Shown here: piece after piece, positions 1-64,000 of the stretch
Position numbering within the stretch: the first letter of the stretch is position 1
How the letters are laid out: every line of letters begins with the position of its first letter
Assembly (NCBI RefSeq): GCF_003325455.1
Contig: NZ_CP025198.1
Location: forward strand, 1,674,001 to 1,738,000
Direction of reading: 5' to 3'
Origin: Acidipropionibacterium virtanenii
Lineage (GTDB): Bacteria > Actinomycetota > Actinomycetes > Propionibacteriales > Propionibacteriaceae
DNA: 64,000 nt
The notes under the pieces: model-generated
Database searches by the model: none
The model's input: only the letters and a program-made list of their open reading frames with translations
What the model was told of the DNA's origin: nothing
Program-made: the position numbers and the translations under genes

Positions 1-61
1 AATTCTGTATCGATCTGGGCATCGATCCGGCCAGTGCCGACCAGTCCCCGGGAGGGCCGTC

Positions 62-898
62 ATGAAGCGCAAACCACTCGTCATCCTGCTCGCCGGCGTG
101 CTCGTGGTCCTCGCCGCGAGCGGGTCATGGGTGCTGCTCGGGCGCCAGGACCGGCTGCCTGCGGCGGTCGGGAAGATCTCCTCGAAGCCCGGCGACCTGA
201 CATCCTTCGCCGGACGGCGGATCTTCTTCGGCCACCAGTCGGTGGGGGCGAACATCATCGACGGGCTGGGCTCGGTGTATCCCTCCCGCGCGACTGTGGC
301 GCCGGCCGTGATCGAGACCCGAACGGATCCCGGGAGGAAGGGCGGGTACCTCGCCCACGCGCAGATGGGGACCAACGGGGACCCGATCGGCAAGCTCGCC
401 GATTTCGAGTCGGTGCTCAACGGGTCGATGGGCGGGGCGATCGATGTCGCGATCCTGAAGCTGTGCTACATCGACGTGACCGCCGACACCGACGTCGAGG
501 CGCTGTTCAAGAAGTACACGGAGACGATGGCCCGGCTGGAGGCCGCCCATCCCGGGGTGACCTTCATCTACACCACCGTCCCGCTCACCACGGAACGCGG
601 ATGGAAGCAGACCGTCAAGTCGTGGATCGGACGCGGCGATGAGGCGGGGCCGGCCGACAACCTGGCGAGACAGCGCTACAACGAACTGATCCGTCAGCGC
701 TACGGCGCCACCGGCAGGCTCTTCGACATCGCCGCGATCGAGGCCACGATGGACAGCTCCCCGACCAGCCGGACCCGGGACGGCAGGACCTATTACGTGC
801 TGCACCGCGGCCTGGCCGCCGATCCTGGACACCTGAACGGGCTGGGTTCACGGGTCGCCGCGGCCCGTCTCGTGACGCTGGTCGCGGCGCAGCGCTAG
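62..898 (+). CDS. Exported SGNH/GDSL-hydrolase-like protein
   Basis: The 278-residue product has a basic N-terminus and one hydrophobic segment (about residues 6-26) with no lipobox cysteine, so it is probably a signal anchor or secreted. After it comes the motif FFGHQSVGANI, where Ser60 could be a nucleophile. Near the C-terminus DPGHLN (Asp254, His257) resembles the Asp-x-x-His block of SGNH hydrolases. ATG at 62 is preceded by a GGGAGG ribosome site. Its stop overlaps that of the converging nadE-like gene in a CTAG. SGNH proteins often remove or transfer acyl groups on surface glycans; beside an ACP and an acetyltransferase gene such a role is plausible but inferred. Confidence 0.6.
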   Translation: MKRKPLVILLAGVLVVLAASGSWVLLGRQDRLPAAVGKISSKPGDLTSFAGRRIFFGHQSVGANIIDGLGSVYPSRATVAPAVIETRTDPGRKGGYLAHAQMGTNGDPIGKLADFESVLNGSMGGAIDVAILKLCYIDVTADTDVEALFKKYTETMARLEAAHPGVTFIYTTVPLTTERGWKQTVKSWIGRGDEAGPADNLARQRYNELIRQRYGATGRLFDIAAIEATMDSSPTSRTRDGRTYYVLHRGLAADPGHLNGLGSRVAAARLVTLVAAQR

Positions 899-1872
899 AC
901 CTCGGCGACCGGGCTCATGAGCACCGGTCCACGGTGCAGGTATGACGTGGTGCGCCGCTTCTGCTCGATGTCGCGGATCACGCGTTCCACCTGCTCGGCG
1001 GTCAACCCGGCGGCAGCCGCGATCTCTGCCGCCGGAACCCCGTTGTTGTGCCCGTAGAGGCACAGATCCATGAGGTCGTAGGGGAGGCTGAAGTAGAACT
1101 CCTCCTGGGACTGGGGCATCGAGTAGGTGTCGGTGGTCGGGGGCCTGGTGCGGATCGACTCGGGCACCCCGAGGTACTCGGCCAGGGCGTAGACCTGTGT
1201 CTTGTACAGATGGGCGATCGGCTTGAGATCGGCCGCCCCGTCACCGAGCTTGACGAAGAAGCCCTGATCGTACTCGAGCCGGTTCGGCGTGCCGGCGACC
1301 GCGTAGTTCAGCCGGTCGGCGTGGAAGTACTCCAGCGTCTTGCGGGTGCGCTGCTTGAAATTGGTGGCCGCCACGATCTCCAGGTAGGCCGCGGTGGTGA
1401 GGCGATGGGTCCGGGTCGTGCCGTCGGGGGCCTGGATGACGATGGAGTAGATGCGGTAGCGGTCGGAGTCCACCACACTCGGCAGGACGATCTTTGATCG
1501 GTATCCCGGGCCGTACTCGGGGAAGACCCGGCGGATGGCGTCATCGCGACGCCGATAGCAGCCGAAGGCCTCCAGCGCCGGGGAGATGTCCTCATGGCGG
1601 GAATCGACGCCGAGGGCGGAGATGAGTTCCGCGCTGAGGGGCAGGGTCTCGTCGGAGGACTCCGACTCGGGCATCTGGAGGGCGAGGACGCGCTCGGGTC
1701 CCAGGGCCCGCACGCACAGCGCCGCCACCACGCTGGAATCGATCCCCCCGGATACGGCGACGACGGTTCCCCTGCGCCGGTTCTGGCGCAGATAGCCGCG
1801 GATCCCCTCGCTGATCCGCGCGGTCTCCGCCTCGGCATCGATGCCGAGGCTCGCTGTGCTGAATTCGGTCAC
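895..1872 (-). CDS. NadE-like ATP-dependent amide ligase without glutaminase domain
   Basis: This 325-residue protein belongs to the NAD+ synthetase family of N-type ATP pyrophosphatases. The PPi loop SGGIDSS is at residues 41-47 and the C-terminal half carries FFVKLGDGAADLKP and an RPPTTDT stretch like those around the NadE active site. The glutamine-hydrolysing domain is absent. A segment of about 50 residues between the first nucleotide-binding half and the NYAVAGTPN region looks longer than in housekeeping NadE. The GTG start at 1872 shares four bases with the asnB-like stop (GTGA), indicating translational coupling. It may be a housekeeping NAD synthase, but pairing with AsnB and ACP suggests a dedicated role in which it adenylates a carboxylate for amidation. 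Confidence 0.72.
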   Translation of the reverse strand: MTEFSTASLGIDAEAETARISEGIRGYLRQNRRRGTVVAVSGGIDSSVVAALCVRALGPERVLALQMPESESSDETLPLSAELISALGVDSRHEDISPALEAFGCYRRRDDAIRRVFPEYGPGYRSKIVLPSVVDSDRYRIYSIVIQAPDGTTRTHRLTTAAYLEIVAATNFKQRTRKTLEYFHADRLNYAVAGTPNRLEYDQGFFVKLGDGAADLKPIAHLYKTQVYALAEYLGVPESIRTRPPTTDTYSMPQSQEEFYFSLPYDLMDLCLYGHNNGVPAAEIAAAAGLTAEQVERVIRDIEQKRRTTSYLHRGPVLMSPVAEV

Positions 1873-3842
1873 GGTGTGCTCCTTGTCCGGAAGTCGAGAA
1901 CTGCTGGGTCGGTGGGGGATTGCAGGGGATCGCGGGCCGTTCGCGCCCGATGGAGCAGCAGCTGGGTGGACAGCACCAGCACGATGCGCATGTTGTCGGT
2001 GTTGCTCAGTCCCCTGCCGGATCGGCGGCGCGCCTTGGACATCAGGGCGGTCACCATCTCGGGGCGGAAGACCCCGGTCCGGGCCAGCGCGGCGGGGGAG
2101 GTGACGTCGCCGACCCAGTCCGGCGCGCCGTCGGCGAAGAAGCTCTCGGCGTCGGGGGCCCGGTAGGGCTGCTTGGGGCGGTGCAGGATCTCGTCGGGGA
2201 GCAGATCGGCGAAGGCCTTCTTGAGCAGGTGCTTCTCGTCGAGACCGGAGATCTTCTGCTCGGCCGGCAGGGAGGCGACGAACCGGCCCACATCGGCGTC
2301 GAGGAAGGGGAAGCGGCCCTCGACCGAGTTGGCCATCAGCATCCGGTCGCCCTGGGAGGCCAGGATGTACCCCGGCAGCAGGGTGGCCATCTCCAGCCAC
2401 TGGGCGCGGGCGAGCATCTCCCACCGGTCGCTGCCGGGCGGCATCCGTGCCACCAGGTCCCCGGCGGAGGTCGAGTCGACGCGCAGGCCGGCGGTGAGCA
2501 TGGGCTTGATCATCGAGGTGGTGTCCCAGCGAGGGCGGTGGGACATCGCGGGATCGGCGAGATCGAGATTCCGGCCGAAGAAGGCGGCGGCGAAGGCGGG
2601 CGCCCGGGCGGGGGACCGCTCCATCCAGGGGTAGAGACCCGCGACGGCGCGCTGCCGGGCGGCGGGGTCCGGATCGGTCCCCCACATCCGGCGGATCTTG
2701 GCCTCCAGGAAGATGTCGTATCCCGCGAGCACCTCGTCGGCCCCCTCACCGGTGACCACCACCTTGTACCCGCAGTCGCGCACCAGCCGCGAGAGCAGGA
2801 ACATCGGGGCCGGTGCCGTGCGCAGCAGAGGATGCTCGGCATGCCAGACCACCTCGGGGAAGACCTCGGCGATGTCGCGCCCGGTCACCGCGATCTCATG
2901 GTGGCGGGTCCCCAGCCTGTCGGTGAGGAGATGCTGGTAACGGCCCTCGTCGTGCTCGGAGGTGTCGAAGCGCAATGAGAAGGTGTCGACGTCCACGTCG
3001 GTGAAGGAGGCGATGAGGGAGGCGGTCACCGAGGAGTCGATACCGCCCGACAGGTAGGCCCCCACCGGGACGTCGCTGCGTTCGAATCGCAGCCGGACCG
3101 CGTCGATCAGCATCTCGCGCAGTTCCTGGGCGTTGTCCTCCTCGCTCGCCCTGCTCGTCCGGCCCGGCTCTGGGAAGTCCGGGAACCAGTACCGGGATGT
3201 CTTCTGGTGGCCGTCGACCAGACTCAGGTAGCTGCCGGGCGGCACCTGGCTGATGCCCTCGAAGGGGCTGCGGGGGGCCACCGGCGCCCAGAAGGTGAGG
3301 GTCTGGTCCAGCCCGGCCGGATCCAGTTCGGCGCTTCCCCCGGCCACCGCGAGGAGGGCCTTGATCTCGGAGGCGAAGCGCAGCTGGTCGTCCTCGTGGG
3401 TGTAGTAGAGCGGACGGACCCCGTACCGGTCGCGGCACAGCACCAGTTCGCCGGTCCGGCGGTCCCACAGCGCCAGCGCCCACTGCCCGTTGAATCGGCC
3501 GAAGCATTCTGGGCCCCACTCCTCCCAGGCGTGCACGATGACCTCGGTGTCGCACCGGGTGCGGAAGGCGTGTCCCCGGTCGCGCAGCTGTTCGCGCAGC
3601 TCCACGTGGTTGAAGATCTCGCCGTTGAACGTGACCCAGACCCGGGAGTCCTCATTGCCCATCGGCTGAAGGCCGTTGCCCGTGTCGACGATGGCGAGCC
3701 TGGTGTGACCGAGCGCCACCCGGTCGTCGATGTAGTAGCCGCTGCTGTCCGGTCCGCGGTGGGCGAGCGTGGCCATCATCGTTGTGACCTGTTCGGGGAC
3801 AGGAGGACGGTTCACCGAGTGGATTCCGCAGATGCCGCACAC
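1869..3842 (-). CDS. asnB: Asparagine synthetase B-like glutamine amidotransferase
   Basis: This 657-residue class II glutamine amidotransferase starts with GTG directly before TGCGGC, giving Cys2 as the N-terminal nucleophile (MCGICG). The glutaminase domain shows LAHRGPDSSG, FNGEIFN and CRDRYGVRPLYY; the synthetase domain has the SGGIDSS PPi loop near residue 263 and GEGADEVLAGYD. Family chemistry is ATP-dependent transfer of glutamine amide nitrogen to a carboxylate. The start has no recognisable Shine-Dalgarno sequence; a short leader frame ends two bases upstream. It is translationally coupled to the nadE-like gene and divergent from the ACP gene. Two amidating enzymes next to an ACP suggest modification of a specialised substrate rather than free asparagine synthesis, although the latter is not excluded. 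Confidence 0.85.
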   Translation of the reverse strand: MCGICGIHSVNRPPVPEQVTTMMATLAHRGPDSSGYYIDDRVALGHTRLAIVDTGNGLQPMGNEDSRVWVTFNGEIFNHVELREQLRDRGHAFRTRCDTEVIVHAWEEWGPECFGRFNGQWALALWDRRTGELVLCRDRYGVRPLYYTHEDDQLRFASEIKALLAVAGGSAELDPAGLDQTLTFWAPVAPRSPFEGISQVPPGSYLSLVDGHQKTSRYWFPDFPEPGRTSRASEEDNAQELREMLIDAVRLRFERSDVPVGAYLSGGIDSSVTASLIASFTDVDVDTFSLRFDTSEHDEGRYQHLLTDRLGTRHHEIAVTGRDIAEVFPEVVWHAEHPLLRTAPAPMFLLSRLVRDCGYKVVVTGEGADEVLAGYDIFLEAKIRRMWGTDPDPAARQRAVAGLYPWMERSPARAPAFAAAFFGRNLDLADPAMSHRPRWDTTSMIKPMLTAGLRVDSTSAGDLVARMPPGSDRWEMLARAQWLEMATLLPGYILASQGDRMLMANSVEGRFPFLDADVGRFVASLPAEQKISGLDEKHLLKKAFADLLPDEILHRPKQPYRAPDAESFFADGAPDWVGDVTSPAALARTGVFRPEMVTALMSKARRRSGRGLSNTDNMRIVLVLSTQLLLHRARTARDPLQSPTDPAVLDFRTRSTP

Positions 3843-3844
3843 GG

Positions 3845-3880
3845 TCAGTGCCCGGGTGAGCCGGAAACGGGGGTTCGCAT
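3845..3880 (-). CDS. Possible 11-residue leaderless leader peptide upstream of asnB
   Basis: A TACTCT box lies six bases before an ATG at 3880, the spacing expected for a leaderless transcript. The frame encodes MRTPVSGSPGH and its TGA is followed by two bases and then the GTG of asnB. No Shine-Dalgarno sequence is seen for asnB, so its translation might rely on ribosomes finishing this frame. It may be chance; no expression evidence is available. Confidence 0.35.
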   Translation of the reverse strand: MRTPVSGSPGH

Positions 3881-3886
3881 GGCCCA

Positions 3887-3892
3887 AGAGTA
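3887..3892 (-). promoter_or_regulatory. Candidate -10 box for asnB-nadE transcript
   Basis: TACTCT on the minus strand fits the actinobacterial TANNNT -10 pattern and would place transcription start at about the ATG at 3880. No convincing -35 hexamer is visible. It lies back to back with the ACP promoter, so the 135-base gap serves both directions. Confidence 0.45.
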
Positions 3893-3965
3893 TCGGCCGG
3901 AGTGCCCGGTGGCAGGGACATCTCTTCTGCTTCGGGACCCGGATCCGGGCCTGTCCCGAGGATGT

Positions 3966-3971
3966 TAAAGT
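3966..3971 (+). promoter_or_regulatory. Candidate -10 box for leaderless ACP transcript
   Basis: TAAAGT sits six bases before the ATG at 3978, matching the recurring leaderless arrangement in this window. There is no Shine-Dalgarno sequence before that ATG. Confidence 0.5.
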
Positions 3972-3977
3972 CACCGC

Positions 3978-4238
3978 ATGTCGATGAGTGCTGCCGCGGT
4001 GCATGACCGGGTGCGAGAGTTCGTGCTGGACAGTCTTCTGCTGGGGGATGCCGATCGGATGCCGGCCGACGACGACTCCCTGCTGGAGTCAGGAGTGATC
4101 GACTCGACAGGGATCCTCGAGCTCATCGAGTTTCTCGAGGAGGCCTTCGGCGTCCATGTCGCCGACGACGAGACGGTCCCCGGGAATCTCGACGGGATCA
4201 ACCGGGTCGTCGCCTATGTCGCCCGCAAGCAGTCGTGA
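3978..4238 (+). CDS. Stand-alone acyl carrier protein
   Basis: This acidic 86-residue protein has the length and pattern of a single carrier domain. The motif ESGVIDSTGILELIEFLE holds Ser43 in an Asp-Ser-Thr context, the expected attachment site for 4'-phosphopantetheine, followed by the hydrophobic helix II. It is not the housekeeping fatty-acid ACP, which normally has a DSL motif and lies with fab genes. The gene is divergent from asnB and 10 bases upstream of an acetyltransferase gene. Carrier proteins of this type tether an acyl or aminoacyl group for enzymes acting in trans. The loading enzyme is not in this window and may lie to the left. ATG 3984 is an alternative start. Confidence 0.85.
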   Translation: MSMSAAAVHDRVREFVLDSLLLGDADRMPADDDSLLESGVIDSTGILELIEFLEEAFGVHVADDETVPGNLDGINRVVAYVARKQS

Positions 4239-4248
4239 CCCGAGGCCG

Positions 4249-4839
4249 ATGATGACCGCGTTCGCCGAGGACCTGTCTCACCAGATGGCGGCGATGCTGC
4301 CCGGCCATCCCTCGGAGCGGGCCCGGCTGCAGTTCATGGTCACCAACTCCGAGTTCCACTGCGTGGCGATCTACCGGTTCGGCAGGCTGGCCAGAGCCGC
4401 CGGTGGTCGCGGACCAGCCTTGGGGCGGGCGCTGATGGCGACCTATCGGATTCTCAACTACGGGATCACCCATCTGGACCACCTGGAGATCTCCTCACAT
4501 GCGGACATCGGCCCGGGGCTGCTGCTGATGCACCGCCACGGGATCATCATCGGACCGGCGGTCATCGGCCGCAACTGCGTCATCCATCAGAATGTCACCA
4601 TCGGCCAGCGGGTGGCCGGCGGAGACCACGGAGTTCCGAGGATCGGCGACAACGTGTGGATCGGCCCGGGCGCGGTGATCACGGGCGACATCGCAGTGGG
4701 CGACGGGGTCACCATCTCCGCAGGTTCGGTGCTGTCCAAGGATGTCCCCGGCAGGTCACTTGTGGCGGGCAATCCCGCCCGGGTGATCGCCAGGGACTAC
4801 GACAACTCGGCGATGATCGGGGAAGTCGGGTCGCCGTGA
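4249..4839 (+). CDS. Serine O-acetyltransferase-like hexapeptide acyltransferase
   Basis: This is a 196-residue protein of the left-handed beta-helix acyltransferase family. It has hexapeptide repeats and the serine acetyltransferase-type stretch LLLMHRHGIIIGPAVIG followed by NCVIHQNVTIGQ, including the catalytic-type His. The N-terminal region resembles short SATs that lack the long helical domain of CysE. ATG 4249 is 10 bases after the ACP stop with a weak CGAGG; ATG 4252 is also possible. No cysteine synthase gene is adjacent, so a cysteine-biosynthetic role is not supported by context. With the ACP it may instead transfer an acyl group onto a serine, sugar or carrier-bound substrate; that is inference. 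Confidence 0.78.
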   Translation: MMTAFAEDLSHQMAAMLPGHPSERARLQFMVTNSEFHCVAIYRFGRLARAAGGRGPALGRALMATYRILNYGITHLDHLEISSHADIGPGLLLMHRHGIIIGPAVIGRNCVIHQNVTIGQRVAGGDHGVPRIGDNVWIGPGAVITGDIAVGDGVTISAGSVLSKDVPGRSLVAGNPARVIARDYDNSAMIGEVGSP

Positions 4840-4947
4840 GTGTGCCGCCCTGCCGGCGGTGCAGGATTTCGCGCCTGCGCACCAATTTGTGCTATTTTTC
4901 ACAGGCGGCCGGTGGAGCTGCACAGAAGACCGGGAGGGCGGCTGAGG

Positions 4948-5400
4948 ATGACCATGGAGATGGCCGTGCTCGCTGAACCGTCCCGACATCGCGACACCAC
5001 ATCGTCGGTGCTGTCCCGGATGCTGCGCACCGCCCTGCTGTGGGCGATCGGCTCCGGAGCGGGCGCGGTGGCCGGATGGACCCTGGCGGGCCGTCCGGCC
5101 CAGATCGCCGCCGCCGCAGGGACCGCCCTCGCCCTGGTCTTCCTGGCCGGAGGACGCTCCGTCCAGGTGCTGTCGAGGACCCGCAATCTCGGCGCGGCGA
5201 TGACGCTCTTCCTCACCCAGCTGCTCGTTCTCGGGGTCGTCGGCGGGCTGATCGTCCGGCACATCGGCCCGGGGGCGGGTCGGTGGGGCCTGCCTGCCGC
5301 CACCGGCGTGGTGGCCGTCGCCCTCGGGTGGACGGTGGGCGTGGTGATCGCCGGACGCCGGCGGAACCAGCCCATCTACGAGCGGAGGTCGCAGGAGTGA
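4948..5400 (+). CDS. atpI: AtpI-like membrane protein at head of atp operon
   Basis: The 150-residue product has a hydrophilic N-terminus followed by four predicted hydrophobic segments and a basic C-terminal tail, as in ATP synthase protein I. AtpI helps c-ring assembly and ion handling in other bacteria. ATG 4948 was chosen because GGGAGG lies 10 bases upstream; ATG 4954 is an alternative. The upstream 108 bases contain an AT-rich patch (around 4884-4900, with TATTTT) that could hold a promoter. Sequence conservation in this family is low, so position in the operon carries much of the weight. Confidence 0.7.
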   Translation: MTMEMAVLAEPSRHRDTTSSVLSRMLRTALLWAIGSGAGAVAGWTLAGRPAQIAAAAGTALALVFLAGGRSVQVLSRTRNLGAAMTLFLTQLLVLGVVGGLIVRHIGPGAGRWGLPAATGVVAVALGWTVGVVIAGRRRNQPIYERRSQE

Positions 5401-5467
5401 TCGCAGGGCTCGTCGAGGGTCGTTCATCGGGCGGCGCAAACGGCGCCAGCACCCCTGTCGGGGCTGA

Positions 5468-5473
5468 TAGAGT
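5468..5473 (+). promoter_or_regulatory. Candidate internal promoter -10 before atpZ-like gene
   Basis: TAGAGT lies 10 bases upstream of ATG 5484. A start point about seven bases downstream would leave a leader of only a few bases. It could drive the main atp operon separately from atpI. Confidence 0.4.
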
Positions 5474-5483
5474 CTCACCCGTC

Positions 5484-5747
5484 ATGGACAGAAACGCAGG
5501 GCAGCGGACGCCGTCCGCAGCCCGCACCGAGAACACGGGATCAGAGGACGGAATGGGCGTACTCAGCTACGTCCTGGCAGGCCTCATCTTCTACGGGGGT
5601 ATCGGCTGGTTGTTGAGCCGGTGGCTCCACCAGACCTGGATGATCCCGGTCGGGATGGTCGTGGGTCTGGCCGCCAGCGTCTATCTCATCGTCAAGAGAT
5701 ACGGGTCTGGGGATCCGGTCTCCAGCAGTAACGAGGAGGACAAGTGA
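5484..5747 (+). CDS. AtpZ/AtpI-family small membrane protein
   Basis: The 87-residue frame has a polar N-terminus and two transmembrane helices (about residues 27-44 and 51-67) of the AtpZ type, with GGIGWLLSRW between and within them. AtpZ-like proteins accompany F-type ATP synthases and are linked to ion or magnesium handling. Two starts are possible. ATG 5484 follows a near-leaderless promoter and keeps the residues just before the conserved helix. ATG 5553 has a good AGAGGA site and would give 64 residues. The gene overlaps atpB by GTGA. Confidence 0.68.
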   Translation: MDRNAGQRTPSAARTENTGSEDGMGVLSYVLAGLIFYGGIGWLLSRWLHQTWMIPVGMVVGLAASVYLIVKRYGSGDPVSSSNEEDK

Positions 5748-6526
5748 GCCACGGGCTGTTCGTGCCACTGGAGTACCATCCCCCGGGTCTTGACGACTTC
5801 AAGTTCCCCGGCACATTCGGCGTCGACTGGATGGACAAGAGTTTCTGGCAGGCCGTCATCGCCGCTGTCGTGGTGATGGCGCTCTGGCTGTGGCTCAGTC
5901 ATTCGATGAAGGTGGTGCCCGGAAAGCGGCAGGTGCTCGCCGAGTACTGCTACGACTTCATCCGCAACACCCTGGTGCGCGACACCATCGGCCATGATTT
6001 CCGCAAGTGGCTGCCGTACCTGGTCGCGCTGTTCAGCTTCGTGCTCATCAATAACTGGTTCGGCGAACTCTTCTTCTTCATGTTCCCGACGTTCTCGCGG
6101 GTCGGTTACGTCTACGGCCTGGCGCTCGTCTCCTGGGTGGTCTACATCGGTGCCGGCATCCGGGCCCAGGGGCCACTGAAGTACTTCAGAAGCTCGGTGC
6201 TCCCCAAGGGCGTGCCCGTCGGGCTGTGGATCCTCATCATTCCGCTGGAATTCCTGTCGAACTTCATCACCCGGCCGTTGACCCTGTCCCTGCGACTGTT
6301 CGCCAATATGTTCGCCGGCCACCTCATCATCATGATCTTCGTGGTCGGTGGAGGATTCCTGCTCACCTATTCCGGAAATCCTCTGTTCAACGTCACGGGC
6401 GGTCTGTCGATCGTGTTCAGTTTCGCGCTCTTCGCCCTCGAGCTGTTCGTCGGTTTCCTGCAGGCATACGTCTTCACCGTCCTCTCCGCCCAGTACGTGG
6501 CCTCGTCGCTCGACGCCGACCACTGA
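5744..6526 (+). CDS. atpB: F1Fo ATP synthase subunit a
   Basis: This 260-residue integral membrane protein forms the stator side of the proton channel. The conserved SLRLFANM motif contains the essential arginine at residue 184, which faces the c-ring. Several further hydrophobic helices match the family, and the length is normal. The start is GTG at 5744, sharing GTGA with the preceding stop, behind a strong GAGGAGGA site. It is the first structural Fo gene of the operon. Confidence 0.95.
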   Translation: MSHGLFVPLEYHPPGLDDFKFPGTFGVDWMDKSFWQAVIAAVVVMALWLWLSHSMKVVPGKRQVLAEYCYDFIRNTLVRDTIGHDFRKWLPYLVALFSFVLINNWFGELFFFMFPTFSRVGYVYGLALVSWVVYIGAGIRAQGPLKYFRSSVLPKGVPVGLWILIIPLEFLSNFITRPLTLSLRLFANMFAGHLIIMIFVVGGGFLLTYSGNPLFNVTGGLSIVFSFALFALELFVGFLQAYVFTVLSAQYVASSLDADH

Positions 6527-6567
6527 TTCCCAGACCTCGTCCCGCCGCCTGGCGGAATGAAGAAAAC

Positions 6568-6581
6568 GCCCCACAAGGGGC
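6568..6581 (+). other. Small hairpin between atpB and atpE
   Basis: GCCCC and GGGGC can form a five-base stem around ACAA, seven bases before the GAAAGGA site of atpE. There is no U-run, so it does not look like a terminator. It might affect processing or translation of atpE, whose product is needed in many copies. Confidence 0.35.
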
Positions 6582-6603
6582 ACGATCCGAAAGGACACAC
6601 CCC

Positions 6604-6825
6604 ATGGTTCCCATGCTCATCGGCGGTTCGCTCAACGTGCTCGGCTACGGCCTGGCCACCCTCGGCCCGGCCCTCGGCGTGGCGTGGATCTTCGCGTCCG
6701 TCATCAACGGCACGGCCCGCCAGCCCGAGGCCAAGCCGGCGATGATGAGCACCGCGTTCATCGGCTTCGCCGTGGTCGAGGCCCTCGCGCTGTTCGGCTT
6801 CGTGCTGGCCTTCGTCGCACAGTGA
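6604..6825 (+). CDS. atpE: F1Fo ATP synthase subunit c
   Basis: The 73-residue proteolipid has two transmembrane helices joined by the polar loop with Arg39-Gln40-Pro41. Helix two carries the proton-binding carboxylate Glu59 (VVEALALFG). No sodium-type ligand set (for example Gln in helix one with Glu-Ser/Thr in helix two) is evident, so proton coupling is likely. The ribosome site GAAAGGA lies before ATG 6604. The 77-base gap after atpB is the longest between Fo genes and holds a small hairpin. Confidence 0.96.
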   Translation: MVPMLIGGSLNVLGYGLATLGPALGVAWIFASVINGTARQPEAKPAMMSTAFIGFAVVEALALFGFVLAFVAQ

Positions 6826-6833
6826 GTGGCGCC

Positions 6834-7415
6834 ATGGCTGCGCCGCTCATCGCACTCCTCGAACTGAATCTGGGGCCGCTGGCACCCGAGCATCCCGTCG
6901 AGATCGTCGTCGGCATCGTCCTGGTGCTGCTGCTGACCTGGGGCTGCGCGAAGTTCATCGTGCCCCGCTTCGAGGACATGTACCACGAACGCTCCGAGGC
7001 CGTTCAGGGCGGCATCGAGCGCGCCGAGAAGGCCCAGGCCGAGGCCAGGGCCGCGCTGGAGCAGTACCGTGCCCAGCTCGCCGGTGCCCGTGAGGAGGCT
7101 GCGAAGATCCGGGAGGACGCCAAGTCCCAGGGTGCGCAGATCCTCACGGACATGAGGGAGCAGGCCGCGGCCGAGGCGGATCGCATCTCCGCCAGGGCCC
7201 GACTGCAGATCAGTGCGGAGCGGGAGCAGGCCGTCACCGAGCTGCGCACCCAGATCGGCGGCCTGGCCACCGACCTGGCGGGACGCATCGTGGGTGAGTC
7301 CCTCGATGACGATGCCCGGGTCAGTGCCACCGTCGACCGTTTCATCGCCGATCTGGCGAAGGAGCCCTCGGTGGCCGAGCGGGCCGCGACGCCGCGGGCG
7401 GTGGATCCGCGATGA
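6834..7415 (+). CDS. atpF: F1Fo ATP synthase subunit b
   Basis: The 193-residue product has one N-terminal membrane helix (about residues 20-38) and a long Ala/Glu/Arg-rich coiled coil, the peripheral stalk. ATG 6834 is used here. GTG 6822 is in frame, would overlap the atpE stop as GTGA and adds four residues. Neither start has a clear Shine-Dalgarno sequence, so coupling to atpE translation is likely. The gene ends in an ATGA overlap with atpH. Confidence 0.93.
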   Translation: MAAPLIALLELNLGPLAPEHPVEIVVGIVLVLLLTWGCAKFIVPRFEDMYHERSEAVQGGIERAEKAQAEARAALEQYRAQLAGAREEAAKIREDAKSQGAQILTDMREQAAAEADRISARARLQISAEREQAVTELRTQIGGLATDLAGRIVGESLDDDARVSATVDRFIADLAKEPSVAERAATPRAVDPR

Positions 7416-8224
7416 GTTCCTCCACCGGCGGGTCGGGTGCCCTGAGCGCACGGTTGGCGGCCCTCGATTCCGAGCTCGACTCGGTCCCGTCCTCCCAGCA
7501 GCTCAGCGACGATCTCTTCGGGGTCGTCGACCTGCTCGACGGCAATTCGGGGCTGCGTCGCGCGATCAGCGATCCCGCGGTGAATCCTGCGGCCCGCACG
7601 CGGCTGACCCATCGGCTCCTCGAGGACCGGATCGGTCCGGAAGCGCTGCGCCTGGTGGATCGCGCACTCGAGATCGGGTGGGCCGGTCCGGCGCAGATGA
7701 CCCGCGGCCTGGAGCAGGCCGGGGTGCGATCGGAGCTGCGGACCGCGCAGGGCGCCGGGGCCGGGGTCGACGTCGAGGACGAGCTCTTCCGGTTCGGGCA
7801 GACGGTTCGGGCCGATCCCGCGCTGTCACTGGCGCTGAGCGACGCCGACCAGTCGGTGACAGCCCGAAGAGGCCTGGTCTCGGGTCTGCTCGAGGGCCGG
7901 TGCCGGCCCGAGTCGGTGGTTCTGGCGGCGCGTGCCGTTCGGGCCACCAAGGCGAGCTACACCGACGTCCTCGACGGTTACGTGCGACTGTCGGCGAGGA
8001 TGCGCGACGAGCAGGTCGCGGTGGTGACCACCGCCCGGGGGCTGTCTGCCGAGCAGCGTACTGAGATCCTGCGACAGCTGGATCGGATCACCGGTCGCCG
8101 GGTCGATCTGAAAGAGGCTGTCGATCCGACGGTGCTCGGCGGCGCCCGGATCAGCTTCGGCGACGAGGTCATCGACGGGACGGTCGCGCGCCGTCTCGAC
8201 CAGGCCCGACGGACCTTGGGCTGA
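7412..8224 (+). CDS. atpH: F1Fo ATP synthase subunit delta
   Basis: This 270-residue protein is of the long actinobacterial delta type, about 90 residues longer than the E. coli subunit, with a helical N-terminal half. The C-terminal segment [22 protein letters not shown] is the family signature. It links the b subunits to the top of the F1 head. ATG 7412 overlaps the atpF stop by four bases. Confidence 0.93.
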
Positions 8225-8304
8225 GCGCACACAATGTTCTTACCCGCAGCCGGGCGGCCGGCCCGACCAGGGAATCCGATGAGGGAATCGGTGAAGGAGA
8301 AGCA

Positions 8305-9942
<1,638 letters not shown>

Positions 9943-9945
9943 GCG

Positions 9946-12325
<2,380 letters not shown>

Positions 12326-12326
<1 letters not shown>

Positions 12327-12742
12327 TGGCTCGCGACCCGCTTCACGTCGACGTCGTGGCGGCGGACCGCCAGGTCTGGGAGGGCGACGCGGTCAACATC
12401 ATCATCCGCACCACCGAGGGCGACATCGGAATCCTGCCCGGCCACGAGGCGATCTTCGCGAGCCTCGTTCCCTGCGCGGCCTCCATCATCACCGTCGACG
12501 GCCGTCAGGAGGTGATCGCGGTCGACGGCGGCTTCGTCTCGGTCGACAACACCGGGCGGGTCTCCATCCTGGCCCAGTACGCCACACGTGCCGAGGAGAT
12601 CTCCCAGGACGGTGCCCAGCACGACGTCGACACGATCTCCCGTCAGCTGGACCGCAATGACTACAGCGAGGACGACGTCCACCGTCTCCATCTGGCCCAG
12701 GCTCAGCTGATGGCCGCCAGGAGGCTCGAGGAGCACAGGTAG
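12326..12742 (+). CDS. atpC: F1Fo ATP synthase subunit epsilon
   Basis: The 138-residue subunit begins with the beta-sandwich domain (LHVDVVAADRQVW, GILPGHEAIFASL) and ends in a short helical region. Epsilon modulates ATP hydrolysis and couples the rotor to the c-ring. Its ATG shares one base with the atpD stop (TGATG). It is the last gene of the operon, followed by a long hairpin. Confidence 0.94.
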
Positions 12743-12759
12743 AACAAGCCAGTACCAGG

Positions 12760-12809
12760 ATGCCGGTGGCCTCCGGACGGGATCACTTCCGTTTGGACGC
12801 CACCGGCAT
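12760..12809 (+). terminator. Hairpin at end of atp operon
   Basis: Eleven-base perfect arms (12760-12770 and 12799-12809) enclose a second imperfect stem, giving one long hairpin just after atpC. There is no strong U-run. Position after the last atp gene and before a new promoter supports termination or 3'-end protection. Confidence 0.6.
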
Positions 12810-12816
12810 TCGGGTC

Positions 12817-12822
12817 TAGCGT
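12817..12822 (+). promoter_or_regulatory. Candidate -10 box for DUF2550 gene
   Basis: TAGCGT is six bases before ATG 12829, with TTGGAC at 12793-12798 as a possible -35 at 18 bases spacing. The transcript would be leaderless. Confidence 0.55.
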
Positions 12823-12828
12823 GTCTCC

Positions 12829-13332
12829 ATGGGTCCGATCGAGTTCGCAGGGCAGGTGCCCCTTCTCTCGACCCTCGAGGTGGAACTTGTCCTCGCCGCG
12901 GCCGTCGTGGTCGTCGTCGCGCTCGCAATGCTCTGGCTGGTGGTCCGCCACCAGCTGCTTCTGAGACGCCGTGGGGTCTTCGTCTGCGCCTTCCGGACTC
13001 TCGGCGGCGCCAGGGCCGGGCGCTGGATGCTGGGGGTGGCCCAGTACGCCTCCGGAACCTTCCGCTGGTACCGGCCGATCAAACCTCTGATGTCCCCGAG
13101 CATCATCCTTCGCCGTGGCGGGATGGAGATGATCGAGCACCACCGGCCCACCGGATCCGACGGAGTCCCGTTCATCGCCAGCCAGGTCGTGGTCACCCTG
13201 AGAACCCCGCTTCCCGGCCGGATCTCACGATGTCAGCTGGCAGTGGATCCCGGAGTTCTCACAGGCCTCATGAGCTGGTTGGAGGCCGGCCCGCCGGGCG
13301 GCCTCGATTACGTCTCGGCCGCCCACCACTGA
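12829..13332 (+). CDS. DUF2550 family membrane-anchored protein
   Basis: The 167-residue protein has one transmembrane helix (about residues 19-42) followed by a soluble domain with FRTLGGARAGRWMLGVAQY and LRWYRPIKP-type sequence (here FRWYRPIKP). This matches DUF2550, which almost always follows atpC in actinobacteria. The function is unknown. It has its own leaderless-type promoter rather than sharing the atp transcript. A strong hairpin follows. Confidence 0.8.
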   Translation: MGPIEFAGQVPLLSTLEVELVLAAAVVVVVALAMLWLVVRHQLLLRRRGVFVCAFRTLGGARAGRWMLGVAQYASGTFRWYRPIKPLMSPSIILRRGGMEMIEHHRPTGSDGVPFIASQVVVTLRTPLPGRISRCQLAVDPGVLTGLMSWLEAGPPGGLDYVSAAHH

Positions 13333-13367
13333 GACCCGGATCCACAGAACATCGCAGTCCTTCATGC

Positions 13368-13390
13368 GGCCCCGTGAGCGGGGCCCTTCT
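13368..13390 (+). terminator. Terminator after DUF2550 gene
   Basis: GGCCCC and GGGGCC pair around a six-base loop, followed by CTTCT. It lies between two converging genes and could act in both directions. Confidence 0.6.
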
Positions 13391-13420
13391 CATGTCCGGC
13401 GCCGGATGGCCAGCGGACCG

Positions 13421-14080
13421 TCAGGACTTCGTGTGAGGCCTCTGGTGCTCGGCATTGCGCTCCCCGCCCGGCACCCACAGCACCTCGTCGCTGGTATCGC
13501 CCTCGGCCCGGTTGGCGGCGCGCGACAGGATGAACAGCAGGTCCGAGAGACGGTTGAGATAGGTGATGGCCAGTTCGTTGACCCCGCCAGGAGTCGTATC
13601 GGGATCATCGGAGATCTCGGTCCCGTAGGCCTCCACGGCCCGCCACGCCGCACGCTCGGCGGTGCGCACCGCGGTGCGGCAGACATGGAGCTGGGCACCC
13701 ACCGGATTGCCTCCCGGCAGGATGAAGGAGCGCAACGTCGGCAGCGGGTCGCCGAACTCGTCGCACCAGTGCTCGAGGCGGTCGATGCTGGACTGCACGG
13801 TGCGCAACGGCTCCCACTTCGGGTTCGAGACCAGCGGATTGGCCAGGTCGGCGCCGACGTCGAAGAGCTCGTTCTGGACGACGGCAAGGGCCTCGCGGAC
13901 CGCCGGGGCGAGGTACTCGCCGTGGTCCAGGGCGAGCGCCAGGCCGATCGCGGCATTGGCGGCGTCGGTGAGCCCGTAGGCCTCGACGCGAACGTCCGAT
14001 TTCGCGGCGACCGAGTTGTCGACCAGCCGGGTGGTGCCGTGGTCCCCGGTACGGGTGTAGATGCGTGAGAGAGTGACCAT
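13421..14080 (-). CDS. PduO-type cob(I)alamin adenosyltransferase
   Basis: The 219-residue enzyme transfers the 5'-deoxyadenosyl group of ATP to cob(I)alamin. N-terminal RIYTRTGDHGTTRL is the ATP-binding motif, and ELFDVGADLA, FILPGGNPVGAQLHVCRTAVRTAER (shown here as separate blocks) and LNRLSDLLFILSR are conserved helices of the trimeric PduO/MMAB fold. Adenosylcobalamin is needed by methylmalonyl-CoA mutase, matching the epimerase gene 4 kb away. The transcript looks leaderless (TATGGT six bases before ATG 14080). Confidence 0.92.
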   Translation of the reverse strand: MVTLSRIYTRTGDHGTTRLVDNSVAAKSDVRVEAYGLTDAANAAIGLALALDHGEYLAPAVREALAVVQNELFDVGADLANPLVSNPKWEPLRTVQSSIDRLEHWCDEFGDPLPTLRSFILPGGNPVGAQLHVCRTAVRTAERAAWRAVEAYGTEISDDPDTTPGGVNELAITYLNRLSDLLFILSRAANRAEGDTSDEVLWVPGGERNAEHQRPHTKS

Positions 14081-14086
14081 GCACCC

Positions 14087-14092
14087 ACCATA
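14087..14092 (-). promoter_or_regulatory. Candidate -10 box for adenosyltransferase gene
   Basis: TATGGT on the minus strand lies six bases before the ATG at 14080; no Shine-Dalgarno sequence is present. No clear -35. Confidence 0.5.
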
Positions 14093-14118
14093 TGGGGTCG
14101 GTCCGACGAAGGAGTGCC

Positions 14119-14769
14119 ATGGCGAGAGTTCACGCTCCGGTGGTCGTGACGGTCGCCGCCCTGCTGGCGGTCGCCGGTTGCGCCCGGGAACCCGGGACCG
14201 CTGCGACGCAGGTCAGTCCGGCGCGGACCACCAGCTGCTCCTATCCGGCCGAGGGCACCCCCGCCAGGGCCGCCGACCCGCCCCAGGCGGCCGACATCTC
14301 GGCGGCCGGGACCGCCACCGTCACCATGAGCCTGGACTCGTCCACCATCGTGCTGCGCCTCGACCGGTCCGGCGCCCCGTGCGCGGTCAACAGCTTCATC
14401 CATCTGGCCGAGCAGGGGTACTTCAACGGCACACGCTGCCACCGGCTCTCTGTGACGACCGCTTTCTACCTGGAGTGCGGGGATCCCACCGGCACCGGGA
14501 CCGGGGGGCCCGGCTACCGGTTCGCCGCCGAGCTCGACGGCGATGCGACGTACCCGGCGGGCACCGTGGCGATGGCCACCTCCCAGGGGCGCAACGGCTC
14601 GCAGTTCTTCATCGTCACCGAGGACTCGGACATGCCCCCGAGATACACCGTCATCGGGACCGTCGACCAGGCCGGCCTGACCGCCGTCCGCACGGTCGCG
14701 GACAAAGGGGCCGGCGCCGACGGGAGGCCGCGGGACCGGGCCGAACTCGGCTCGGCGACGATGGGCTGA
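14119..14769 (+). CDS. Cyclophilin-type peptidyl-prolyl isomerase lipoprotein
   Basis: The 216-residue protein starts with a signal peptide ending in the lipobox LAVAGC, so it should be anchored to the outer face of the membrane. The rest is a cyclophilin domain: VNSFIHLAEQGYFNGTRCHRL, then GTVAMATSQGRNGSQFFI, the core of the active site. It probably assists folding of exported proteins. ATG 14119 has a good GAAGGAG site; the upstream ATG 14092 is less likely because it would precede the signal peptide. It converges with the hydrolase gene 12 bases away. Confidence 0.88.
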   Translation: MARVHAPVVVTVAALLAVAGCAREPGTAATQVSPARTTSCSYPAEGTPARAADPPQAADISAAGTATVTMSLDSSTIVLRLDRSGAPCAVNSFIHLAEQGYFNGTRCHRLSVTTAFYLECGDPTGTGTGGPGYRFAAELDGDATYPAGTVAMATSQGRNGSQFFIVTEDSDMPPRYTVIGTVDQAGLTAVRTVADKGAGADGRPRDRAELGSATMG

Positions 14770-14781
14770 ACCGAACAGTGC

Positions 14782-15606
14782 TCAGATCTGCTGCAGGAAG
14801 CTCCGCAGCACCCGGACGAAGGTCTCCGGCTGGTCGGAGTGCACCCAGTGCCCCGAGTGCTTCACCCGTACCCTCCTGACCAGCGGGAAGAGGGCGCTCA
14901 TCGCCGGCTGGTAGGAGTCGTGGACGTAGTCGGAGTCCTCCCCGCTGATCCACAGCGTCGGACCGCCCCAGCTGCGTCTCCCGGTATCGGGCCAGTCGGC
15001 GATCCGCGAGATCTGGGCGTCCAGCAGTTCCAGGTTCATCTGCCAGTGCCACTGATGCCCGGGCGCGGCGTGGACGTCGTGACGCAGGTTCTGCAGCAGG
15101 AACTGGCGGACGGCGCGATCGGGGACGCCCACCGACAGCTGCGCCTCCGCCTCGGCGCGGGTCCGCAGTCGTGACAGGTCCAAGGAGCGCATCGCGCGGG
15201 TGAGGGGGTCGAACCGCAGGTTCAGAGGAGACACCACCGGGGCCATGTCGACCACGACCAGGCTCGACAGGAGTTCGGGGCGGTCGAGCGCTGTGCGCAT
15301 CGCGACCTTGCCGCCCATCGAGTGGCCGAGCAGATGCACCGGGCGGTCGGGGGAGAGCCGCTCGATCATGGCGGCCACACTGGCCGCCATCCGGGGATAG
15401 GAGATCTCATCGGTCCACGGCGAACGGCCGTGGTCCGGGAGGTCGAGGAGGATGCATCGCCAGCGGTCGGGGTCGCCGGCGACCAGATCCTTGGCGACGC
15501 GGGTGAAATTCTTCCCCTGCCCGAAGACGCCGTGGCACCACACCACGGCCTGCGGCCCCGAACCGATGGTCGTCGAGTACAGCTCGACGGGGGAGAGATC
15601 ACTCAT
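14782..15606 (-). CDS. Alpha/beta hydrolase
   Basis: The 274-residue product has the alpha/beta-hydrolase fold signature: oxyanion region [21 protein letters not shown], nucleophile elbow GHSMGGK, and a C-terminal [12 protein letters not shown] with the catalytic His. It resembles the YbfF/esterase group, but the substrate cannot be read from sequence. ATG 15606 overlaps the stop of the upstream 94-residue gene (ATGA), so the two are cotranslated. Confidence 0.85.
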
Positions 15607-15887
15607 GGGCGCGCCTTCCAGCAGCCGGTGTGCCAGTGTCGACGCGCCGAGACCGGGGATTCGGCGGTGAACCCGGTCGGGTCGTGGGGCCAGGCGACGA
15701 CATGGGGGGTGCCGGGCAGGATCGGGTGCAGGCAGCCCGGGCAGGTGTAGGTCTTCACAGCGCGCTCGCCGGGTACGGTGCGCACCACCTGCCGGCCGTC
15801 GGCCTTCATCTCGCTGTGCGCGTGGGAGGCGGGATTCAGCGGGTGGAACGGCCGGGTGTATTTACTGCTGCGCTTGTGACGACCCAC
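15603..15887 (-). CDS. Conserved actinobacterial small protein with CxxC and His/Cys residues
   Basis: The 94-residue basic protein starts with GTG ([10 protein letters not shown]) and contains [10 protein letters not shown], later HVVAWP, and a C-terminal RRHWHTGCW, a pattern that could bind zinc. Such proteins are found beside nucS and an alpha/beta hydrolase in many actinobacteria. The function is unknown. It is divergent from nucS with only 45 bases between start codons, so the two promoters overlap. Confidence 0.7.
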
Positions 15888-15918
15888 ATGCTCATCTTAG
15901 AGGAAGGTCCGCGTCCGG

Positions 15919-15924
15919 TAGAGT
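15919..15924 (+). promoter_or_regulatory. Candidate -10 box for nucS
   Basis: TAGAGT lies eight bases before GTG 15933, with TTAGAG at 15897-15902 as a weak -35 at 16 bases spacing. A leaderless transcript is expected. Confidence 0.55.
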
Positions 15925-15932
15925 CTGCGTCC

Positions 15933-16646
15933 GTGCGACTCGTCATTGCCCAGTGCCAGGTTGACTACACCGGACGCCTGAGCGCCCACCTCCCGTGGGC
16001 CAAGCGCCTGATCGTCGTCAAGGCCGACGGATCGGTGAGCGTCCACGCCGACGACCGGGCCTACAAGCCGCTGAACTGGATGAGCCCGCCCTGCTCGCTG
16101 ACCATTCGCGAGCCGGACGCCGATGAGGCCTGTGCGGTGCCTGCCCTCGGCGCCCGGGTCCAGCAGGTGTGGGAGGTGGACGCGGTCACCGGGGACCACC
16201 TGCAGATTCTGCTGGGAGACGTCGACCTGGACGTCACCGAGGACCTGGGAGTCGATCCAGGACTGCAGAAGGACGGCGTCGAGGCCCATCTCCAGGAGCT
16301 GCTGGCCGAGAATCCCGAGGCTTTCGGCGACGGATGGTCGGTGGTCCAGCGGGAGTACATGACGCCGATCGGTCCGGTCGACATCCTCTGTCGCGACGCC
16401 GAAGGCACCTACGTCGCTGTCGAGGTCAAGCGCAGGGGAGAGATCGACGGGGTCGAGCAGCTCACCCGGTACCTGGATCTCATGAACCGCGACCATCTGC
16501 TGGGCGGCCACGTCCAGGGGGTGTTCGCCGCCCAGCAGATCAAGCCCCAGGCACGTACCCTGGCCGAAGATCGCGGCATCGACTGCCTCACCGTCGACTA
16601 CGACGCGCTGAGGGGCATGGATCACCCCGAGGAGAGGCTGTTCTAG
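15933..16646 (+). CDS. nucS: Mismatch-specific endonuclease NucS/EndoMS
   Basis: The 237-residue protein matches NucS over its length. The N-terminal DNA-binding domain starts [16 protein letters not shown]; the C-terminal nuclease domain has GPVDILCRD and [21 protein letters not shown], carrying the Asp, Glu and Lys of the catalytic site. The last residues (EERLF) resemble the C-terminal beta-clamp-binding tail. NucS performs non-canonical mismatch repair in actinobacteria that lack MutS and MutL. The GTG start is chosen because of the TAGAGT box eight bases upstream; no Shine-Dalgarno sequence is needed. Confidence 0.93.
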
Positions 16647-16715
16647 GCGGGCGGCCACGTGTATCTCTCCGATCCGCAGGTAGTCCGCCGCGCCGATGTG
16701 TGTTCGCGCCCGGGG

Positions 16716-18038
16716 TCACTCGATGACGGTGGTCTTCTCCTCGGGTCCGGCCGGCTGATTGGCGGGACGGACCCTCGTCCTGTCCGCGTCGGGATCCGCG
16801 GCCTTCTCCTTGGCGGCGGGAGCCTTCTTCTGCTCCTTGTGCTCCTCGGCGAAGGGATCGGCGTCCGGGAAGTCCTGCTTGGCCTCCTCGGCCAGATCCC
16901 GCAGATTCCCGAGCTGAGCCTGCACCGACGCCTTGCGCTGCAGCAGCGCAGCCACCTCGCGCTCCAGCTGCTCCTTGCGCCAGGCGTACTGCTCCTCCAG
17001 ACGCTCCTTCATCATGGCAGCTTGACGGTGGGCGACGCTGATCCTGTTCTCGGCCTCGCGGGCCGCCTCGGTGCGCACCTTGTCGCCCTCGGTCAGGGCG
17101 TCCTCGCGGATCTTCTCAGCCTTGACGGTGGATTCCTGAAGATTCTTGGAGGCCTGGTCCATATCCTGTGACGCCTTGGCCTGGATCTCGTTGATCCTGG
17201 CGATCGCCTGGTCGTGGTTGGTCTTCGCGGCGGTCGCGATGCGCTCGGACTCCTCACGGGCCTTGGCGACGATGGCTGCGGCTTCCTGCTGGGCCTTGGT
17301 CCGCACCCCCGCGGCCTCCTTCTTGGCACGGCTCACCAGGGTGTCGGCCTCCTTCTGTGCGGAGGCGATGGCGGCCGAGGCCTGCTCCTGGCCCTTCGCC
17401 TGCTGGGCCCCGGTCTCCTTCTGGGCGCTCTCGATCATCTGCCGGGCCTGGGCCTCAGCGCTCTGACGGGTGGCCTCGGCCCGGGTGTTCGCCTCGGCGG
17501 CCACGGCCTGGGCATGGGTCTGGGACTGGCTGACGATGTTCGTGGCCTGCTGCCGCGCCTGATCCACCGAGGAACGGGCGTCCTTGGTGGCCTGTTCCCG
17601 CAGTTCGCGCTGGTTGGCCAGCCCGGCGACCCGGATGTCGTCGGCCTCGGTCTGGGCTGCGGCGCGCAGGTCGGCGGCGACCCGGCGTCCTTCCTCCTTG
17701 ATCCGTTCGGCCTCCGTGCCGGCCTTGGCCACCAGATCCTTGGCCTGAGTCTCGGCTGCCGTGAGGATGCTGGTGGCGTGAGCGCCGAGGCGAGCGAAAT
17801 CGGTCTTCTCCGCCTCCTTCTCGGCTTCGGCGACCTGATGGCGCATGTGACGGGTGAGCTGCTTGAGGGTGCTGACCTGCTGCTCGATCTCACGGACGTA
17901 GTTGTCGACGCTGGTGCGTTCGTAACCCCACATCGCGTGGGCGAAGCTTCCTGCAGCGCTGGCGCTGTCGTCGAACAGGTTCAGCCCCGTCTCCTCGTCC
18001 ATGGACTCCTCATTACGAGATGTGACTGCGTCGCTCAC
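16716..18038 (-). CDS. DivIVA/Scy-like coiled-coil polarity or cytoskeletal protein
   Basis: The 440-residue protein has a short N-terminal module with MWGYERTSVDNYVREIEQQV, similar to the DivIVA membrane-binding segment. A roughly 330-residue coiled coil rich in Ala, Gln, Glu and Lys follows, and then a charged tail. This resembles the filament proteins Scy and the so-called cellulose-binding proteins of Streptomyces and Wag31-like partners. A scaffold role in growth or division is inferred. Two adjacent GTG codons (18041, 18038) follow AAGGAG; 18038 has the better spacing and overlaps a short leader frame. It is smaller than Scy but longer than typical DivIVA. Confidence 0.75.
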   Translation of the reverse strand: MSDAVTSRNEESMDEETGLNLFDDSASAAGSFAHAMWGYERTSVDNYVREIEQQVSTLKQLTRHMRHQVAEAEKEAEKTDFARLGAHATSILTAAETQAKDLVAKAGTEAERIKEEGRRVAADLRAAAQTEADDIRVAGLANQRELREQATKDARSSVDQARQQATNIVSQSQTHAQAVAAEANTRAEATRQSAEAQARQMIESAQKETGAQQAKGQEQASAAIASAQKEADTLVSRAKKEAAGVRTKAQQEAAAIVAKAREESERIATAAKTNHDQAIARINEIQAKASQDMDQASKNLQESTVKAEKIREDALTEGDKVRTEAAREAENRISVAHRQAAMMKERLEEQYAWRKEQLEREVAALLQRKASVQAQLGNLRDLAEEAKQDFPDADPFAEEHKEQKKAPAAKEKAADPDADRTRVRPANQPAGPEEKTTVIE

Positions 18039-18067
18039 CACAGGCTCCTTCCGGTTTCCGATGCCAC
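18035..18067 (-). CDS. Possible 10-residue leader peptide before divIVA-like gene
   Basis: A GTG five bases after a TAGCGT box opens a frame MASETGRSLW whose TGA overlaps the GTG start of the coiled-coil gene (GTGA). The AAGGAG site of the large gene lies inside this frame. It may couple translation or be fortuitous. Confidence 0.3.
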   Translation of the reverse strand: MASETGRSLW

Positions 18068-18072
18068 CGTCC

Positions 18073-18078
18073 ACGCTA
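18073..18078 (-). promoter_or_regulatory. Candidate -10 box for divIVA-like gene
   Basis: TAGCGT on the minus strand, placing the start point close to the GTG at 18067. No clear -35 is seen. Confidence 0.45.
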
Positions 18079-18115
18079 CCAACGTCCACCCACCGTCCGA
18101 GGGTCCCGGGATGAC

Positions 18116-18155
18116 ACCGGCGGTGGAGGGTGCCGGGGCACCCTCCACCGCCGGT
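18116..18155 (-). terminator. Strong hairpin after methylmalonyl-CoA epimerase gene
   Basis: Two perfect 19-base arms (18116-18134, 18137-18155) separated by two bases form a near-perfect palindrome 31 bases past the epimerase stop. There is no U-run. It probably ends or protects the epimerase transcript. Confidence 0.65.
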
Positions 18156-18185
18156 GGAGATTCACTGCTTCGTCGTCGGCGACGG

Positions 18186-18647
18186 TCAGTCCTTGTAGGG
18201 CATGCCACCGGCCGGGGGCTCGGTGATCTCGATGAGCAGGCCGCCGGTGTACTTCGGGTGCAGGAAGATGACCCGCGAACCGGCCGTGCCGGAGGAGGGC
18301 TCCTCGGAGGTGAACTTTGCCCCGCGCTCCTTGAGGGTCGCAATGGTCTTGTCGATGTCGTAGGTGCGGTAGCACACCTGCTGAATCATGTTCCTGTTCT
18401 TGGCCAGGTACTTGCCGATGGTGGTGTCCTCGCCGAGGGGGGCGAGCAGCTGGACGACGGTGCTCTCCTCGCCGCGCTTGCCGGTGGCGATCATCGCCTC
18501 CTCGACGCCGTGGCCCTCGTTCTTCTCACGCAGCAGCACGTGGAATCCCAGCACCTCGGTGTGGTACTTGATGGCCTCGTCCATGTCCTTGACCGCGTAG
18601 CCGACGTGATCGATGCACGCGAAAGGGTCGTTGTTGAAGTTCTCCAT
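18186..18647 (-). CDS. mce: Methylmalonyl-CoA epimerase (atypical metal site)
   Basis: The 153-residue glyoxalase-fold enzyme interconverts (2R)- and (2S)-methylmalonyl-CoA in the Wood-Werkman propionate cycle. IDHVGYAV supplies His14, equivalent to metal ligand His12 of the P. shermanii enzyme. VQLLAP supplies the Gln ligand, and LLIEIT the C-terminal Glu. GVEEAM keeps the catalytic Glu48 equivalent. At the position of the ligand His91 this protein has IQQVCYRT instead of LHHMAWRV, so a Gln replaces the metal His. It has no partner genes beside it; the mutase must be elsewhere. A CAATAT box five bases before ATG 18647 may give a leaderless transcript. Confidence 0.85.
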   Translation of the reverse strand: MENFNNDPFACIDHVGYAVKDMDEAIKYHTEVLGFHVLLREKNEGHGVEEAMIATGKRGEESTVVQLLAPLGEDTTIGKYLAKNRNMIQQVCYRTYDIDKTIATLKERGAKFTSEEPSSGTAGSRVIFLHPKYTGGLLIEITEPPAGGMPYKD

Positions 18648-18849
18648 GGCCCATATTGTTTCACCTCAGCCCGTCGAGCGGGAGCCGGGGTGCCCATACA
18701 GCCCGAGCACAGATACCGCGGCACGCGGCGTTGCGGCTGGTGCGAGGGGCCCCGGTTGCACCAACATGGCACCGTTGAGTGCCTTCAGCCCGGGCCCCGG
18801 CCACCCATCCCAGCCGTTCACACCGGCCAATCCAGTACGAGGAGACGAC

Positions 18850-18996
18850 GTGAAGAAAACCGTCACGACCATCATCGGAGTCTTCCTGGTCGCCTTCGCG
18901 CTCTACTACGTCTTCACCGACCCGGAGGGCACCGCCGGCGTCGTGCGCGGCTTCTTCTCCGGGATCTTCGGCTTCATCAGGGCGCTGGGGGGCTGA
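18850..18996 (+). CDS. Small membrane protein (48 residues)
   Basis: The GTG start at 18850 follows GAGGAGA. The 48-residue product is one transmembrane helix (about residues 4-23) followed by DPEGTAGVVRGFFSGIFGF, an amphipathic segment. Similar short proteins precede a PH-domain membrane gene in actinobacteria. The function is unknown. It ends 8 bases before the next gene, so both should be in one transcript. Confidence 0.65.
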   Translation: MKKTVTTIIGVFLVAFALYYVFTDPEGTAGVVRGFFSGIFGFIRALGG

Positions 18997-19004
18997 CCCG
19001 AGCC

Positions 19005-19532
19005 GTGCCCGAGATGCTGAGGCGCTTCTTCGACCCTGAGGTGGACCGGCACCTGCTCACCGACGAGGGCGAGTTCATCATCGACGAGGTGGCCAAGCAC
19101 TGGATCACCCTTGTGCTGCCGGTTCTCGCGCTGGCGGCCAGCATGGCCTTCTTCGTCGCGATGATCGCACTGCCCCGGGTATGGGCGCTGCTGCTGGTGA
19201 TCGGGCTGGTGCTGGACGTCTGGGCCGCGGTGCGGATTCACCAGATGCACATGGACCGCTTCGTGGTCACCAATATGCGGGTCTTCCGGGTGCACGGGGC
19301 CGTCAACCAGCACCTGGCCACCATGCCGATGACCCGGATCCTCGACGTCTCCGTCGAGCAGCCCCTGCTGGGACAACTGTGCGGCTACGGGCATTTCATC
19401 TTCGAGTCCGCCGCCCAGGACCAGGGCCTGCGGGTGATCAAGTTCGTGGGCGACCCCGAGAGGCGGGACCTCACCATCCAGCGGGTGATCCAGATGGCCG
19501 GCCTGCGCACCAACCTCGCCCATCCGCGCTGA
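19005..19532 (+). CDS. Bacterial PH-domain (YdbT/bPH2-like) membrane protein
   Basis: The 175-residue protein has two adjacent hydrophobic helices (about residues 33-72) and then a bacterial PH domain: DRFVVTNMRVFRVHG, MPMTRILDVSVEQPLLGQ, and GYGHFIFESAAQDQG. These domains occur in membrane proteins of unclear function, possibly in stress or lipid-related scaffolding. GTG 19005 or ATG 19014 may be the start; GTG is used because GGGGGG lies at suitable distance. It is the downstream partner of the 48-residue membrane gene. Confidence 0.72.
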   Translation: MPEMLRRFFDPEVDRHLLTDEGEFIIDEVAKHWITLVLPVLALAASMAFFVAMIALPRVWALLLVIGLVLDVWAAVRIHQMHMDRFVVTNMRVFRVHGAVNQHLATMPMTRILDVSVEQPLLGQLCGYGHFIFESAAQDQGLRVIKFVGDPERRDLTIQRVIQMAGLRTNLAHPR

Positions 19533-19548
19533 ACCGACCAGGCGGGGA

Positions 19549-19566
19549 GGGGGAGTCGGCTCCCCC
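19549..19566 (+). terminator. Hairpin after PH-domain gene
   Basis: GGGGGAG and CTCCCCC pair around TCGG, 16 bases past the stop codon. There is no U-run. It may terminate the plus-strand transcript. Confidence 0.5.
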
Positions 19567-19607
19567 GCACCCCTCGTGGCGGGGGCTTGGGGTGCGTCAG
19601 GTCCGCG

Positions 19608-19651
19608 ACCGGGCCCGGCACCCCACCACGTGCAGGGATGCCGGGCCCGGT
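19608..19651. terminator. Perfect 13-base inverted repeat between converging genes
   Basis: Arms at 19608-19620 and 19639-19651 are exact reverse complements with an 18-base loop. The position right after the pgm stop (minus strand) supports a bidirectional terminator. Confidence 0.6.
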
Positions 19652-19661
19652 CGACGGCTGG

Positions 19662-21290
19662 TCACGCCAGGGCTGCGTCGACGACCTCCTTGGCCTGGCC
19701 CTGCACCTCGGCCAGGTGGTCGGCGCCGATCAGCGACTCGGCGTAGATCTTGTACTTGTTCTCGGTGCCCGAGGGCCGTGCGGCGAACCAGGCGTGTTCG
19801 GTGATCACCTTGATGCCGCCGATAGCAGCACCGTTGCCGGGGGCCTCGGTGAGCACCTTCTCGACCTTCTCGCCGGCCACCGTGTCCGCGGTGACATCGG
19901 AGGGCGACAGCTCCTTGAGCCGGGCCTTCTGCTCGCGGGTGGCGTCGGAGTCGATGCGGGCGTAGTACGACTTCCCGAACTTCTCCTCGATCTCGGCGTA
20001 GTGCTGGGACGGCGACTTCCCCGTGACCGCCTGGATCTCGCTGGCCAGCAGGGCCAGCAGCAGGCCGTCCTTGTCGGTGGTCCAGGTGTGGCCCTCCAGA
20101 TCCAGGAAGGAGGCTCCGGCCGATTCCTCGCCGCCGAAGCCGATCTCACCGGTCATCAGGCCGGGCACGAACCACTTGAAGCCCACCGGCACCTCGACCA
20201 GCCGGCGTCCCAGCTCGCCGACCACCCGGTCGATGAGGGAGGAGGAGACCAGCGTCTTGCCCACCCCGGCATCGGGGGACCAGCCGGGGCGGTGCGCGTA
20301 CAGATACTGGATGGCCACCGCCAGGTAGGCGTTCGGGTTCATCAGGCCGGCGTCGGGGGTGACGATGCCGTGCCGGTCGGAGTCGGCGTCATTGCCGGTG
20401 GCGATGTCGTAGGAGTCCTTGCTGGCGATCAGCGAGGCCATCGCGTCGGGGGAGGAGCAGTCCATCCGGATCTTGCCGTCGGTGTCCAGCGTCATGAACG
20501 ACCAGGCGGGATCGACCTTCGGATTGACCACTGACAGGTCCATGCCCAGATGCTCGGAGATGTACTGCCAGTACTGCACGGAGGCCCCGCCCAGCGGGTC
20601 GGCGCCGATATGCACCCCGGCCGAGACGATCGCATCGATGTTGATCGCGTGGCGGAGGTCCTCGCAGTATGCGGTGCGGTAATCATGACGGGTGACGTCA
20701 CCGGCCACCTGGTCGTAGGGCCTGCGGCGGATCCCCGACGGGTCGGCCAGCAGCTCGTTGGCCCGCGCCGCGATCCAGCTGGTGGCATCGGTGTCCGCCG
20801 GGCCGCCGTGCGGCGGGTTGTACTTGAACCCGCCGTCGCGCGGCGGGTTGTGGGACGGCGTGACGACGATGCCGTCGGCCCGCGGGCCCTCGTGATCGCG
20901 GTTGTGGACGATGATCGCCCGGCTGACGGCCGGCGTGGGAGTCCACTCGTCCTCGCGCTCCGCGACGACATCGACGTCGTTGGCGCCCAGCACCTCAATG
21001 GCGGTCCGCCATGCCGGGTCCGACAGGGCATGGGTGTCCTTGCCGATGAACAGCGGGCCGCTGATGCCCTGACCGGTGCGGTACTCGACGATCGCCTGTG
21101 TCGTCGCTGCGATGTGGGCGTCGTTGAACGCTCCGTCCAGCGAGGAGCCACGATGCCCGGAGGTGCCGAACACCACCTGCTGGTCGGGGTTCGTCGGGTC
21201 CGGCGTGATGTCGTAGTAGGCCGAGAGGACCGCGTCGACGTTGATGAGATCTTGTTCCTGGGCGGGCTGCCCAGCGCGTGGATGAGCCAT
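19662..21290 (-). CDS. pgm: Phosphoglucomutase (alpha-D-glucose phosphate-specific)
   Basis: The 542-residue enzyme interconverts glucose-1-phosphate and glucose-6-phosphate. VFGTSGHRGSS opens domain one, TPSHNPPRDGGFKYNP holds the phosphoserine, TGNDADSDRHGI the metal-binding loop, GGEESAG the sugar-binding loop, and RPSGTENKYK the phosphate-binding loop. Length is normal for the Pgm family of E. coli type. It feeds glycogen synthesis and recovers glucose-1-P from the phosphorylases nearby. It is divergent from the YbbN-like gene. Confidence 0.95.
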   Translation of the reverse strand: MAHPRAGQPAQEQDLINVDAVLSAYYDITPDPTNPDQQVVFGTSGHRGSSLDGAFNDAHIAATTQAIVEYRTGQGISGPLFIGKDTHALSDPAWRTAIEVLGANDVDVVAEREDEWTPTPAVSRAIIVHNRDHEGPRADGIVVTPSHNPPRDGGFKYNPPHGGPADTDATSWIAARANELLADPSGIRRRPYDQVAGDVTRHDYRTAYCEDLRHAINIDAIVSAGVHIGADPLGGASVQYWQYISEHLGMDLSVVNPKVDPAWSFMTLDTDGKIRMDCSSPDAMASLIASKDSYDIATGNDADSDRHGIVTPDAGLMNPNAYLAVAIQYLYAHRPGWSPDAGVGKTLVSSSLIDRVVGELGRRLVEVPVGFKWFVPGLMTGEIGFGGEESAGASFLDLEGHTWTTDKDGLLLALLASEIQAVTGKSPSQHYAEIEEKFGKSYYARIDSDATREQKARLKELSPSDVTADTVAGEKVEKVLTEAPGNGAAIGGIKVITEHAWFAARPSGTENKYKIYAESLIGADHLAEVQGQAKEVVDAALA

Positions 21291-21403
21291 GGGCTCATCC
21301 TGCCACCCCGTCGCCCGCCCGGGGGAGGACCTGCACCGATCTCTGCGAAGGCGGCGGCGGCTCCCTGTTCGCGGCCTTTGGAGGCTCTGCTTGAATTGGA
21401 ACC

Positions 21404-22342
21404 ATGTCAGCTGAGTCGTTCAATCGTCCCGGAGCAGTCGACCTGTCAGGTCTGGCAGCGGCTGCCCAGTCCACATCCGGCCCCCAGGCCCCCGGTCCAG
21501 GTGGCTCCAGCTGGGTGGTCACCGCCGATGAGGAGCACTTCAACGAGCTGATCGGAAAGTCCATGCAGCACCCGGTGCTGCTGGAACTCACCTCCGCCCA
21601 TGCCAACGCCCAGGCGATGTCCGACGAGCTCGAACGGCTCACCAATGAGGCCGCCGGGCGGTGGCTGCTGGTGAGGGTCGACGTCGACGCCACCCCCCAG
21701 ATCGCCCAGGCGCTGCGCGTCCAGGCCGTGCCCACCCTGCTGCCGATCCTCGCCGGGCAACCCGTCTCCCAGCCCATTCAGGGCACTCTCGGCGCCGATC
21801 AGCTCAAGGACCTCACCGATCAGATCTCCGAGCTCGCCGTGGCGAATGGCATCACCGGGCGTGCGGCGCCCGTCGCCACCGCGCCGGCACCGGTCGAGGG
21901 GCAGGACGGCGAGCAGGCCCCCGCGACCGACCCGCGCACCGCCGCGGTGGAGAAACTGCTCCATCAGGGCCGCTACGCCGACGCCGTCCTCGGCTACGAC
22001 GAGCTGCTCGCCAAGACTCCCGGAGATCCCGTGCTGCTCGCCGGCCGGGCCGGCGCGGCCACCCTGCAGCGCCTGGACGGGCAGGACCCTCACGCGCTGC
22101 TGGAGGCCGGCGAGGCGGCGGCTCCCGGCGACGTCGACGCTCAGCTGGCCGCGGCCGACGTCGAGCTCATGGGAGGCGACCCCGCCAAGGCCTTCGACCG
22201 GATCATCGGCGCCATCCGCGTCACCCGCGAGGAGGAGCGCGAGCGGGCCCGCACCCGCCTTCTCGAACTCTTCGAGATGGTCGGGAGCGCCGACCCCGCC
22301 GTCGCCCCGGCCCGTCGAGCCCTGGCGGCCGCACTGTTCTGA
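21404..22342 (+). CDS. YbbN/CnoX-like thioredoxin-fold co-chaperone
   Basis: The 312-residue protein has an N-terminal thioredoxin-like domain (about residues 35-145). A C-terminal half of TPR-like helices follows (AVEKLLHQGRYADAVLGYDELL). Where active thioredoxins have CxxC this protein has LTSAHANAQAM, so it cannot act as a dithiol oxidoreductase. The cis-proline context VQAVPTLLPI is kept. YbbN-type proteins act as holdases or chaperone partners. ATG 21404 has no ribosome site; a TTGAAT box seven bases upstream may be its -10. Confidence 0.78.
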   Translation: MSAESFNRPGAVDLSGLAAAAQSTSGPQAPGPGGSSWVVTADEEHFNELIGKSMQHPVLLELTSAHANAQAMSDELERLTNEAAGRWLLVRVDVDATPQIAQALRVQAVPTLLPILAGQPVSQPIQGTLGADQLKDLTDQISELAVANGITGRAAPVATAPAPVEGQDGEQAPATDPRTAAVEKLLHQGRYADAVLGYDELLAKTPGDPVLLAGRAGAATLQRLDGQDPHALLEAGEAAAPGDVDAQLAAADVELMGGDPAKAFDRIIGAIRVTREEERERARTRLLELFEMVGSADPAVAPARRALAAALF

Positions 22343-22349
22343 ACTGTCC

Positions 22350-22370
22350 ATGGAGAGGGCGACCCCTCCA
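22350..22370 (+). terminator. Weak hairpin after ybbN-like gene
   Basis: TGGAGAGGG and CCCCTCCA can pair around CGA with one bulge. Position eight bases after the stop suggests a terminator, but the stem is imperfect and no U-run follows. Confidence 0.35.
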
Positions 22371-22475
22371 CGTCGCTCCGCTCGCTGCCTCGGGCGGGTC
22401 GGGTCCGCGTCCGGGGGCGGCGGGTTTCCGCGCAGGGCGAGGGCCCACGCTTAACGCGCTTCTGGGAGTTGCCCC

Positions 22476-22481
22476 TAGCAT
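22476..22481 (+). promoter_or_regulatory. Candidate -10 box for beta-PGM/GH65 operon
   Basis: TAGCAT lies six bases before ATG 22488, with TTAACG at 22451-22456 as a possible -35 (19 bases). Leaderless start expected. Confidence 0.5.
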
Positions 22482-22487
22482 GGCCGC

Positions 22488-23201
22488 ATGGACTGGACCG
22501 CATACTCGGGAGCGCTCTTCGATCTGGATGGCGTCCTGACCCCGACCGCTATCATCCACCGCCGGGCCTGGGCCGAGATGTTCAACGGTTTCCTCGCCCG
22601 ATATCCCGAGGCTCGGCCGTACACCGATGATGACTACTTCGCCTTCGTCGACGGCAAACCCCGTTACGACGGGGTGCGTGACGTGCTGGTGGACCGGGGG
22701 ATCACGCTGCCCCAGGGGAGCCCCTCCGACGCCGCCTCCGCCGAGACCGTCTGCGGTCTGGGCAACCGTAAGAACGACGTCTTCGTGCAGGTGCTCTCGC
22801 GCGACGGCATCGGACCCTACCCCGGCTCCCAGCATCTGGTCGACGTGCTCATCTCGCGCCGTGTGGCGATGGGGGTGGTCTCCTCCTCCCGCAATGCGGA
22901 TCCGGTCCTGAGGGCGTCGGGCCTGCGGGACAGATTCTCCGTGCTGGTCGACGGGGACGTGGCGGCCCGAGAGGGGCTGAAGGGCAAGCCGGCTCCCGAC
23001 ACCTATCTTCGGGGCGCTCAGCTGCTCGGCCTGGATCCGGGCCGGTGCGTCGTCTTCGAGGATGCCGTCTCGGGCGTGGCGGCGGGTTCTGCCGGAGCCT
23101 TCGGGCTGGTCATCGGGGTGGACCGCGGGGTGGGGCACGACAAACTGCTCGCCGCGGGCGCGGACATCGTGATCGACGATCTCGAGGAGGCTATCCGGTG
23201 A
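22488..23201 (+). CDS. Beta-phosphoglucomutase-family HAD hydrolase
   Basis: The 237-residue protein has HAD motif I FDLDGVLTP, motif II VSSSRN, motif III within LKGKPAPDTY and motif IV VFEDAVSGV. Members paired with GH65 enzymes convert beta-glucose-1-phosphate to glucose-6-phosphate. The gene overlaps the GH65 gene by four bases (GTGA), so the two products are made together and should act in sequence. The pair resembles the conserved mycobacterial Rv3400-Rv3401 arrangement. Confidence 0.88.
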   Translation: MDWTAYSGALFDLDGVLTPTAIIHRRAWAEMFNGFLARYPEARPYTDDDYFAFVDGKPRYDGVRDVLVDRGITLPQGSPSDAASAETVCGLGNRKNDVFVQVLSRDGIGPYPGSQHLVDVLISRRVAMGVVSSSRNADPVLRASGLRDRFSVLVDGDVAAREGLKGKPAPDTYLRGAQLLGLDPGRCVVFEDAVSGVAAGSAGAFGLVIGVDRGVGHDKLLAAGADIVIDDLEEAIR

Positions 23202-25720
23202 CGACGCACATCAACGACATGTCGGGGTTCCACGACCCGATGGACCGCTACCGTTTCCCCGACGATCCCTGGGCGATCGTCGAGACCGCGCCCAGCACCA
23301 AGGACCTCGGCAAGACCGAGACGCTGTTCTCGGTGGGCAACGGGTACCTCGGGATGCGCGGGAACCCCTCGGAGGGCCGCGACTCCCACTTCCACGGCAC
23401 CTTCATCAACGGCTTCCACGACGTGTGGGACATCCACCACGCCGAGAACGCCTACGGCTTCGCCCGCACCGGCCAGACCATCGTCAATGTCCCCGACTCC
23501 AAACTCATCAAGCTCTACGTCGATGACGAGCCGCTGCTGCTCAGCGTCAACGAGCTGCAGTCCTACAAGCGCTGGATCGACTTCCGGGAGGGGGTGCTGC
23601 GCCGCGAACTGGTGTGGCGCACCCCGGCCGGCAAACTCGTCCGGGTCGCCACCTCCCGGATGGTGTCCTTCACCCAGCGCCACCTCGCCCTCATCAGTAT
23701 CGAGGTGACGATGCTGGAGGGGGACGCCCCGATCGTCATCAGCTCCCAGGTCCTCAACCGCCAGGACGGTCTGGACGAGTACCACGTCAAGGAGGACTCG
23801 CTGGGCGGGGTCGACGACCCGAGGCGCTCCCAGCTCACCGGCCAGCGGGTGCTCAATCCCGAGATCAACTGGCACTCCGACCGCCGGATGATCTTCGGCT
23901 TCCGCACCGTCCGTTCCGGGATGACGCTGGCCGTCGGCGCCGATCACGCCATCGAGACCGACAACCACGTCGACGAGATCATTGACACCAGTCCCGACAT
24001 CGGCAAGCGGGTCTACCGGGTCGAGGCCAGGCAGGGCGTGCCGGTGCGCGTCGAGAAGGCGGTGGCCTACCACACCTCCCGCGGGGTGCCGGTCCATGAG
24101 CTCTTCGACCGGGTGCGCCGCACCCTTGACCGGGTCCGCGAGCAGGGCCACGAGCCCTATCACAAGGCCCAGCGCCGATGGCTCGAGGACTACTGGGCCA
24201 CCGCCGACGTCGAGGTCGAGGGGGCGCCCCCGGGCGTCGAGCAGGCGATCCGCTGGAACCTCTTCCAGATCGCGCAGGCCTCGGCACGCGCCGACCAGAT
24301 GGGTATTCCCGCCAAGGGGGTCACCGGATCCGGGTACGAGGGGCACTTCTTCTGGGACTCCGAGGTCTACATGATCCCGATGCTGACCTTCACCCATCCC
24401 AGACTCGCCGAGAATGCGCTGCGATTCCGGGTGAACACCCTGCCCCAGGCCAAGGAGCGGGCCAAGGAGCTGTCGGAGCGCGGGGCGCTGTTCCCCTGGC
24501 GGACGATCAACGGCGAGGAGGCCTCGGCCTACTACGCCGCCGGCACCGCCCAGTACCACATCAACGCCGACATCGCGCATTCCCTGATGACCTACGCCCT
24601 GGCCACCCATGACAAGAATTTCCTGTACCGGGATGCCGCACCGGTGATGGTGGAGACCGCGAGGCTGTGGGCCGACCTGGGGTTCTGGCGGGACAACGGC
24701 GGCCACCAGTTCCACATCCACGGGGTCACGGGCCCCGACGAGTACACCACGGTGGTGAACAACAACTTCTACACCAACGTGATGGCCCGGGCGAACCTCT
24801 TCGACGCCGCCTGGCTGATGCGCCGGATGGCCGCCGACGACCCACTGTGGTATGAGCATCTGCTCGACGAGCTCGGTCTGAGCGCCGAGGAGATCACCAC
24901 CTGGGAGGAGTGCGCCGAGGGGATGGTGATCCCCTTCGACGAGACCTTCGGCATCCATCCCCAGGACGACCAGTTCCTGGAACGCGAGCTGTGGGACCTG
25001 GCCAACACCCCGGCCTCCAAGCGCCCCCTGCTGCTGCACTACCACCCGCTGGTGATCTACCGTTTCCAGGTGCTCAAGCAGGCCGACGTCGTGCTGGCGA
25101 TGTTCCTGCAGGGAGAGGATTTCACCCATGCGGTGAAGCTTGCCGACTTCGAGTACTACGACCCGATCACGACCGGGGATTCCAGCCTTTCGGCGGTGGC
25201 GCAGTCGATCATCGCCGCCGAGGTGGGCCATCAGGAGATGGCCATGGACTATTTCCTCGACGCCCTGTACTGCGATCTGGCCGACACCCACCGCAACAGC
25301 GCCGACGGCGTCCACGTCGCCTCGGCCGGTGGGATCTGGGGCTGCCTGGTGCACGGCTTCTCCGGGATGCGGCATCTGAAGGGCCGGCTGAGCTTCGATC
25401 CGCGACTGCCCAGTGCCTGGGAGCGGATCCGCTACCGGGTCGTGGTGGGGGGCAGCACCCTCCAGGTGGACCTGAGCCGCGACGAGATCGCCTTCGAGGT
25501 GGTCTCCGGCCATGACCTGGAGGTCTCGGTACGTGGTGAGAAGGTCCACGTCGGCGCCGAGACCGTCCGCGTGCCGCTCACCGACCAGGGGCCGCTGCGG
25601 CCCAGTCTGAGAGGCACCCACCCGGTTGCCGGTCTGCGCCGGGCCGACGGATCCCTGGTGACCGCCGAGGTCCCCGGGTCGGTGTCCCCGGTGACCCCCG
25701 ACACCGTCATCGGTAGCTGA
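23198..25720 (+). CDS. Glycoside hydrolase family 65 (disaccharide phosphorylase)
   Basis: The 840-residue protein has the GH65 architecture: N-terminal beta-sandwich, helical linker, (alpha/alpha)6 barrel and C-terminal beta-sheet. FFWDSEVYM, HGVTGPDEYTTVVNNNFYTN with the catalytic Glu, and GDSSLSAVAQSIIAAEVG are family landmarks. GH65 enzymes phosphorolyse maltose, trehalose, kojibiose or trehalose-6-phosphate, giving beta-glucose-1-phosphate, which the upstream gene product would use. The exact disaccharide cannot be told by eye. GTG 23198 follows a GAGGAGG site and overlaps the upstream stop. Confidence 0.9.
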   Translation: MTTHINDMSGFHDPMDRYRFPDDPWAIVETAPSTKDLGKTETLFSVGNGYLGMRGNPSEGRDSHFHGTFINGFHDVWDIHHAENAYGFARTGQTIVNVPDSKLIKLYVDDEPLLLSVNELQSYKRWIDFREGVLRRELVWRTPAGKLVRVATSRMVSFTQRHLALISIEVTMLEGDAPIVISSQVLNRQDGLDEYHVKEDSLGGVDDPRRSQLTGQRVLNPEINWHSDRRMIFGFRTVRSGMTLAVGADHAIETDNHVDEIIDTSPDIGKRVYRVEARQGVPVRVEKAVAYHTSRGVPVHELFDRVRRTLDRVREQGHEPYHKAQRRWLEDYWATADVEVEGAPPGVEQAIRWNLFQIAQASARADQMGIPAKGVTGSGYEGHFFWDSEVYMIPMLTFTHPRLAENALRFRVNTLPQAKERAKELSERGALFPWRTINGEEASAYYAAGTAQYHINADIAHSLMTYALATHDKNFLYRDAAPVMVETARLWADLGFWRDNGGHQFHIHGVTGPDEYTTVVNNNFYTNVMARANLFDAAWLMRRMAADDPLWYEHLLDELGLSAEEITTWEECAEGMVIPFDETFGIHPQDDQFLERELWDLANTPASKRPLLLHYHPLVIYRFQVLKQADVVLAMFLQGEDFTHAVKLADFEYYDPITTGDSSLSAVAQSIIAAEVGHQEMAMDYFLDALYCDLADTHRNSADGVHVASAGGIWGCLVHGFSGMRHLKGRLSFDPRLPSAWERIRYRVVVGGSTLQVDLSRDEIAFEVVSGHDLEVSVRGEKVHVGAETVRVPLTDQGPLRPSLRGTHPVAGLRRADGSLVTAEVPGSVSPVTPDTVIGS

Positions 25721-25750
25721 TCGGGCCGGCACCGGCCACGGCCTGGCACG

Positions 25751-25788
25751 ACGAAGGGGCCGCCTCCAGCTGGAGGCGGCCCCTTCGT
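25751..25788. terminator. Perfect 38-base palindromic terminator
   Basis: Every base of this 38-base segment pairs with its mirror position; the arms run from ACGAAGGGGC outwards to a central CAGCTG. It lies between the converging GH65 and PTS genes and is symmetric, so it can stop transcription from both sides. Confidence 0.8.
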
Positions 25789-25812
25789 CTGCTCGGTCGA
25801 CAGGTCAGCCGA

Positions 25813-27885
25813 TCACCTGGTCACGGTGATCACCGGGGTGCCCGCGGACACCGCGTCGGCCGGGATGCCGGCCACCTCGGAGAACTCGTACCCGTTGGTG
25901 ACCAGCACCGGGGTGATGTTCGAGTACCCGGCATCGGCGATGATCTGACGGTCGAAGACCACCAGCGGCTGTCCGGCGGTGACCCTGTCACCGGCCGCCA
26001 CCTTGACGTCGAATCCCTTGCCGCCGAGCTCGACGGTGTCGATGCCGACGTGGATCAGCAGCTCCACCCCGTCGTCGAGCTTCAGGCCGAAGGCGTGTCC
26101 GGAATCGGGGGCCGTCACGATCGTGCCGTCAGCAGGCGACACGACCGTGTCGTTGGTCGGGTCGATGGCGATGCCCTGACCCACCACCCCGGTGGAGAAC
26201 ACCGGATCGGGGATCTCGGTGATCGGCAGTGACCGGCCCTCCAGCGGGGAGGTCACGGTGATCGTGGCCGTCTCGGTGGTGGTCCTCTCGGCGACGGCGG
26301 TCGCCGTGGTGCCGGGATGGGTGCTCGGCGCCGGTGCCACGGCGACGTCGGGGCTGGTCGGCGAGACCGCCTCCGGGCGCGACTCCTCGGCCTCCTGCGC
26401 CTCTTGCGCCGCCTTCGCGGCCTTGACCTCGGCCCTCTCCTCAGGGGTGCGGTAATCCCGGATGATCACCAGCGCCATCGCGGTGAAGAAGGCTGCGGCG
26501 ATCGCGATGCAGTACAGCGGGATCTTGTTGAAGGCCGGGATGGTCAGCAGGGAGGTGAACACGAAGGCGCTGGTGTGCAGCCCGCCACCGATACCGATGA
26601 TGAGGCCGCCCAGCAGACAGCCGGCGAGGATGGACGGGTAGATCCGCTTGAATCGCAGATGGATGCCATACAGGGAGGGTTCGGAGATGCCGCCGACCAG
26701 GCCGGCCACCAGGGCGCCGGTGGCCGTCACGCGCATCTGCTTGTCCTTGTCCCTCATGGCGATCACCATGACGCCGGCGGTGGCGCCGAAGCAGGCGAAG
26801 TTCCAGGCGCCCATCGGGCCCTGGATGAAGTCGTAGCCCAGGGTCTGGATGTTGAGCAGCATGATCGCGTTGATCGGCCAGTGCAGGCCCAGCGGCACCA
26901 TGAAGGGGTAGATCAGTGGGATGACGATGGCGAAGATGAAGGGCGAGAAGTTGTTCACCGCGCTGAGGCCCTGAGCCAGGTAGGCGCCGACGTAGACGCC
27001 GATCGGGCCGATGATGAAGGCGGTCAGCGGCAGCATGACGAGCATCGCCAGGAAGGGCACGAAGATCAGCTGGACGTTCTCCGCGATGATCTTCTTCAGC
27101 CCCCGCCACAGCGGCCCGAGGACCGCGGCCATCAGCAGCGGTGGGAAGACCTGCTGACCGTAGTCGAAGATGGTCAGCGGCAGCCCGAAGATGTGAACGA
27201 TGCTGACGTCGGAGCCGGCGATGGAGGCTGTGTGGGCGGCCTTGCCCAGATCGGAGAATCCGGGCAGCATGACGATCGCCATGACGGCGAAGCCCACCCA
27301 CGGGTCGGCGCCGACCTTCTTGGAGGCGTTGTAGGCCACCATGAGGGGCAGGAAGTAGAAGACGGTCTTCCAGGCCAGGTTCACGAACTGCCACGAGACC
27401 GGCAGGGTGACCGTCGGGTCTGCCCAGTTGCCGATCACCCCGGTCGTCGCCATCAGCGACATGAAGGTGATGAACAGGGAGGCGCCCAGCAGGGCGCCGA
27501 TGAGGGGTCGGAAGGAGTCCGAGAGGAACTCGAAGAAGTTGTCCAGCCAGGAGAACTTGCCCCGGGGACCGCCCGATCGGGCGGCAGCCTTGACGTCGGC
27601 GTCGGACTGCTGCTCGGAGGCTGACGCCTGGCCTTCTGCGGCCATATCGGGCAGCGCCATGATCTCGTTGTAGACGGTCGTCACCGCACCGCCTATCACC
27701 ACCTGGTAGCGGTCGCCGCTCTGCGGCACCGCGCCCATCACTCCTGGAATGGCCTCGACGGTCGGAGTGCTGACCGCCGAACCGTCCTTGAGCTGGAATC
27801 TCAGCCGTGTGGCGCAATGGGTCATGCTCGAGATGTTCTCGGCCCCCCCTACCGCCTTCACAATATCGGCTGCTGTTGTTGACAT
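25813..27885 (-). CDS. PTS permease IIBCA, beta-glucoside/sucrose/trehalose family
   Basis: The 690-residue single-chain permease has the order IIB-IIC-IIA. IIB carries the phosphorylated Cys24 in MTHCATRLR. IIC has about ten membrane segments and the GGISEPSLYGIH loop. A Pro/Ala/Thr/Glu-rich linker joins it to IIA, with the active His in LLIHVGIDTV. It imports and phosphorylates a glucoside using HPr-phosphate. Context with GH65 and beta-PGM suggests trehalose, maltose or a related disaccharide. No antiterminator or LacI-type regulator lies beside it. The ribosome site GGAAGGACGAC precedes ATG 27885. Confidence 0.9.
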   Translation of the reverse strand: MSTTAADIVKAVGGAENISSMTHCATRLRFQLKDGSAVSTPTVEAIPGVMGAVPQSGDRYQVVIGGAVTTVYNEIMALPDMAAEGQASASEQQSDADVKAAARSGGPRGKFSWLDNFFEFLSDSFRPLIGALLGASLFITFMSLMATTGVIGNWADPTVTLPVSWQFVNLAWKTVFYFLPLMVAYNASKKVGADPWVGFAVMAIVMLPGFSDLGKAAHTASIAGSDVSIVHIFGLPLTIFDYGQQVFPPLLMAAVLGPLWRGLKKIIAENVQLIFVPFLAMLVMLPLTAFIIGPIGVYVGAYLAQGLSAVNNFSPFIFAIVIPLIYPFMVPLGLHWPINAIMLLNIQTLGYDFIQGPMGAWNFACFGATAGVMVIAMRDKDKQMRVTATGALVAGLVGGISEPSLYGIHLRFKRIYPSILAGCLLGGLIIGIGGGLHTSAFVFTSLLTIPAFNKIPLYCIAIAAAFFTAMALVIIRDYRTPEERAEVKAAKAAQEAQEAEESRPEAVSPTSPDVAVAPAPSTHPGTTATAVAERTTTETATITVTSPLEGRSLPITEIPDPVFSTGVVGQGIAIDPTNDTVVSPADGTIVTAPDSGHAFGLKLDDGVELLIHVGIDTVELGGKGFDVKVAAGDRVTAGQPLVVFDRQIIADAGYSNITPVLVTNGYEFSEVAGIPADAVSAGTPVITVTR

Positions 27886-27939
27886 CGTCGTCCTTCCACT
27901 GTTGCTGCTCGGACGTCCCGGGTGGAACTCTCATCGCGA

Positions 27940-27968
27940 AGCATATGTGGGCGGGGACGGATTGTCTC
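27940..27968 (-). promoter_or_regulatory. Candidate promoter for PTS gene
   Basis: On the minus strand GAGACA (-35) and TATGCT (-10) are separated by exactly 17 bases. The transcript would have a leader of about 48 bases including the ribosome site. No obvious catabolite operator or antiterminator hairpin is visible. Confidence 0.5.
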
Positions 27969-28055
27969 GGCCCGCCCGGGCGATTCCTCGCCGATCCGCG
28001 AGCCTGCCTCCCGCGAGCGCGATCAGGCCCGGGATTCCGATATATGTTCTGACGA

Positions 28056-28091
28056 ATCGGGGGCGTGCCCGATTGCGGACGCGCCCCCGAT
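28056..28091 (-). terminator. Terminator after glgB
   Basis: Ten-base perfect arms ATCGGGGGCG and CGCCCCCGAT with a 16-base loop lie 12 bases past the glgB stop, ending the glgE-pep2-glgB transcript. Confidence 0.65.
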
Positions 28092-28103
28092 CCCTGTGGC
28101 CCA

Positions 28104-30056
28104 TCAGGCCTCGACGACCGGCTCCTCCTCGGTGTCATCGATCTGCGACAGGTCCTCGGCGGACGGATCGTACTCCAGCCACACCGAGCCCAGCGGCGGC
28201 ACGCACACCTGGGCCGAGGCCGGGAACCGGTCATTGAGCGGCTCGGCCGAGGCCACCACCTGGCCCAGGTTGCCGAACTGACCGGTGCCGTCGTAGACCT
28301 CGGCGTCGGTGTTGAGCAGCTCCTTCCACACCCCTGCGTACGGCAGCCCGATCTGATAGCGGGACTGCGGGTTCGGGGAGAAATTGGTCAGGCAGGCCAC
28401 CACATGACCGTCGGAGTCCTTGCGCAGCCAGGAGAACAGATTGTTGCCGGCGTCATTGGCGTCGATCCACTCGAAGCCGCCCGGATCGGAGTCCAGCTCC
28501 CAGAACTCGGCGTGGTCGCGATAGATGTGGTTGAGGTCGCGGAACAGTCTCTTGAGGCCGCCATGGCCCCACAGGTCGGCGACGAACCACTCCAGACTCA
28601 CCGACTCGTCGAACTCGTGGCGCTGGCCGAACTCCTGGCCCATGAAGACCAGCTGCTTGCCGGGGAAGGCCCACATGTAGGAGTAGAAGGCGCGCAACGT
28701 GGCGAACTGCTGCCAGTCGTCGCCCTGGACCTTGGCGATCATCGACCCCTTGCCGTGCACCACCTCGTCATGGCTGATCGGGAGGATGAAGTTCTCCGAG
28801 TACTGATAGACCATGGCGAAGGTCATGTCGTCGTGGTGGTACTGGCGATGGATCGGATTGAGTCCCAGATAACCCAGGGAGTCGTTCATCCAGCCCATAT
28901 TCCACTTGAACCCGAATCCCAGGCCCCCGGCGTCGGAGGGCTTGGTGACACCCGCGAAACTCGTCGACTCCTCGGCGATCATGAGGATTCCGGGATGGCG
29001 CCGGTACAGGTGGGAGTTCACATAGCGCAGGAAATCGATGGCCTCCAGGTTCTCCCGGCCGCCGTACTTGTTGGGGACCCACTGCCCCTCGGGGCGTGAG
29101 TAGTCCAGGTACAGCATCGAGGCCACGGCATCGACCCTCAGCCCGTCCACGTGGAACTCGCTGATCCAGTACAGGGCGTTGGAGATGAGGAAGGACTTCA
29201 CCTCATTGCGGCCGTAGTTGAAGATGTAGGTGCCCCAGTCGAGATGCTCGCCCTGACGGGGGTCGGCGTGCTCGTAGAGCGCGGTGCCGTCGAAGCGGCC
29301 CAGGGCCCACTCGTCCTTGGGGAAGTGGCCGGGCACCCAGTCCATGATGACGCCGATGCCGGCCTCGTGCAGGGTGTCGATGAGGTAGCGCAGATCGTCG
29401 GGAGTGCCGTAGCGGCTGGTGGGGGAGAAGTAGCCGGTCACCTGGTAGCCCCACGACGGGGCGAAGGGGTGCTCCGACAGCGGCATGAACTCCACATGGG
29501 TGTAGCCCTGCCACTGCACGTAGGAGACGAGTTCGTCGGCGAGCTCCCGGTAGCTGAGGCCCTTGCGCCAGCCGCCCAGATGCACTTCGTAGACGCTCAT
29601 CGGCTCCTGGTACGCCTTCGACTCGGCACGCCCGGCCACCCAGTCGTCGTCGTGCCACTGGTAGTCGGACTCGTAGACGATGGAGGCGTTGCCGGGGGCC
29701 TGTTCGGAGAACCGGGCCATCGGGTCCACCTTCTCGTGCCAGTTGCCCCACTGGTCGAGGATGCGGAACTTGTACTTGGTGCCGGCCCCGACGCCCTCGA
29801 TGAAGGTGCCCCACACACCCGAGCCGGGGATGATGCGCATCGGGTCGCCGTTCCACCAGTTGAAGTCGGCGATCACCTCGACCGCCTGGGCGTTGGGGGC
29901 CCACACGGTGAACCGGGTGCCGGTGACCGGCCCGCGCTCGTCGTCGTCGACGGTGATGACGTGAGCGCCCAGCCGGCGCCAGGCCTCCGTGTCACCGCCT
30001 GAGTGGAATCCCTCGAGGTCCCATCCGGTCAAGCCACCGGCGAGATCATGAGCCAT
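28104..30056 (-). CDS. glgB: 1,4-alpha-glucan branching enzyme
   Basis: The 650-residue GH13 enzyme introduces alpha-1,6 branches. It has an N-terminal CBM48-like domain (FTVWAPNAQAVEVIADFNWW), the catalytic barrel with MDWVPGHFP, DGLRVDAVASMLYLDY (nucleophile Asp), IAEESTSFAG (acid Glu) and SHDEVVHGKGS, and a C-terminal beta domain with an acidic tail. ATG 30056 follows the pep2 stop by one base. A longer upstream frame exists but reads through pep2 and is not likely. It completes the GlgE route here with pep2 and glgE. Confidence 0.95.
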   Translation of the reverse strand: MAHDLAGGLTGWDLEGFHSGGDTEAWRRLGAHVITVDDDERGPVTGTRFTVWAPNAQAVEVIADFNWWNGDPMRIIPGSGVWGTFIEGVGAGTKYKFRILDQWGNWHEKVDPMARFSEQAPGNASIVYESDYQWHDDDWVAGRAESKAYQEPMSVYEVHLGGWRKGLSYRELADELVSYVQWQGYTHVEFMPLSEHPFAPSWGYQVTGYFSPTSRYGTPDDLRYLIDTLHEAGIGVIMDWVPGHFPKDEWALGRFDGTALYEHADPRQGEHLDWGTYIFNYGRNEVKSFLISNALYWISEFHVDGLRVDAVASMLYLDYSRPEGQWVPNKYGGRENLEAIDFLRYVNSHLYRRHPGILMIAEESTSFAGVTKPSDAGGLGFGFKWNMGWMNDSLGYLGLNPIHRQYHHDDMTFAMVYQYSENFILPISHDEVVHGKGSMIAKVQGDDWQQFATLRAFYSYMWAFPGKQLVFMGQEFGQRHEFDESVSLEWFVADLWGHGGLKRLFRDLNHIYRDHAEFWELDSDPGGFEWIDANDAGNNLFSWLRKDSDGHVVACLTNFSPNPQSRYQIGLPYAGVWKELLNTDAEVYDGTGQFGNLGQVVASAEPLNDRFPASAQVCVPPLGSVWLEYDPSAEDLSQIDDTEEEPVVEA

Positions 30057-30057
30057 G

Positions 30058-31419
30058 TCATCGGTCCTTCCGTTCAGCGGTGTCCGGAAGCAACGCTGCC
30101 GCTCCGGAACACATCGCGGTGATTGCCCCCAACGGTATGCCGACCCAGCCGGGTCTGTTGAGAGTTTCGTAGACCGTCTCGTAGACGGCCTTGTTCGCCT
30201 CGTAGGCGCGCAGCACCGCGTCATCACGGTGCCCGTATCCGGCCAGGAAGGCCGCCCTGGCCCGCTCCAGCCACTCCCGGCGCCCCGCGTCGGCGGGGCC
30301 GGGAGCGTCCGATGCGGCGTAGGACAGCGATCGTGTCATTCCGGCGACGTCGCGCCACGGGGAGTCTGGGGAGCGGCGCTCGGCCGCGGAGCGGAGGGGC
30401 TCGCCCTCGAAGTCGATGATCCGCCAACCGGCGGGAGTGCTGAGGGTCTGGCCCAGGTGGAAGTCGCCGTGCACCCGGTGGGCGACCAGCGAGCGGCCCC
30501 GGAGCCGGTCGAAGACCGCGGCCAGAGCCTCGCGGTGGGTGGCCAGCGCGGGAGCGGCGGCCACGGCGTCGTCCAGCTCCCCGGTCATCCGCGCGGCGAC
30601 CTGGTCGCCGTCCAGGATGCTGGTCCCGAACCGGTCGGCCATCGCGGCGTGGACGACGGCCAGCGCGCGGCCCAGTTCGGCCATTTCGGAACTCACGTCC
30701 CGGCCCTCGGCGGCCCGGGAGCGGACGAGCCGCCAACCGTCCGAGGCGTCGGGGAAGCGGCCGGTCGCCATCACGAGATCGGTGGGTCCGAGCGTCGACC
30801 AGGAGACAGTGATGTCGGCGTGGACCGCCGCGTACAGGGTGGGGATCGCCGCGACGCCGGCCCGGTTGAGCTCGGCACACGTGGTGATGTCGAGGTTCTC
30901 CCCGGGCTCCAGGCGCCTGAAGAGCTTGATCATCACGGCGTCCTCGCCGTCGCACTCGGCGACGACGGTGGTGTTGGACTGCTCTGCGGACAGCCGGTGG
31001 GCGGCGCGCACCGGAGAGGGTGCGCGCCGGAACCGCTCGATCCGCCACCCCTCGCCCGGACCTGCGGCGGTCTCCTCGCCCTGGCCGAGCAGGGCCCGCG
31101 CCCAGGCGGCGAGTGCCGGCGAGTCCTCGGCGGCGTCGCACAGCCGGCCGCCGCCCGGCGCGGGGCAGATCGCCGGAGGGCCGTCGGTGCCCCGGCGCCG
31201 GCTCAGCAGCAGCTGGTAGGTGTCCCCGCCCCCGTCGTCATGGCGGACCTGAGCCAGGCCGTGATGCACCGGATGGGCGGCGCCCGGGTCGACGGCGCCG
31301 AACAGCAGTGCGGCGGCGACCCGGCCGCCACGTCCTTTCCCGGCGAACCAGCGCGCCCCGCTGATGTGCTCCCACAGGTCCGGCAGGGCCTCGGCGGGCA
31401 GCGCGGTCACGTCGGTCAC
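30058..31419 (-). CDS. pep2: Maltokinase
   Basis: The 453-residue protein is of the Pep2/Mak family with an aminoglycoside-phosphotransferase-like fold. HGDFHLGQ (catalytic loop) and IDFEGEP (metal loop) are clear; the N-terminal cap contains ARWFAGKGR. It phosphorylates maltose with ATP to alpha-maltose-1-phosphate, the substrate of GlgE. Its GTG start overlaps the glgE stop (GTGA). In many actinobacteria it is fused to or next to trehalose synthase TreS; no treS is present in this window. Confidence 0.92.
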   Translation of the reverse strand: MTDVTALPAEALPDLWEHISGARWFAGKGRGGRVAAALLFGAVDPGAAHPVHHGLAQVRHDDGGGDTYQLLLSRRRGTDGPPAICPAPGGGRLCDAAEDSPALAAWARALLGQGEETAAGPGEGWRIERFRRAPSPVRAAHRLSAEQSNTTVVAECDGEDAVMIKLFRRLEPGENLDITTCAELNRAGVAAIPTLYAAVHADITVSWSTLGPTDLVMATGRFPDASDGWRLVRSRAAEGRDVSSEMAELGRALAVVHAAMADRFGTSILDGDQVAARMTGELDDAVAAAPALATHREALAAVFDRLRGRSLVAHRVHGDFHLGQTLSTPAGWRIIDFEGEPLRSAAERRSPDSPWRDVAGMTRSLSYAASDAPGPADAGRREWLERARAAFLAGYGHRDDAVLRAYEANKAVYETVYETLNRPGWVGIPLGAITAMCSGAAALLPDTAERKDR

Positions 31420-33554
31420 CGGCGCAGCGTCATGATGCGGGCGGGCTGGGCGGGATAGAGCTCGACCCAGTCCTCGCGCGCCCAGGTGGCGTCGGCGCCG
31501 GTGAACTCGTCGTGGACGTCGAAGAGCTGGTCGTCCGCCAGGCCCAGGGCGGCCATGTCGAAGGTGACATGGGCACCGGCACCCCAGTCGGGATCCAGGG
31601 AGACGACGACGATCACGACATCGTCCCCGGCCCGCTTGGAGAAGGCGAAGACCTTGTCATGATCGGTCCGGTGGATCGTGGCGTCGCGCAGCTGCTGAAA
31701 CGCGGGGTGATCCCGCCGGATCTGGTTCAGCCGGGTCACCAGCTCGATGATGTTGGGCTGGGAGGACCAGTCGCGGGGACGGTACTGGAACTTCTCGGAG
31801 TCCAGATACTCCTCGCGGCCCGGCAGCGGGGTGTGCTCGCAGATCTCGAATCCCGAGTACATGCCCCAGGACGGGCTCATGGTCGCGGCCAGGATGGCCC
31901 GGATGGCGAATCCGGCAGGGTTGCCGTCGTTGAGGTAGACGGGATTGATGTCAGGGGTGTTGGTGAAGAAGTTCGGGTGGAAGTAGTGGCCGGTGTCGTG
32001 GGAGATCTCGTGCAGGTACTCCTCGAGCTCCCACTTCTCGGTGCGCCACACGAAGTACGAGTAGCCCTGCTGGAAGCCCGCCTTCGCCAGGGCCTGCATC
32101 ATCTCGGGACGGGTGAAGGCCTCGGCCAGGAAGATGATCTCGGGGTGGTCGCGGTGCATCTGCTCCATCACCCACGCCCAGAAGTTCAGCGGCTTGGTGT
32201 GGGGATTGTCGACCCGGAAGATCGTCACCCCGTGGCCGATCCAGAACTCCAGCAGGCGGATCACCTCGTGGTAGATGCCGGACGGGTCGTTGTCGAAGTT
32301 GATCGGATAGATGTCCTGGTACTTCTTCGGCGGGTTCTCGGCGAAGGCGATGGTGCCGTCGACCCGGGTGGTGAACCATTCGGGATGGCTGTGCACCCAG
32401 GGATGGTCGGGGGAGGCCTGCAGGGCGAAGTCCAGGGCCACCTCCAGGCCCAGCGAGTGCGCCTTGCCGACGAACCGGTCGAAGTCGGCGAGAGTGCCCA
32501 GCTCGGGATTGACGGCGTCGTGCCCGCCGTCCGGAGAGCCGATCGCCCACGGCGATCCCGGATCATCGGGCCCGGCGTCCGGGGTGTTGTTGGGCCCCTT
32601 GCGGAAGGCCCGGCCCACCGGGTGGATCGGCGGCAGGTAGACGACGTCGAAGCCCATCGCCGCGGCGGCCTCGAGCCGCTCGTGGGAGGACTCGAAGGTG
32701 CCCGAGACCCAGCCCGACTCCGTGCGGTGGGCGCCCTGGGAGCGGGGGAAGAACTCGTACCAGGATCCGTAGAGGGCCCTGCGGCGCTCGACCTTCAGGG
32801 GACTGGCCAGGGTGGCGGTGGTCAGCGGACGGTCGGCGTAGACCTTCATGGCCTTGTTGACGGCCCGGTCCCGGACGACGTCGGCCAGAAGGTCTGCGGG
32901 CGACCGGGCGGGATCCAGCGCCTCGGCGGCCCGGCCGATGACCTCGACCTCGTCGGGGCGGGAGGCCGCCGCGGCACGGTCGGCCGCGTCGTCCAGGAGC
33001 ACCCGGCCCTCGGCGCAGACCAGATCGATGTCGATGCCGGCCTCCAGCTTCGCCTCCGCGTTGTGGTGCCAGGTGCCCCAGGTGTCCGACCAGGCCTCGA
33101 CGTGCATGGTCCAGTCGCCGGGGGACCAGGCGTGCACCCTGGCCTGCCAGATGTCCAGGCCCATCGGCTCCACCTGCACCATGTCGGTGACGTGGCGCCT
33201 GCCGCGCGGGCTGACCAGGACCGCCGACGCCCCCACGGCGTCATGGCCCTCCCGGAAGACGTTCGCGGTGACGATGAACTCCTCGTCGACCACCGCCTTG
33301 ACGGGCAACCGTCCGCACTCCACCTCGGGGGTGACGTTGTGCACCGGGATGCGGCCGAACCCGCGCAGTGGCAGCTCACCGGGCGTGTCCATGGCCTCGG
33401 TCGGGTACGGCCGGTCGGCCCTGGTCGAACGGCGCATGAGATCGGCGATCTCGGCCTCGGTGGCGGCGACACCGGCCTCGGCATCGACGACGCCGGTGTC
33501 GGCCTTCGGTGCGCTGGTCACTGCGATGCGACGGGGCGGACGCTTCTTTGCCAT
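31416..33554 (-). CDS. glgE: Alpha-1,4-glucan:maltose-1-phosphate maltosyltransferase
   Basis: The 712-residue GH13_3 enzyme extends alpha-glucan from maltose-1-phosphate. The N-terminal domain starts at GFGRIPVHNVTPEVECGRLP. The barrel has VYLPPIHPVG, the nucleophile Asp at about residue 449 in FRVDNPHTKP, and the acid Glu in IIFLAEAFTRP. Two starts are possible. ATG 33554 has a strong GGAGGG site and is used here. ATG 33668, in frame, lies seven bases after a TAGCGT box and would give a 750-residue leaderless product. It is the first gene of glgE-pep2-glgB and is divergent from glgP. Confidence 0.93.
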   Translation of the reverse strand: MAKKRPPRRIAVTSAPKADTGVVDAEAGVAATEAEIADLMRRSTRADRPYPTEAMDTPGELPLRGFGRIPVHNVTPEVECGRLPVKAVVDEEFIVTANVFREGHDAVGASAVLVSPRGRRHVTDMVQVEPMGLDIWQARVHAWSPGDWTMHVEAWSDTWGTWHHNAEAKLEAGIDIDLVCAEGRVLLDDAADRAAAASRPDEVEVIGRAAEALDPARSPADLLADVVRDRAVNKAMKVYADRPLTTATLASPLKVERRRALYGSWYEFFPRSQGAHRTESGWVSGTFESSHERLEAAAAMGFDVVYLPPIHPVGRAFRKGPNNTPDAGPDDPGSPWAIGSPDGGHDAVNPELGTLADFDRFVGKAHSLGLEVALDFALQASPDHPWVHSHPEWFTTRVDGTIAFAENPPKKYQDIYPINFDNDPSGIYHEVIRLLEFWIGHGVTIFRVDNPHTKPLNFWAWVMEQMHRDHPEIIFLAEAFTRPEMMQALAKAGFQQGYSYFVWRTEKWELEEYLHEISHDTGHYFHPNFFTNTPDINPVYLNDGNPAGFAIRAILAATMSPSWGMYSGFEICEHTPLPGREEYLDSEKFQYRPRDWSSQPNIIELVTRLNQIRRDHPAFQQLRDATIHRTDHDKVFAFSKRAGDDVVIVVVSLDPDWGAGAHVTFDMAALGLADDQLFDVHDEFTGADATWAREDWVELYPAQPARIMTLRR

Positions 33555-33675
33555 GTCACCCTCCTGGACGGGTTCGGGCTCGTTCGGGTCTGCAGTGGAA
33601 CCTCGGGTCCCGTCGTCGACGTCCTCGTCGGCGACAGCCTGCCGGATGACCCTGGGAATCCTCTGCATGTGGGCC

Positions 33676-33681
33676 ACGCTA
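33676..33681 (-). promoter_or_regulatory. Candidate -10 box for glgE operon
   Basis: TAGCGT on the minus strand, seven bases before the in-frame ATG at 33668. It implies a leaderless transcript with a second internal start at 33554. Confidence 0.5.
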
Positions 33682-33788
33682 CCGGGTGCGATGCCCGATC
33701 GTGGCCATCGGGCGCATCGGTCCCGGCAGGCGGGTTGCGCGTCGGCCTCCCGGGATGGAACGTGACATCCTGACCGGAGTCCGTCCGA

Positions 33789-33794
33789 TAGGCT
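33789..33794 (+). promoter_or_regulatory. Candidate -10 box for glgP
   Basis: TAGGCT lies seven bases before GTG 33802. GTGACA at 33762-33767 is a possible but distant -35. Together with the glgE box it forms a divergent control region of about 110 bases. Confidence 0.5.
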
Positions 33795-33801
33795 GCCTCC
33801 C

Positions 33802-36354
33802 GTGCGTGCTATCAGACGATTCATCGTCCAACCTGTGCTGCCCGAGCCGCTGAAGCCGCTGGGTGAGCTTGCGACCAACCTTCGTTGGAGCTGGAACCTG
33901 GACACCCGGGACCTGTTCGCCGACATCGATCCTGCGCTGTGGGACGAGGTCGGTCATGACCCGTTCAAGCTCCTGGCCCGGGTGCCGAGCGACCGGCTCG
34001 ACATCCTCGCCCAGGACAAGCGCTTCGTCCGGCGTCTCGAGCTGACCGTCGCCGATCTTGATGAGTACATGACCGGCGACCTCTGGTTCCAGGACTGGGC
34101 GAAGGAGCATCCCGAGGCGCCGAGCGCCATCGGCTACTTCTCCGCCGAGTTCGGCATCACCAAGGTGCTGCCCCAGTACTCCGGCGGCCTGGGCATCCTC
34201 GCCGGCGACCACCTCAAGGCGGCCTCCGACAACGGCGTGCCGATCATCGGGGTGGGCCTGTTCTACCGGCACGGCTATTTCCGCCAGTCCCTCAACGCGC
34301 AGGGCTGGCAGCAGGAGCGGTACCCGGTGCTGGACGCCAATGAGATGCCGGTGCGCCCGCTGCGCGACGGCGAGGACCCGCTGCTCATCTCGGTCAACAT
34401 CTTCGGCAATGAGGTCAAGGCCCAGATCTGGGTGGTGCAGGTCGGCCGGGTGCCGCTGCTGATGCTCGACACCGACATCGACGCCAATCCGGGCCATCTG
34501 CGCGGGACCACCGACCAGCTCTACGGCGGCGACCAGGACCACCGTCTGGCCCAGGAGGTGCTGCTGGGAGTCGGCGGCGTGCGGGCGCTGCGCGAGTTCT
34601 GCCGGGTGACCGGCCGCCCGGCCCCCGACGTGTACCACGCCAATGAGGGCCATGCCGGGTTCCTCGGCCTGGAGCGGATCCGCGAGTACATGGCCGCCGG
34701 CGACAGCTTCGACACCGCTCTGGAGCGCACCCGCGCCGGGAACGTCTTCACCACCCACACCCCGGTGCCGGCCGGCATCGACCGGTTCGGGCTGGACCGG
34801 GTCCGCGAGCAGTTCAACGGCTTCGGCGACCTGCCGATCGACCGGGTGCTGGATCTGGGCCGCGAGACCTACGACGGGGGAGACCCGGGCGTCTACAACA
34901 TGGCTGTGCTCGGGTTCCGTGCCGGGCAGCGGGCCAACGGCGTCTCGCAGCTGCACGGGGAGGTCTCCCGGGAGATGTTCCGCGGCCTGTGGCCGGGATT
35001 CGCCACCGCCGAGGTGCCGATCGGATCGGTCACCAACGGTGTCCACCACCGCACCTGGATCCACCCCGAGCTGCTGCGGTTGATGCAGCCCCGGGTCGGG
35101 GAGAGCGGCCCCCAGATCCACGACGGCTGCGACTGGTCGGCCCTGGACCGGGTCGACGACCAGACCCTGTGGAGCGCCAAGCGGCATATGCGCACGGCCA
35201 TGATCGAGATGGCCAGGACCCGTCTGGAGGCCTCCTGCCGCAGCCGCGGGCTGTCCTCGGACTGGGTCTCGGACGCTCTGGACCCCAACGTGCTCACCTT
35301 CGGGTTCGCACGGCGCGGCGCCTCCTACAAGCGCCTCACCCTGATGCTCACCGATCCCGAGAGGCTCAAGAGGCTGCTCAACGATCCGGCGACCCCGATC
35401 CAGATCGTCATCGCCGGCAAGGCCCACCCCGCCGACGACATCGGCAAGGGCCTCATCCAGCAGATGGTGCAGTTCGCCGACCAGGAGGATGTCCGCGGCA
35501 AGATCGTCTTCCTGCCCGACTACGACATCTCCCTTGCGCGCCCGCTCTACCCGGGCTGCGACGTGTGGATGAACAATCCGCTGCGTCCTCTGGAGGCCTG
35601 CGGCACCTCGGGAATGAAGGCCGCTCTCAACGGGGCCGCGAACCTGTCTGTGCGAGACGGCTGGTGGGACGAGTGGTACGACCCCCGGTTCGGCTGGGAG
35701 ATCCCCTCGGCGGAGGGGATCACCGATTCGGGAGCACGCAACGCCCAGGAGGCCGAGTTCCTCTACGACATCATCGAGACCGAGATCATCCCGAAGTTCT
35801 ACACCCGCGACGCCCACGGGCTGCCGACCGGATGGCTGCGGATGATGCGCGACACGATCCAGATCCTGGGGCCGAAGGTGCTGGCCTCCCGGATGGTCAA
35901 CGACTACGTCGAGGAGCTGTACACCCCGGCGGCGGTCTCCTCGCGCAAGGTGCAGGGCGAGGCCGCCGTGGAACTGGCCGGCTGGAAGCGGCGGGTCCGC
36001 GAGGCCTGGCCGCAGGTCGAGGTGCGCCGTGTGGAGTCGGGCATCACCGGCCGGGTCGCCGTGGGCGCCGAGATCGTGGTGGCCGCCTGGGTGGACCTGG
36101 ACGGGCTGAGCGCCGACGACGTCGAGGTCCAGCTCGTGATGGGCCCGGTCGACGCCGACGACTGGATGCACGATCTTCAGAACCACTCGATGACCCTGGA
36201 CGGGGTCAACGAGCGGGGCATCTCGCACTTCTCGGTCTCGATCCCCGCCAAGGATCCGGGATCCTGGGGATGGACGGTGCGCGCCGTGCCGAGGAATGAA
36301 CTGCTGGCCGGTGACGTCGAGATGGGTCTGGCGGCTGTCGCCCCCGGGGAGTGA
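33802..36354 (+). CDS. glgP: Alpha-glucan (maltodextrin/glycogen) phosphorylase
   Basis: The 850-residue enzyme is of the actinobacterial/archaeal-type GT35 phosphorylases, starting with a domain containing LATNLRWSWN. It phosphorolyses alpha-1,4-glucans to glucose-1-phosphate. The PLP-binding Lys lies in ACGTSGMKAALNGAANLS, and NEGHAGFLGLERI and THTPVPAGIDRF are family motifs. GTG 33802 is supported by the TAGGCT box and absence of a ribosome site. Glycogen made by GlgE would be broken down by this enzyme with GlgX. Confidence 0.94.
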   Translation: MRAIRRFIVQPVLPEPLKPLGELATNLRWSWNLDTRDLFADIDPALWDEVGHDPFKLLARVPSDRLDILAQDKRFVRRLELTVADLDEYMTGDLWFQDWAKEHPEAPSAIGYFSAEFGITKVLPQYSGGLGILAGDHLKAASDNGVPIIGVGLFYRHGYFRQSLNAQGWQQERYPVLDANEMPVRPLRDGEDPLLISVNIFGNEVKAQIWVVQVGRVPLLMLDTDIDANPGHLRGTTDQLYGGDQDHRLAQEVLLGVGGVRALREFCRVTGRPAPDVYHANEGHAGFLGLERIREYMAAGDSFDTALERTRAGNVFTTHTPVPAGIDRFGLDRVREQFNGFGDLPIDRVLDLGRETYDGGDPGVYNMAVLGFRAGQRANGVSQLHGEVSREMFRGLWPGFATAEVPIGSVTNGVHHRTWIHPELLRLMQPRVGESGPQIHDGCDWSALDRVDDQTLWSAKRHMRTAMIEMARTRLEASCRSRGLSSDWVSDALDPNVLTFGFARRGASYKRLTLMLTDPERLKRLLNDPATPIQIVIAGKAHPADDIGKGLIQQMVQFADQEDVRGKIVFLPDYDISLARPLYPGCDVWMNNPLRPLEACGTSGMKAALNGAANLSVRDGWWDEWYDPRFGWEIPSAEGITDSGARNAQEAEFLYDIIETEIIPKFYTRDAHGLPTGWLRMMRDTIQILGPKVLASRMVNDYVEELYTPAAVSSRKVQGEAAVELAGWKRRVREAWPQVEVRRVESGITGRVAVGAEIVVAAWVDLDGLSADDVEVQLVMGPVDADDWMHDLQNHSMTLDGVNERGISHFSVSIPAKDPGSWGWTVRAVPRNELLAGDVEMGLAAVAPGE

Positions 36355-36372
36355 GCTGAGACCCAGCACACA

Positions 36373-36420
36373 ACAGTCCGGCCGGGCCGCGGGAATCCGC
36401 GGCCCGGCCGGACTGTTTTC
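36373..36420 (+). terminator. Strong intrinsic terminator after glgP
   Basis: Two perfect 20-base arms (36373-36392, 36397-36416) with a GAAT loop are followed directly by TTTTC. This is the most classical rho-independent terminator in the window. Confidence 0.85.
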
Positions 36421-36576
36421 TCCGGGTGCGGAGGCGGCGATGTTGCTCCAGAATGGCGGAAATTCGGGAACAGTTCTCACGACCCTCCTGGACAGGAGAG
36501 GCCACTGTGATAAGAAAGCTGTCGCCGGTCCGGCGGTCGACGGTGTCACACCGACTCTGGTGGGAAGCAGGGTGTC

Positions 36577-36864
36577 ATGAGGCTCGAGGAGGGCGAGACG
36601 ATCCAATTTTTCGCTGACTGGGGGTTCTCATGGCCCCTCTGGTGTTCAGAGGGTACGGTATATCCGGATGAGCTCGGCCTCAGCCAAGAACTCGCCGACC
36701 GTCTGGAACGATGGGTGATGCACTGGCAACGGCACCACGAGAGCTATCAGGGATGGGACAGCGAGGAGGACCAGGAATGGTCCGACAACGAGGGCGACAC
36801 CCTCGTCTCACTTCTGAAACAGGAGGCTCCGCAGTTCCGGTTCAAGGATGACCATCGGCGGTAG
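36577..36864 (+). CDS. Hypothetical acidic protein (95 residues)
   Basis: The 95-residue product is acidic and Trp-rich (WGFSWPLWCSE, LERWVMHWQRHHESYQGWDSEE). There is no signal peptide or membrane segment. The pattern of a LSQELADRLERW helix followed by a Trp/Glu stretch is seen in small actinobacterial proteins of unknown role; I do not recognise a named family with confidence. Base composition is less GC-rich than in the flanking glg genes, and the ribosome site before ATG 36577 is weak. A TAAGAA at 36510-36515 may be a promoter element. It interrupts glgP-glgX and could be a recent arrival. Confidence 0.5.
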   Translation: MRLEEGETIQFFADWGFSWPLWCSEGTVYPDELGLSQELADRLERWVMHWQRHHESYQGWDSEEDQEWSDNEGDTLVSLLKQEAPQFRFKDDHRR

Positions 36865-36911
36865 AGCATGGGGCGAGGCGGGGCATATCCGCGGCCGTCC
36901 CGCCCCTGCGC

Positions 36912-39119
36912 CTACTCGGCGGTGACCGGGGAGACCTGCGCCCAGTCAGGTCCGAGCTCGGCCGAGGTGAGAGGCTCCTCGATCTCCTCCTCGGGGCCTG
37001 GGGCAACGGGATTCTCGGGCTCCGGGATCAGGTCTCCCTCCATGATGACGACGCAGCGCTGGGGCAGCGTGATCGTGGTCTCGGCGTCCAGCGGGCCGTC
37101 GGGCATCTCGCCGGGCTCGCCGGTGTGTGCGGCGACCGTCCAGGTACGGCTCCACCGGGCCTGCGGGAGGGTGACCTCGACGGGATCGGCGCCGCGGTTG
37201 TACCAGGTCAGTACGGCCTCGTCGCGGTCGCTGGTGTAGCGGCCCAGTACGGCTCGCGAGCCGTCGTGCCAGTCGTCGGTCACCATCTGGGCGCCGGAGC
37301 CCGACAACCAGGCGAGGTCGGCCCGACCCGTGCGGGTCCCGTCGGCGGAGACGATCTCGTTGTGATGCCGGAAGTTCGCCGGGCGCAGTGTCGGATGGGC
37401 TGCCCGAAGTCTGGTGAGGGTGGCGGTAAGCTCGGTGACGTCGGACCAGTTCCCGGCCTCCTCCCAGTCCACCCAGGAGATCGGGGAGTCCTGGCAGTAG
37501 GCGTTGTTGTTGCCCTGCTGGGTGCGTCCGATCTCGTCCCCGGCGGCGATCATCGGCACCCCCGCGGAGGTGATCAGGGTGGCCAGGAAGTTGCGGACCT
37601 GGCGGTGCCTCAGTGCGTTGATCGCCGGGTCGTCGGTCTCGCCCTCCCAGCCGCAGTTCCACGAGCGGTTCTCATTGGAGCCGTCGTGATTGCCCTCGCC
37701 GTTGTCCTTGTTGTGCTTCATGTCGTAGGTCACCAGATCGCGCAGTGTGAAGCCGTCGTGGGCGTCGATGAAGTTCACACAGTTTCCGGGCTTGACATGA
37801 AGATCGGCCGAGCCGGAGAGCCGCGTCGCGAGTTCCTGGACGCCGCCCACCGCGCCCCTCCAGAAGTCGCGCATGTAGTCGCGGTAGTGGTCGTTCCAGG
37901 CGCTCCAGTCCTCTCCCCAGCGTCCGACCTGGTAGCCGTAGGGACCCAGGTCCCAGGGTTCGGCGATGTGCTTGACCTGGCTGAGCACCGGGTCGGCGCG
38001 CAGTGCCTGCTTGAAGGGGTGGTGCTGGTCGACGGAGTGGTCGGCGTCGCGGATCAGGGTGGTGGCCAGGTCGTAGCGGAAGCCGTCGACGCCCATCTCG
38101 GTGACCCAGTAGCGCAGTGAGTCCAGCACCATCTGCAGCACGCCGGGGTTGGCGGTGTTGACCGAGTTGCCGCAGCCGGTGACGTCGTAGTCGTTGCGCA
38201 GGTCATTGGTGAGTCGGTAGTAGCCGCTGTGGTCGATGCCCCGGAAACTCAGGGTGGGGCCCTCGTGGCCGCCCTCGCCGGTGTGGTTGTAGACGACGTC
38301 CAGAAGCACCTCGATGCCGGCCCGGTGGAAGGCGGTGACCATCTCCTTGAACTCGCGGACCTGGTCGCCGAGAGTGCCCACCGAGCAGTAGGCGGCGTGC
38401 GGTGCGAAGAAGCCGAGGGTGTTGTAGCCCCAGTAGTTCTTCAACCCCTTGCCCACCACGAAGGGTTCGGAGACGAACTGCTGGATCGGCAGCAGTTCGA
38501 TCGTGTTGACCCCGACCTCGGTGAGGTGCTCGATGACCGCCGGGTAGGCCAGGCCGGCATAGGTGCCCCTCAGGTGCTCGGGGACCGAGGGGTGCTGCCG
38601 GGTGTACCCCTTCACATGGGTCTCGTAGATGACGCACTCGTCGATCGGGCGGCGCCGGGCGATCGGCTCGGGCGGTGCGCTGTCGGCCACCACCACCGAC
38701 AGGGGCACCGAGCGGGCGGAGTCGCGGGTGTCGGCGGCGTAGTTGGACCGATCGGTGTGGTCGAGGATCGGCCCGGAGTAGTCGACGCCGGCGGTGATGG
38801 CTCGGGCGTAGGGGTCGATGAGCAGTTTGGCGGGGTTGAACCGCATGCCGTGGTCGGGATCCCACTTGCCGTGTACCCGGTAGCCGTACAGCTGGCCCGC
38901 GGTGATGCCGGGCACGAAGACCATCCATACCCCGTCGGGTGCCTTGGCCATGTCGACGTTCATCTGGGAGCGGTCGGTGTTGACCAGGGCGAGTTCCACA
39001 GCTGTGGCACGAGGTGCCCACAGTCCGAAGCGGCATCCACCGTCCATCAACGTGGCGCCCAGGACGCTGGAGTCGGTTGGGGCGGTCACGGCGGGACTCT
39101 GACCGGCGGGCGGAACCAT
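36912..39119 (-). CDS. glgX: Glycogen debranching enzyme (isoamylase type)
   Basis: The 735-residue GH13_11 enzyme hydrolyses alpha-1,6 branches. An N-terminal CBM48 domain (CRFGLWAPRATAVELAL) precedes the barrel with LLDVVYNHTGEGG, DGFRYDLATTL (nucleophile), VKHIAEPWDLGPYGYQVG (acid Glu) and NFIDAHDGFTL. A 40-residue acidic, Pro-rich tail ends the protein. ATG 39119 follows GAGAGA; a TATCAT box at 39163-39168 would give a leader of about 37 bases. It works with GlgP in glycogen use. Confidence 0.94.
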   Translation of the reverse strand: MVPPAGQSPAVTAPTDSSVLGATLMDGGCRFGLWAPRATAVELALVNTDRSQMNVDMAKAPDGVWMVFVPGITAGQLYGYRVHGKWDPDHGMRFNPAKLLIDPYARAITAGVDYSGPILDHTDRSNYAADTRDSARSVPLSVVVADSAPPEPIARRRPIDECVIYETHVKGYTRQHPSVPEHLRGTYAGLAYPAVIEHLTEVGVNTIELLPIQQFVSEPFVVGKGLKNYWGYNTLGFFAPHAAYCSVGTLGDQVREFKEMVTAFHRAGIEVLLDVVYNHTGEGGHEGPTLSFRGIDHSGYYRLTNDLRNDYDVTGCGNSVNTANPGVLQMVLDSLRYWVTEMGVDGFRYDLATTLIRDADHSVDQHHPFKQALRADPVLSQVKHIAEPWDLGPYGYQVGRWGEDWSAWNDHYRDYMRDFWRGAVGGVQELATRLSGSADLHVKPGNCVNFIDAHDGFTLRDLVTYDMKHNKDNGEGNHDGSNENRSWNCGWEGETDDPAINALRHRQVRNFLATLITSAGVPMIAAGDEIGRTQQGNNNAYCQDSPISWVDWEEAGNWSDVTELTATLTRLRAAHPTLRPANFRHHNEIVSADGTRTGRADLAWLSGSGAQMVTDDWHDGSRAVLGRYTSDRDEAVLTWYNRGADPVEVTLPQARWSRTWTVAAHTGEPGEMPDGPLDAETTITLPQRCVVIMEGDLIPEPENPVAPGPEEEIEEPLTSAELGPDWAQVSPVTAE

Positions 39120-39162
39120 GTGTGATCTCTCTCAAGATGGACGGGAAATACAACAACCAGGA

Positions 39163-39168
39163 ATGATA
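39163..39168 (-). promoter_or_regulatory. Candidate -10 box for glgX
   Basis: TATCAT on the minus strand 44 bases before the start codon. Unlike its neighbours this transcript would have a normal leader with a GAGAGA site. Confidence 0.4.
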
Positions 39169-39298
39169 GGCCCTCGACGCCGTCACGGCAGGCGATGCGG
39201 CCAACCTCGCGCGAAGAGCTGAAGCCCCGTCCGGATGTCGGACAGATGCCATGTCAACTCGTCTCAGCCGGGTCGCCGGAACCACGGCAGACCCGGGA

Positions 39299-39304
39299 TA
39301 GCCT
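39299..39304 (+). promoter_or_regulatory. Candidate -10 box for cysteine desulfurase gene
   Basis: TAGCCT lies six bases before ATG 39311; no Shine-Dalgarno sequence. Leaderless arrangement. Confidence 0.5.
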
Positions 39305-39310
39305 GTCACG

Positions 39311-40447
39311 ATGAGAGATGGCGGCACGGACCCGGAGCGCCTCTACCTGGACCACGCGGCCACCGGACCACTGCGTCCGGTGGCCGCGTCGGCGATGGTC
39401 TCGACAGGAGCGGTGGGCAATCCCGCGGCGGTCCACACCGCGGGACGCCGGGCCAGGGCGATGCTCGACGACGCCCGCGAGCAGATCGCCACGCTGCTGG
39501 GCGTGCGCCCCCTGGAGCTGGTGTTCACGTCAGGGGGCACCGAGGCCGACAATCTGGCCGTGCTCGGCGCGGCCGGAGCCGGTGCGGATCCGGTGGAGAT
39601 CTCGGCGGTGGAGCACGCGGCGATCTCGGGGCTGGCCGCCCCGGGGCTGCTCGGTGATCGCGTCCGGGTGCTGCCGGTCGATGCCGAGGGGTGCGTGGAC
39701 CCCGCGACGATCGGTACCCGAGGGCCGGCGAGCGTGGTGAGCGTGATGGCCGTCAACAATGAGACGGGGACGGTGCAGCCGGTGGCGCAGTGCGCCGAGG
39801 TCTCCCACCGGGCCGGCGCCCTCTTCCACACCGACGCCGTCCAGGCCCTGGGTCATCTTCCGTTCGACCTGGCCGCCTGGGACGTGGACCTGGCATCCTT
39901 CTCGGCCCACAAGATCGGCGGGCCGGTGGGCATCGGCGCGCTGTGGCGGCGGCGCGGGGTCGACGTCGCGGCCGTCGGGGCCGGCGGGGGCCAGGAGGCC
40001 GGCGTCCGGTCGGGCACCCAGATGGTGGCCCTGGCCCGGGGCTTCGCGGCCGCCCTGGCCGAGTCGCTGGCAGAGCTGGACGAGGCGCGGCGCCGATGGG
40101 AACGGCTGCGCGACCGGTTGGCGTCCGCCGCGGTCGCGATCGACGGAGTGGCCGTCGACGGCGGCCGGGACGTCAGCCCCTCGATCGTTCACCTCAGCGT
40201 AGAAGGGGCCCGAGGCGACGATCTGCAACTACTGCTCGATCAGGACGGCGTCGACTGCTCCACCGGATCTGCCTGCCACGCAGGCGTCTCGGCGCCCAGC
40301 CAGGTGATGCTGGCGATGGGACGCACGCCCGAGCAGGCCTCCTCCTGTCTGAGGTTCTCCTTCGGGCCGGCGACCACCACCGCCGAGATCGAGCGGGTGG
40401 CTGCTCTGCTGCCCGAGGTGGTGGCGCGGGCCCGCCGGGCCCGCTGA
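39311..40447 (+). CDS. Cysteine desulfurase (NifS/IscS family)
   Basis: The 378-residue PLP enzyme removes sulfur from cysteine as an enzyme persulfide. [13 protein letters not shown] starts the fold, [13 protein letters not shown] binds PLP phosphate, [13 protein letters not shown] holds the cofactor Asp, [12 protein letters not shown] the PLP Lys, and [15 protein letters not shown] the active Cys loop. It is followed 68 bases later by mnmA, so its sulfur most likely serves tRNA 2-thiolation. The intervening stretch has a TACGAT box and a GAAGGAGG site for mnmA, so mnmA may also be transcribed separately. Confidence 0.93.
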
Positions 40448-40473
40448 GGCACAGGTACGTGCCGTCTCGCAGG

Positions 40474-40479
40474 TACGAT
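40474..40479 (+). promoter_or_regulatory. Possible -10 box for mnmA
   Basis: TACGAT 36 bases before the mnmA ATG would allow a separate transcript with a leader carrying GAAGGAGG. No good -35 is seen. Confidence 0.3.
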
Positions 40480-40515
40480 GGGCCGCCGTTGGACGGCACG
40501 AAGGAGGCAACGGGT

Positions 40516-41640
40516 ATGAGGGTTCTGGCAGCGATGTCGGGAGGAGTCGACTCGGCGGTGGCCGCAGCCCGCCTGGTGGCCGCCGGGCATGACGTGACCG
40601 GTGTGCACCTGGCCCTGTCGCGGACCCCACTGGCCTACCGGGAGGGCTCGCGCGGCTGCTGTTCGCTGGAGGACTCCTTCGACGCCCGCCGGGCCGCCGA
40701 CAGGATCGGCATCCCCTTCTACGTCTGGGACTTCTCGCAGCGCTTCGCGGCCGAGGTGATCCACCCCTTCGTCGACGAGTACCGGGCCGGACGCACCCCC
40801 AACCCGTGCCTGCGCTGCAACGAGCGGATCAAGTTCGCCGCTGTGCTGGAGCGCGGCCTGGATCTCGGCTACGACGCCGTGGCCACCGGCCACTACGCCC
40901 GCCTGGAGCGAACCGATGGCGTCACCCGGATGCGCCGGGCCGTCGATCCGGGCAAGGACCAGTCCTATGTGCTCGGGGTGCTCAACCAGGACCAGCTGTC
41001 CCACTGCCTGTTCCCCCTCGGCGACTCCCTCAAGACCGAGGTGCGCGCCGAGGCCGCAGACCTCGGCCTGTCGGTGGCCGACAAGCCCGACTCCTACGAC
41101 ATCTGCTTCATCCCCGACGGCGACACCCCCGGCTGGCTGTCGGACCAGCTGGGGGAGGAGACCGGACAGTTCCGCGACGAGTCCGGAGCCGTGGTGGGAC
41201 ACCACGACGGCTACCACCACTTCACCATCGGCCAGCGCCGCGGCCTGCACCTGGGCACCCCCGCCCCCGACGGGAAGCCCCGCTACGTGCTGGACATCCA
41301 GCCGGTCTCAAACACCGTCGTCGTCGGGCCGTCGGAGGATCTCGAGGTGCACCGCCTGGAGGCCATCCGGCCGGTCTGGTGCTCCGGGACCCCCGATGAC
41401 GCCTGGCGAGGCAAGGCTCAGGTGCGCGCCCACGGCACGCCCGTGGACGCCCGGGTCGAACTCGTCGACGGCGGTGTGCGCATCGACCTGGACGCCGCCC
41501 TGAGCGGTGTGGCCCCCGGCCAGGCCGCCGTCCTCTACGACGACAACCTGGTGGTCGGCTCGGCGACCATCTGCGGCACGGACCGTGCCGGTCTCGATGT
41601 TGCGGCGGCGCTTAGGGGCTCCGAGAAGGGCGCGGCCTGA
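40516..41640 (+). CDS. mnmA: tRNA-specific 2-thiouridylase MnmA
   Basis: The 374-residue enzyme thiolates U34 of Lys, Glu and Gln tRNAs. The PPi loop SGGVDS is at residues 8-13. The catalytic Cys pair lies in [12 protein letters not shown] (first Cys) and ICFIPDGD (second). [14 protein letters not shown] lies in the C-terminal half. ATG 40516 has a strong GAAGGAGG site. The stop overlaps the following MetE-like start by one base (TGATG). Confidence 0.95.
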
Positions 41641-42635
41641 TGCGCGCCACCGGCATCGGATCGCTGCCCGGCGACGACTTCCGCGGGGCGCTGGCGGCGA
41701 TGGGCGAGTGCTTCCCCGAACTGGTTCCGGTACCCGAACTGCCCGCCCGCGGCCCGCAGGCCGGCATCATCGGCCGGGCCGTCGCCACCCTGGTGGAGCT
41801 GCCCGTCGAGCTGGACGCCGCCGGGTGGCGGGTCTCCGACGCCCCCGACCGCGCCGCGCGGTCCTCCCGATCCCTGCTGCGCCACGACCTCGACGACATC
41901 GAGGAGCCCCTGGCCGGGGAGCCCGCCACCCTCAAGATCGGCCTGTGCGGGCCGCTCACCCTGGCCGCGAGCCTGCACCTGAAGCGCGGCGAGGCCGTTC
42001 TGGACGATCCCTCGGCCCGCCGTGACGTCGCCGCCTCCCTGGCCGCCGGGCAGGGGGAGCTGGCCGCCGAACTGCACCACCGGATGCCCGCCGTCACCTG
42101 GGTGTGGCAGATCGACGAACCCGCCGCACCGGCCGTCCTGGGCGGGACCATCCCCACCCAGTCGGGCCTGCACCGCTACCCGGCCCTCGACGTCCACATC
42201 GCGGGGCGGGACGCCGCAATCCTGGTGGCCGGGCTGCGTGAAGCCGGGGTCGGCGAGATCGCCTGGCACTGCTGCGCGCCCGGTATTCCCTGGACGATGA
42301 TGGCCGACGCCGGCGTCGACGACGCGATGATCGACGTCGCGACTCTGCGGACCGCCGATCTCGACCGGTGCGCCGAATGGTTGGAGGCCGGAAGGGGTCT
42401 GGGGCTCGGCCTGGCACCCACCGGCACCCGCAACGCTGTCTCCAGCGCCGACGAGATGCTCGACCGGCTGCTGGGCCTGGTCCGGACCCTGGGCGTCGAC
42501 CCGGCCCTGGTCGCCGACCAGGGCATCCTCACACCGGCCTGCGGGCTGGCCGGATGGTCGCAGTCGGCAGCCTCCCGCCAGTGCTCCCAGGTGGCCCGGG
42601 CCGCCGAACTGGCCGACGAGCAGCTGTCCGACTGA
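41640..42635 (+). CDS. MetE C-terminal-domain-like protein (actinobacterial)
   Basis: The 331-residue protein corresponds to the catalytic barrel of cobalamin-independent methionine synthase, without the N-terminal folate-binding half. ATGIGSLPG begins the barrel; VWQIDEPAAPAVL keeps the homocysteine Asp; IAWHCCAPG gives the HxC zinc pair; LTPACGLAGWS gives the last Cys. At the position of the zinc-binding Glu (ITIETSRS in E. coli) it reads IDVATLR, so one ligand appears lost. It is coupled to mnmA, an order conserved in Streptomyces and mycobacteria (Rv3015c-like). It may not make methionine; a sulfur or methyl-transfer role is open. Confidence 0.75.
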   Translation: MRATGIGSLPGDDFRGALAAMGECFPELVPVPELPARGPQAGIIGRAVATLVELPVELDAAGWRVSDAPDRAARSSRSLLRHDLDDIEEPLAGEPATLKIGLCGPLTLAASLHLKRGEAVLDDPSARRDVAASLAAGQGELAAELHHRMPAVTWVWQIDEPAAPAVLGGTIPTQSGLHRYPALDVHIAGRDAAILVAGLREAGVGEIAWHCCAPGIPWTMMADAGVDDAMIDVATLRTADLDRCAEWLEAGRGLGLGLAPTGTRNAVSSADEMLDRLLGLVRTLGVDPALVADQGILTPACGLAGWSQSAASRQCSQVARAAELADEQLSD

Positions 42636-42655
42636 GCCTCCGGGACTTCGGCGGC

Positions 42656-42661
42656 TACCAT
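42656..42661 (+). promoter_or_regulatory. Candidate -10 box for small membrane protein gene
   Basis: TACCAT lies seven bases before GTG 42669 and itself contains the A and T of an in-frame ATG at 42660. CTGAGC at 42632-42637 is a possible -35 at 18 bases. Confidence 0.5.
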
Positions 42662-42668
42662 GGCCGAC

Positions 42669-42875
42669 GTGGGCATCTTCACCGACCTGAACCTCAACGG
42701 GCGCACCCCGGTGCGCGTCCAGCCCAAGGTCGGCGAATGGGGGCCGGCAGGGGTGCCGTCGACCCGGGCCAAGAAGATCCAGCGGATCGTCGCCCCGATC
42801 GCCTTCGTGGTGGTGCTGGCCGGGCTGTGCGGGCTGTTCTACTTCTTCTACACGGTTCTCATTCCCCAGGGCTGA
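42669..42875 (+). CDS. Small single-pass membrane protein
   Basis: The 68-residue product has a polar N-terminal half and one C-terminal transmembrane helix (about residues 42-62, IAFVVVLAGLCGLFYFFYTV). GTG 42669 is preferred over ATG 42660 because the latter falls inside the promoter -10 box. It converges on the ABC exporter genes. I do not recognise the family. Confidence 0.55.
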   Translation: MGIFTDLNLNGRTPVRVQPKVGEWGPAGVPSTRAKKIQRIVAPIAFVVVLAGLCGLFYFFYTVLIPQG

Positions 42876-42915
42876 GAGGTGGATGCCGTGTCCGACGGCC
42901 GGTGGATGCGGGTGC

Positions 42916-43728
42916 TCAGGCTCCGGGGCTGACGTAGCGGCGGGACATGCGGGTGAACAGGGCCAGGGCGGCGGGGAAGAGGATCCAGCCCCCGGCCGGG
43001 GAGGCCCAGACGAGCCATCCGGGCAGGGGGACGGCGGCGTTCATGAGGGCGGCGGCGGGCAGGTAGGCGATCAGTCCGAGGGGGAAGATGAAGCACAGGC
43101 CGATCAGGCCCGCCGGCCCGAAGATCGACAGCGGGTAGATGCCGAAGGTGGTGACGACGGTGTCGGCCAGGGTCTGCAGGGAGTTGACGACGGTGGCGCG
43201 GAAGGCCAGGGAGGCGATGGCGATCTGGATGGATGTCTCGACCAGTCCTCCGCCGAGGATCGCGGCGAGCAGGTAGAGCAGTCGCCACCAGGTCCAGTCC
43301 ACGGGGGCCTGTGGGGCGAAGGCGATCACCGCGGCCAGGCCGAGGAGGGCGTCGCCGAGGGTGAGGATGTTGAAGCGGCGGGTGATGATCTGGGTGAACT
43401 GGTTGACGGGCTTGAGCAGCAGCAGGTCGAACTCGCCGTCGTGGACCAGCTGGGAGGTGTTGAGCAGGCTGCCGAAGGGCATCACGTAGACGGCGTGGGC
43501 GGCCAGCCGGATGCCGACCATCAGTCCGATCCGGTCGATTCCCCAGCCGTCGATGACCCCGAAGCCGGCCAGCAGCAGGGCCATGAAGGCGACCTGGATG
43601 CCCTGGTAGGTCAGCCCGCCGAGGAATCCGACGAACAGATTGGAGCGGTACTGCCCCTGGGCGCGCAGGGAGGCCTTCTCGAGGATCCACCAGGCGCGCA
43701 GGGTGCCGGGGAGCGTGGTCTCAGCCAC
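42916..43728 (-). CDS. ABC-2 type exporter permease (second)
   Basis: The 270-residue protein has six predicted membrane segments and sits last in a three-gene exporter operon. Blocks such as LLNTSQLVHDGEFDLLLLKPV match the DUF990/ABC-2 permease group. The start is GTG 43728, overlapping the stop of the first permease gene by eight bases. The partner permease is similar in size, so the transporter is likely a heterodimer of two permeases with the ATPase. The substrate is unknown. Confidence 0.82.
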   Translation of the reverse strand: MAETTLPGTLRAWWILEKASLRAQGQYRSNLFVGFLGGLTYQGIQVAFMALLLAGFGVIDGWGIDRIGLMVGIRLAAHAVYVMPFGSLLNTSQLVHDGEFDLLLLKPVNQFTQIITRRFNILTLGDALLGLAAVIAFAPQAPVDWTWWRLLYLLAAILGGGLVETSIQIAIASLAFRATVVNSLQTLADTVVTTFGIYPLSIFGPAGLIGLCFIFPLGLIAYLPAAALMNAAVPLPGWLVWASPAGGWILFPAALALFTRMSRRYVSPGA

Positions 43729-44533
43729 CGAGGACCACCACCTTGTGCTCGGCGCGGTGCCACACCAGGGCCAGAAGCCCGGCCAGGATGAGGATCCAGG
43801 CGGCCTGGACGCCGATCGCGGCCCATGCGTCGGCACCGGTGGCGGTGCCGAAGTAGATCGACAGGGGGGTGAACATCTGGGCCCGGAAGGGCAGCCAGTC
43901 CAGGATCGTGGCCAGCGGTCCGGGCATGAACCACAGTGGGATGAGGGCGCCGGAGGCCAGCCCGGAGCCGAGCCGGTAGACCATCATGTAGCCGCCGATC
44001 TCCAATGACCAGAAGCTGGCCATCGAGACCAGCAGGTTGAGGATCAGGCTGATGGCGACCCCCAGCAGGGTCGAGAGGATCCACAGTCCGAGTGTGCCCA
44101 CCTGCGGTGGCAGGGCCAGCGCGCCGATCACGACGGCCCAGGCGATGCCGATCGCGGTGATCGGAAGGCGTCCGGCCAGGGTGCCGGCGTTCTGGGCCAG
44201 GACCTGGCCGATCAGCCCCAGCGGCCGGGTCATGTCGATGCCGATCTGGCCGGTGCGCACCCGGGCGTTGAGGCCGGAGAACTGCCAGGGCATCAGGGCG
44301 GTCTGGATGCAGGCGGCCAGCACGGCGTAGGAGACGGCCTGGGTTCGGTCGATGCCGCGCACCGTGGTGGAGTTGCCGTAGACCGTGGTCCACACCACCT
44401 TGAGCAGCCAGACCTGGATCAGGAGCCCGGCGATGCCGCTGGCCAGATCGATGCGGTAGGCCCATGACGTCCTGACCGCCATCCGGGCGCTGCCGAGAAC
44501 AGCGCGGGGGCTCATCGGGTGGTAAGGGCTCAT
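43721..44533 (-). CDS. ABC-2 type exporter permease (first)
   Basis: The 270-residue membrane protein has six predicted helices and the segment RVRTGQIGIDMTRPLGLIGQ, a feature of the permease pairs linked to this ATPase family. It begins four bases inside the ATPase gene (GTGA-type overlap region at 44530-44533) and overlaps the second permease. All three genes form a translationally coupled exporter operon. Confidence 0.82.
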   Translation of the reverse strand: MSPYHPMSPRAVLGSARMAVRTSWAYRIDLASGIAGLLIQVWLLKVVWTTVYGNSTTVRGIDRTQAVSYAVLAACIQTALMPWQFSGLNARVRTGQIGIDMTRPLGLIGQVLAQNAGTLAGRLPITAIGIAWAVVIGALALPPQVGTLGLWILSTLLGVAISLILNLLVSMASFWSLEIGGYMMVYRLGSGLASGALIPLWFMPGPLATILDWLPFRAQMFTPLSIYFGTATGADAWAAIGVQAAWILILAGLLALVWHRAEHKVVVLGG

Positions 44534-45537
44534 CGTGGGGCCTCAGCGTACATGCGGGCGACGACATCGGTGAGGCTGGCCTCGGTGACGGTCAGGTCGG
44601 TGACCGGCCAGCTAGCGGTGACCGCGGCGATGAGATCGGGAGTGCTGATCACCGCCGGGTCGTGGGTCAGGACGGTCTTGCCCTCGGTCACGGTGCTGGT
44701 GGCCCCGTCGACCCGGATGGCGGCGGGATCGGTGCCCGCGGCCGGGGTGACGGTGAGGGTGCGCTGGTGGACGTAGCGGTGCCGCAGCGCCTCGGGGGTG
44801 CCGTCGAACAGGACGGTGCCGGCGTCGATCATGATGATGCGCCGGCACAGGGCCTCGACGTCGTCCATGTCGTGGGTGGTGAGGATGACGGTGGTGCCCA
44901 GGCGGGTGTTGATCTCGGCGATGAATTCGCGGATGCGGCGTTTGGCCACGACATCCAGGCCGACGGTGGGTTCGTCGAGGTAGACGACGTCGGGGGAGTG
45001 CAGCAGGGCGGCGGTGAGATCTCCTCGCATCCGCTGACCCAGGGACAGGAACCGCACCGGGGTGTCGAGGAATCCGGCCATGTCGAGCAGTTCGGTGAAC
45101 ATCGCCAGGCGCTGGTCGTATTCGGGCTGAGTGACGCCGTAGAGGTCGCGGACCAGCTCGAAGGAGTCGCGCAGCGGCAGGTCGTACCACAGCTGGCTGC
45201 GCTGGCCGAAGACCGCGCCGATGCGGGCCGCGTTGGCGCGGCGGTCGCGCCAGGGCACCCGGCCGGCCACCCGGACGGTCCCGGAAGTCGGCACCAGGAT
45301 GCCGGTGAGCATCTTGATGGTGGTGGACTTGCCCGCCCCGTTGGCGCCCAGGTAGCCCACCAACTCCCCGGCGGCGATGTCGAAGGACACGTCGTGGACC
45401 GCGACCGTCGACGTCTTCTCCCTCGAGAACAGCCGCCGCAGCGACCTGAACCGGCCCATCGGCTCCACCGGGCGGGTGAACACCTTCTCCAGGTCTCGAA
45501 CATGGATCAGGGGCTCGGCACCCGACGACGGCATCAC
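44530..45537 (-). CDS. ABC exporter ATP-binding protein
   Basis: The 335-residue ATPase has Walker A GANGAGKSTT, the Q-loop region IGAVFGQRSQLW, a signature LSLGQRMRGDL and Walker B VVYLDEPTVGLD, then a C-terminal regulatory region of about 80 residues. It belongs with ATPases of ABC-2 exporters for lipids, polysaccharides or toxic compounds. GTG 45537 and ATG 45534 are adjacent; a TAGGCT box six bases upstream of GTG 45537 suggests a leaderless start. The operon diverges from the thiamine-precursor importer. Confidence 0.88.
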   Translation of the reverse strand: MMPSSGAEPLIHVRDLEKVFTRPVEPMGRFRSLRRLFSREKTSTVAVHDVSFDIAAGELVGYLGANGAGKSTTIKMLTGILVPTSGTVRVAGRVPWRDRRANAARIGAVFGQRSQLWYDLPLRDSFELVRDLYGVTQPEYDQRLAMFTELLDMAGFLDTPVRFLSLGQRMRGDLTAALLHSPDVVYLDEPTVGLDVVAKRRIREFIAEINTRLGTTVILTTHDMDDVEALCRRIIMIDAGTVLFDGTPEALRHRYVHQRTLTVTPAAGTDPAAIRVDGATSTVTEGKTVLTHDPAVISTPDLIAAVTASWPVTDLTVTEASLTDVVARMYAEAPR

Positions 45538-45543
45538 CCTGCG

Positions 45544-45549
45544 AGCCTA
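45544..45549 (-). promoter_or_regulatory. Candidate -10 box for ABC exporter operon
   Basis: TAGGCT on the minus strand is six bases before GTG 45537. The same hexamer and spacing occur before glgP. Confidence 0.5.
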
Positions 45550-45629
45550 GACCTGCCCACAGCGGACGTTCTGCGACTGCCCGCAGGTTCGTAGCGCGAC
45601 CCTCGTGCGGTGACCGCGGCGCGTGCGGA

Positions 45630-45635
45630 TAGAGT
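45630..45635 (+). promoter_or_regulatory. Candidate -10 box for thi operon
   Basis: TAGAGT with a start point near 45642, just before the riboswitch. A GTGACC at 45610-45615 is a possible but closely spaced -35. Confidence 0.5.
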
Positions 45636-45646
45636 CCCTGCTGAAG

Positions 45647-45718
45647 ACACGGGGTGCCCCGCACGGGGCTGAGATGAGACCCGTCGAACCTGAACTCATT
45701 CGTATGAGCGGAGGGATG
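45647..45718 (+). promoter_or_regulatory. TPP riboswitch (THI element)
   Basis: Conserved blocks appear in order: GGGGTGCC, GGCTGAGATGAGACCCGT, GAACCTGA, a short P4/P5-like helix (ACTCATTCGTATGAGC), and GGAGGGATG closing P1. This matches the thiamine pyrophosphate riboswitch. The GGAGGG also serves as a ribosome site five bases before ATG 45721, so ligand binding should hide it and lower translation. The genes downstream encode a thiamine-precursor importer, as expected. Confidence 0.93.
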
Positions 45719-45720
45719 TC

Positions 45721-45744
45721 ATGATGCGCCGGCGCGCCCGATGA
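45721..45744 (+). CDS. Possible 7-residue leader peptide linking riboswitch to thiZ
   Basis: The only start codon correctly spaced from the riboswitch GGAGGG is ATG 45721 (or 45724). It encodes MMRRRAR, and its TGA overlaps the thiZ ATG (ATGA). thiZ itself has no ribosome site. The frame may pass riboswitch control to thiZ by translational coupling. Confidence 0.4.
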   Translation: MMRRRAR

Positions 45745-46520
45745 ACCCAGAATCCCCGGCGATCTCGATCCGCGACGCCGGCTACCGCTACCGGCGCTCG
45801 ACGGCACCGGTCCTCGAGCACGTGACGCTGGACGTGCCCGCTTTCGAGCATCTCGCCCTCATCGGGCGCTCCGGGTGCGGCAAGTCGACCCTGCTGAGAC
45901 TCATCGGCGGCCTCGCCTGCCCGCAGACCGGCACGGTCCAGGTGCTCGGCGCCACTGATGAGGCAGGGCGCCTGGCGGCCTGCGCCCTGATGCCCCAGAA
46001 CGACCTCCTGCTGCCCTGGTTCGACCTGGCCGGCAATGTCGCCATCGGCCTGCGCAACCAGGGGGTGCCGCGCCGGCGGGCGCGCTCCCGGGCGCTGGGC
46101 GCACTGTCCCAGCTCGGCCTGTCCGAGTGGGCCGGCGCGCGGCCGGACGCCCTGTCGGGAGGGATGCGCCAGCGCGCCTCCCTGGCCCGGGCACTGCTGG
46201 CCGGCAAGCCGGTGCTGCTGGCCGACGAGCCGCTGGGCGCCCTGGACGCCATCACCCGCGCCGAGGGACAGAAATGGCTGCGCGACGCCGTCACCGGTGC
46301 CAGTACGACCCTTGTGATGGTCACCCACGACGTCGAGGAGGCCCTGCTGCTGTCGCGGCGGGTGGTGCTGCTGGCCGGGCGGCCGGGCTGCTGCACCGGG
46401 TCGTGGCCCGGCTGGTTCGACGACGACCGCCCTCACGAGGAGATCCTGGCCGACCCGGAGTTCGGCGCATCGCGCACGGCGATCCTCGGGGCGCTGGGCC
46501 GGGTCAGGCAGGCGGCATGA
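45741..46520 (+). CDS. thiZ: Thiamine-precursor ABC importer, ATP-binding subunit
   Basis: The 259-residue ATPase has Walker A GRSGCGKST, Q-loop MPQNDLLLPW, signature LSGGMRQRASLARAL and Walker B VLLADEPLGALD, typical of the NitT/TauT/SsuB importer family. Its place behind a TPP riboswitch and before permease and NMT1-like binding protein genes points to uptake of a thiamine pyrimidine precursor (HMP or formylaminopyrimidine). It overlaps thiX by ATGA. Confidence 0.87.
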   Translation: MNPESPAISIRDAGYRYRRSTAPVLEHVTLDVPAFEHLALIGRSGCGKSTLLRLIGGLACPQTGTVQVLGATDEAGRLAACALMPQNDLLLPWFDLAGNVAIGLRNQGVPRRRARSRALGALSQLGLSEWAGARPDALSGGMRQRASLARALLAGKPVLLADEPLGALDAITRAEGQKWLRDAVTGASTTLVMVTHDVEEALLLSRRVVLLAGRPGCCTGSWPGWFDDDRPHEEILADPEFGASRTAILGALGRVRQAA

Positions 46521-47284
46521 GCAGGGTCGCGGCCCGCGTCCTGCCTCCGGCAGCGACCGTGGCGCTGCTGCTGGCCGGCTGGATCGCCGTGACCGCCGGT
46601 GGTGCCGTCCCGGCCTATGTGATCCCCTCGCCGCAGGCGGTGGTGACGGCCCTGGTGGACAACTGGGGAGACGTCCTGGCCTCGGCGACCTGGCTCACCG
46701 GGGCCGAGACTCTGGCAGGCATCGGCCTGGGAACTGCGGTGGCGGTGGGGATGGCCGTCGCCTCGGGATACCTCGCCGTCATCGGACGGGCGCTCACCCC
46801 ACTGCTGATCGCCTCCCAGGCGATCCCGACCGTCGTCATCGGACCGCTGCTCACCATCGCCCTGGGGTACGGGATGTCACCGAAGGTGATCGTCGTCGCC
46901 CTGCTGTGCTTCTTCCCGGTGGCACTGAACCTGATGGCAGGGATCCACGACGTCGACCATCGCCTGATCGACACCATGCGGACCCTCCACGCCGGGCGTT
47001 CGGCGCTGCTGTGGCGGGTGCGGATCCCCGCGGCCGCACCCCGCGGATTCGCCGGCCTGAGGGTCGCGGTGACATTCGCCCCGGTGGCCGCGGTCTTCGC
47101 CGAGTACACCGGATCCACCAACGGCATCGGCTATCTCATGCTCCAGGCCATCCCGCGCCTGGCCACCGACCTCGTCTTCGCCCAGGTGATCGTCCTCACC
47201 GCCATGTCCGGCCTGCTGCTGGGCGCCGTGACCCTGATCGAGCGACTCGCCTGCCCCTGGAATGTCACGGAAGGACACTCATGA
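46517..47284 (+). CDS. thiX: Thiamine-precursor ABC importer, permease subunit
   Basis: The 255-residue protein has six predicted membrane helices of the BPD_transp_1 type with the EAA-like loop DTMRTLHAGRSALLWRVRIPAAAP, which contacts the ATPase. VIPSPQAVVTAL near the N-terminus is usual for SsuC-like permeases. It starts and ends in four-base ATGA overlaps with thiZ and thiY. Confidence 0.88.
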   Translation: MSRVAARVLPPAATVALLLAGWIAVTAGGAVPAYVIPSPQAVVTALVDNWGDVLASATWLTGAETLAGIGLGTAVAVGMAVASGYLAVIGRALTPLLIASQAIPTVVIGPLLTIALGYGMSPKVIVVALLCFFPVALNLMAGIHDVDHRLIDTMRTLHAGRSALLWRVRIPAAAPRGFAGLRVAVTFAPVAAVFAEYTGSTNGIGYLMLQAIPRLATDLVFAQVIVLTAMSGLLLGAVTLIERLACPWNVTEGHS

Positions 47285-48300
47285 CCCGCTCCCCTCAGCA
47301 CACAGCCATCAGCCGACGTCGGCTCGGCCTGGCCGCGGTCGGCGCCGCCCTGGCCCTGGCGGGCTGCGGCCGGAAGGCCGACGCGCGGACCAGCACCCGG
47401 AGTCGCGCGGTGAACCTCCTGCTGGACTGGAATCCGAATCCCGACCACGTCACCATCTACACCGCCCAGCACACCGGCGCTTTCAGCAAGGCCGGGGTCG
47501 ACGTCGCGATCCACAATCCGGCCAACACCGCCGACGCCGCGAAGCAGGTCTCCCTGGGCCGGGCCGACCTCGCGGTCTCCTACGAGCCCGACACCCTCAT
47601 CGCTGTCGCGCAGGGCCTGCGGGTGGTCTCGGTGGCGGCCCTGATCCCCACCTGCCTCACCTCGCTCATCGCCCGGAAGGACTCCGGCATCACCAGTGCT
47701 GCAGATCTGGCGGGGAAGACGGTGGCCCTCTCCGGTCTCGCCTCTCAGAAGCCGAGTGTCGAGTACATCGCCCGCAAGGCCCACGTCGACCCTGCCACGA
47801 TCACCATGCCGAATGTTCAGCAGAGCCTTGATCAGGCGCTGCTCACCGGCAAGGCCCACGCCGTATACGGCGCATTCCGCAACATCGAGGGAATCGAACT
47901 GGCCGGGAAGATCCCTGTGACCGTGCTTCCCGCCACCGAGCTGGGGCTGCCCGGCTACTCCGAACTGGTGATCATCGCGAACCCGGAGCGGCTGACCTCC
48001 GACGCCGGCTACGCGGGCCGGGTGAAGGCCTTCCTCAAGGGGCTGGCCGCCGGTCAGGCCATCGCACTGGCCCACCCGGACGAGGCGGTGACCGCGATGC
48101 AGGTGCCGGCCAAGGGGTCCTATGACCGGGCGACCCTCGCCCGGATGGTCAAGGCCACGGTCTCCCTTCTGGGCGCGGAATTCGGGGTGCAGAAGGGATC
48201 GGACTGGGCTTCTTACGCCACCTGGATGCACCGCAACGGACTGCTCGACACTGCGGTCGACGGGGCGAAGGCCACCACCAACGAGTGGCTGGTCAAATGA
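47281..48300 (+). CDS. thiY: Thiamine-precursor ABC importer, substrate-binding lipoprotein
   Basis: The 339-residue protein has a twin-Arg-like start (SRRRLGLAAVG), a lipobox ALAGC and an NMT1/THI5-like domain. LLLDWNPNPDHVTIYTAQ matches the pyrimidine-binding motif of ThiY proteins. It should capture HMP or a related pyrimidine outside the membrane. The 3' end overlaps the converging DedA-like gene by eight bases. Confidence 0.88.
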   Translation: MTRSPQHTAISRRRLGLAAVGAALALAGCGRKADARTSTRSRAVNLLLDWNPNPDHVTIYTAQHTGAFSKAGVDVAIHNPANTADAAKQVSLGRADLAVSYEPDTLIAVAQGLRVVSVAALIPTCLTSLIARKDSGITSAADLAGKTVALSGLASQKPSVEYIARKAHVDPATITMPNVQQSLDQALLTGKAHAVYGAFRNIEGIELAGKIPVTVLPATELGLPGYSELVIIANPERLTSDAGYAGRVKAFLKGLAAGQAIALAHPDEAVTAMQVPAKGSYDRATLARMVKATVSLLGAEFGVQKGSDWASYATWMHRNGLLDTAVDGAKATTNEWLVK

Positions 48301-48823
48301 CCAGATGCACGCCCCAGTGGGTGGCCAGCGCCAACGCGTAACAGCGGATGAAGAAACCGACGGTGACACACAGCGAGAACCACCCGAACTTCATTCTCGT
48401 GGTGGCCGCGTAGATCACCACCAGGTAGACCGGAGGGATGCCCGAGACCGCCGAGAAGATGAGGATCGGCAGGCCCCAGCGGGGGCTCTCCACCAGATGG
48501 GCGGCCTTGGCGTTCCAGCGGCGCCATCGCGCTCGCCAGGATCCTTCGGGCACCGGCTTCTTCTCCCGGGGCGCGAACCATTTCAGTTTCCTGCCGTGGC
48601 GCACCGTCAGGAACATCACCTGCTTGCCGACGCCGTGGCCCAGGGCCAGTCCGATGGACACTTCGAGTGGCCCCAGCAGGCCACTGGCCAGGGAGCCCAC
48701 GATGAAGATCTCGGAGTTGAGGATCGGCACCAGGCTGGAGACGATCCCGAAGCCGAAGGCCGACGCGATCTCGTACCAGAAACGCCCGGTCAGCCAGACG
48801 TGGGCCAGCAGCAGGACGCTCAA
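48293..48823 (-). CDS. DedA/VTT-like membrane protein
   Basis: The 176-residue product has four predicted membrane segments and the stretch SSLVPILNSEIFIVGSLA, the re-entrant-loop pattern of the VTT/DedA or YqaA-like families, followed by LALGHGVGKQ. TTG 48823 is the best start because no ATG or GTG lies upstream of the first helix within the gap; GTG in the first helix would remove it. DedA proteins move or flip lipids and affect membrane potential. The gene follows the ACT-domain gene by eight bases. Confidence 0.6.
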   Translation of the reverse strand: MSVLLLAHVWLTGRFWYEIASAFGFGIVSSLVPILNSEIFIVGSLASGLLGPLEVSIGLALGHGVGKQVMFLTVRHGRKLKWFAPREKKPVPEGSWRARWRRWNAKAAHLVESPRWGLPILIFSAVSGIPPVYLVVIYAATTRMKFGWFSLCVTVGFFIRCYALALATHWGVHLVI

Positions 48824-48831
48824 CGCTGGTG

Positions 48832-49449
48832 TCAGTTCGCCAGCGCAGCCAGATGCTTGAGCCGGTTCAGCTCGGAGCCGAGGAAGGTCGGGCCGCCCTG
48901 GCGTCCCAGCGCCAGCCCCCGCCCACCGGCCAGGGGGGCGACCGCCACGACCGTGTCCCCCCAGCCGTCCATCCAGCCGTCGGTGAGGTCGATCGAGTGC
49001 GGCTGGTCGAAGGGCTCCAGCTGTCTGGTGGACTCCACAGTGAATTCCGGTGCCAGGGCGGTGGAGGTGAGCACCTCGCGGTCGGCGCTGAACAGCGCAG
49101 CCCACTGGCAGTGGAAGACCACCGGCGTGGCCTCGGTGAGGATCTCGGCGCCGTGCTCCGGATCGTCGGCCATCCGGTTGAGGGTGGCGATGTCGGACTC
49201 GATGCCCCAGTTCTCCGGGTACCGCGAGAGCCACAGCACCTTCACACCGTCGAGCATGTCGCAGGTCGACACCAGGGTGTCGGGCAGAGTGCTGGGAGGC
49301 AGGGTGAGGATGAAATCGTCGATGGCGTAGCCAGGGCCCTTCTCCACGATCTCGACCGCGGCGATATCGGCATTCACGGTTCCCATGGCGGTGGCCACCA
49401 GTCCCAGGGTTCCTGGGATGTCGGGCACCTGAACTCGGAGCATCAGCAC
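48832..49449 (-). CDS. ACT-domain protein upstream of gatCAB
   Basis: The 205-residue protein starts with a regulatory ACT domain (LRVQVPDIPGTLGLVATAMG, about residues 3-75). A second region follows (NWGIESDIATLNRM and later GGRGLALGRQGGPTF). ACT domains bind amino acids, so it may sense an amino acid such as glutamine or aspartate, but no regulatory target is known. This gene stands divergent to gatC in many actinobacteria. GTG 49449 or ATG 49443 may be used. Confidence 0.7.
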   Translation of the reverse strand: MLMLRVQVPDIPGTLGLVATAMGTVNADIAAVEIVEKGPGYAIDDFILTLPPSTLPDTLVSTCDMLDGVKVLWLSRYPENWGIESDIATLNRMADDPEHGAEILTEATPVVFHCQWAALFSADREVLTSTALAPEFTVESTRQLEPFDQPHSIDLTDGWMDGWGDTVVAVAPLAGGRGLALGRQGGPTFLGSELNRLKHLAALAN

Positions 49450-49541
49450 ACTTCATTGTCACCCCCCGATCGGCCGGTCCCAAATAGGCCGGCGGAATCG
49501 CGTCCGCCGCCCGCCGACTGGGGGCCGGGGACCGGCGGGCC

Positions 49542-49547
49542 TAGGAT
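49542..49547 (+). promoter_or_regulatory. Candidate -10 box for gatCAB
   Basis: TAGGAT would start transcription near 49553, 55 bases before gatC. No -35 is clear. Confidence 0.45.
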
Positions 49548-49552
49548 GTTCG

Positions 49553-49627
49553 ATGGCCGTGTCCGGTGGACCGGCCCGATCTGCTGCCGTCTCTCAGGAG
49601 GATCATCGTGGCTCTGTCGCCAGATGA
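49553..49627 (+). CDS. Possible 24-residue leader frame overlapping gatC start
   Basis: ATG 49553 lies five bases after TAGGAT and opens a frame of 24 codons that ends 20 bases inside gatC in another frame. The gatC ribosome site AGGAGGA lies within it. It may be chance. Confidence 0.2.
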   Translation: MAVSGGPARSAAVSQEDHRGSVAR

Positions 49628-49907
49628 CGTCGCCCGTCTGGCCGGCCTGGCGCGCATCGAGCTCACCGAGGAGGAGACGGCGAGGCTGGCACTCCAGCTC
49701 GACGGCATCCTCGACGCGGTGGCCAGCGTGTCCAGGGTGGCCGGCGACGATGTGCCGCCCACCTCGCACGCCGTGCCCCTGATCAATGTCTTCCGGGCCG
49801 ATGAGGTGAGGCCCTCGATGCCCACCGAGGAGGCACTGGCGATGGCGCCGCGGGCCGAGCAGAACCGGTTCAGGGTGCCTCGCATTCTCGATGAGGAGGC
49901 CATGTGA
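49608..49907 (+). CDS. gatC: Asp-tRNA(Asn)/Glu-tRNA(Gln) amidotransferase subunit C
   Basis: The 99-residue subunit begins [21 protein letters not shown] and contains [22 protein letters not shown], the two conserved GatC blocks. It wraps around GatA and GatB. GTG 49608 follows AGGAGGA; the upstream in-frame ATG 49566 has no ribosome site. The stop lies in GTGATG with the gatA start. Confidence 0.93.
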
Positions 49908-51439
49908 TGGCGGACCTGTCCACCACAGAGAGCCTGCTGCGAGCCGACGCCACCGAGCTGGTCGCCGCGATGGAGTCCGGCGACCTGTCGTCCGAGCAGA
50001 TCACTGCGGCCTGCCTGGACCGGATCGACGCCGTCGACGACCGGGTCAACGCCTTCATCACTGTCGACCGCGACCGGGCCCTGGCCCAGGCCCGCGGCAT
50101 CGACGCCCGCCGGGCGGCCGGCGAGAGGCTCGGCCCGCTGGCCGGGGCGCCGCTGGCCGTCAAGGACATGTTCTGCTACAAGGGCATGCGCACCACAGCG
50201 GCCTCGAGAATGCTGGAGCACTGGATCTCCCCGTACACCTCGACGGTGGTGCAGCGCTGCATCGACGCCGGAATGGTGATCCTCGGCAAGACCAACCTCG
50301 ACGAATTCGCGATGGGATCCTCCACCGAGACCTCGGCCTTCGGTGCGACCCGCAACCCGTGGGCCACCGACCGGATCCCGGGCGGTTCGGGAGGCGGCTC
50401 GGCCGCGGCCCTGGCGGCCTTCGAGGCCCCACTGGGTCTGGGCACCGACACCGGCGGCTCGATCCGGATGCCGGCGGCGGTCACCGGAACCGTCGGCGTC
50501 AAGCCGACCTACGGCGGGACGTCGCGCTACGGCGTCATCGCCATGGCCTCGTCCCTGGACCAGCCCGGCCCGTGCGGGCGCAGCGTCCTGGACACCGCGC
50601 TGCTGCACCAGGTGATCGCCGGCCACGACCCGATGGACCAGACCTCGGTGCCTGCCGATGTGCCCCCGGTCGTCGAGGCCGCCCGGCGCGGCGATGTGGC
50701 GGGGCTGCGGATCGGTGTCGTGAAGGAGCTGTCCGGGCCCGGCTACTCGGCCGGAGTCCTCGAGCGCTTCAACGAGGCGGTCGCGGCGCTGACCGCCGTC
50801 GGCGCCGAGGTGGTGGAGGTCTCCTGCCCGTCATTCGAGCATGCGCTGGCCGCCTACTACCTCATCCAGCCCTCCGAGGTGTCCAGCAACCTGGCCCGCT
50901 ACGACGCCATGCGCTACGGGCTGCGGGTCGACGACGACGGTCATCATTCGGCCGAGCAGGTGATGACTGCGAGCCGGGGGGCCGGATTCGGCGCCGAGGC
51001 GAAGCGGCGCATCATCATCGGCACCTACGCGCTGTCCAGCGGCTACTACGACGCCTACTACGGCTCGGCGCAGAAGGTCCGCACCCTCATCTCGCGCGAT
51101 CTCGGCGAGGCGTGGAAGACCTGCGACGTGCTCGTGTCTCCCACCACACCGACCACCGCGTTCCGGATCGGCGAGCGGGCCGATGATCCGCTGTCCATGT
51201 ACGCCGCCGACCTGTGCACGATCCCCGCCAATATGGGGGGCATCGCGTCGGGATCCTTCCCGGCCGGGCTGTCGGACGGCCTGCCGGTCGGCTTCCAGGT
51301 GATGGCACCGGTGATGCGCGACGACCGCGTCTACCAGGTGGGTGCGGCGTTGGAGCGCGAACTGGAGAAGGACTGGGGAGCCCCGCTGCTGGCGCGGATC
51401 CCGGCCCTGGACGAGTCTGAGAAGGAGGGTGCGCGATGA
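49907..51439 (+). CDS. gatA: Asp-tRNA(Asn)/Glu-tRNA(Gln) amidotransferase subunit A
   Basis: The 510-residue amidase-signature enzyme releases ammonia from glutamine for GatB. The catalytic Lys lies in PLAVKDMFC, the cis-Ser in [11 protein letters not shown] and the Ser nucleophile in [14 protein letters not shown] 49907 shares a base with the gatC stop; GTG 49904 is possible. It ends in an ATGA overlap with gatB. Confidence 0.96.
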
Positions 51440-52944
51440 GCGTGTGGACCACTGACGACCTCCTCGGCTACGACGAGGCCATGGAGCGCTTCGACCCGGT
51501 GCTGGGACTGGAGGTGCACGTCGAGCTGTCGACCGCCTCGAAGATGTTCTGCGGCTGCCCGGCCGATTCCGACGGTGCCGAACCCAACACGCATGTCTGC
51601 CCGGTGTGCCTGGGGCTGCCCGGCTCGATGCCGGCGATCAACGGACACGCGGTGGAATCAGCGATCCGGATCGGCCTGGCCCTCAACTGCCGGATCGCGC
51701 CCTGGTGCCGAATGGCCCGGAAGAACTACTTCTACCCGGACATGACCAAGGACTACCAGACCTCCCAGTACGACGAGCCGATCTGCCACGACGGCCACGT
51801 CGACCTGGAGGTCGACGGGAAGACCTACCGGGTAGAGATCGAGCGGGCCCATATGGAGGAGGACGCCGGCAAGTCGCTGCATGTCGGCGGTTCGGACGGA
51901 CGCATCCAGGGCGCCGCGTACTCCCTGATGGACTACAACCGGGCCGGCGTGCCGCTCATCGAGATCGTCACCAAGCCGGTGCGCGGCCTGGGGGCCGCCG
52001 CACCGCAGGTGGCGCGGGCCTACATGGCCCATCTGCGCGACATCATGATCGCCCTGGGGGTGTCGCACGCCCGGATGGAGAGGGGCAACCTGCGCTGTGA
52101 CGCCAACGTGTCGCTGATGCCGAAGGGCGCCACGAAGCTGGGCACCCGCACCGAGACCAAGAACGTCAACTCGCTGCGCTCGGTGGAGGGGGCACTCACC
52201 TACGAGATCCGGCGCCAGGCCGCGGTGCTGGCCTCGGGGCGGGCGGTGCGCCAGCAGACCCGGATGTGGCAGGAGGACGGCGAGTACACCATCGCCGGGC
52301 GCGACAAGTCCGACGCCGAGGACTACCGCTACTTCCCCGAGCCCGATCTGGTGCCGATCGAGGCGTCGGCCGAGTGGGTGGAGGAGCTGCGCGCCACCCT
52401 GCCGGAGCTGCCGGCGGCCAAGCGGGCCCGGCTGAGTGCCGAGTGGTCCTTCTCGCAGCTGGAGATGGACGCCGTGGTGAACGCCGGTGCGCTGGACCTC
52501 ATCGAGGAGACCGTGAGGGCCGGTGCTGGTGCGGCGTCGGCGCGCAAGTGGTGGCTCACTGAGCTGTCGCGGCGGGCCAACGAGGCCGGCTGCGAACTGG
52601 CAGAGGTCGGCATGAGCCCGGTCCAGGTGGCCGCGGTGCAGAAGATGGTCGACGCCGGGACGCTCACTGACAAGCTGGCGCGCAGTGTCATCGACGGGGT
52701 GATCGCCGGGGAGGGCGAGCCCGACCAGGTGGTTGCAGCGCGCGGCCTGGCGGTCGTCTCCGACGATGGCGCCCTCGGGCAGGCTGTCGATGACGCCATC
52801 GCCGCCAATCCCGGTGTGGCCGAGAAGATCCGCGGCGGGAAGGTGCAGGCCGCCGGAGCCCTCATCGGGCAGGTGATGAAGGCGATGCGCGGCCAGGCCG
52901 ACGCCAAGAGGGTTCGCGAGATCATCCTGGACAAGCTGTCCTGA
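51436..52944 (+). CDS. gatB: Asp-tRNA(Asn)/Glu-tRNA(Gln) amidotransferase subunit B
   Basis: The 502-residue subunit activates and amidates mischarged Asp- or Glu-t[36 protein letters not shown] and [17 protein letters not shown] are the GatB catalytic blocks; the YqeY-like tail domain ends the protein. ATG 51436 overlaps gatA by four bases. All three subunits are present, so the transamidase is complete. Confidence 0.96.
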
Positions 52945-53033
52945 GCTGACGTCCGGGCGCCCGGTGCCGGTTCCGCCGGTATCGGGCGTCGTCCATCTCT
53001 GGGACATCCCGAAGAGCCGCAATGAGCCTCTGA

Positions 53034-53039
53034 TAGCGT
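53034..53039 (+). promoter_or_regulatory. Candidate -10 box for nucleobase permease gene
   Basis: TAGCGT 42 bases before ATG 53082, giving a leader of about 36 bases that carries a CAGGAGCAGG ribosome site. No purine riboswitch is seen in this short leader. Confidence 0.4.
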
Positions 53040-53081
53040 CCTGCTGGTTTTCTCGCACTCTCCGAACTCGCCAGGAGCAGG

Positions 53082-54428
53082 ATGTCGTCAGCAGATCTCA
53101 AAGAACCCACTGTCATCACGCCGATCAGACCCGAGGACGAGAAGGTCTCGCCCGGCAGGGCGCTCCTCTACGGCATCCAGCACATCCTGTCGGCCTACGG
53201 CGGAGTGGTCGCCGTCCCGCTGGTCGTCGGCAGCGCCGCCGGGCTGCCCGCCGACGAGATGGGGCTCATCGTCGCCGCCGCCCTCTTCGTCTCCGGCCTG
53301 GCCACCCTGCTGCAGTCCCTCGGGCTTCCCCACCTGGGCGCCAGGCTGCCCCTGGTCAACGGCACGACGATCGGCGCGGCGTCCACCATGCTGGCGATCA
53401 TCGCCGCCAACCAGAGCGACCCCCACCGCGCGATGCGGGTGATCTTCGGCGCGGTGATCGTCGCCGGCGTCGTCGGCTTCTGCCTGGCCGGACTCTTCGC
53501 CCGGATCCGCCGCTTCTTCCCGCCCGTGGTCACTGGCACCATCATCGCCGCGATGGGCATCTCCCTGCTGCCGGTCGCCGCCGGATGGGTGATGGGCTCC
53601 GACCCGAAGTCGCCTGACTACGGCTCGCTCACCAGCCTGGGCATCGCCCTGTTCTCCCTGGCGGTTGTGCTGGTCTGCAACCGGATCAAGGTGCTCTCCC
53701 AAGTCTCCATCCTGGTGGGCATCGTCGCCGGCACGCTCTTCGCCGCGGCGCTGGGCCACGCCGACTTCTCGGCTGTGAATCACGGTTCGGTGATCGCCTT
53801 CCCCAGGCCCTTCCGCTTCGGCGCCCCAGTCTTCGAGATCGGCGCCATCCTCTCGATGGTCATCGTCATCATCGTCACCCTGATGGAGGTGATGGCCGAC
53901 CTGTTCGCCGTTGGGGAGACCATCGGCACCGAGATCGACGACAAGCGGGTCGCCGACGGGCTGCGCGCCGACATGCTCGGTGCCGTCGTCGCCCCGGCCT
54001 TCAACTCCTTCGCCCCCACCGCCTTCGCCCAGAATGTCGGCCTGGTGGCCGTCACCGGCATCAAGTCCCGGTTCACGGTGGCCGCCGGTGCCGGCCTGCT
54101 CATCGTGCTGGGCCTGTTCCCGTGGCTGGGCCGCGTCGTCGCCGCGATCCCCGGACCCGTGCTCGGCGGGGTGGGCGTGGTCCTGTTCGGGACCGTGGCC
54201 TCCTCGGGGGTCAAGATCCTCGCCAAGGCCGACTTCGAGAATCCGCACAACCTGGTCGTCATCGCGGTGGCCCTGGCCATGGTGATGTTCCCGATCGGCG
54301 CGCCACACCTCTATGACCACCTGCCGACCTGGCTGTCGATGATCCTGGGCTCGGGGATCTCCTCGGCCGCACTGGCCGCCGTGCTGCTCAACCTGCTCCT
54401 CAACGGCCGCAAGGGCCTGGAGAAGTAG
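53082..54428 (+). CDS. NCS2-family nucleobase (xanthine/uracil type) permease
   Basis: The 448-residue transporter has twelve or more hydrophobic segments. GIQHILSAYGGVVAVPLVVG opens the first helix, LPLVNGTTIGAAS is the family motif, and SFAPTAFAQNVGLVAVTGI matches the substrate-binding signature of the xanthine/urate branch. It probably takes up a purine by proton symport; uracil cannot be excluded. It stands alone and has its own promoter. Confidence 0.88.
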   Translation: MSSADLKEPTVITPIRPEDEKVSPGRALLYGIQHILSAYGGVVAVPLVVGSAAGLPADEMGLIVAAALFVSGLATLLQSLGLPHLGARLPLVNGTTIGAASTMLAIIAANQSDPHRAMRVIFGAVIVAGVVGFCLAGLFARIRRFFPPVVTGTIIAAMGISLLPVAAGWVMGSDPKSPDYGSLTSLGIALFSLAVVLVCNRIKVLSQVSILVGIVAGTLFAAALGHADFSAVNHGSVIAFPRPFRFGAPVFEIGAILSMVIVIIVTLMEVMADLFAVGETIGTEIDDKRVADGLRADMLGAVVAPAFNSFAPTAFAQNVGLVAVTGIKSRFTVAAGAGLLIVLGLFPWLGRVVAAIPGPVLGGVGVVLFGTVASSGVKILAKADFENPHNLVVIAVALAMVMFPIGAPHLYDHLPTWLSMILGSGISSAALAAVLLNLLLNGRKGLEK

Positions 54429-54454
54429 GCCGGTCAGGATCCGGATCTCCGGGG

Positions 54455-55099
54455 TCAGATCTCCAGATCGGCCCGCGAGAAGACGTCCACGGCCTCGGGC
54501 TCCCCGAGGACCTCCACCCTGGCCGCCTCCTTGCGGCCCGCGCAGTACAGCAGCACCTCCGCCGGACGACCCACCAGAGTCACGATCCGGTCTCCCGGCC
54601 GCAGCCACATATCGTGCAGGTCGCCACTCTGGTCGGTGAGTTCGGCACGCACCCCCACGGGGGAGCGCCGGGTCAGCAGCCGTCCCGAACGGGACAGGAC
54701 CTTCGCCAGATGGGTCTGGGTCTGGTGGCCCAGATCGCGCGGTTTCCAGTCGGGCTCGGCTCGCAGCAGATCCTCGTGGTGGATGAAGAACTCCATCCCG
54801 TTGGCCGCCCGGTCCAGGGCAGGGACGCGGAACACGGACCAGGCGGCCGGGCCCTTGCGGAACCGCTCCACCCGCTCGGCGAATGAGTGCCGGGACTCCA
54901 GCCGCTCGGCCCGCCGGGCGGTGATCTCGTCGAAGGTCGACACGGCCATGCCCGGGGCAGCGAGCGGGTCGTTCTCCCGCAGCAGCAGATGGGTGAGGAG
55001 GTCGGACGCCAGCCATCCCTGGCAGAGGGTCGGAGCGGCCGGGCCGAACCGGTCCAGATCGTCGGCAAGTGCGGCCCTCTCGGTGCTGGCCAGTGACAT
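54455..55099 (-). CDS. TIGR03085-family (DinB-like) protein
   Basis: The 214-residue protein starts STERAALADDLDRFGPAAPTLCQGW, like the mycothiol-dependent maleylpyruvate isomerase N-terminal helix bundle. It has FFIHHEDLLRAEPDWKPR, where the His pair may bind metal, and a C-terminal beta domain with VGRPAEVLLYCAGR. This matches the actinobacterial TIGR03085 group of unknown role. ATG 55099 follows GAGAGGGGAA; a longer start at 55141 is less likely. Confidence 0.75.
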   Translation of the reverse strand: MSLASTERAALADDLDRFGPAAPTLCQGWLASDLLTHLLLRENDPLAAPGMAVSTFDEITARRAERLESRHSFAERVERFRKGPAAWSVFRVPALDRAANGMEFFIHHEDLLRAEPDWKPRDLGHQTQTHLAKVLSRSGRLLTRRSPVGVRAELTDQSGDLHDMWLRPGDRIVTLVGRPAEVLLYCAGRKEAARVEVLGEPEAVDVFSRADLEI

Positions 55100-55295
55100 C
55101 GCTGTTCCCCTCTCGCGCCGGTCCGGCGCTCGGCCCGGCACCGTTCATCCTGCCATCCCCGGCTGTCGAGGCGCAGCCGACGAGGCGCTCAGTACAGGGG
55201 ATCAAGTATGGCCCCGACGACGGCGTGTGACGCGGGATGTGTGGTGTCAGTGGGGTCTGGTAGACGTGGATCGTCTGGGGTCAGGCGGGATCGAC

Positions 55296-55349
55296 GAGAG
55301 AATCTCCACGGTGGCGGTGGTATTTCAGGCGCAACGTGGAGAATCTCTC
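55296..55349. repeat. 15-base inverted repeat
   Basis: Arms at 55296-55310 and 55335-55349 (GAGAGAATCTCCACG and CGTGGAGAATCTCTC) match at 14 of 15 positions, with a 24-base spacer. It could be an operator or a terminal-type repeat of an inserted segment. I see no matching copy on the other side of the HNH gene. Confidence 0.5.
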
Positions 55350-55480
55350 GCCGGCCCTGAATTCGTCGCGCCCCGGACCCGACCGATTCAGGGATGTGAG
55401 GTGGGAATCGTTAAGAAAACACCGAGAATCTGAACCGGAATTTTTAGGTTCACGATCTGGTATATGGCGTTCACATCGTT

Positions 55481-55486
55481 TAGAGT
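55481..55486 (+). promoter_or_regulatory. Candidate -10 box for HNH/DUF222 gene
   Basis: TAGAGT lies six bases before ATG 55493, with no ribosome site. Leaderless start expected. Confidence 0.5.
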
Positions 55487-55492
55487 TCTTCT

Positions 55493-57139
55493 ATGGGACG
55501 GGACTTCTGGGAACTCAGCGGGGTGATCGAACAGGCGCTGGACGCCATCGACCACACCGGCGACTCCCGGATGCCCGACACCCAGAAGGTCGCCGCGATG
55601 AGACGGGCCCGAGCCCTCGCCGACCAGATGGTGGCCCTGGCCGCCGTCTATACCGACCTGGTGGCCAGGTCCTCCGCCACCGAGAGGACCACCGGGACAC
55701 CCCTGAGCGACTATCTGGCGGTCACCGAGGGCCGCAGCTCCTCGGAGGCCAACGGGCTGGTGCATCAGGCGGGCCGGATCACCGCCGACCCCCGGGTGCG
55801 TGACGCCGCCCTGGCCGGGACCGTGTCTCCGGGCAAGGCCGCCGCGGCCGGGGCCGTGCTGCGTGACCTTCCGCGCCACGACATGAGTGAGGCGCAACGA
55901 CGGGCCGCCGCCGAGACGCTGATCGATCAGGCCGCCGGTGGGGTCACCACCGGCCAGATAGCCCGCTCCGCCGATCGAGTGCTGGAGCAGGTGGCCCCCG
56001 ACCTGGCCCCCACCCCCGACGGGCGAGCCGCCGAGGCCGAACGGCGCCGCCGCCGGGCCGTCCGGGAACGCCACCTCACGTTCGCCGACACGGGGAGGGG
56101 CTCGGCGCGGATCTTCGGGCAGTTGCCCCAGATGGAGGGCGACCTGCTGCGCACAGTCGTCGGGGCGTGCGTGGAACGCGACCGAGGTGACGAACGCCGC
56201 GAACTCGAGACCCTCAAGGCGCAGAGGGCCACGGGGGAGTTGAGTGCCGGCCAGTACTTCGCGGCGCGGACCGTCCTGGGGGAGCGGGAGTCCCGCACCA
56301 CCGCCCAACGGCAGGCCGACGCGATCACTGACATGGTCACCGCCCTCCAGAGCGCCGGACAGATCCCGGTCGCCGGCGGTGAGACACCGCGGGTCGTGGT
56401 CACCCTCGACTACACAAAGCTCCTGCAGCTGGCCGTGGAGGCGGCGGCCACCGGCCTCCGCCCCGACGGCAGCCCTTTGGATGAGGTGTCGGTCGCCCGG
56501 TTGCGGACCGCGGTGACCGGCACCACCAAGTCCGGGCAGGACATCCCGGCCTCCCAGGTGCGTCTGGCCTGCTGCGACGCCGGGATCCTGCCGACCGTTC
56601 TCGGCCAGGCCTCCGAGATCCTGGATGTGGGACGGGAGCACCGGCTGGTGGCACCCCAGATCCGCAAGGCCCTGACCTTGCGGGACTCCGGGTGCGTCAT
56701 CCCCGGCTGCACCGTTCCCGCACCGGCCTGTCAGGCCCACCACGTCATCCCCTGGTGGGCCGGCGGACCCACATCCCTGAACAACCTCGCCCTGATCTGC
56801 CGGCATCACCACGGGGTCATCGAACCCCACCGCTACGACCCCGCCGCCGACCAATGGCGCATCACCTTCGACCCCGACACCGGGAAACCCCAGGTCCACC
56901 CGCCCCGACGCCTCCGCCACGACCTCCCACCCGGCCCGGATGCCGGGGAGGACTCCGCCCACGGCCGAGACAGGGCGACCGCGACGCCCGAAGTCGTCTC
57001 GTCCGGAGGCCACGGCGAGTACCAGCAGGAGAACTCCGCCCTCGGGCCGGAGAAGAGCGCGGATCGCCGGGATGGCGATGGTGACGGGGCACATCGATGC
57101 GCTGAACGACCCGACGATCAGGAGCCACTCATCGCGTGA
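55493..57139 (+). CDS. DUF222/13E12-type HNH endonuclease domain protein
   Basis: The 548-residue protein has the long helical DUF222 region of the 13E12 repeat family (about residues 20-360). The HNH motif CQAHHVIPWWAGGPTSLNN then CRHHH follows near residue 425. The IPGCTVPAP Cys pair probably supports a zinc site. A low-complexity, charged tail of about 85 residues ends it. Such genes are multi-copy in many actinobacterial genomes and are thought to be mobile or intron-like; the function is not settled. Its flanks are AT-richer and it separates the permease region from the trp operon, which suggests insertion. Confidence 0.85.
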   Translation: MGRDFWELSGVIEQALDAIDHTGDSRMPDTQKVAAMRRARALADQMVALAAVYTDLVARSSATERTTGTPLSDYLAVTEGRSSSEANGLVHQAGRITADPRVRDAALAGTVSPGKAAAAGAVLRDLPRHDMSEAQRRAAAETLIDQAAGGVTTGQIARSADRVLEQVAPDLAPTPDGRAAEAERRRRRAVRERHLTFADTGRGSARIFGQLPQMEGDLLRTVVGACVERDRGDERRELETLKAQRATGELSAGQYFAARTVLGERESRTTAQRQADAITDMVTALQSAGQIPVAGGETPRVVVTLDYTKLLQLAVEAAATGLRPDGSPLDEVSVARLRTAVTGTTKSGQDIPASQVRLACCDAGILPTVLGQASEILDVGREHRLVAPQIRKALTLRDSGCVIPGCTVPAPACQAHHVIPWWAGGPTSLNNLALICRHHHGVIEPHRYDPAADQWRITFDPDTGKPQVHPPRRLRHDLPPGPDAGEDSAHGRDRATATPEVVSSGGHGEYQQENSALGPEKSADRRDGDGDGAHRCAERPDDQEPLIA

Positions 57140-57489
57140 CGCTCGGGTCGAGGGCCTGAATGGGAAAAGAGGTGGTGGGAAGGGCGGTCGTGGAAATGGA
57201 TGTCATTGAAAATCCTGATCCGGGTAAGGCTGAGCGGGGACAGGCTGAATGGTTCTGGCGTAGGGTCAAGACCCGGCAGAATCTGTGCCCCCGAACGGGA
57301 GGTTCGAAAGGCCATGAAGCGGAACGCATTGCGTCCCCAGCTCTGGCCATCGTCTGGGACCGGATACCGGCATTTCCCGGGGCACCTCGCCGATCAGCGG
57401 CAGCATATATCTCCAGGCGCCGGGCGACCGGCAAGCCGAGAGATGAACGCCCTCGCCCCCGTCGACCGTCGGTGGTCATAATGAACCCC
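57140..57489. other. Intergenic region before hisI
   Basis: This 350-base stretch holds no gene I can support. A reading frame in the hisI phase opens at ATG 57160, but its content is basic and low-quality, and the hisI family begins at the ATG 57490 region. A cluster of TGG codons at 57161-57199 has no start codon in its phase. A CATAAT box at 57477-57482, seven bases before ATG 57490, may be the hisI promoter. Confidence 0.5.
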
Positions 57490-57834
57490 ATGTCACTCGA
57501 CCCAGCGATCGCAGCGCGACTCAAGCGCAATCCCGACGGACTGGTCCCCGCCGTCGTCCAGGAGGACTCCACCGGGGCCGTCCTCATGATGGCCTGGATG
57601 GACGACGAGGCCCTGGCCCGCACCCTGGCCACCCGCAAGGCCACCTACTGGTCGCGGTCGCGTTCCGAGTACTGGGTCAAGGGGGAGACCTCCGGCCACA
57701 CCCAGCACGTCCGCGAGGTCCGTCTGGACTGCGACGGCGACACCATCCTCTTGAGGGTCGACCAGACAGGCGGAGCCTGCCACACCGGCGACCACACCTG
57801 CTTCGACGCCGACCAGCTGCTGGGGGACCAGTGA
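57490..57834 (+). CDS. hisI: Phosphoribosyl-AMP cyclohydrolase
   Basis: The 114-residue enzyme carries out the third step of histidine synthesis. [37 protein letters not shown] and [24 protein letters not shown] are the cyclohydrolase blocks with the zinc and magnesium ligands. No ATP-pyrophosphatase (HisE) domain is fused. ATG 57490 fits the CATAAT box; ATG 57481 is also in frame. It overlaps trpE by GTGA, the usual actinobacterial link of hisI to the trp operon. Confidence 0.92.
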
Positions 57835-59384
57835 CCCAGAACCTCACCATCGAACCCACCCTCGATCAGTTCCGCGCACTGGCCGCCGAGCCCGGCCGCG
57901 GTGTCATCAGCGTGCGCGCCAGACTCACCGCCGACGACGTCACCCCCGTCGGCGTCTACAACCATCTGTGCGGAACCCGCGATCTCACCTTCCTGCTGGA
58001 ATCGGCCGAGGCCGGCATCTGGTCGCGCTGGTCCTTCATCGGCGTGCGCTGCGAGACCGCACTCACCAGCGTCGACGGACATGCCGAGTGGATCGGGGAA
58101 CGGCCCGCCGGCGTCGACGGGCACACCGATCCGCTCGACGCCCTCGGTTCCTCTCTGAAAGCCCTGCGGTCCCCACGCGAGGACGGCATGCCTCCACTGA
58201 CGTCGGGATTCATCGGCTACCTCGGCTACGATGTCGTCCGCCGCCTGGAGCAGATCGGCGAGAGCACGCTCGACGACCTCCAGCTGCCCGAACTGTGCTT
58301 CATGCTCGTCGGCGAGATGGCCGTCGTCGACCACCATCGCGGCGAGCTGTGGCTCATCTCCAACGAGTACCGGCCCGCCGCCGACTCAGCACAGATCGAC
58401 TCAGCACAGATCGACGCCGCCTGGCGCCGCGCCGTGAACCGAATCGAGCAGATGGCCGAGCGCCTCGCCGAACCCAGGGCCAGCCTCACCGAGATCGACC
58501 ACGGTCTGGCCGACGTCACGGTCGTGCGCCAGCGCACCCCCGAACAGTTCGCCGGGATGGTCGACGCCGCCATCGAGAAGATCCGCGACGGCGAGGTCTT
58601 CCAGGTGGTCCCCAGCCAGCGCTTCGACATCGAGACCGGCGCCGAGGCACTGGACCTCTACCGGCAGCTGCGTCGTCGCAACCCCAGCCCCTACCTGTAC
58701 CTGCTGAGGCTGCCCGGATTCGCCGTCGTCGGCTCCTCCCCGGAGGCACTGGTGACCCTGACAGACGGTGTGGCCACCACCCATCCCATCGCCGGCACCC
58801 GTCCCCGCGGGGCCACCGCGGCCGCGGACAGCGCCCTGGAGGCCGAGCTGCTGGCCGATGAGAAGGAGCGCTCCGAGCACACCATGCTCGTCGACCTGGG
58901 ACGCAACGATCTCGGCCGGGTCTGCGAACCCGGCACCGTCAACGTCACCCAGTTCATGCACGTGGGCCGCTACTCCCATGTGATGCATCTGGAGGCCTCG
59001 GTCACCGGCACGCCGCGGCCGGATGTGAGCGCCCTGGACGTCACCCTCTCCTGCTTCCCGGCCGGCACCCTGTCAGGTGCTCCCAAGATCAGCGCCATGC
59101 GCATCATCGAGGACATGGAGGCCACCCGCCGCGGCGTCTACGGGGGAGTCGTCGGCTACTTCGACCTGGCCGGCAACTCCGATGTCGCCATCGCGATCCG
59201 CACCGCCGTCCTCAAGGACGGCGTCGCCCACGTCCAGGCCGGAGCCGGCATCGTGCTCGACTCGATCGGGCTGTCTGAGAACCGGGAGTGCGAGAACAAG
59301 GCCGCCGCCGTCCTCGACGCCGTGCGCGGCGCCGAGGCCTGGTCAAGGGCCCACGCCACCGGAACCCACGTCGTCGATGCCTGA
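57831..59384 (+). CDS. trpE: Anthranilate synthase component I
   Basis: The 517-residue enzyme converts chorismate and ammonia to anthranilate. The N-terminal [17 protein letters not shown] region binds tryptophan for feedback control. [38 protein letters not shown] and [15 protein letters not shown] make up the active site. GTG 57831 overlaps hisI. A tandem 15-base duplication lies in a surface region ([11 protein letters not shown]). The glutaminase partner TrpG and TrpD are not in this window. Confidence 0.95.
58383..58412 (+). repeat. In-frame tandem 15-base repeat in trpE
   Basis: Two perfect copies of GACTCAGCACAGATC at 58383-58397 and 58398-58412 add five residues (Asp-Ser-Ala-Gln-Ile) in a loop between the two halves of TrpE. 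Perfect identity suggests a recent slippage event. Confidence 0.85.
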
Positions 59385-59976
59385 TCCTGAGGTGGAACAG
59401 GCCGAGGTGGAACAGGCCAGTGTGCTGCCTGCCGGCCTGCGCGCGGCCCTGACGGCCCTGCCCCTGCTGTCCGCAGTCGTCGCAGTCGCGGTGGCGGGCC
59501 GCACCTGGCGCCAGGTGGGCACGGTCGCGGTGACCGGTGACCAGCTCACCAGTGATCTCGCCCGGGGGCTCGGACTGCTGTCGCTGGCCGCCTGGGCCCT
59601 GCTCCTGGTGGTGGGCGGCACCGGCCGCCGCGTCGTCGGCGTCCTGGAGGCCCTGATCGGTGCCGGGCTGGTGGCAGTGGTCGCCACTTCGGACTCCCTG
59701 CCGACGGGTCTCCAGGACCGCGGAGTCACGGAGGCCGCGCTGGCCTCGGCCCCCCTCCACTCAGCTGGCTGGCTGGCCCTGGCGGCCGCGATCCTGCTGG
59801 TCCTCGGCGGTGCGACGCTGGCCGTCCTGGCCCGCCGGTGGCCGCCGCGGGGCTCCCGATTCACCCGGAGTCGCACCGAACCCGAGAATCCACGGGAGAC
59901 CCGCGACATCTGGGCGGCGATGGATCGTGGCGAGGATCCCACCGTCGACCCCGACGGCGAGCCTCCGGCGAACTGA
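59377..59976 (+). CDS. Tryptophan-associated membrane protein
   Basis: The 199-residue protein has four predicted membrane helices, a short acidic N-terminus and a charged C-terminal tail (RDIWAAMDRGEDPT). It matches the Trp_oprn_chp family that lies after trpE in actinobacteria. The function is unknown; a role in tryptophan or indole transport has not been shown. ATG 59377 overlaps the trpE end by eight bases. The N-terminus holds a duplicated EVEQA unit. Confidence 0.8.
   Translation: MPDPEVEQAEVEQASVLPAGLRAALTALPLLSAVVAVAVAGRTWRQVGTVAVTGDQLTSDLARGLGLLSLAAWALLLVVGGTGRRVVGVLEALIGAGLVAVVATSDSLPTGLQDRGVTEAALASAPLHSAGWLALAAAILLVLGGATLAVLARRWPPRGSRFTRSRTEPENPRETRDIWAAMDRGEDPTVDPDGEPPAN
59389..59418 (+). 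repeat. In-frame tandem 15-base repeat in trp membrane protein gene
   Basis: Two perfect copies of GAGGTGGAACAGGCC at 59389-59403 and 59404-59418 encode Glu-Val-Glu-Gln-Ala twice. It is the same unit length as the duplication in trpE one kilobase upstream. Confidence 0.85.
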
Positions 59977-60020
59977 GGCTCTGGGCTATCCCGGACGCCC
60001 TGATCACTGCCTGAGAGGGC

Positions 60021-60038
60021 CCGGACAGGCCTGTCCGG
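60021..60038. terminator. 18-base perfect palindrome between trp membrane gene and HGxxPAAW gene
   Basis: CCGGACAGGCCTGTCCGG is fully self-complementary and lies directly before a promoter box. It may be a partial terminator or an operator for the internal trp promoter. Confidence 0.4.
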
Positions 60039-60043
60039 CGCGG

Positions 60044-60049
60044 TAAGGT
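60044..60049 (+). promoter_or_regulatory. Candidate internal promoter -10 box within trp cluster
   Basis: TAAGGT is seven bases before an ATG at 60057. It would allow trpCBA and lgt to be transcribed apart from trpE. Confidence 0.5.
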
Positions 60050-60056
60050 GCGCCTC

Positions 60057-60152
60057 ATGGACCGGTTGCGGCCCAGGGTCCCACCCATCTGCGCCGATGA
60101 GCGCCGTACAAGCCAATCAACGCACGAGAAGGCAATCCAGGAGGAGCCATGA
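60057..60152 (+). CDS. Possible 31-residue leaderless leader peptide before trpC region
   Basis: The frame starts MDRLRPRVPPICADERR and ends with a TGA that overlaps the ATG of the next gene (ATGA). The GGAGGAG ribosome site of that gene lies inside it. Start spacing from TAAGGT fits a leaderless mRNA. It has no Trp codons, so it is not a classical trp attenuator. Confidence 0.35.
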   Translation: MDRLRPRVPPICADERRTSQSTHEKAIQEEP

Positions 60153-60388
60153 GCAGTCCGGCAGAGCCCGCCCCCAGCCGGGCCCGGCAGGTCCGCGAGT
60201 ACGAGGACGGCAAGAGCCCCGCCGCATGGACCGGCGTCATCATCGCGGCCGTCGGCTTCATCGTGGCCACTGTCGGATCCCTGGCCGGCCCGAACTGGCC
60301 GATCATCATCGTCGGGGCCTCATTGATCGTGGTCGCTCTCATCGTGGCCGGGATCATGAAGGCCGCCGGACTCGGCCAGAGCCACTGA
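60149..60388 (+). CDS. HGxxPAAW-family small membrane protein
   Basis: The 79-residue product has two membrane helices (about residues 28-46 and 50-72) preceded by DGKSPAAW. This is the place of the HGxxPAAW motif found in actinobacterial proteins of the trp operon, here with Asp in place of His. The function is unknown. A strong GGAGGAG site precedes ATG 60149, and trpC starts nine bases after its stop. Confidence 0.82.
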   Translation: MSSPAEPAPSRARQVREYEDGKSPAAWTGVIIAAVGFIVATVGSLAGPNWPIIIVGASLIVVALIVAGIMKAAGLGQSH

Positions 60389-60396
60389 GGAGGGTC

Positions 60397-61206
60397 ATGT
60401 CCGTCACACCCAGACAGACCGGTACCGTGCTGGACGAGATCATCGCCGGGGTGCTGACCGACCTGCGGGGGCGCCAGGAGCTGGTCGAGGAGGCAGGCCT
60501 GCGCGAGGCCGCCGAACTCATCGACCCGCCCCTGGACCCTCAGCGGGCGCTGCGGGCCGACGGCCTGTCGGTGATCGCCGAGGTCAAGCGCGCGAGCCCC
60601 TCCAAGGGTCACCTCGCCGAGATCCGCGATCCCTCCGTGCTGGCCGGGAACTACCAGGCCGGCGGTGCCACCGCCATCAGCGTGCTCACCGAGGCCCGCC
60701 GGTTCAACGGCTCCCTGGCCGATCTCGACGCCGTGCGCGCAGGCGTCGGCATCCCGGTGCTGCGCAAAGACTTCATCGTCACCGAGTACCAGGTGCTGGA
60801 GGCCCGCGCCCACGGGGCCGATCTGGTGCTGCTCATCGTCGCGGCCCTCGACGACGCCGAGCTGGAGACCCTCTACCGGCTGATCCGTCGGCTGGGCATG
60901 ACCGCCCTGGTGGAGGTCCACAACGCTGAGGAGGCCCGGCGCGCCGCTCACCTCGGAGCCTCGGTGATCGGCGTCAACGCCCGCAACCTCAAGACCCTCG
61001 ATGTCGACACCGGCATCTTCGCCGAGCTGCTTCCCCAGCTGCCCGAACAGACGGTCAAGATCGCCGAGTCGGGGATCCTCACCCTCGACGACGCCCTCGC
61101 CGCCCACCGGGCCGGAGCCGACGCGATACTCGTCGGCGAGGCCCTGGTGCGCTCGGGAGACCCGGCGGCGTTCATCGCCTCGATCCGCGAGGCGACCTCC
61201 TCCTGA
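60397..61206 (+). CDS. trpC: Indole-3-glycerol phosphate synthase
   Basis: The 269-residue TIM-barrel enzyme closes the indole ring. VIAEVKRASPSKGHL holds the catalytic Glu and Lys, VLRKDFIVTEYQ the second Lys, LVEVHNAEEARRA and IGVNARNLKTLDVD the rest of the active site, and AESGI the phosphate site. GAGGAGG precedes ATG 60397. It is not fused to TrpF. Confidence 0.96.
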   Translation: MSVTPRQTGTVLDEIIAGVLTDLRGRQELVEEAGLREAAELIDPPLDPQRALRADGLSVIAEVKRASPSKGHLAEIRDPSVLAGNYQAGGATAISVLTEARRFNGSLADLDAVRAGVGIPVLRKDFIVTEYQVLEARAHGADLVLLIVAALDDAELETLYRLIRRLGMTALVEVHNAEEARRAAHLGASVIGVNARNLKTLDVDTGIFAELLPQLPEQTVKIAESGILTLDDALAAHRAGADAILVGEALVRSGDPAAFIASIREATSS

Positions 61207-61254
61207 GTGCCGCAGCGGCCCCCTCCTGAACCCCAAGAAAGAACGTGAGTATTC

Positions 61255-62541
61255 ATGTCACCCACACCTGTGTCACCTCATGCCGCTCAGGAGGCGGCTG
61301 TGAGGGAGCAGACCCTGCCCGATGAGCGCGGCCACTTCGACCGGTTCGGGGGACGATTCGTGCCCGAGGCCCTCCAGGCCGCGCTCAATCAGCTCGATGA
61401 GGTCTTCACCGAGGCGATGGCCGACCAGGCCTTCCTCGACGAGCTCGACGCGCTGCGCCGCGACTACGCCGGACGCCCCAGCCCGCTCACCGAGGCCCAC
61501 CGCTTCGCCGAACACTGTCGGGGCGCCCGCGTCCTCCTCAAGCGCGAGGACCTCAACCACACCGGCTCCCACAAGATCAACAACGTGCTCGGCCAGGCCC
61601 TGCTGGCCCGACGGATGGGCAAGCACCGGCTCATCGCCGAGACCGGAGCCGGACAGCACGGGGTCGCCACCGCCACCGTCGCCGCCATGCTGGGCATGGA
61701 GTGCCGGGTCTACATGGGCAAGGTCGACACCGACCGGCAGGCCCTCAATGTGGCCCGGATGCAGCTGCTGGGCGCCGAGGTGGTGGCAGTGGAGGCCGGC
61801 TCCCAGACGCTCAAGGACGCCATGAACGAGGCCATGCGCGACTGGGTGGCCCATGTCGCCGACACCCACTACCTGATCGGCACCGCTTCGGGCCCGGCAC
61901 CCTTCCCCAAGGTGGTTCGCGAGTTCCAGCGGATCATCTCCACCGAGTCCCGCAGCCAGATCCTGGCCGCGACCGGCAGACTGCCCGACGCCGTGTGCGC
62001 CTGCGTGGGCGGCGGCTCGAACGCGATCGGCTCCTTCGCCGAGTACATCCGCGACCCCGAGGTCGCTCTCTACGGCTTCGAGGCCGGGGGAGAGGGAGTG
62101 GCCACCGGGCGCCACGCCGCGTCGATCACCGGGGGATCGGTCGGCGTGCTGCACGGCACCCGCACCTTCATCCTCCAGGACTCCGACGGCCAGACCGTCG
62201 AGTCCCACTCCATCTCCGCCGGCCTGGACTACCCCGGGGTCGGCCCCGAGCACTCATGGCTCGCCGAGACCGGACGGGCGACTTACCTGCCGATCGACGA
62301 CGACGAGGCCATGGAGGCGCTGCGCCTCCTCACCCGCACTGAGGGCATCATGCCGGCCATCGAGTCGGCCCATGCGGTCGCCGGAGCGATGAGAATCGCC
62401 GGCGACCTGAGACGCGAGGACGGCGAGAAACCGGTGATCCTCATCACCGTCTCGGGTCGCGGGGACAAGGACGTCGACACCGCGCTTCGGTGGTTCGGCC
62501 TGGACGGCAGCGTCGACGCCACCACAGGAGGCATGAAGTGA
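61255..62541 (+). CDS. trpB: Tryptophan synthase beta chain
   Basis: The 428-residue PLP enzyme joins indole and serine. The PLP Lys is residue 107 in [39 protein letters not shown] (phosphate site) and [11 protein letters not shown] are family landmarks. The ribosome site before ATG 61255 is weak. It ends in a GTGA overlap with trpA. Confidence 0.96.
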
Positions 62542-63383
62542 GCAGCAGCGGCGAGGCGTACCAGAAGGCCCGCGAACAGGGCCGGCCCGCCCTGGTCGGC
62601 TACCTGCCGGTGGGCCACCCCAGTGTCGACGACTCGTTGGCCGCGATGCGGGCCCTCACCGAGGGCACCACCGGAACGGGCGTCGATCTGGTGGAGATCG
62701 GCCTGCCCTACTCCGACCCCATGATGGACGGCACCGTCATCCAGCACGCCACCACCAGGGCGCTGGAACTGGGGGTGCGCACCCGCGACGCGCTGCGCGC
62801 CGCCGAGACCGTCGCCGCCACCGGCACCCACTGCGTGGTGATGACCTACTGGAACCTCATCGAGCACTACGGGGTCGACGCCTTCGCCCGCGACCTCGCC
62901 GCGGCCGGCGGCTCCGGGATCATCACGCCGGACCTGACTCCCGACGAGGCCGATGAATGGTTCGAGGCCTCCGATGAGCACGGCCTGGACCGGATCTTCC
63001 TGGTGGCCCCCTCCTCGACCGATGAGCGGCTGGCCCGCACCGTGCATGCCAGCCGCGGATGGGTGTACGCCACCAGCGTGATGGGTGTCACCGGAGCCAG
63101 GGCGCACACTTCCACCGCCGCTCCCGAGCTGGTGGCCAGGGTCAAGGCCGCCGATCCCGGGATCCCGGTGGGTGTCGGCCTGGGCGTCTCCGACGGGGAC
63201 CAGGCCGCCGAACTCGGGGCCTTCGCCGACGGTGTCATCGTCGGATCCGCGCTGGTCCGGGCGCTGGTGGAGGCCGACGAGTCCGGGGCCGGCGCCGCGG
63301 CCGGTATCGAGCGGATGCGCGGCATCGTCGACGATCTGGTCGACGGGGTGCGCCGGGCCCGGCCGGTGAGGCAGGCGCAGTGA
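62538..63383 (+). CDS. trpA: Tryptophan synthase alpha chain
   Basis: The 281-residue TIM-barrel subunit cleaves indole-glycerol phosphate. The catalytic Glu lies in [20 protein letters not shown]. The second residue, Asp, lies in [25 protein letters not shown] and VIVGSALV form the phosphate site. GTG 62538 is coupled to trpB; its stop is coupled to lgt. Confidence 0.95.
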
Positions 63384-64000
63384 TCCCCGGGCTCCCGGCC
63401 CTGGAGATCGCCCTGTCGATCCCCAGCCCGTCGATCAGCGGCTTCAGCATCGGGCCGGTGAGGATCCACTTCTACGCCCTGTGCATCCTGGCCGGGATCG
63501 TCGTCGCCTACCTCATCGGCGGACGGCGCTACCGCGCCGGGGGCGGGCGCCAGGAGGACTTCGAGACCGTCACCATCTGGGCGGTGATCGCCGGCATCGT
63601 CGGGGCCCGGATCTACCACGTCATCACCGATCACGAGCTCTACTTCGGCCCGGGCCGGACCTGGTACCACGCCTTCTTCATCTGGCAGGGCGGACTGGGG
63701 ATCTGGGGCTCGATCGCCGGCGGGGCGCTGGCGGTGTGGCTCGTGTGCCGGTCCAAGGGCCTGCGGTTCTGCGATCTGGCCGATGCGCTGGCCCCCGGCA
63801 TCCTGCTCGCACAGGGCATCGGAAGGCTGGGGAACTGGTTCAACCAGGAGCTCTTCGGGGGGCCGACGAGCCTGCCCTGGGGCCTGCGGATCGATCTGGA
63901 GCACCGGCCCCTGGGCTACCTGCAGTACTCGACCTTCCACCCGACCTTCCTCTACGAACTGATCTGGAACGTCGCCGGGGCCTGTTTCCTGCTGTGGGCC
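63380..64000 (+). CDS. lgt: Prolipoprotein diacylglyceryl transferase (truncated by window end)
   Basis: The 207 codons present cover most of the Lgt membrane core. The gene runs off the window, so its C-terminus is missing. IHFYALCILAGIV (first helix), GARIYHVITDHELY, WQGGLGIWGSIAGG, and the signature GQGIGRLGNWFNQE (here AQGIGRLGNWFNQE) are present. It transfers diacylglycerol to the lipobox Cys of lipoproteins such as the cyclophilin and ThiY above. GTG 63380 overlaps trpA (GTGA). Confidence 0.95.
   Translation, partial: MIPGLPALEIALSIPSPSISGFSIGPVRIHFYALCILAGIVVAYLIGGRRYRAGGGRQEDFETVTIWAVIAGIVGARIYHVITDHELYFGPGRTWYHAFFIWQGGLGIWGSIAGGALAVWLVCRSKGLRFCDLADALAPGILLAQGIGRLGNWFNQELFGGPTSLPWGLRIDLEHRPLGYLQYSTFHPTFLYELIWNVAGACFLLWA

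Follow-up and report, generated by a model that had tools for sequence, protein, structure and literature searches.

A core-MetE-like protein encoded behind mnmA in Acidipropionibacterium virtanenii carries a complete predicted zinc site

A gene that overlaps mnmA in Acidipropionibacterium virtanenii encodes a 331-residue protein, predicted to fold as a single TIM barrel, that resembles the catalytic half of the methionine synthase MetE. Its conserved residues strongly suggest that the zinc ligand set is complete, comprising H210, C212, D232 and C301. With moderate confidence we propose that the protein functions as a core-MetE-type methyltransferase that depends on zinc, acts on homocysteine or a near analogue, serves in an auxiliary capacity and is encoded in an old, co-transcribed block. 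The gene, here called metL, lies at 41640..42635 on the forward strand of the 64,000-nucleotide stretch of contig NZ_CP025198.1 that was analysed as a whole (hereafter the window).

The mnmA gene (40516..41640, forward strand, ATG start) encodes a tRNA 2-thiouridine(34) synthase and matches NF001138 with 411 bits against a cut-off of 284. Its stop codon and the metL start codon form the junction TGATG, a 1-nt overlap. Further upstream lies a gene for a cysteine desulfurase of the NifS/IscS type (39311..40447, forward strand). Its best model, TIGR03402, scores 304 bits, and the subtype of this predicted enzyme is left unfixed because the score falls below that model's cut-off. At the far end of the block, still in the window, are genes for a gatA-type amidase (49904..51439, forward strand; PF01425) and for gatB (51436..52944, forward strand; PF02934 and PF02637). 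The slot downstream of metL, where most relatives have ligA, is occupied by ABC-2 type exporter genes (43721-45537, reverse strand). The ligA gene of this genome is found at C1:1312365-1314455, away from metL, and gatA and gatB are still near metL; three sister-genus genomes likewise have ligA and metL apart. The interval separating metL from gatA and gatB also contains, at 45640-48300, a TPP riboswitch (RF00059, 61.5 bits, 45640-45733) followed directly by an ABC transporter whose binding protein is of the THI5/NMT1 type; this transporter probably serves the uptake of thiamine or a pyrimidine precursor.

The only Pfam domain of the metL protein is Meth_synt_2 (PF01717; 44.5 bits, cut-off 21), covering residues 103-323, and a search against NCBIfam matched no family. 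The MetE N-terminal domain (PF08267, Meth_synt_1) had no match in the own genome, which agrees with the sequence-only reading that the N-terminal half is absent. No full MetE was matched there either, an absence that is not absolute, as the PF01717 search of the same genome missed metL itself. A full MetH is present (1350 bits). The genome also encodes a second PF01717 protein of 392 residues (C1:44374-45552), far from the mnmA locus, with HxC, FEA and DCG motifs of its own; we take it to resemble the proteins named "methionine synthase II family".

The AlphaFold model of the metL protein has a mean pLDDT of 97.1. Its best match by VIA-align was 3rpd, a protein of the MesD type, with a Z score of 25.0 and an RMSD of 2.9 over 275 aligned residues. 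The C-terminal halves of MetE followed (Z 20.9-23.7), with three MetE chains aligned through their N-terminal half (Z 21.5-21.7), and then UROD and a Methanosarcina mazei methyltransferase (Z 16.5-19.1). Profile E-values against solved MetE chains were modest (8e-10 at best), and a single-sequence phmmer search of the PDB, which contains 3rpd, returned no chain at E values up to 1.

The likeness to canonical MetE (E. coli b3829 and the structures from T. maritima, C. albicans and A. thaliana) lies in the C-terminal catalytic barrel, with equivalents of S433, D599, H641, C643 and C726. However, the metL protein has an Asp in place of Glu665, lacks the N-terminal folate-binding half and shares only 13-18% identity across the C-terminal barrel. 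This sets it apart from canonical MetE and leaves the label of methionine synthase unproven, in line with the earlier caution that such an annotation may mislead. The Shewanella MesD (3rpd) is likewise a core enzyme without the folate half and gives the best structural match, but identity over the structural alignment is 18%, whereas about 72% identity (to ACIAD3523) was used to assign MesD in PMC7857596; a MesX partner is a further mark of that enzyme. MesB of Dehalococcoides mccartyi, which we compared through its published description, is also a single barrel with an H-C-D-C set and mostly conserved equivalents of Ser433 and Asp599 (PMC7005905, PMC7857596). There, MesB is tied to CoFeSP/Wood-Ljungdahl genes in an apparent operon with acsC/acsD. 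In contrast, metL overlaps the upstream mnmA, and its recognised downstream genes are those for ABC transporters and gatA/gatB rather than a CoFeSP operon. With a single barrel matching the MetE C-terminal half, an H-C-[E/D]-C set and equivalents of Ser433 and Asp599, the metL protein shares these features with the core methionine synthases of the MesA-D kind.

A named counterpart would be Rv3015c, which we take to adjoin trmU and ligA. It has been described as a predicted protein that matches the MetE C-terminal catalytic domain, is common to other actinomycetes and is of unclear activity (PMC4428469). The passage in question gives no residue, structural or synteny analysis, and we infer that proteins of the Rv3015c type belong to the metL family. 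Our literature search found nothing that looked like a functional study of Rv3015c and no activity reported for any metL family member, and to our knowledge none is known. The family, of the core-MetE kind, has apparently been noticed in print already without an assigned function.

The assignment of the zinc site draws on an alignment of 57 family members (A1), from which one homologue that lost the zinc site (L029) and one cut by a contig end (L033) were left out. MAFFT alignment with E. coli MetE paired H210 with H641, C212 with C643, D232 with E665 and C301 with C726. The His and both Cys ligands had been recognised in the sequence-only reading, which held that the Glu of MetE is replaced in the stretch IDVATLR and that one zinc ligand is therefore missing. 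This reading is rejected as a five-residue alignment slip: HMMER, MAFFT and hhalign all place Glu665 opposite D232, five residues before the Arg that had been compared. When the family profile was aligned by HMMER with the solved MetE chains of C. albicans, A. thaliana and S. mutans, the strand end "avsvD" fell opposite "VVSIE", "VITIE" and "VISIE". The printed hhalign alignment with E. coli MetE likewise sets Glu665 opposite D232 and agrees on the pairing of the His and the first Cys. Moreover, the β-strand 228-232 of the AlphaFold model terminates at D232. IDVATLR seems to have been matched by eye to an IDVITIET-like MetE strand. On the DNA, the HxC motif (H210-C211-C212) corresponds to 42267..42275 and the Asp232 codon to 42333..42335, both on the forward strand and computed as 41640 + 3 x 209 and 41640 + 3 x 231 respectively.

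Conservation points the same way. A conserved acidic residue, at a position shifted from the one first compared, is found in 56 of the 57 rows at column 232 (D 52, E 4, P 1). Column 237, which holds R237 of the window protein, is unconserved, with Arg in 8/57 and a gap in 11/57. In the nearest-scoring genus (rows L034-L040), four of seven members have Glu at column 232. The full H-C-[D/E]-C set is present in 55 of the 57 aligned members, or 55 of 58 with L029 added; the exceptions within the 57 are a Granulicoccus protein with Pro at column 232 and one row with Gly at column 301. When 19 divergent rows were added, chosen for a low score or for the absence of metE and metH and thus not a random sample, the H-C-[E/D]-C set was found in 64/76; L140, L145/L157 and L153, which are cut, split or partial, stand outside these 76 rows. 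Among the divergent rows, L136 has Arg at column 212. The distance from the second residue of the ligand set to the acidic one is 20 in the metL protein, compared with 19 in MesB and 22 in MesA and MetE (positions from PMC7857596). In MesB, whose activity has been measured, Asp is the fourth ligand and was considered to allow both zinc binding and activity (PMC7857596, PMC7005905).

The residues expected to hold the substrate are likewise conserved. MAFFT pairs S8 with S433 and D159 with D599, both homocysteine-binding residues of E. coli MetE, and both are kept in 57/57 members. E33 is also invariant (57/57), yet it falls in a different MAFFT column from E. coli Glu484. Together with the zinc ligand set, S8 and D159 give good reason to expect an amino-acid thiol as the substrate, probably homocysteine or a close analogue.

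On the reading that we favour, a zinc ion held by His210, Cys212, Asp232 and Cys301 would activate the thiol of homocysteine or of a close amino-acid thiol, with the substrate gripped by Ser8 and Asp159 and perhaps by Glu33. A methyl group would then be moved onto or off the substrate sulfur, as judged from what related families do. As the folate-binding half is absent, the protein should not use 5-methyl-tetrahydrofolate as MetE does; candidate donors would be a methyl-corrinoid or a small methylated compound. The main methionine synthase of this genome should be MetH, with the metL product in an auxiliary role. The position of metL behind mnmA would reflect co-transcription in an old iscS-mnmA-metL-ligA-gat block and would not in itself prove a role in tRNA thiolation.

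The gene is widespread. It was matched in all 77 genomes of the order and in 211 of 246 genomes of the class, the latter count including three weak matches (G230, G460 and G492; E 3e-6 to 5e-5) whose best stretches resemble other MetE-like proteins. The 35 class genomes without a match, an absence that is again not absolute, all belong to three families (f9, f85 and f93), and 38 of the sampled class genomes lack a true metL orthologue. A scan of genome contigs yielded one relative only. In a tree of 93 rows, the class members lie on one side of a branch with support 97/72. The tree groups rows mostly, though not strictly, by taxonomic family, and inheritance therefore looks mainly vertical.

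We examined 20 loci from the class, each 18 kb long. In 18 of them mnmA is upstream of metL and in the same orientation, with aligned ends 6 to 6564 bp apart; iscS is present in 17/20, ligA lies downstream in 18/20 and a gatA match above 600 bits occurs in 11/20. The link of metL to mnmA and iscS is real and old. The order is looser than the fixed arrangement with mnmA and a cysteine desulfurase that had been supposed: the end of mnmA lies within 150 nt of metL in only 36 of 59 loci, the window copy included, most of which hold 1.5 kb of upstream sequence. In the 20 class loci ligA accompanies metL just as often as mnmA does (18/20 each), which favours a conserved stretch of chromosome over a thiolation module.

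Outside the class but within the phylum, eight proteins encoded in an iscS-mnmA...ligA block (L063, L065, L068 and L072-L076) and twelve CoFeSP-type proteins form two groups that join each other in the 93-row tree (100/96). The eight keep the H, C and C of the other three ligand columns and have Pro (six), Thr (one) or Ala (one) at the acidic column. A three-ligand form therefore exists, but elsewhere than in the window, and its agreement with the missing ligand supposed earlier is a coincidence. At seven of these eight block loci ligA was measured, L074 giving no match at the cut-off. In 7/8, as judged by eye, a hydrophobic protein of 290-352 residues is encoded on the opposite strand between mnmA and the metE-like gene; a Pfam scan of the copy at L065 gave no match at 1e-5. 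The twelve CoFeSP-type proteins have H-C-D-C in 12/12 and Gln in 11/12 where the metL family has E33, and a Pfam scan of one of them (L064) found no match at 1e-5. For seven of the twelve (L062, L064, L066, L067, L070, L071 and L079) the fetched stretch contains acsC, an MTHFR gene and acsE; for the other five it does not. The seven CoFeSP-linked core-MetE-like proteins are probably the MesB kind in this phylum.

An alternative to zinc catalysis is suggested by homologues that have lost the metal site. Nine homologues from six families lack both cysteine ligands, and three of them lack all four ligands, although the alignment is uncertain at this divergence. With the partial L153 they form a set of ten (L029, L142 and L146-L153) that shows no internal stop codons. 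The tree needs three such changes, at least two of them forced by starred branches. The pN/pS ratio of 0.30 in zinc-lost pairs lies inside the 0.12-0.47 range of five zinc-keeping pairs, but the two pairs behind it both have a high dS (1.09 and 2.78). Within 1.5 kb flanks, mnmA or ligA is found at 7/10 of these loci and both at five; L029, L142 and L152 have neither. The genomes concerned are mixed in their MetE/MetH content. A parallel is provided by the MesB-like proteins of Chloroflexales that PMC7857596 describes as zinc-less. Because the nine are retained, zinc catalysis cannot be what preserves the gene in them; a second role that needs no metal, or repurposing, is suggested for these lineages. 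The oddity lies outside the window protein, whose own site appears complete. Extended to the family as a whole, the kept function would be something other than zinc catalysis: the barrel would bind a ligand or a protein, with IscS, MnmA, tRNA or an amino acid as the partner, and its ancestral metal site would have been discarded in some lineages. We consider this fairly unlikely, as 55 of 57 ordinary members keep all four ligands, which would hardly be expected without selection, and the zinc-lost rows may be lineage-specific repurposing. A mixed form, in which the barrel keeps its mnmA-ligA slot across the class for a metal-independent reason, seems rather unlikely to us; here the protein would mostly be a zinc enzyme, with the metal site erased in about three lineages that still keep the gene, its constraint and often its position, and would also have a non-catalytic role tied to its neighbours, such as a sulfur relay or the control of tRNA or translation. 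A direct role in sulfur or methyl transfer to tRNA with MnmA, for instance in modifying wobble 2-thiouridine, was proposed in the sequence-only reading and finds little positive evidence beyond position. In its favour are the 1-nt overlap in the window, the overlaps of 1-10 nt in 25/59 loci and the report that M. tuberculosis is without apparent homologues of further s2U-modifying enzymes (PMC10531406), which leaves room for another enzyme. However, mnmA is kept in 16/16 tested genomes without a true metL orthologue (16 of the 38), and dependence of thiolation on metL is rejected on this ground. Moreover, the protein has no Pfam domain other than PF01717 and ligA is an equally constant neighbour. 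Such a role is most improbable.

The remaining alternatives keep the zinc chemistry and change its purpose. The protein could be an ordinary core methionine synthase that draws on some donor besides methyl-folate and accounts for an appreciable part of cellular methionine, and its residue set, as in MesB (with D) and MetE, is consistent with this. Of the 246 class genomes sampled, 87 have a match to the MetE N-domain and 227 a match to MetH (E 1e-60), so that metL is rarely the sole candidate. Fourteen genomes have neither at the thresholds used, and four of these carry metL (G385, G437, G447 and G529); the other ten have no true orthologue. The four are drafts of 60-160 contigs, G447 has separate MetH-domain ORFs and G529 (L136) has lost C212; they are too few and too fragmentary for an argument. 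Family f4 includes several genomes with MetE as well as an intact metL, so there is no clean exclusion. Because all 35 non-matching genomes fall in f9, f85 and f93, the pattern is confounded by ancestry, and nothing is concluded from it on whether metL replaces MetE or follows MetH. M. smegmatis becomes auxotrophic for methionine when metE and, through cobK, cobalamin synthesis are both removed, and silencing of metH halts its growth unless methionine is supplied (PMC8088520); with both MetE and MetH blocked, growth thus depends on added methionine. Actinomycetes in general are reported to have a single-domain MetE homologue (PMC4428469), and from this and the distribution we infer that M. smegmatis carries metL. 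A real contribution to cellular methionine is accordingly judged distinctly unlikely, and metL is unlikely to encode the main methionine synthase. Alternatively, the substrate could be another small thiol or amino acid, such as cysteine, a thiol cofactor or a sulfonium compound, with transfer in either direction, as in the demethylation of a damage product. Neither a methyl donor nor a partner gene could be recognised next to metL, and R37, R46 and D83, which never vary among the 57 rows, could indicate a substrate particular to the family. Against this, the invariant Ser8 and Asp159 align to the MetE residues that contact the amino-acid moiety of homocysteine, and we regard a different thiol as quite improbable.

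The proposed auxiliary methyltransferase would give a role to a gene that is present in about six of seven sampled class genomes, still lacks an assigned function and readily attracts the label methionine synthase. A complete zinc site turns what looked like a vague, degenerate MetE into a testable enzyme. Moreover, homologues that naturally lack the zinc site, several of which occupy the same slot in the genome, provide material with which catalysis may be separated from any other role of this protein family.
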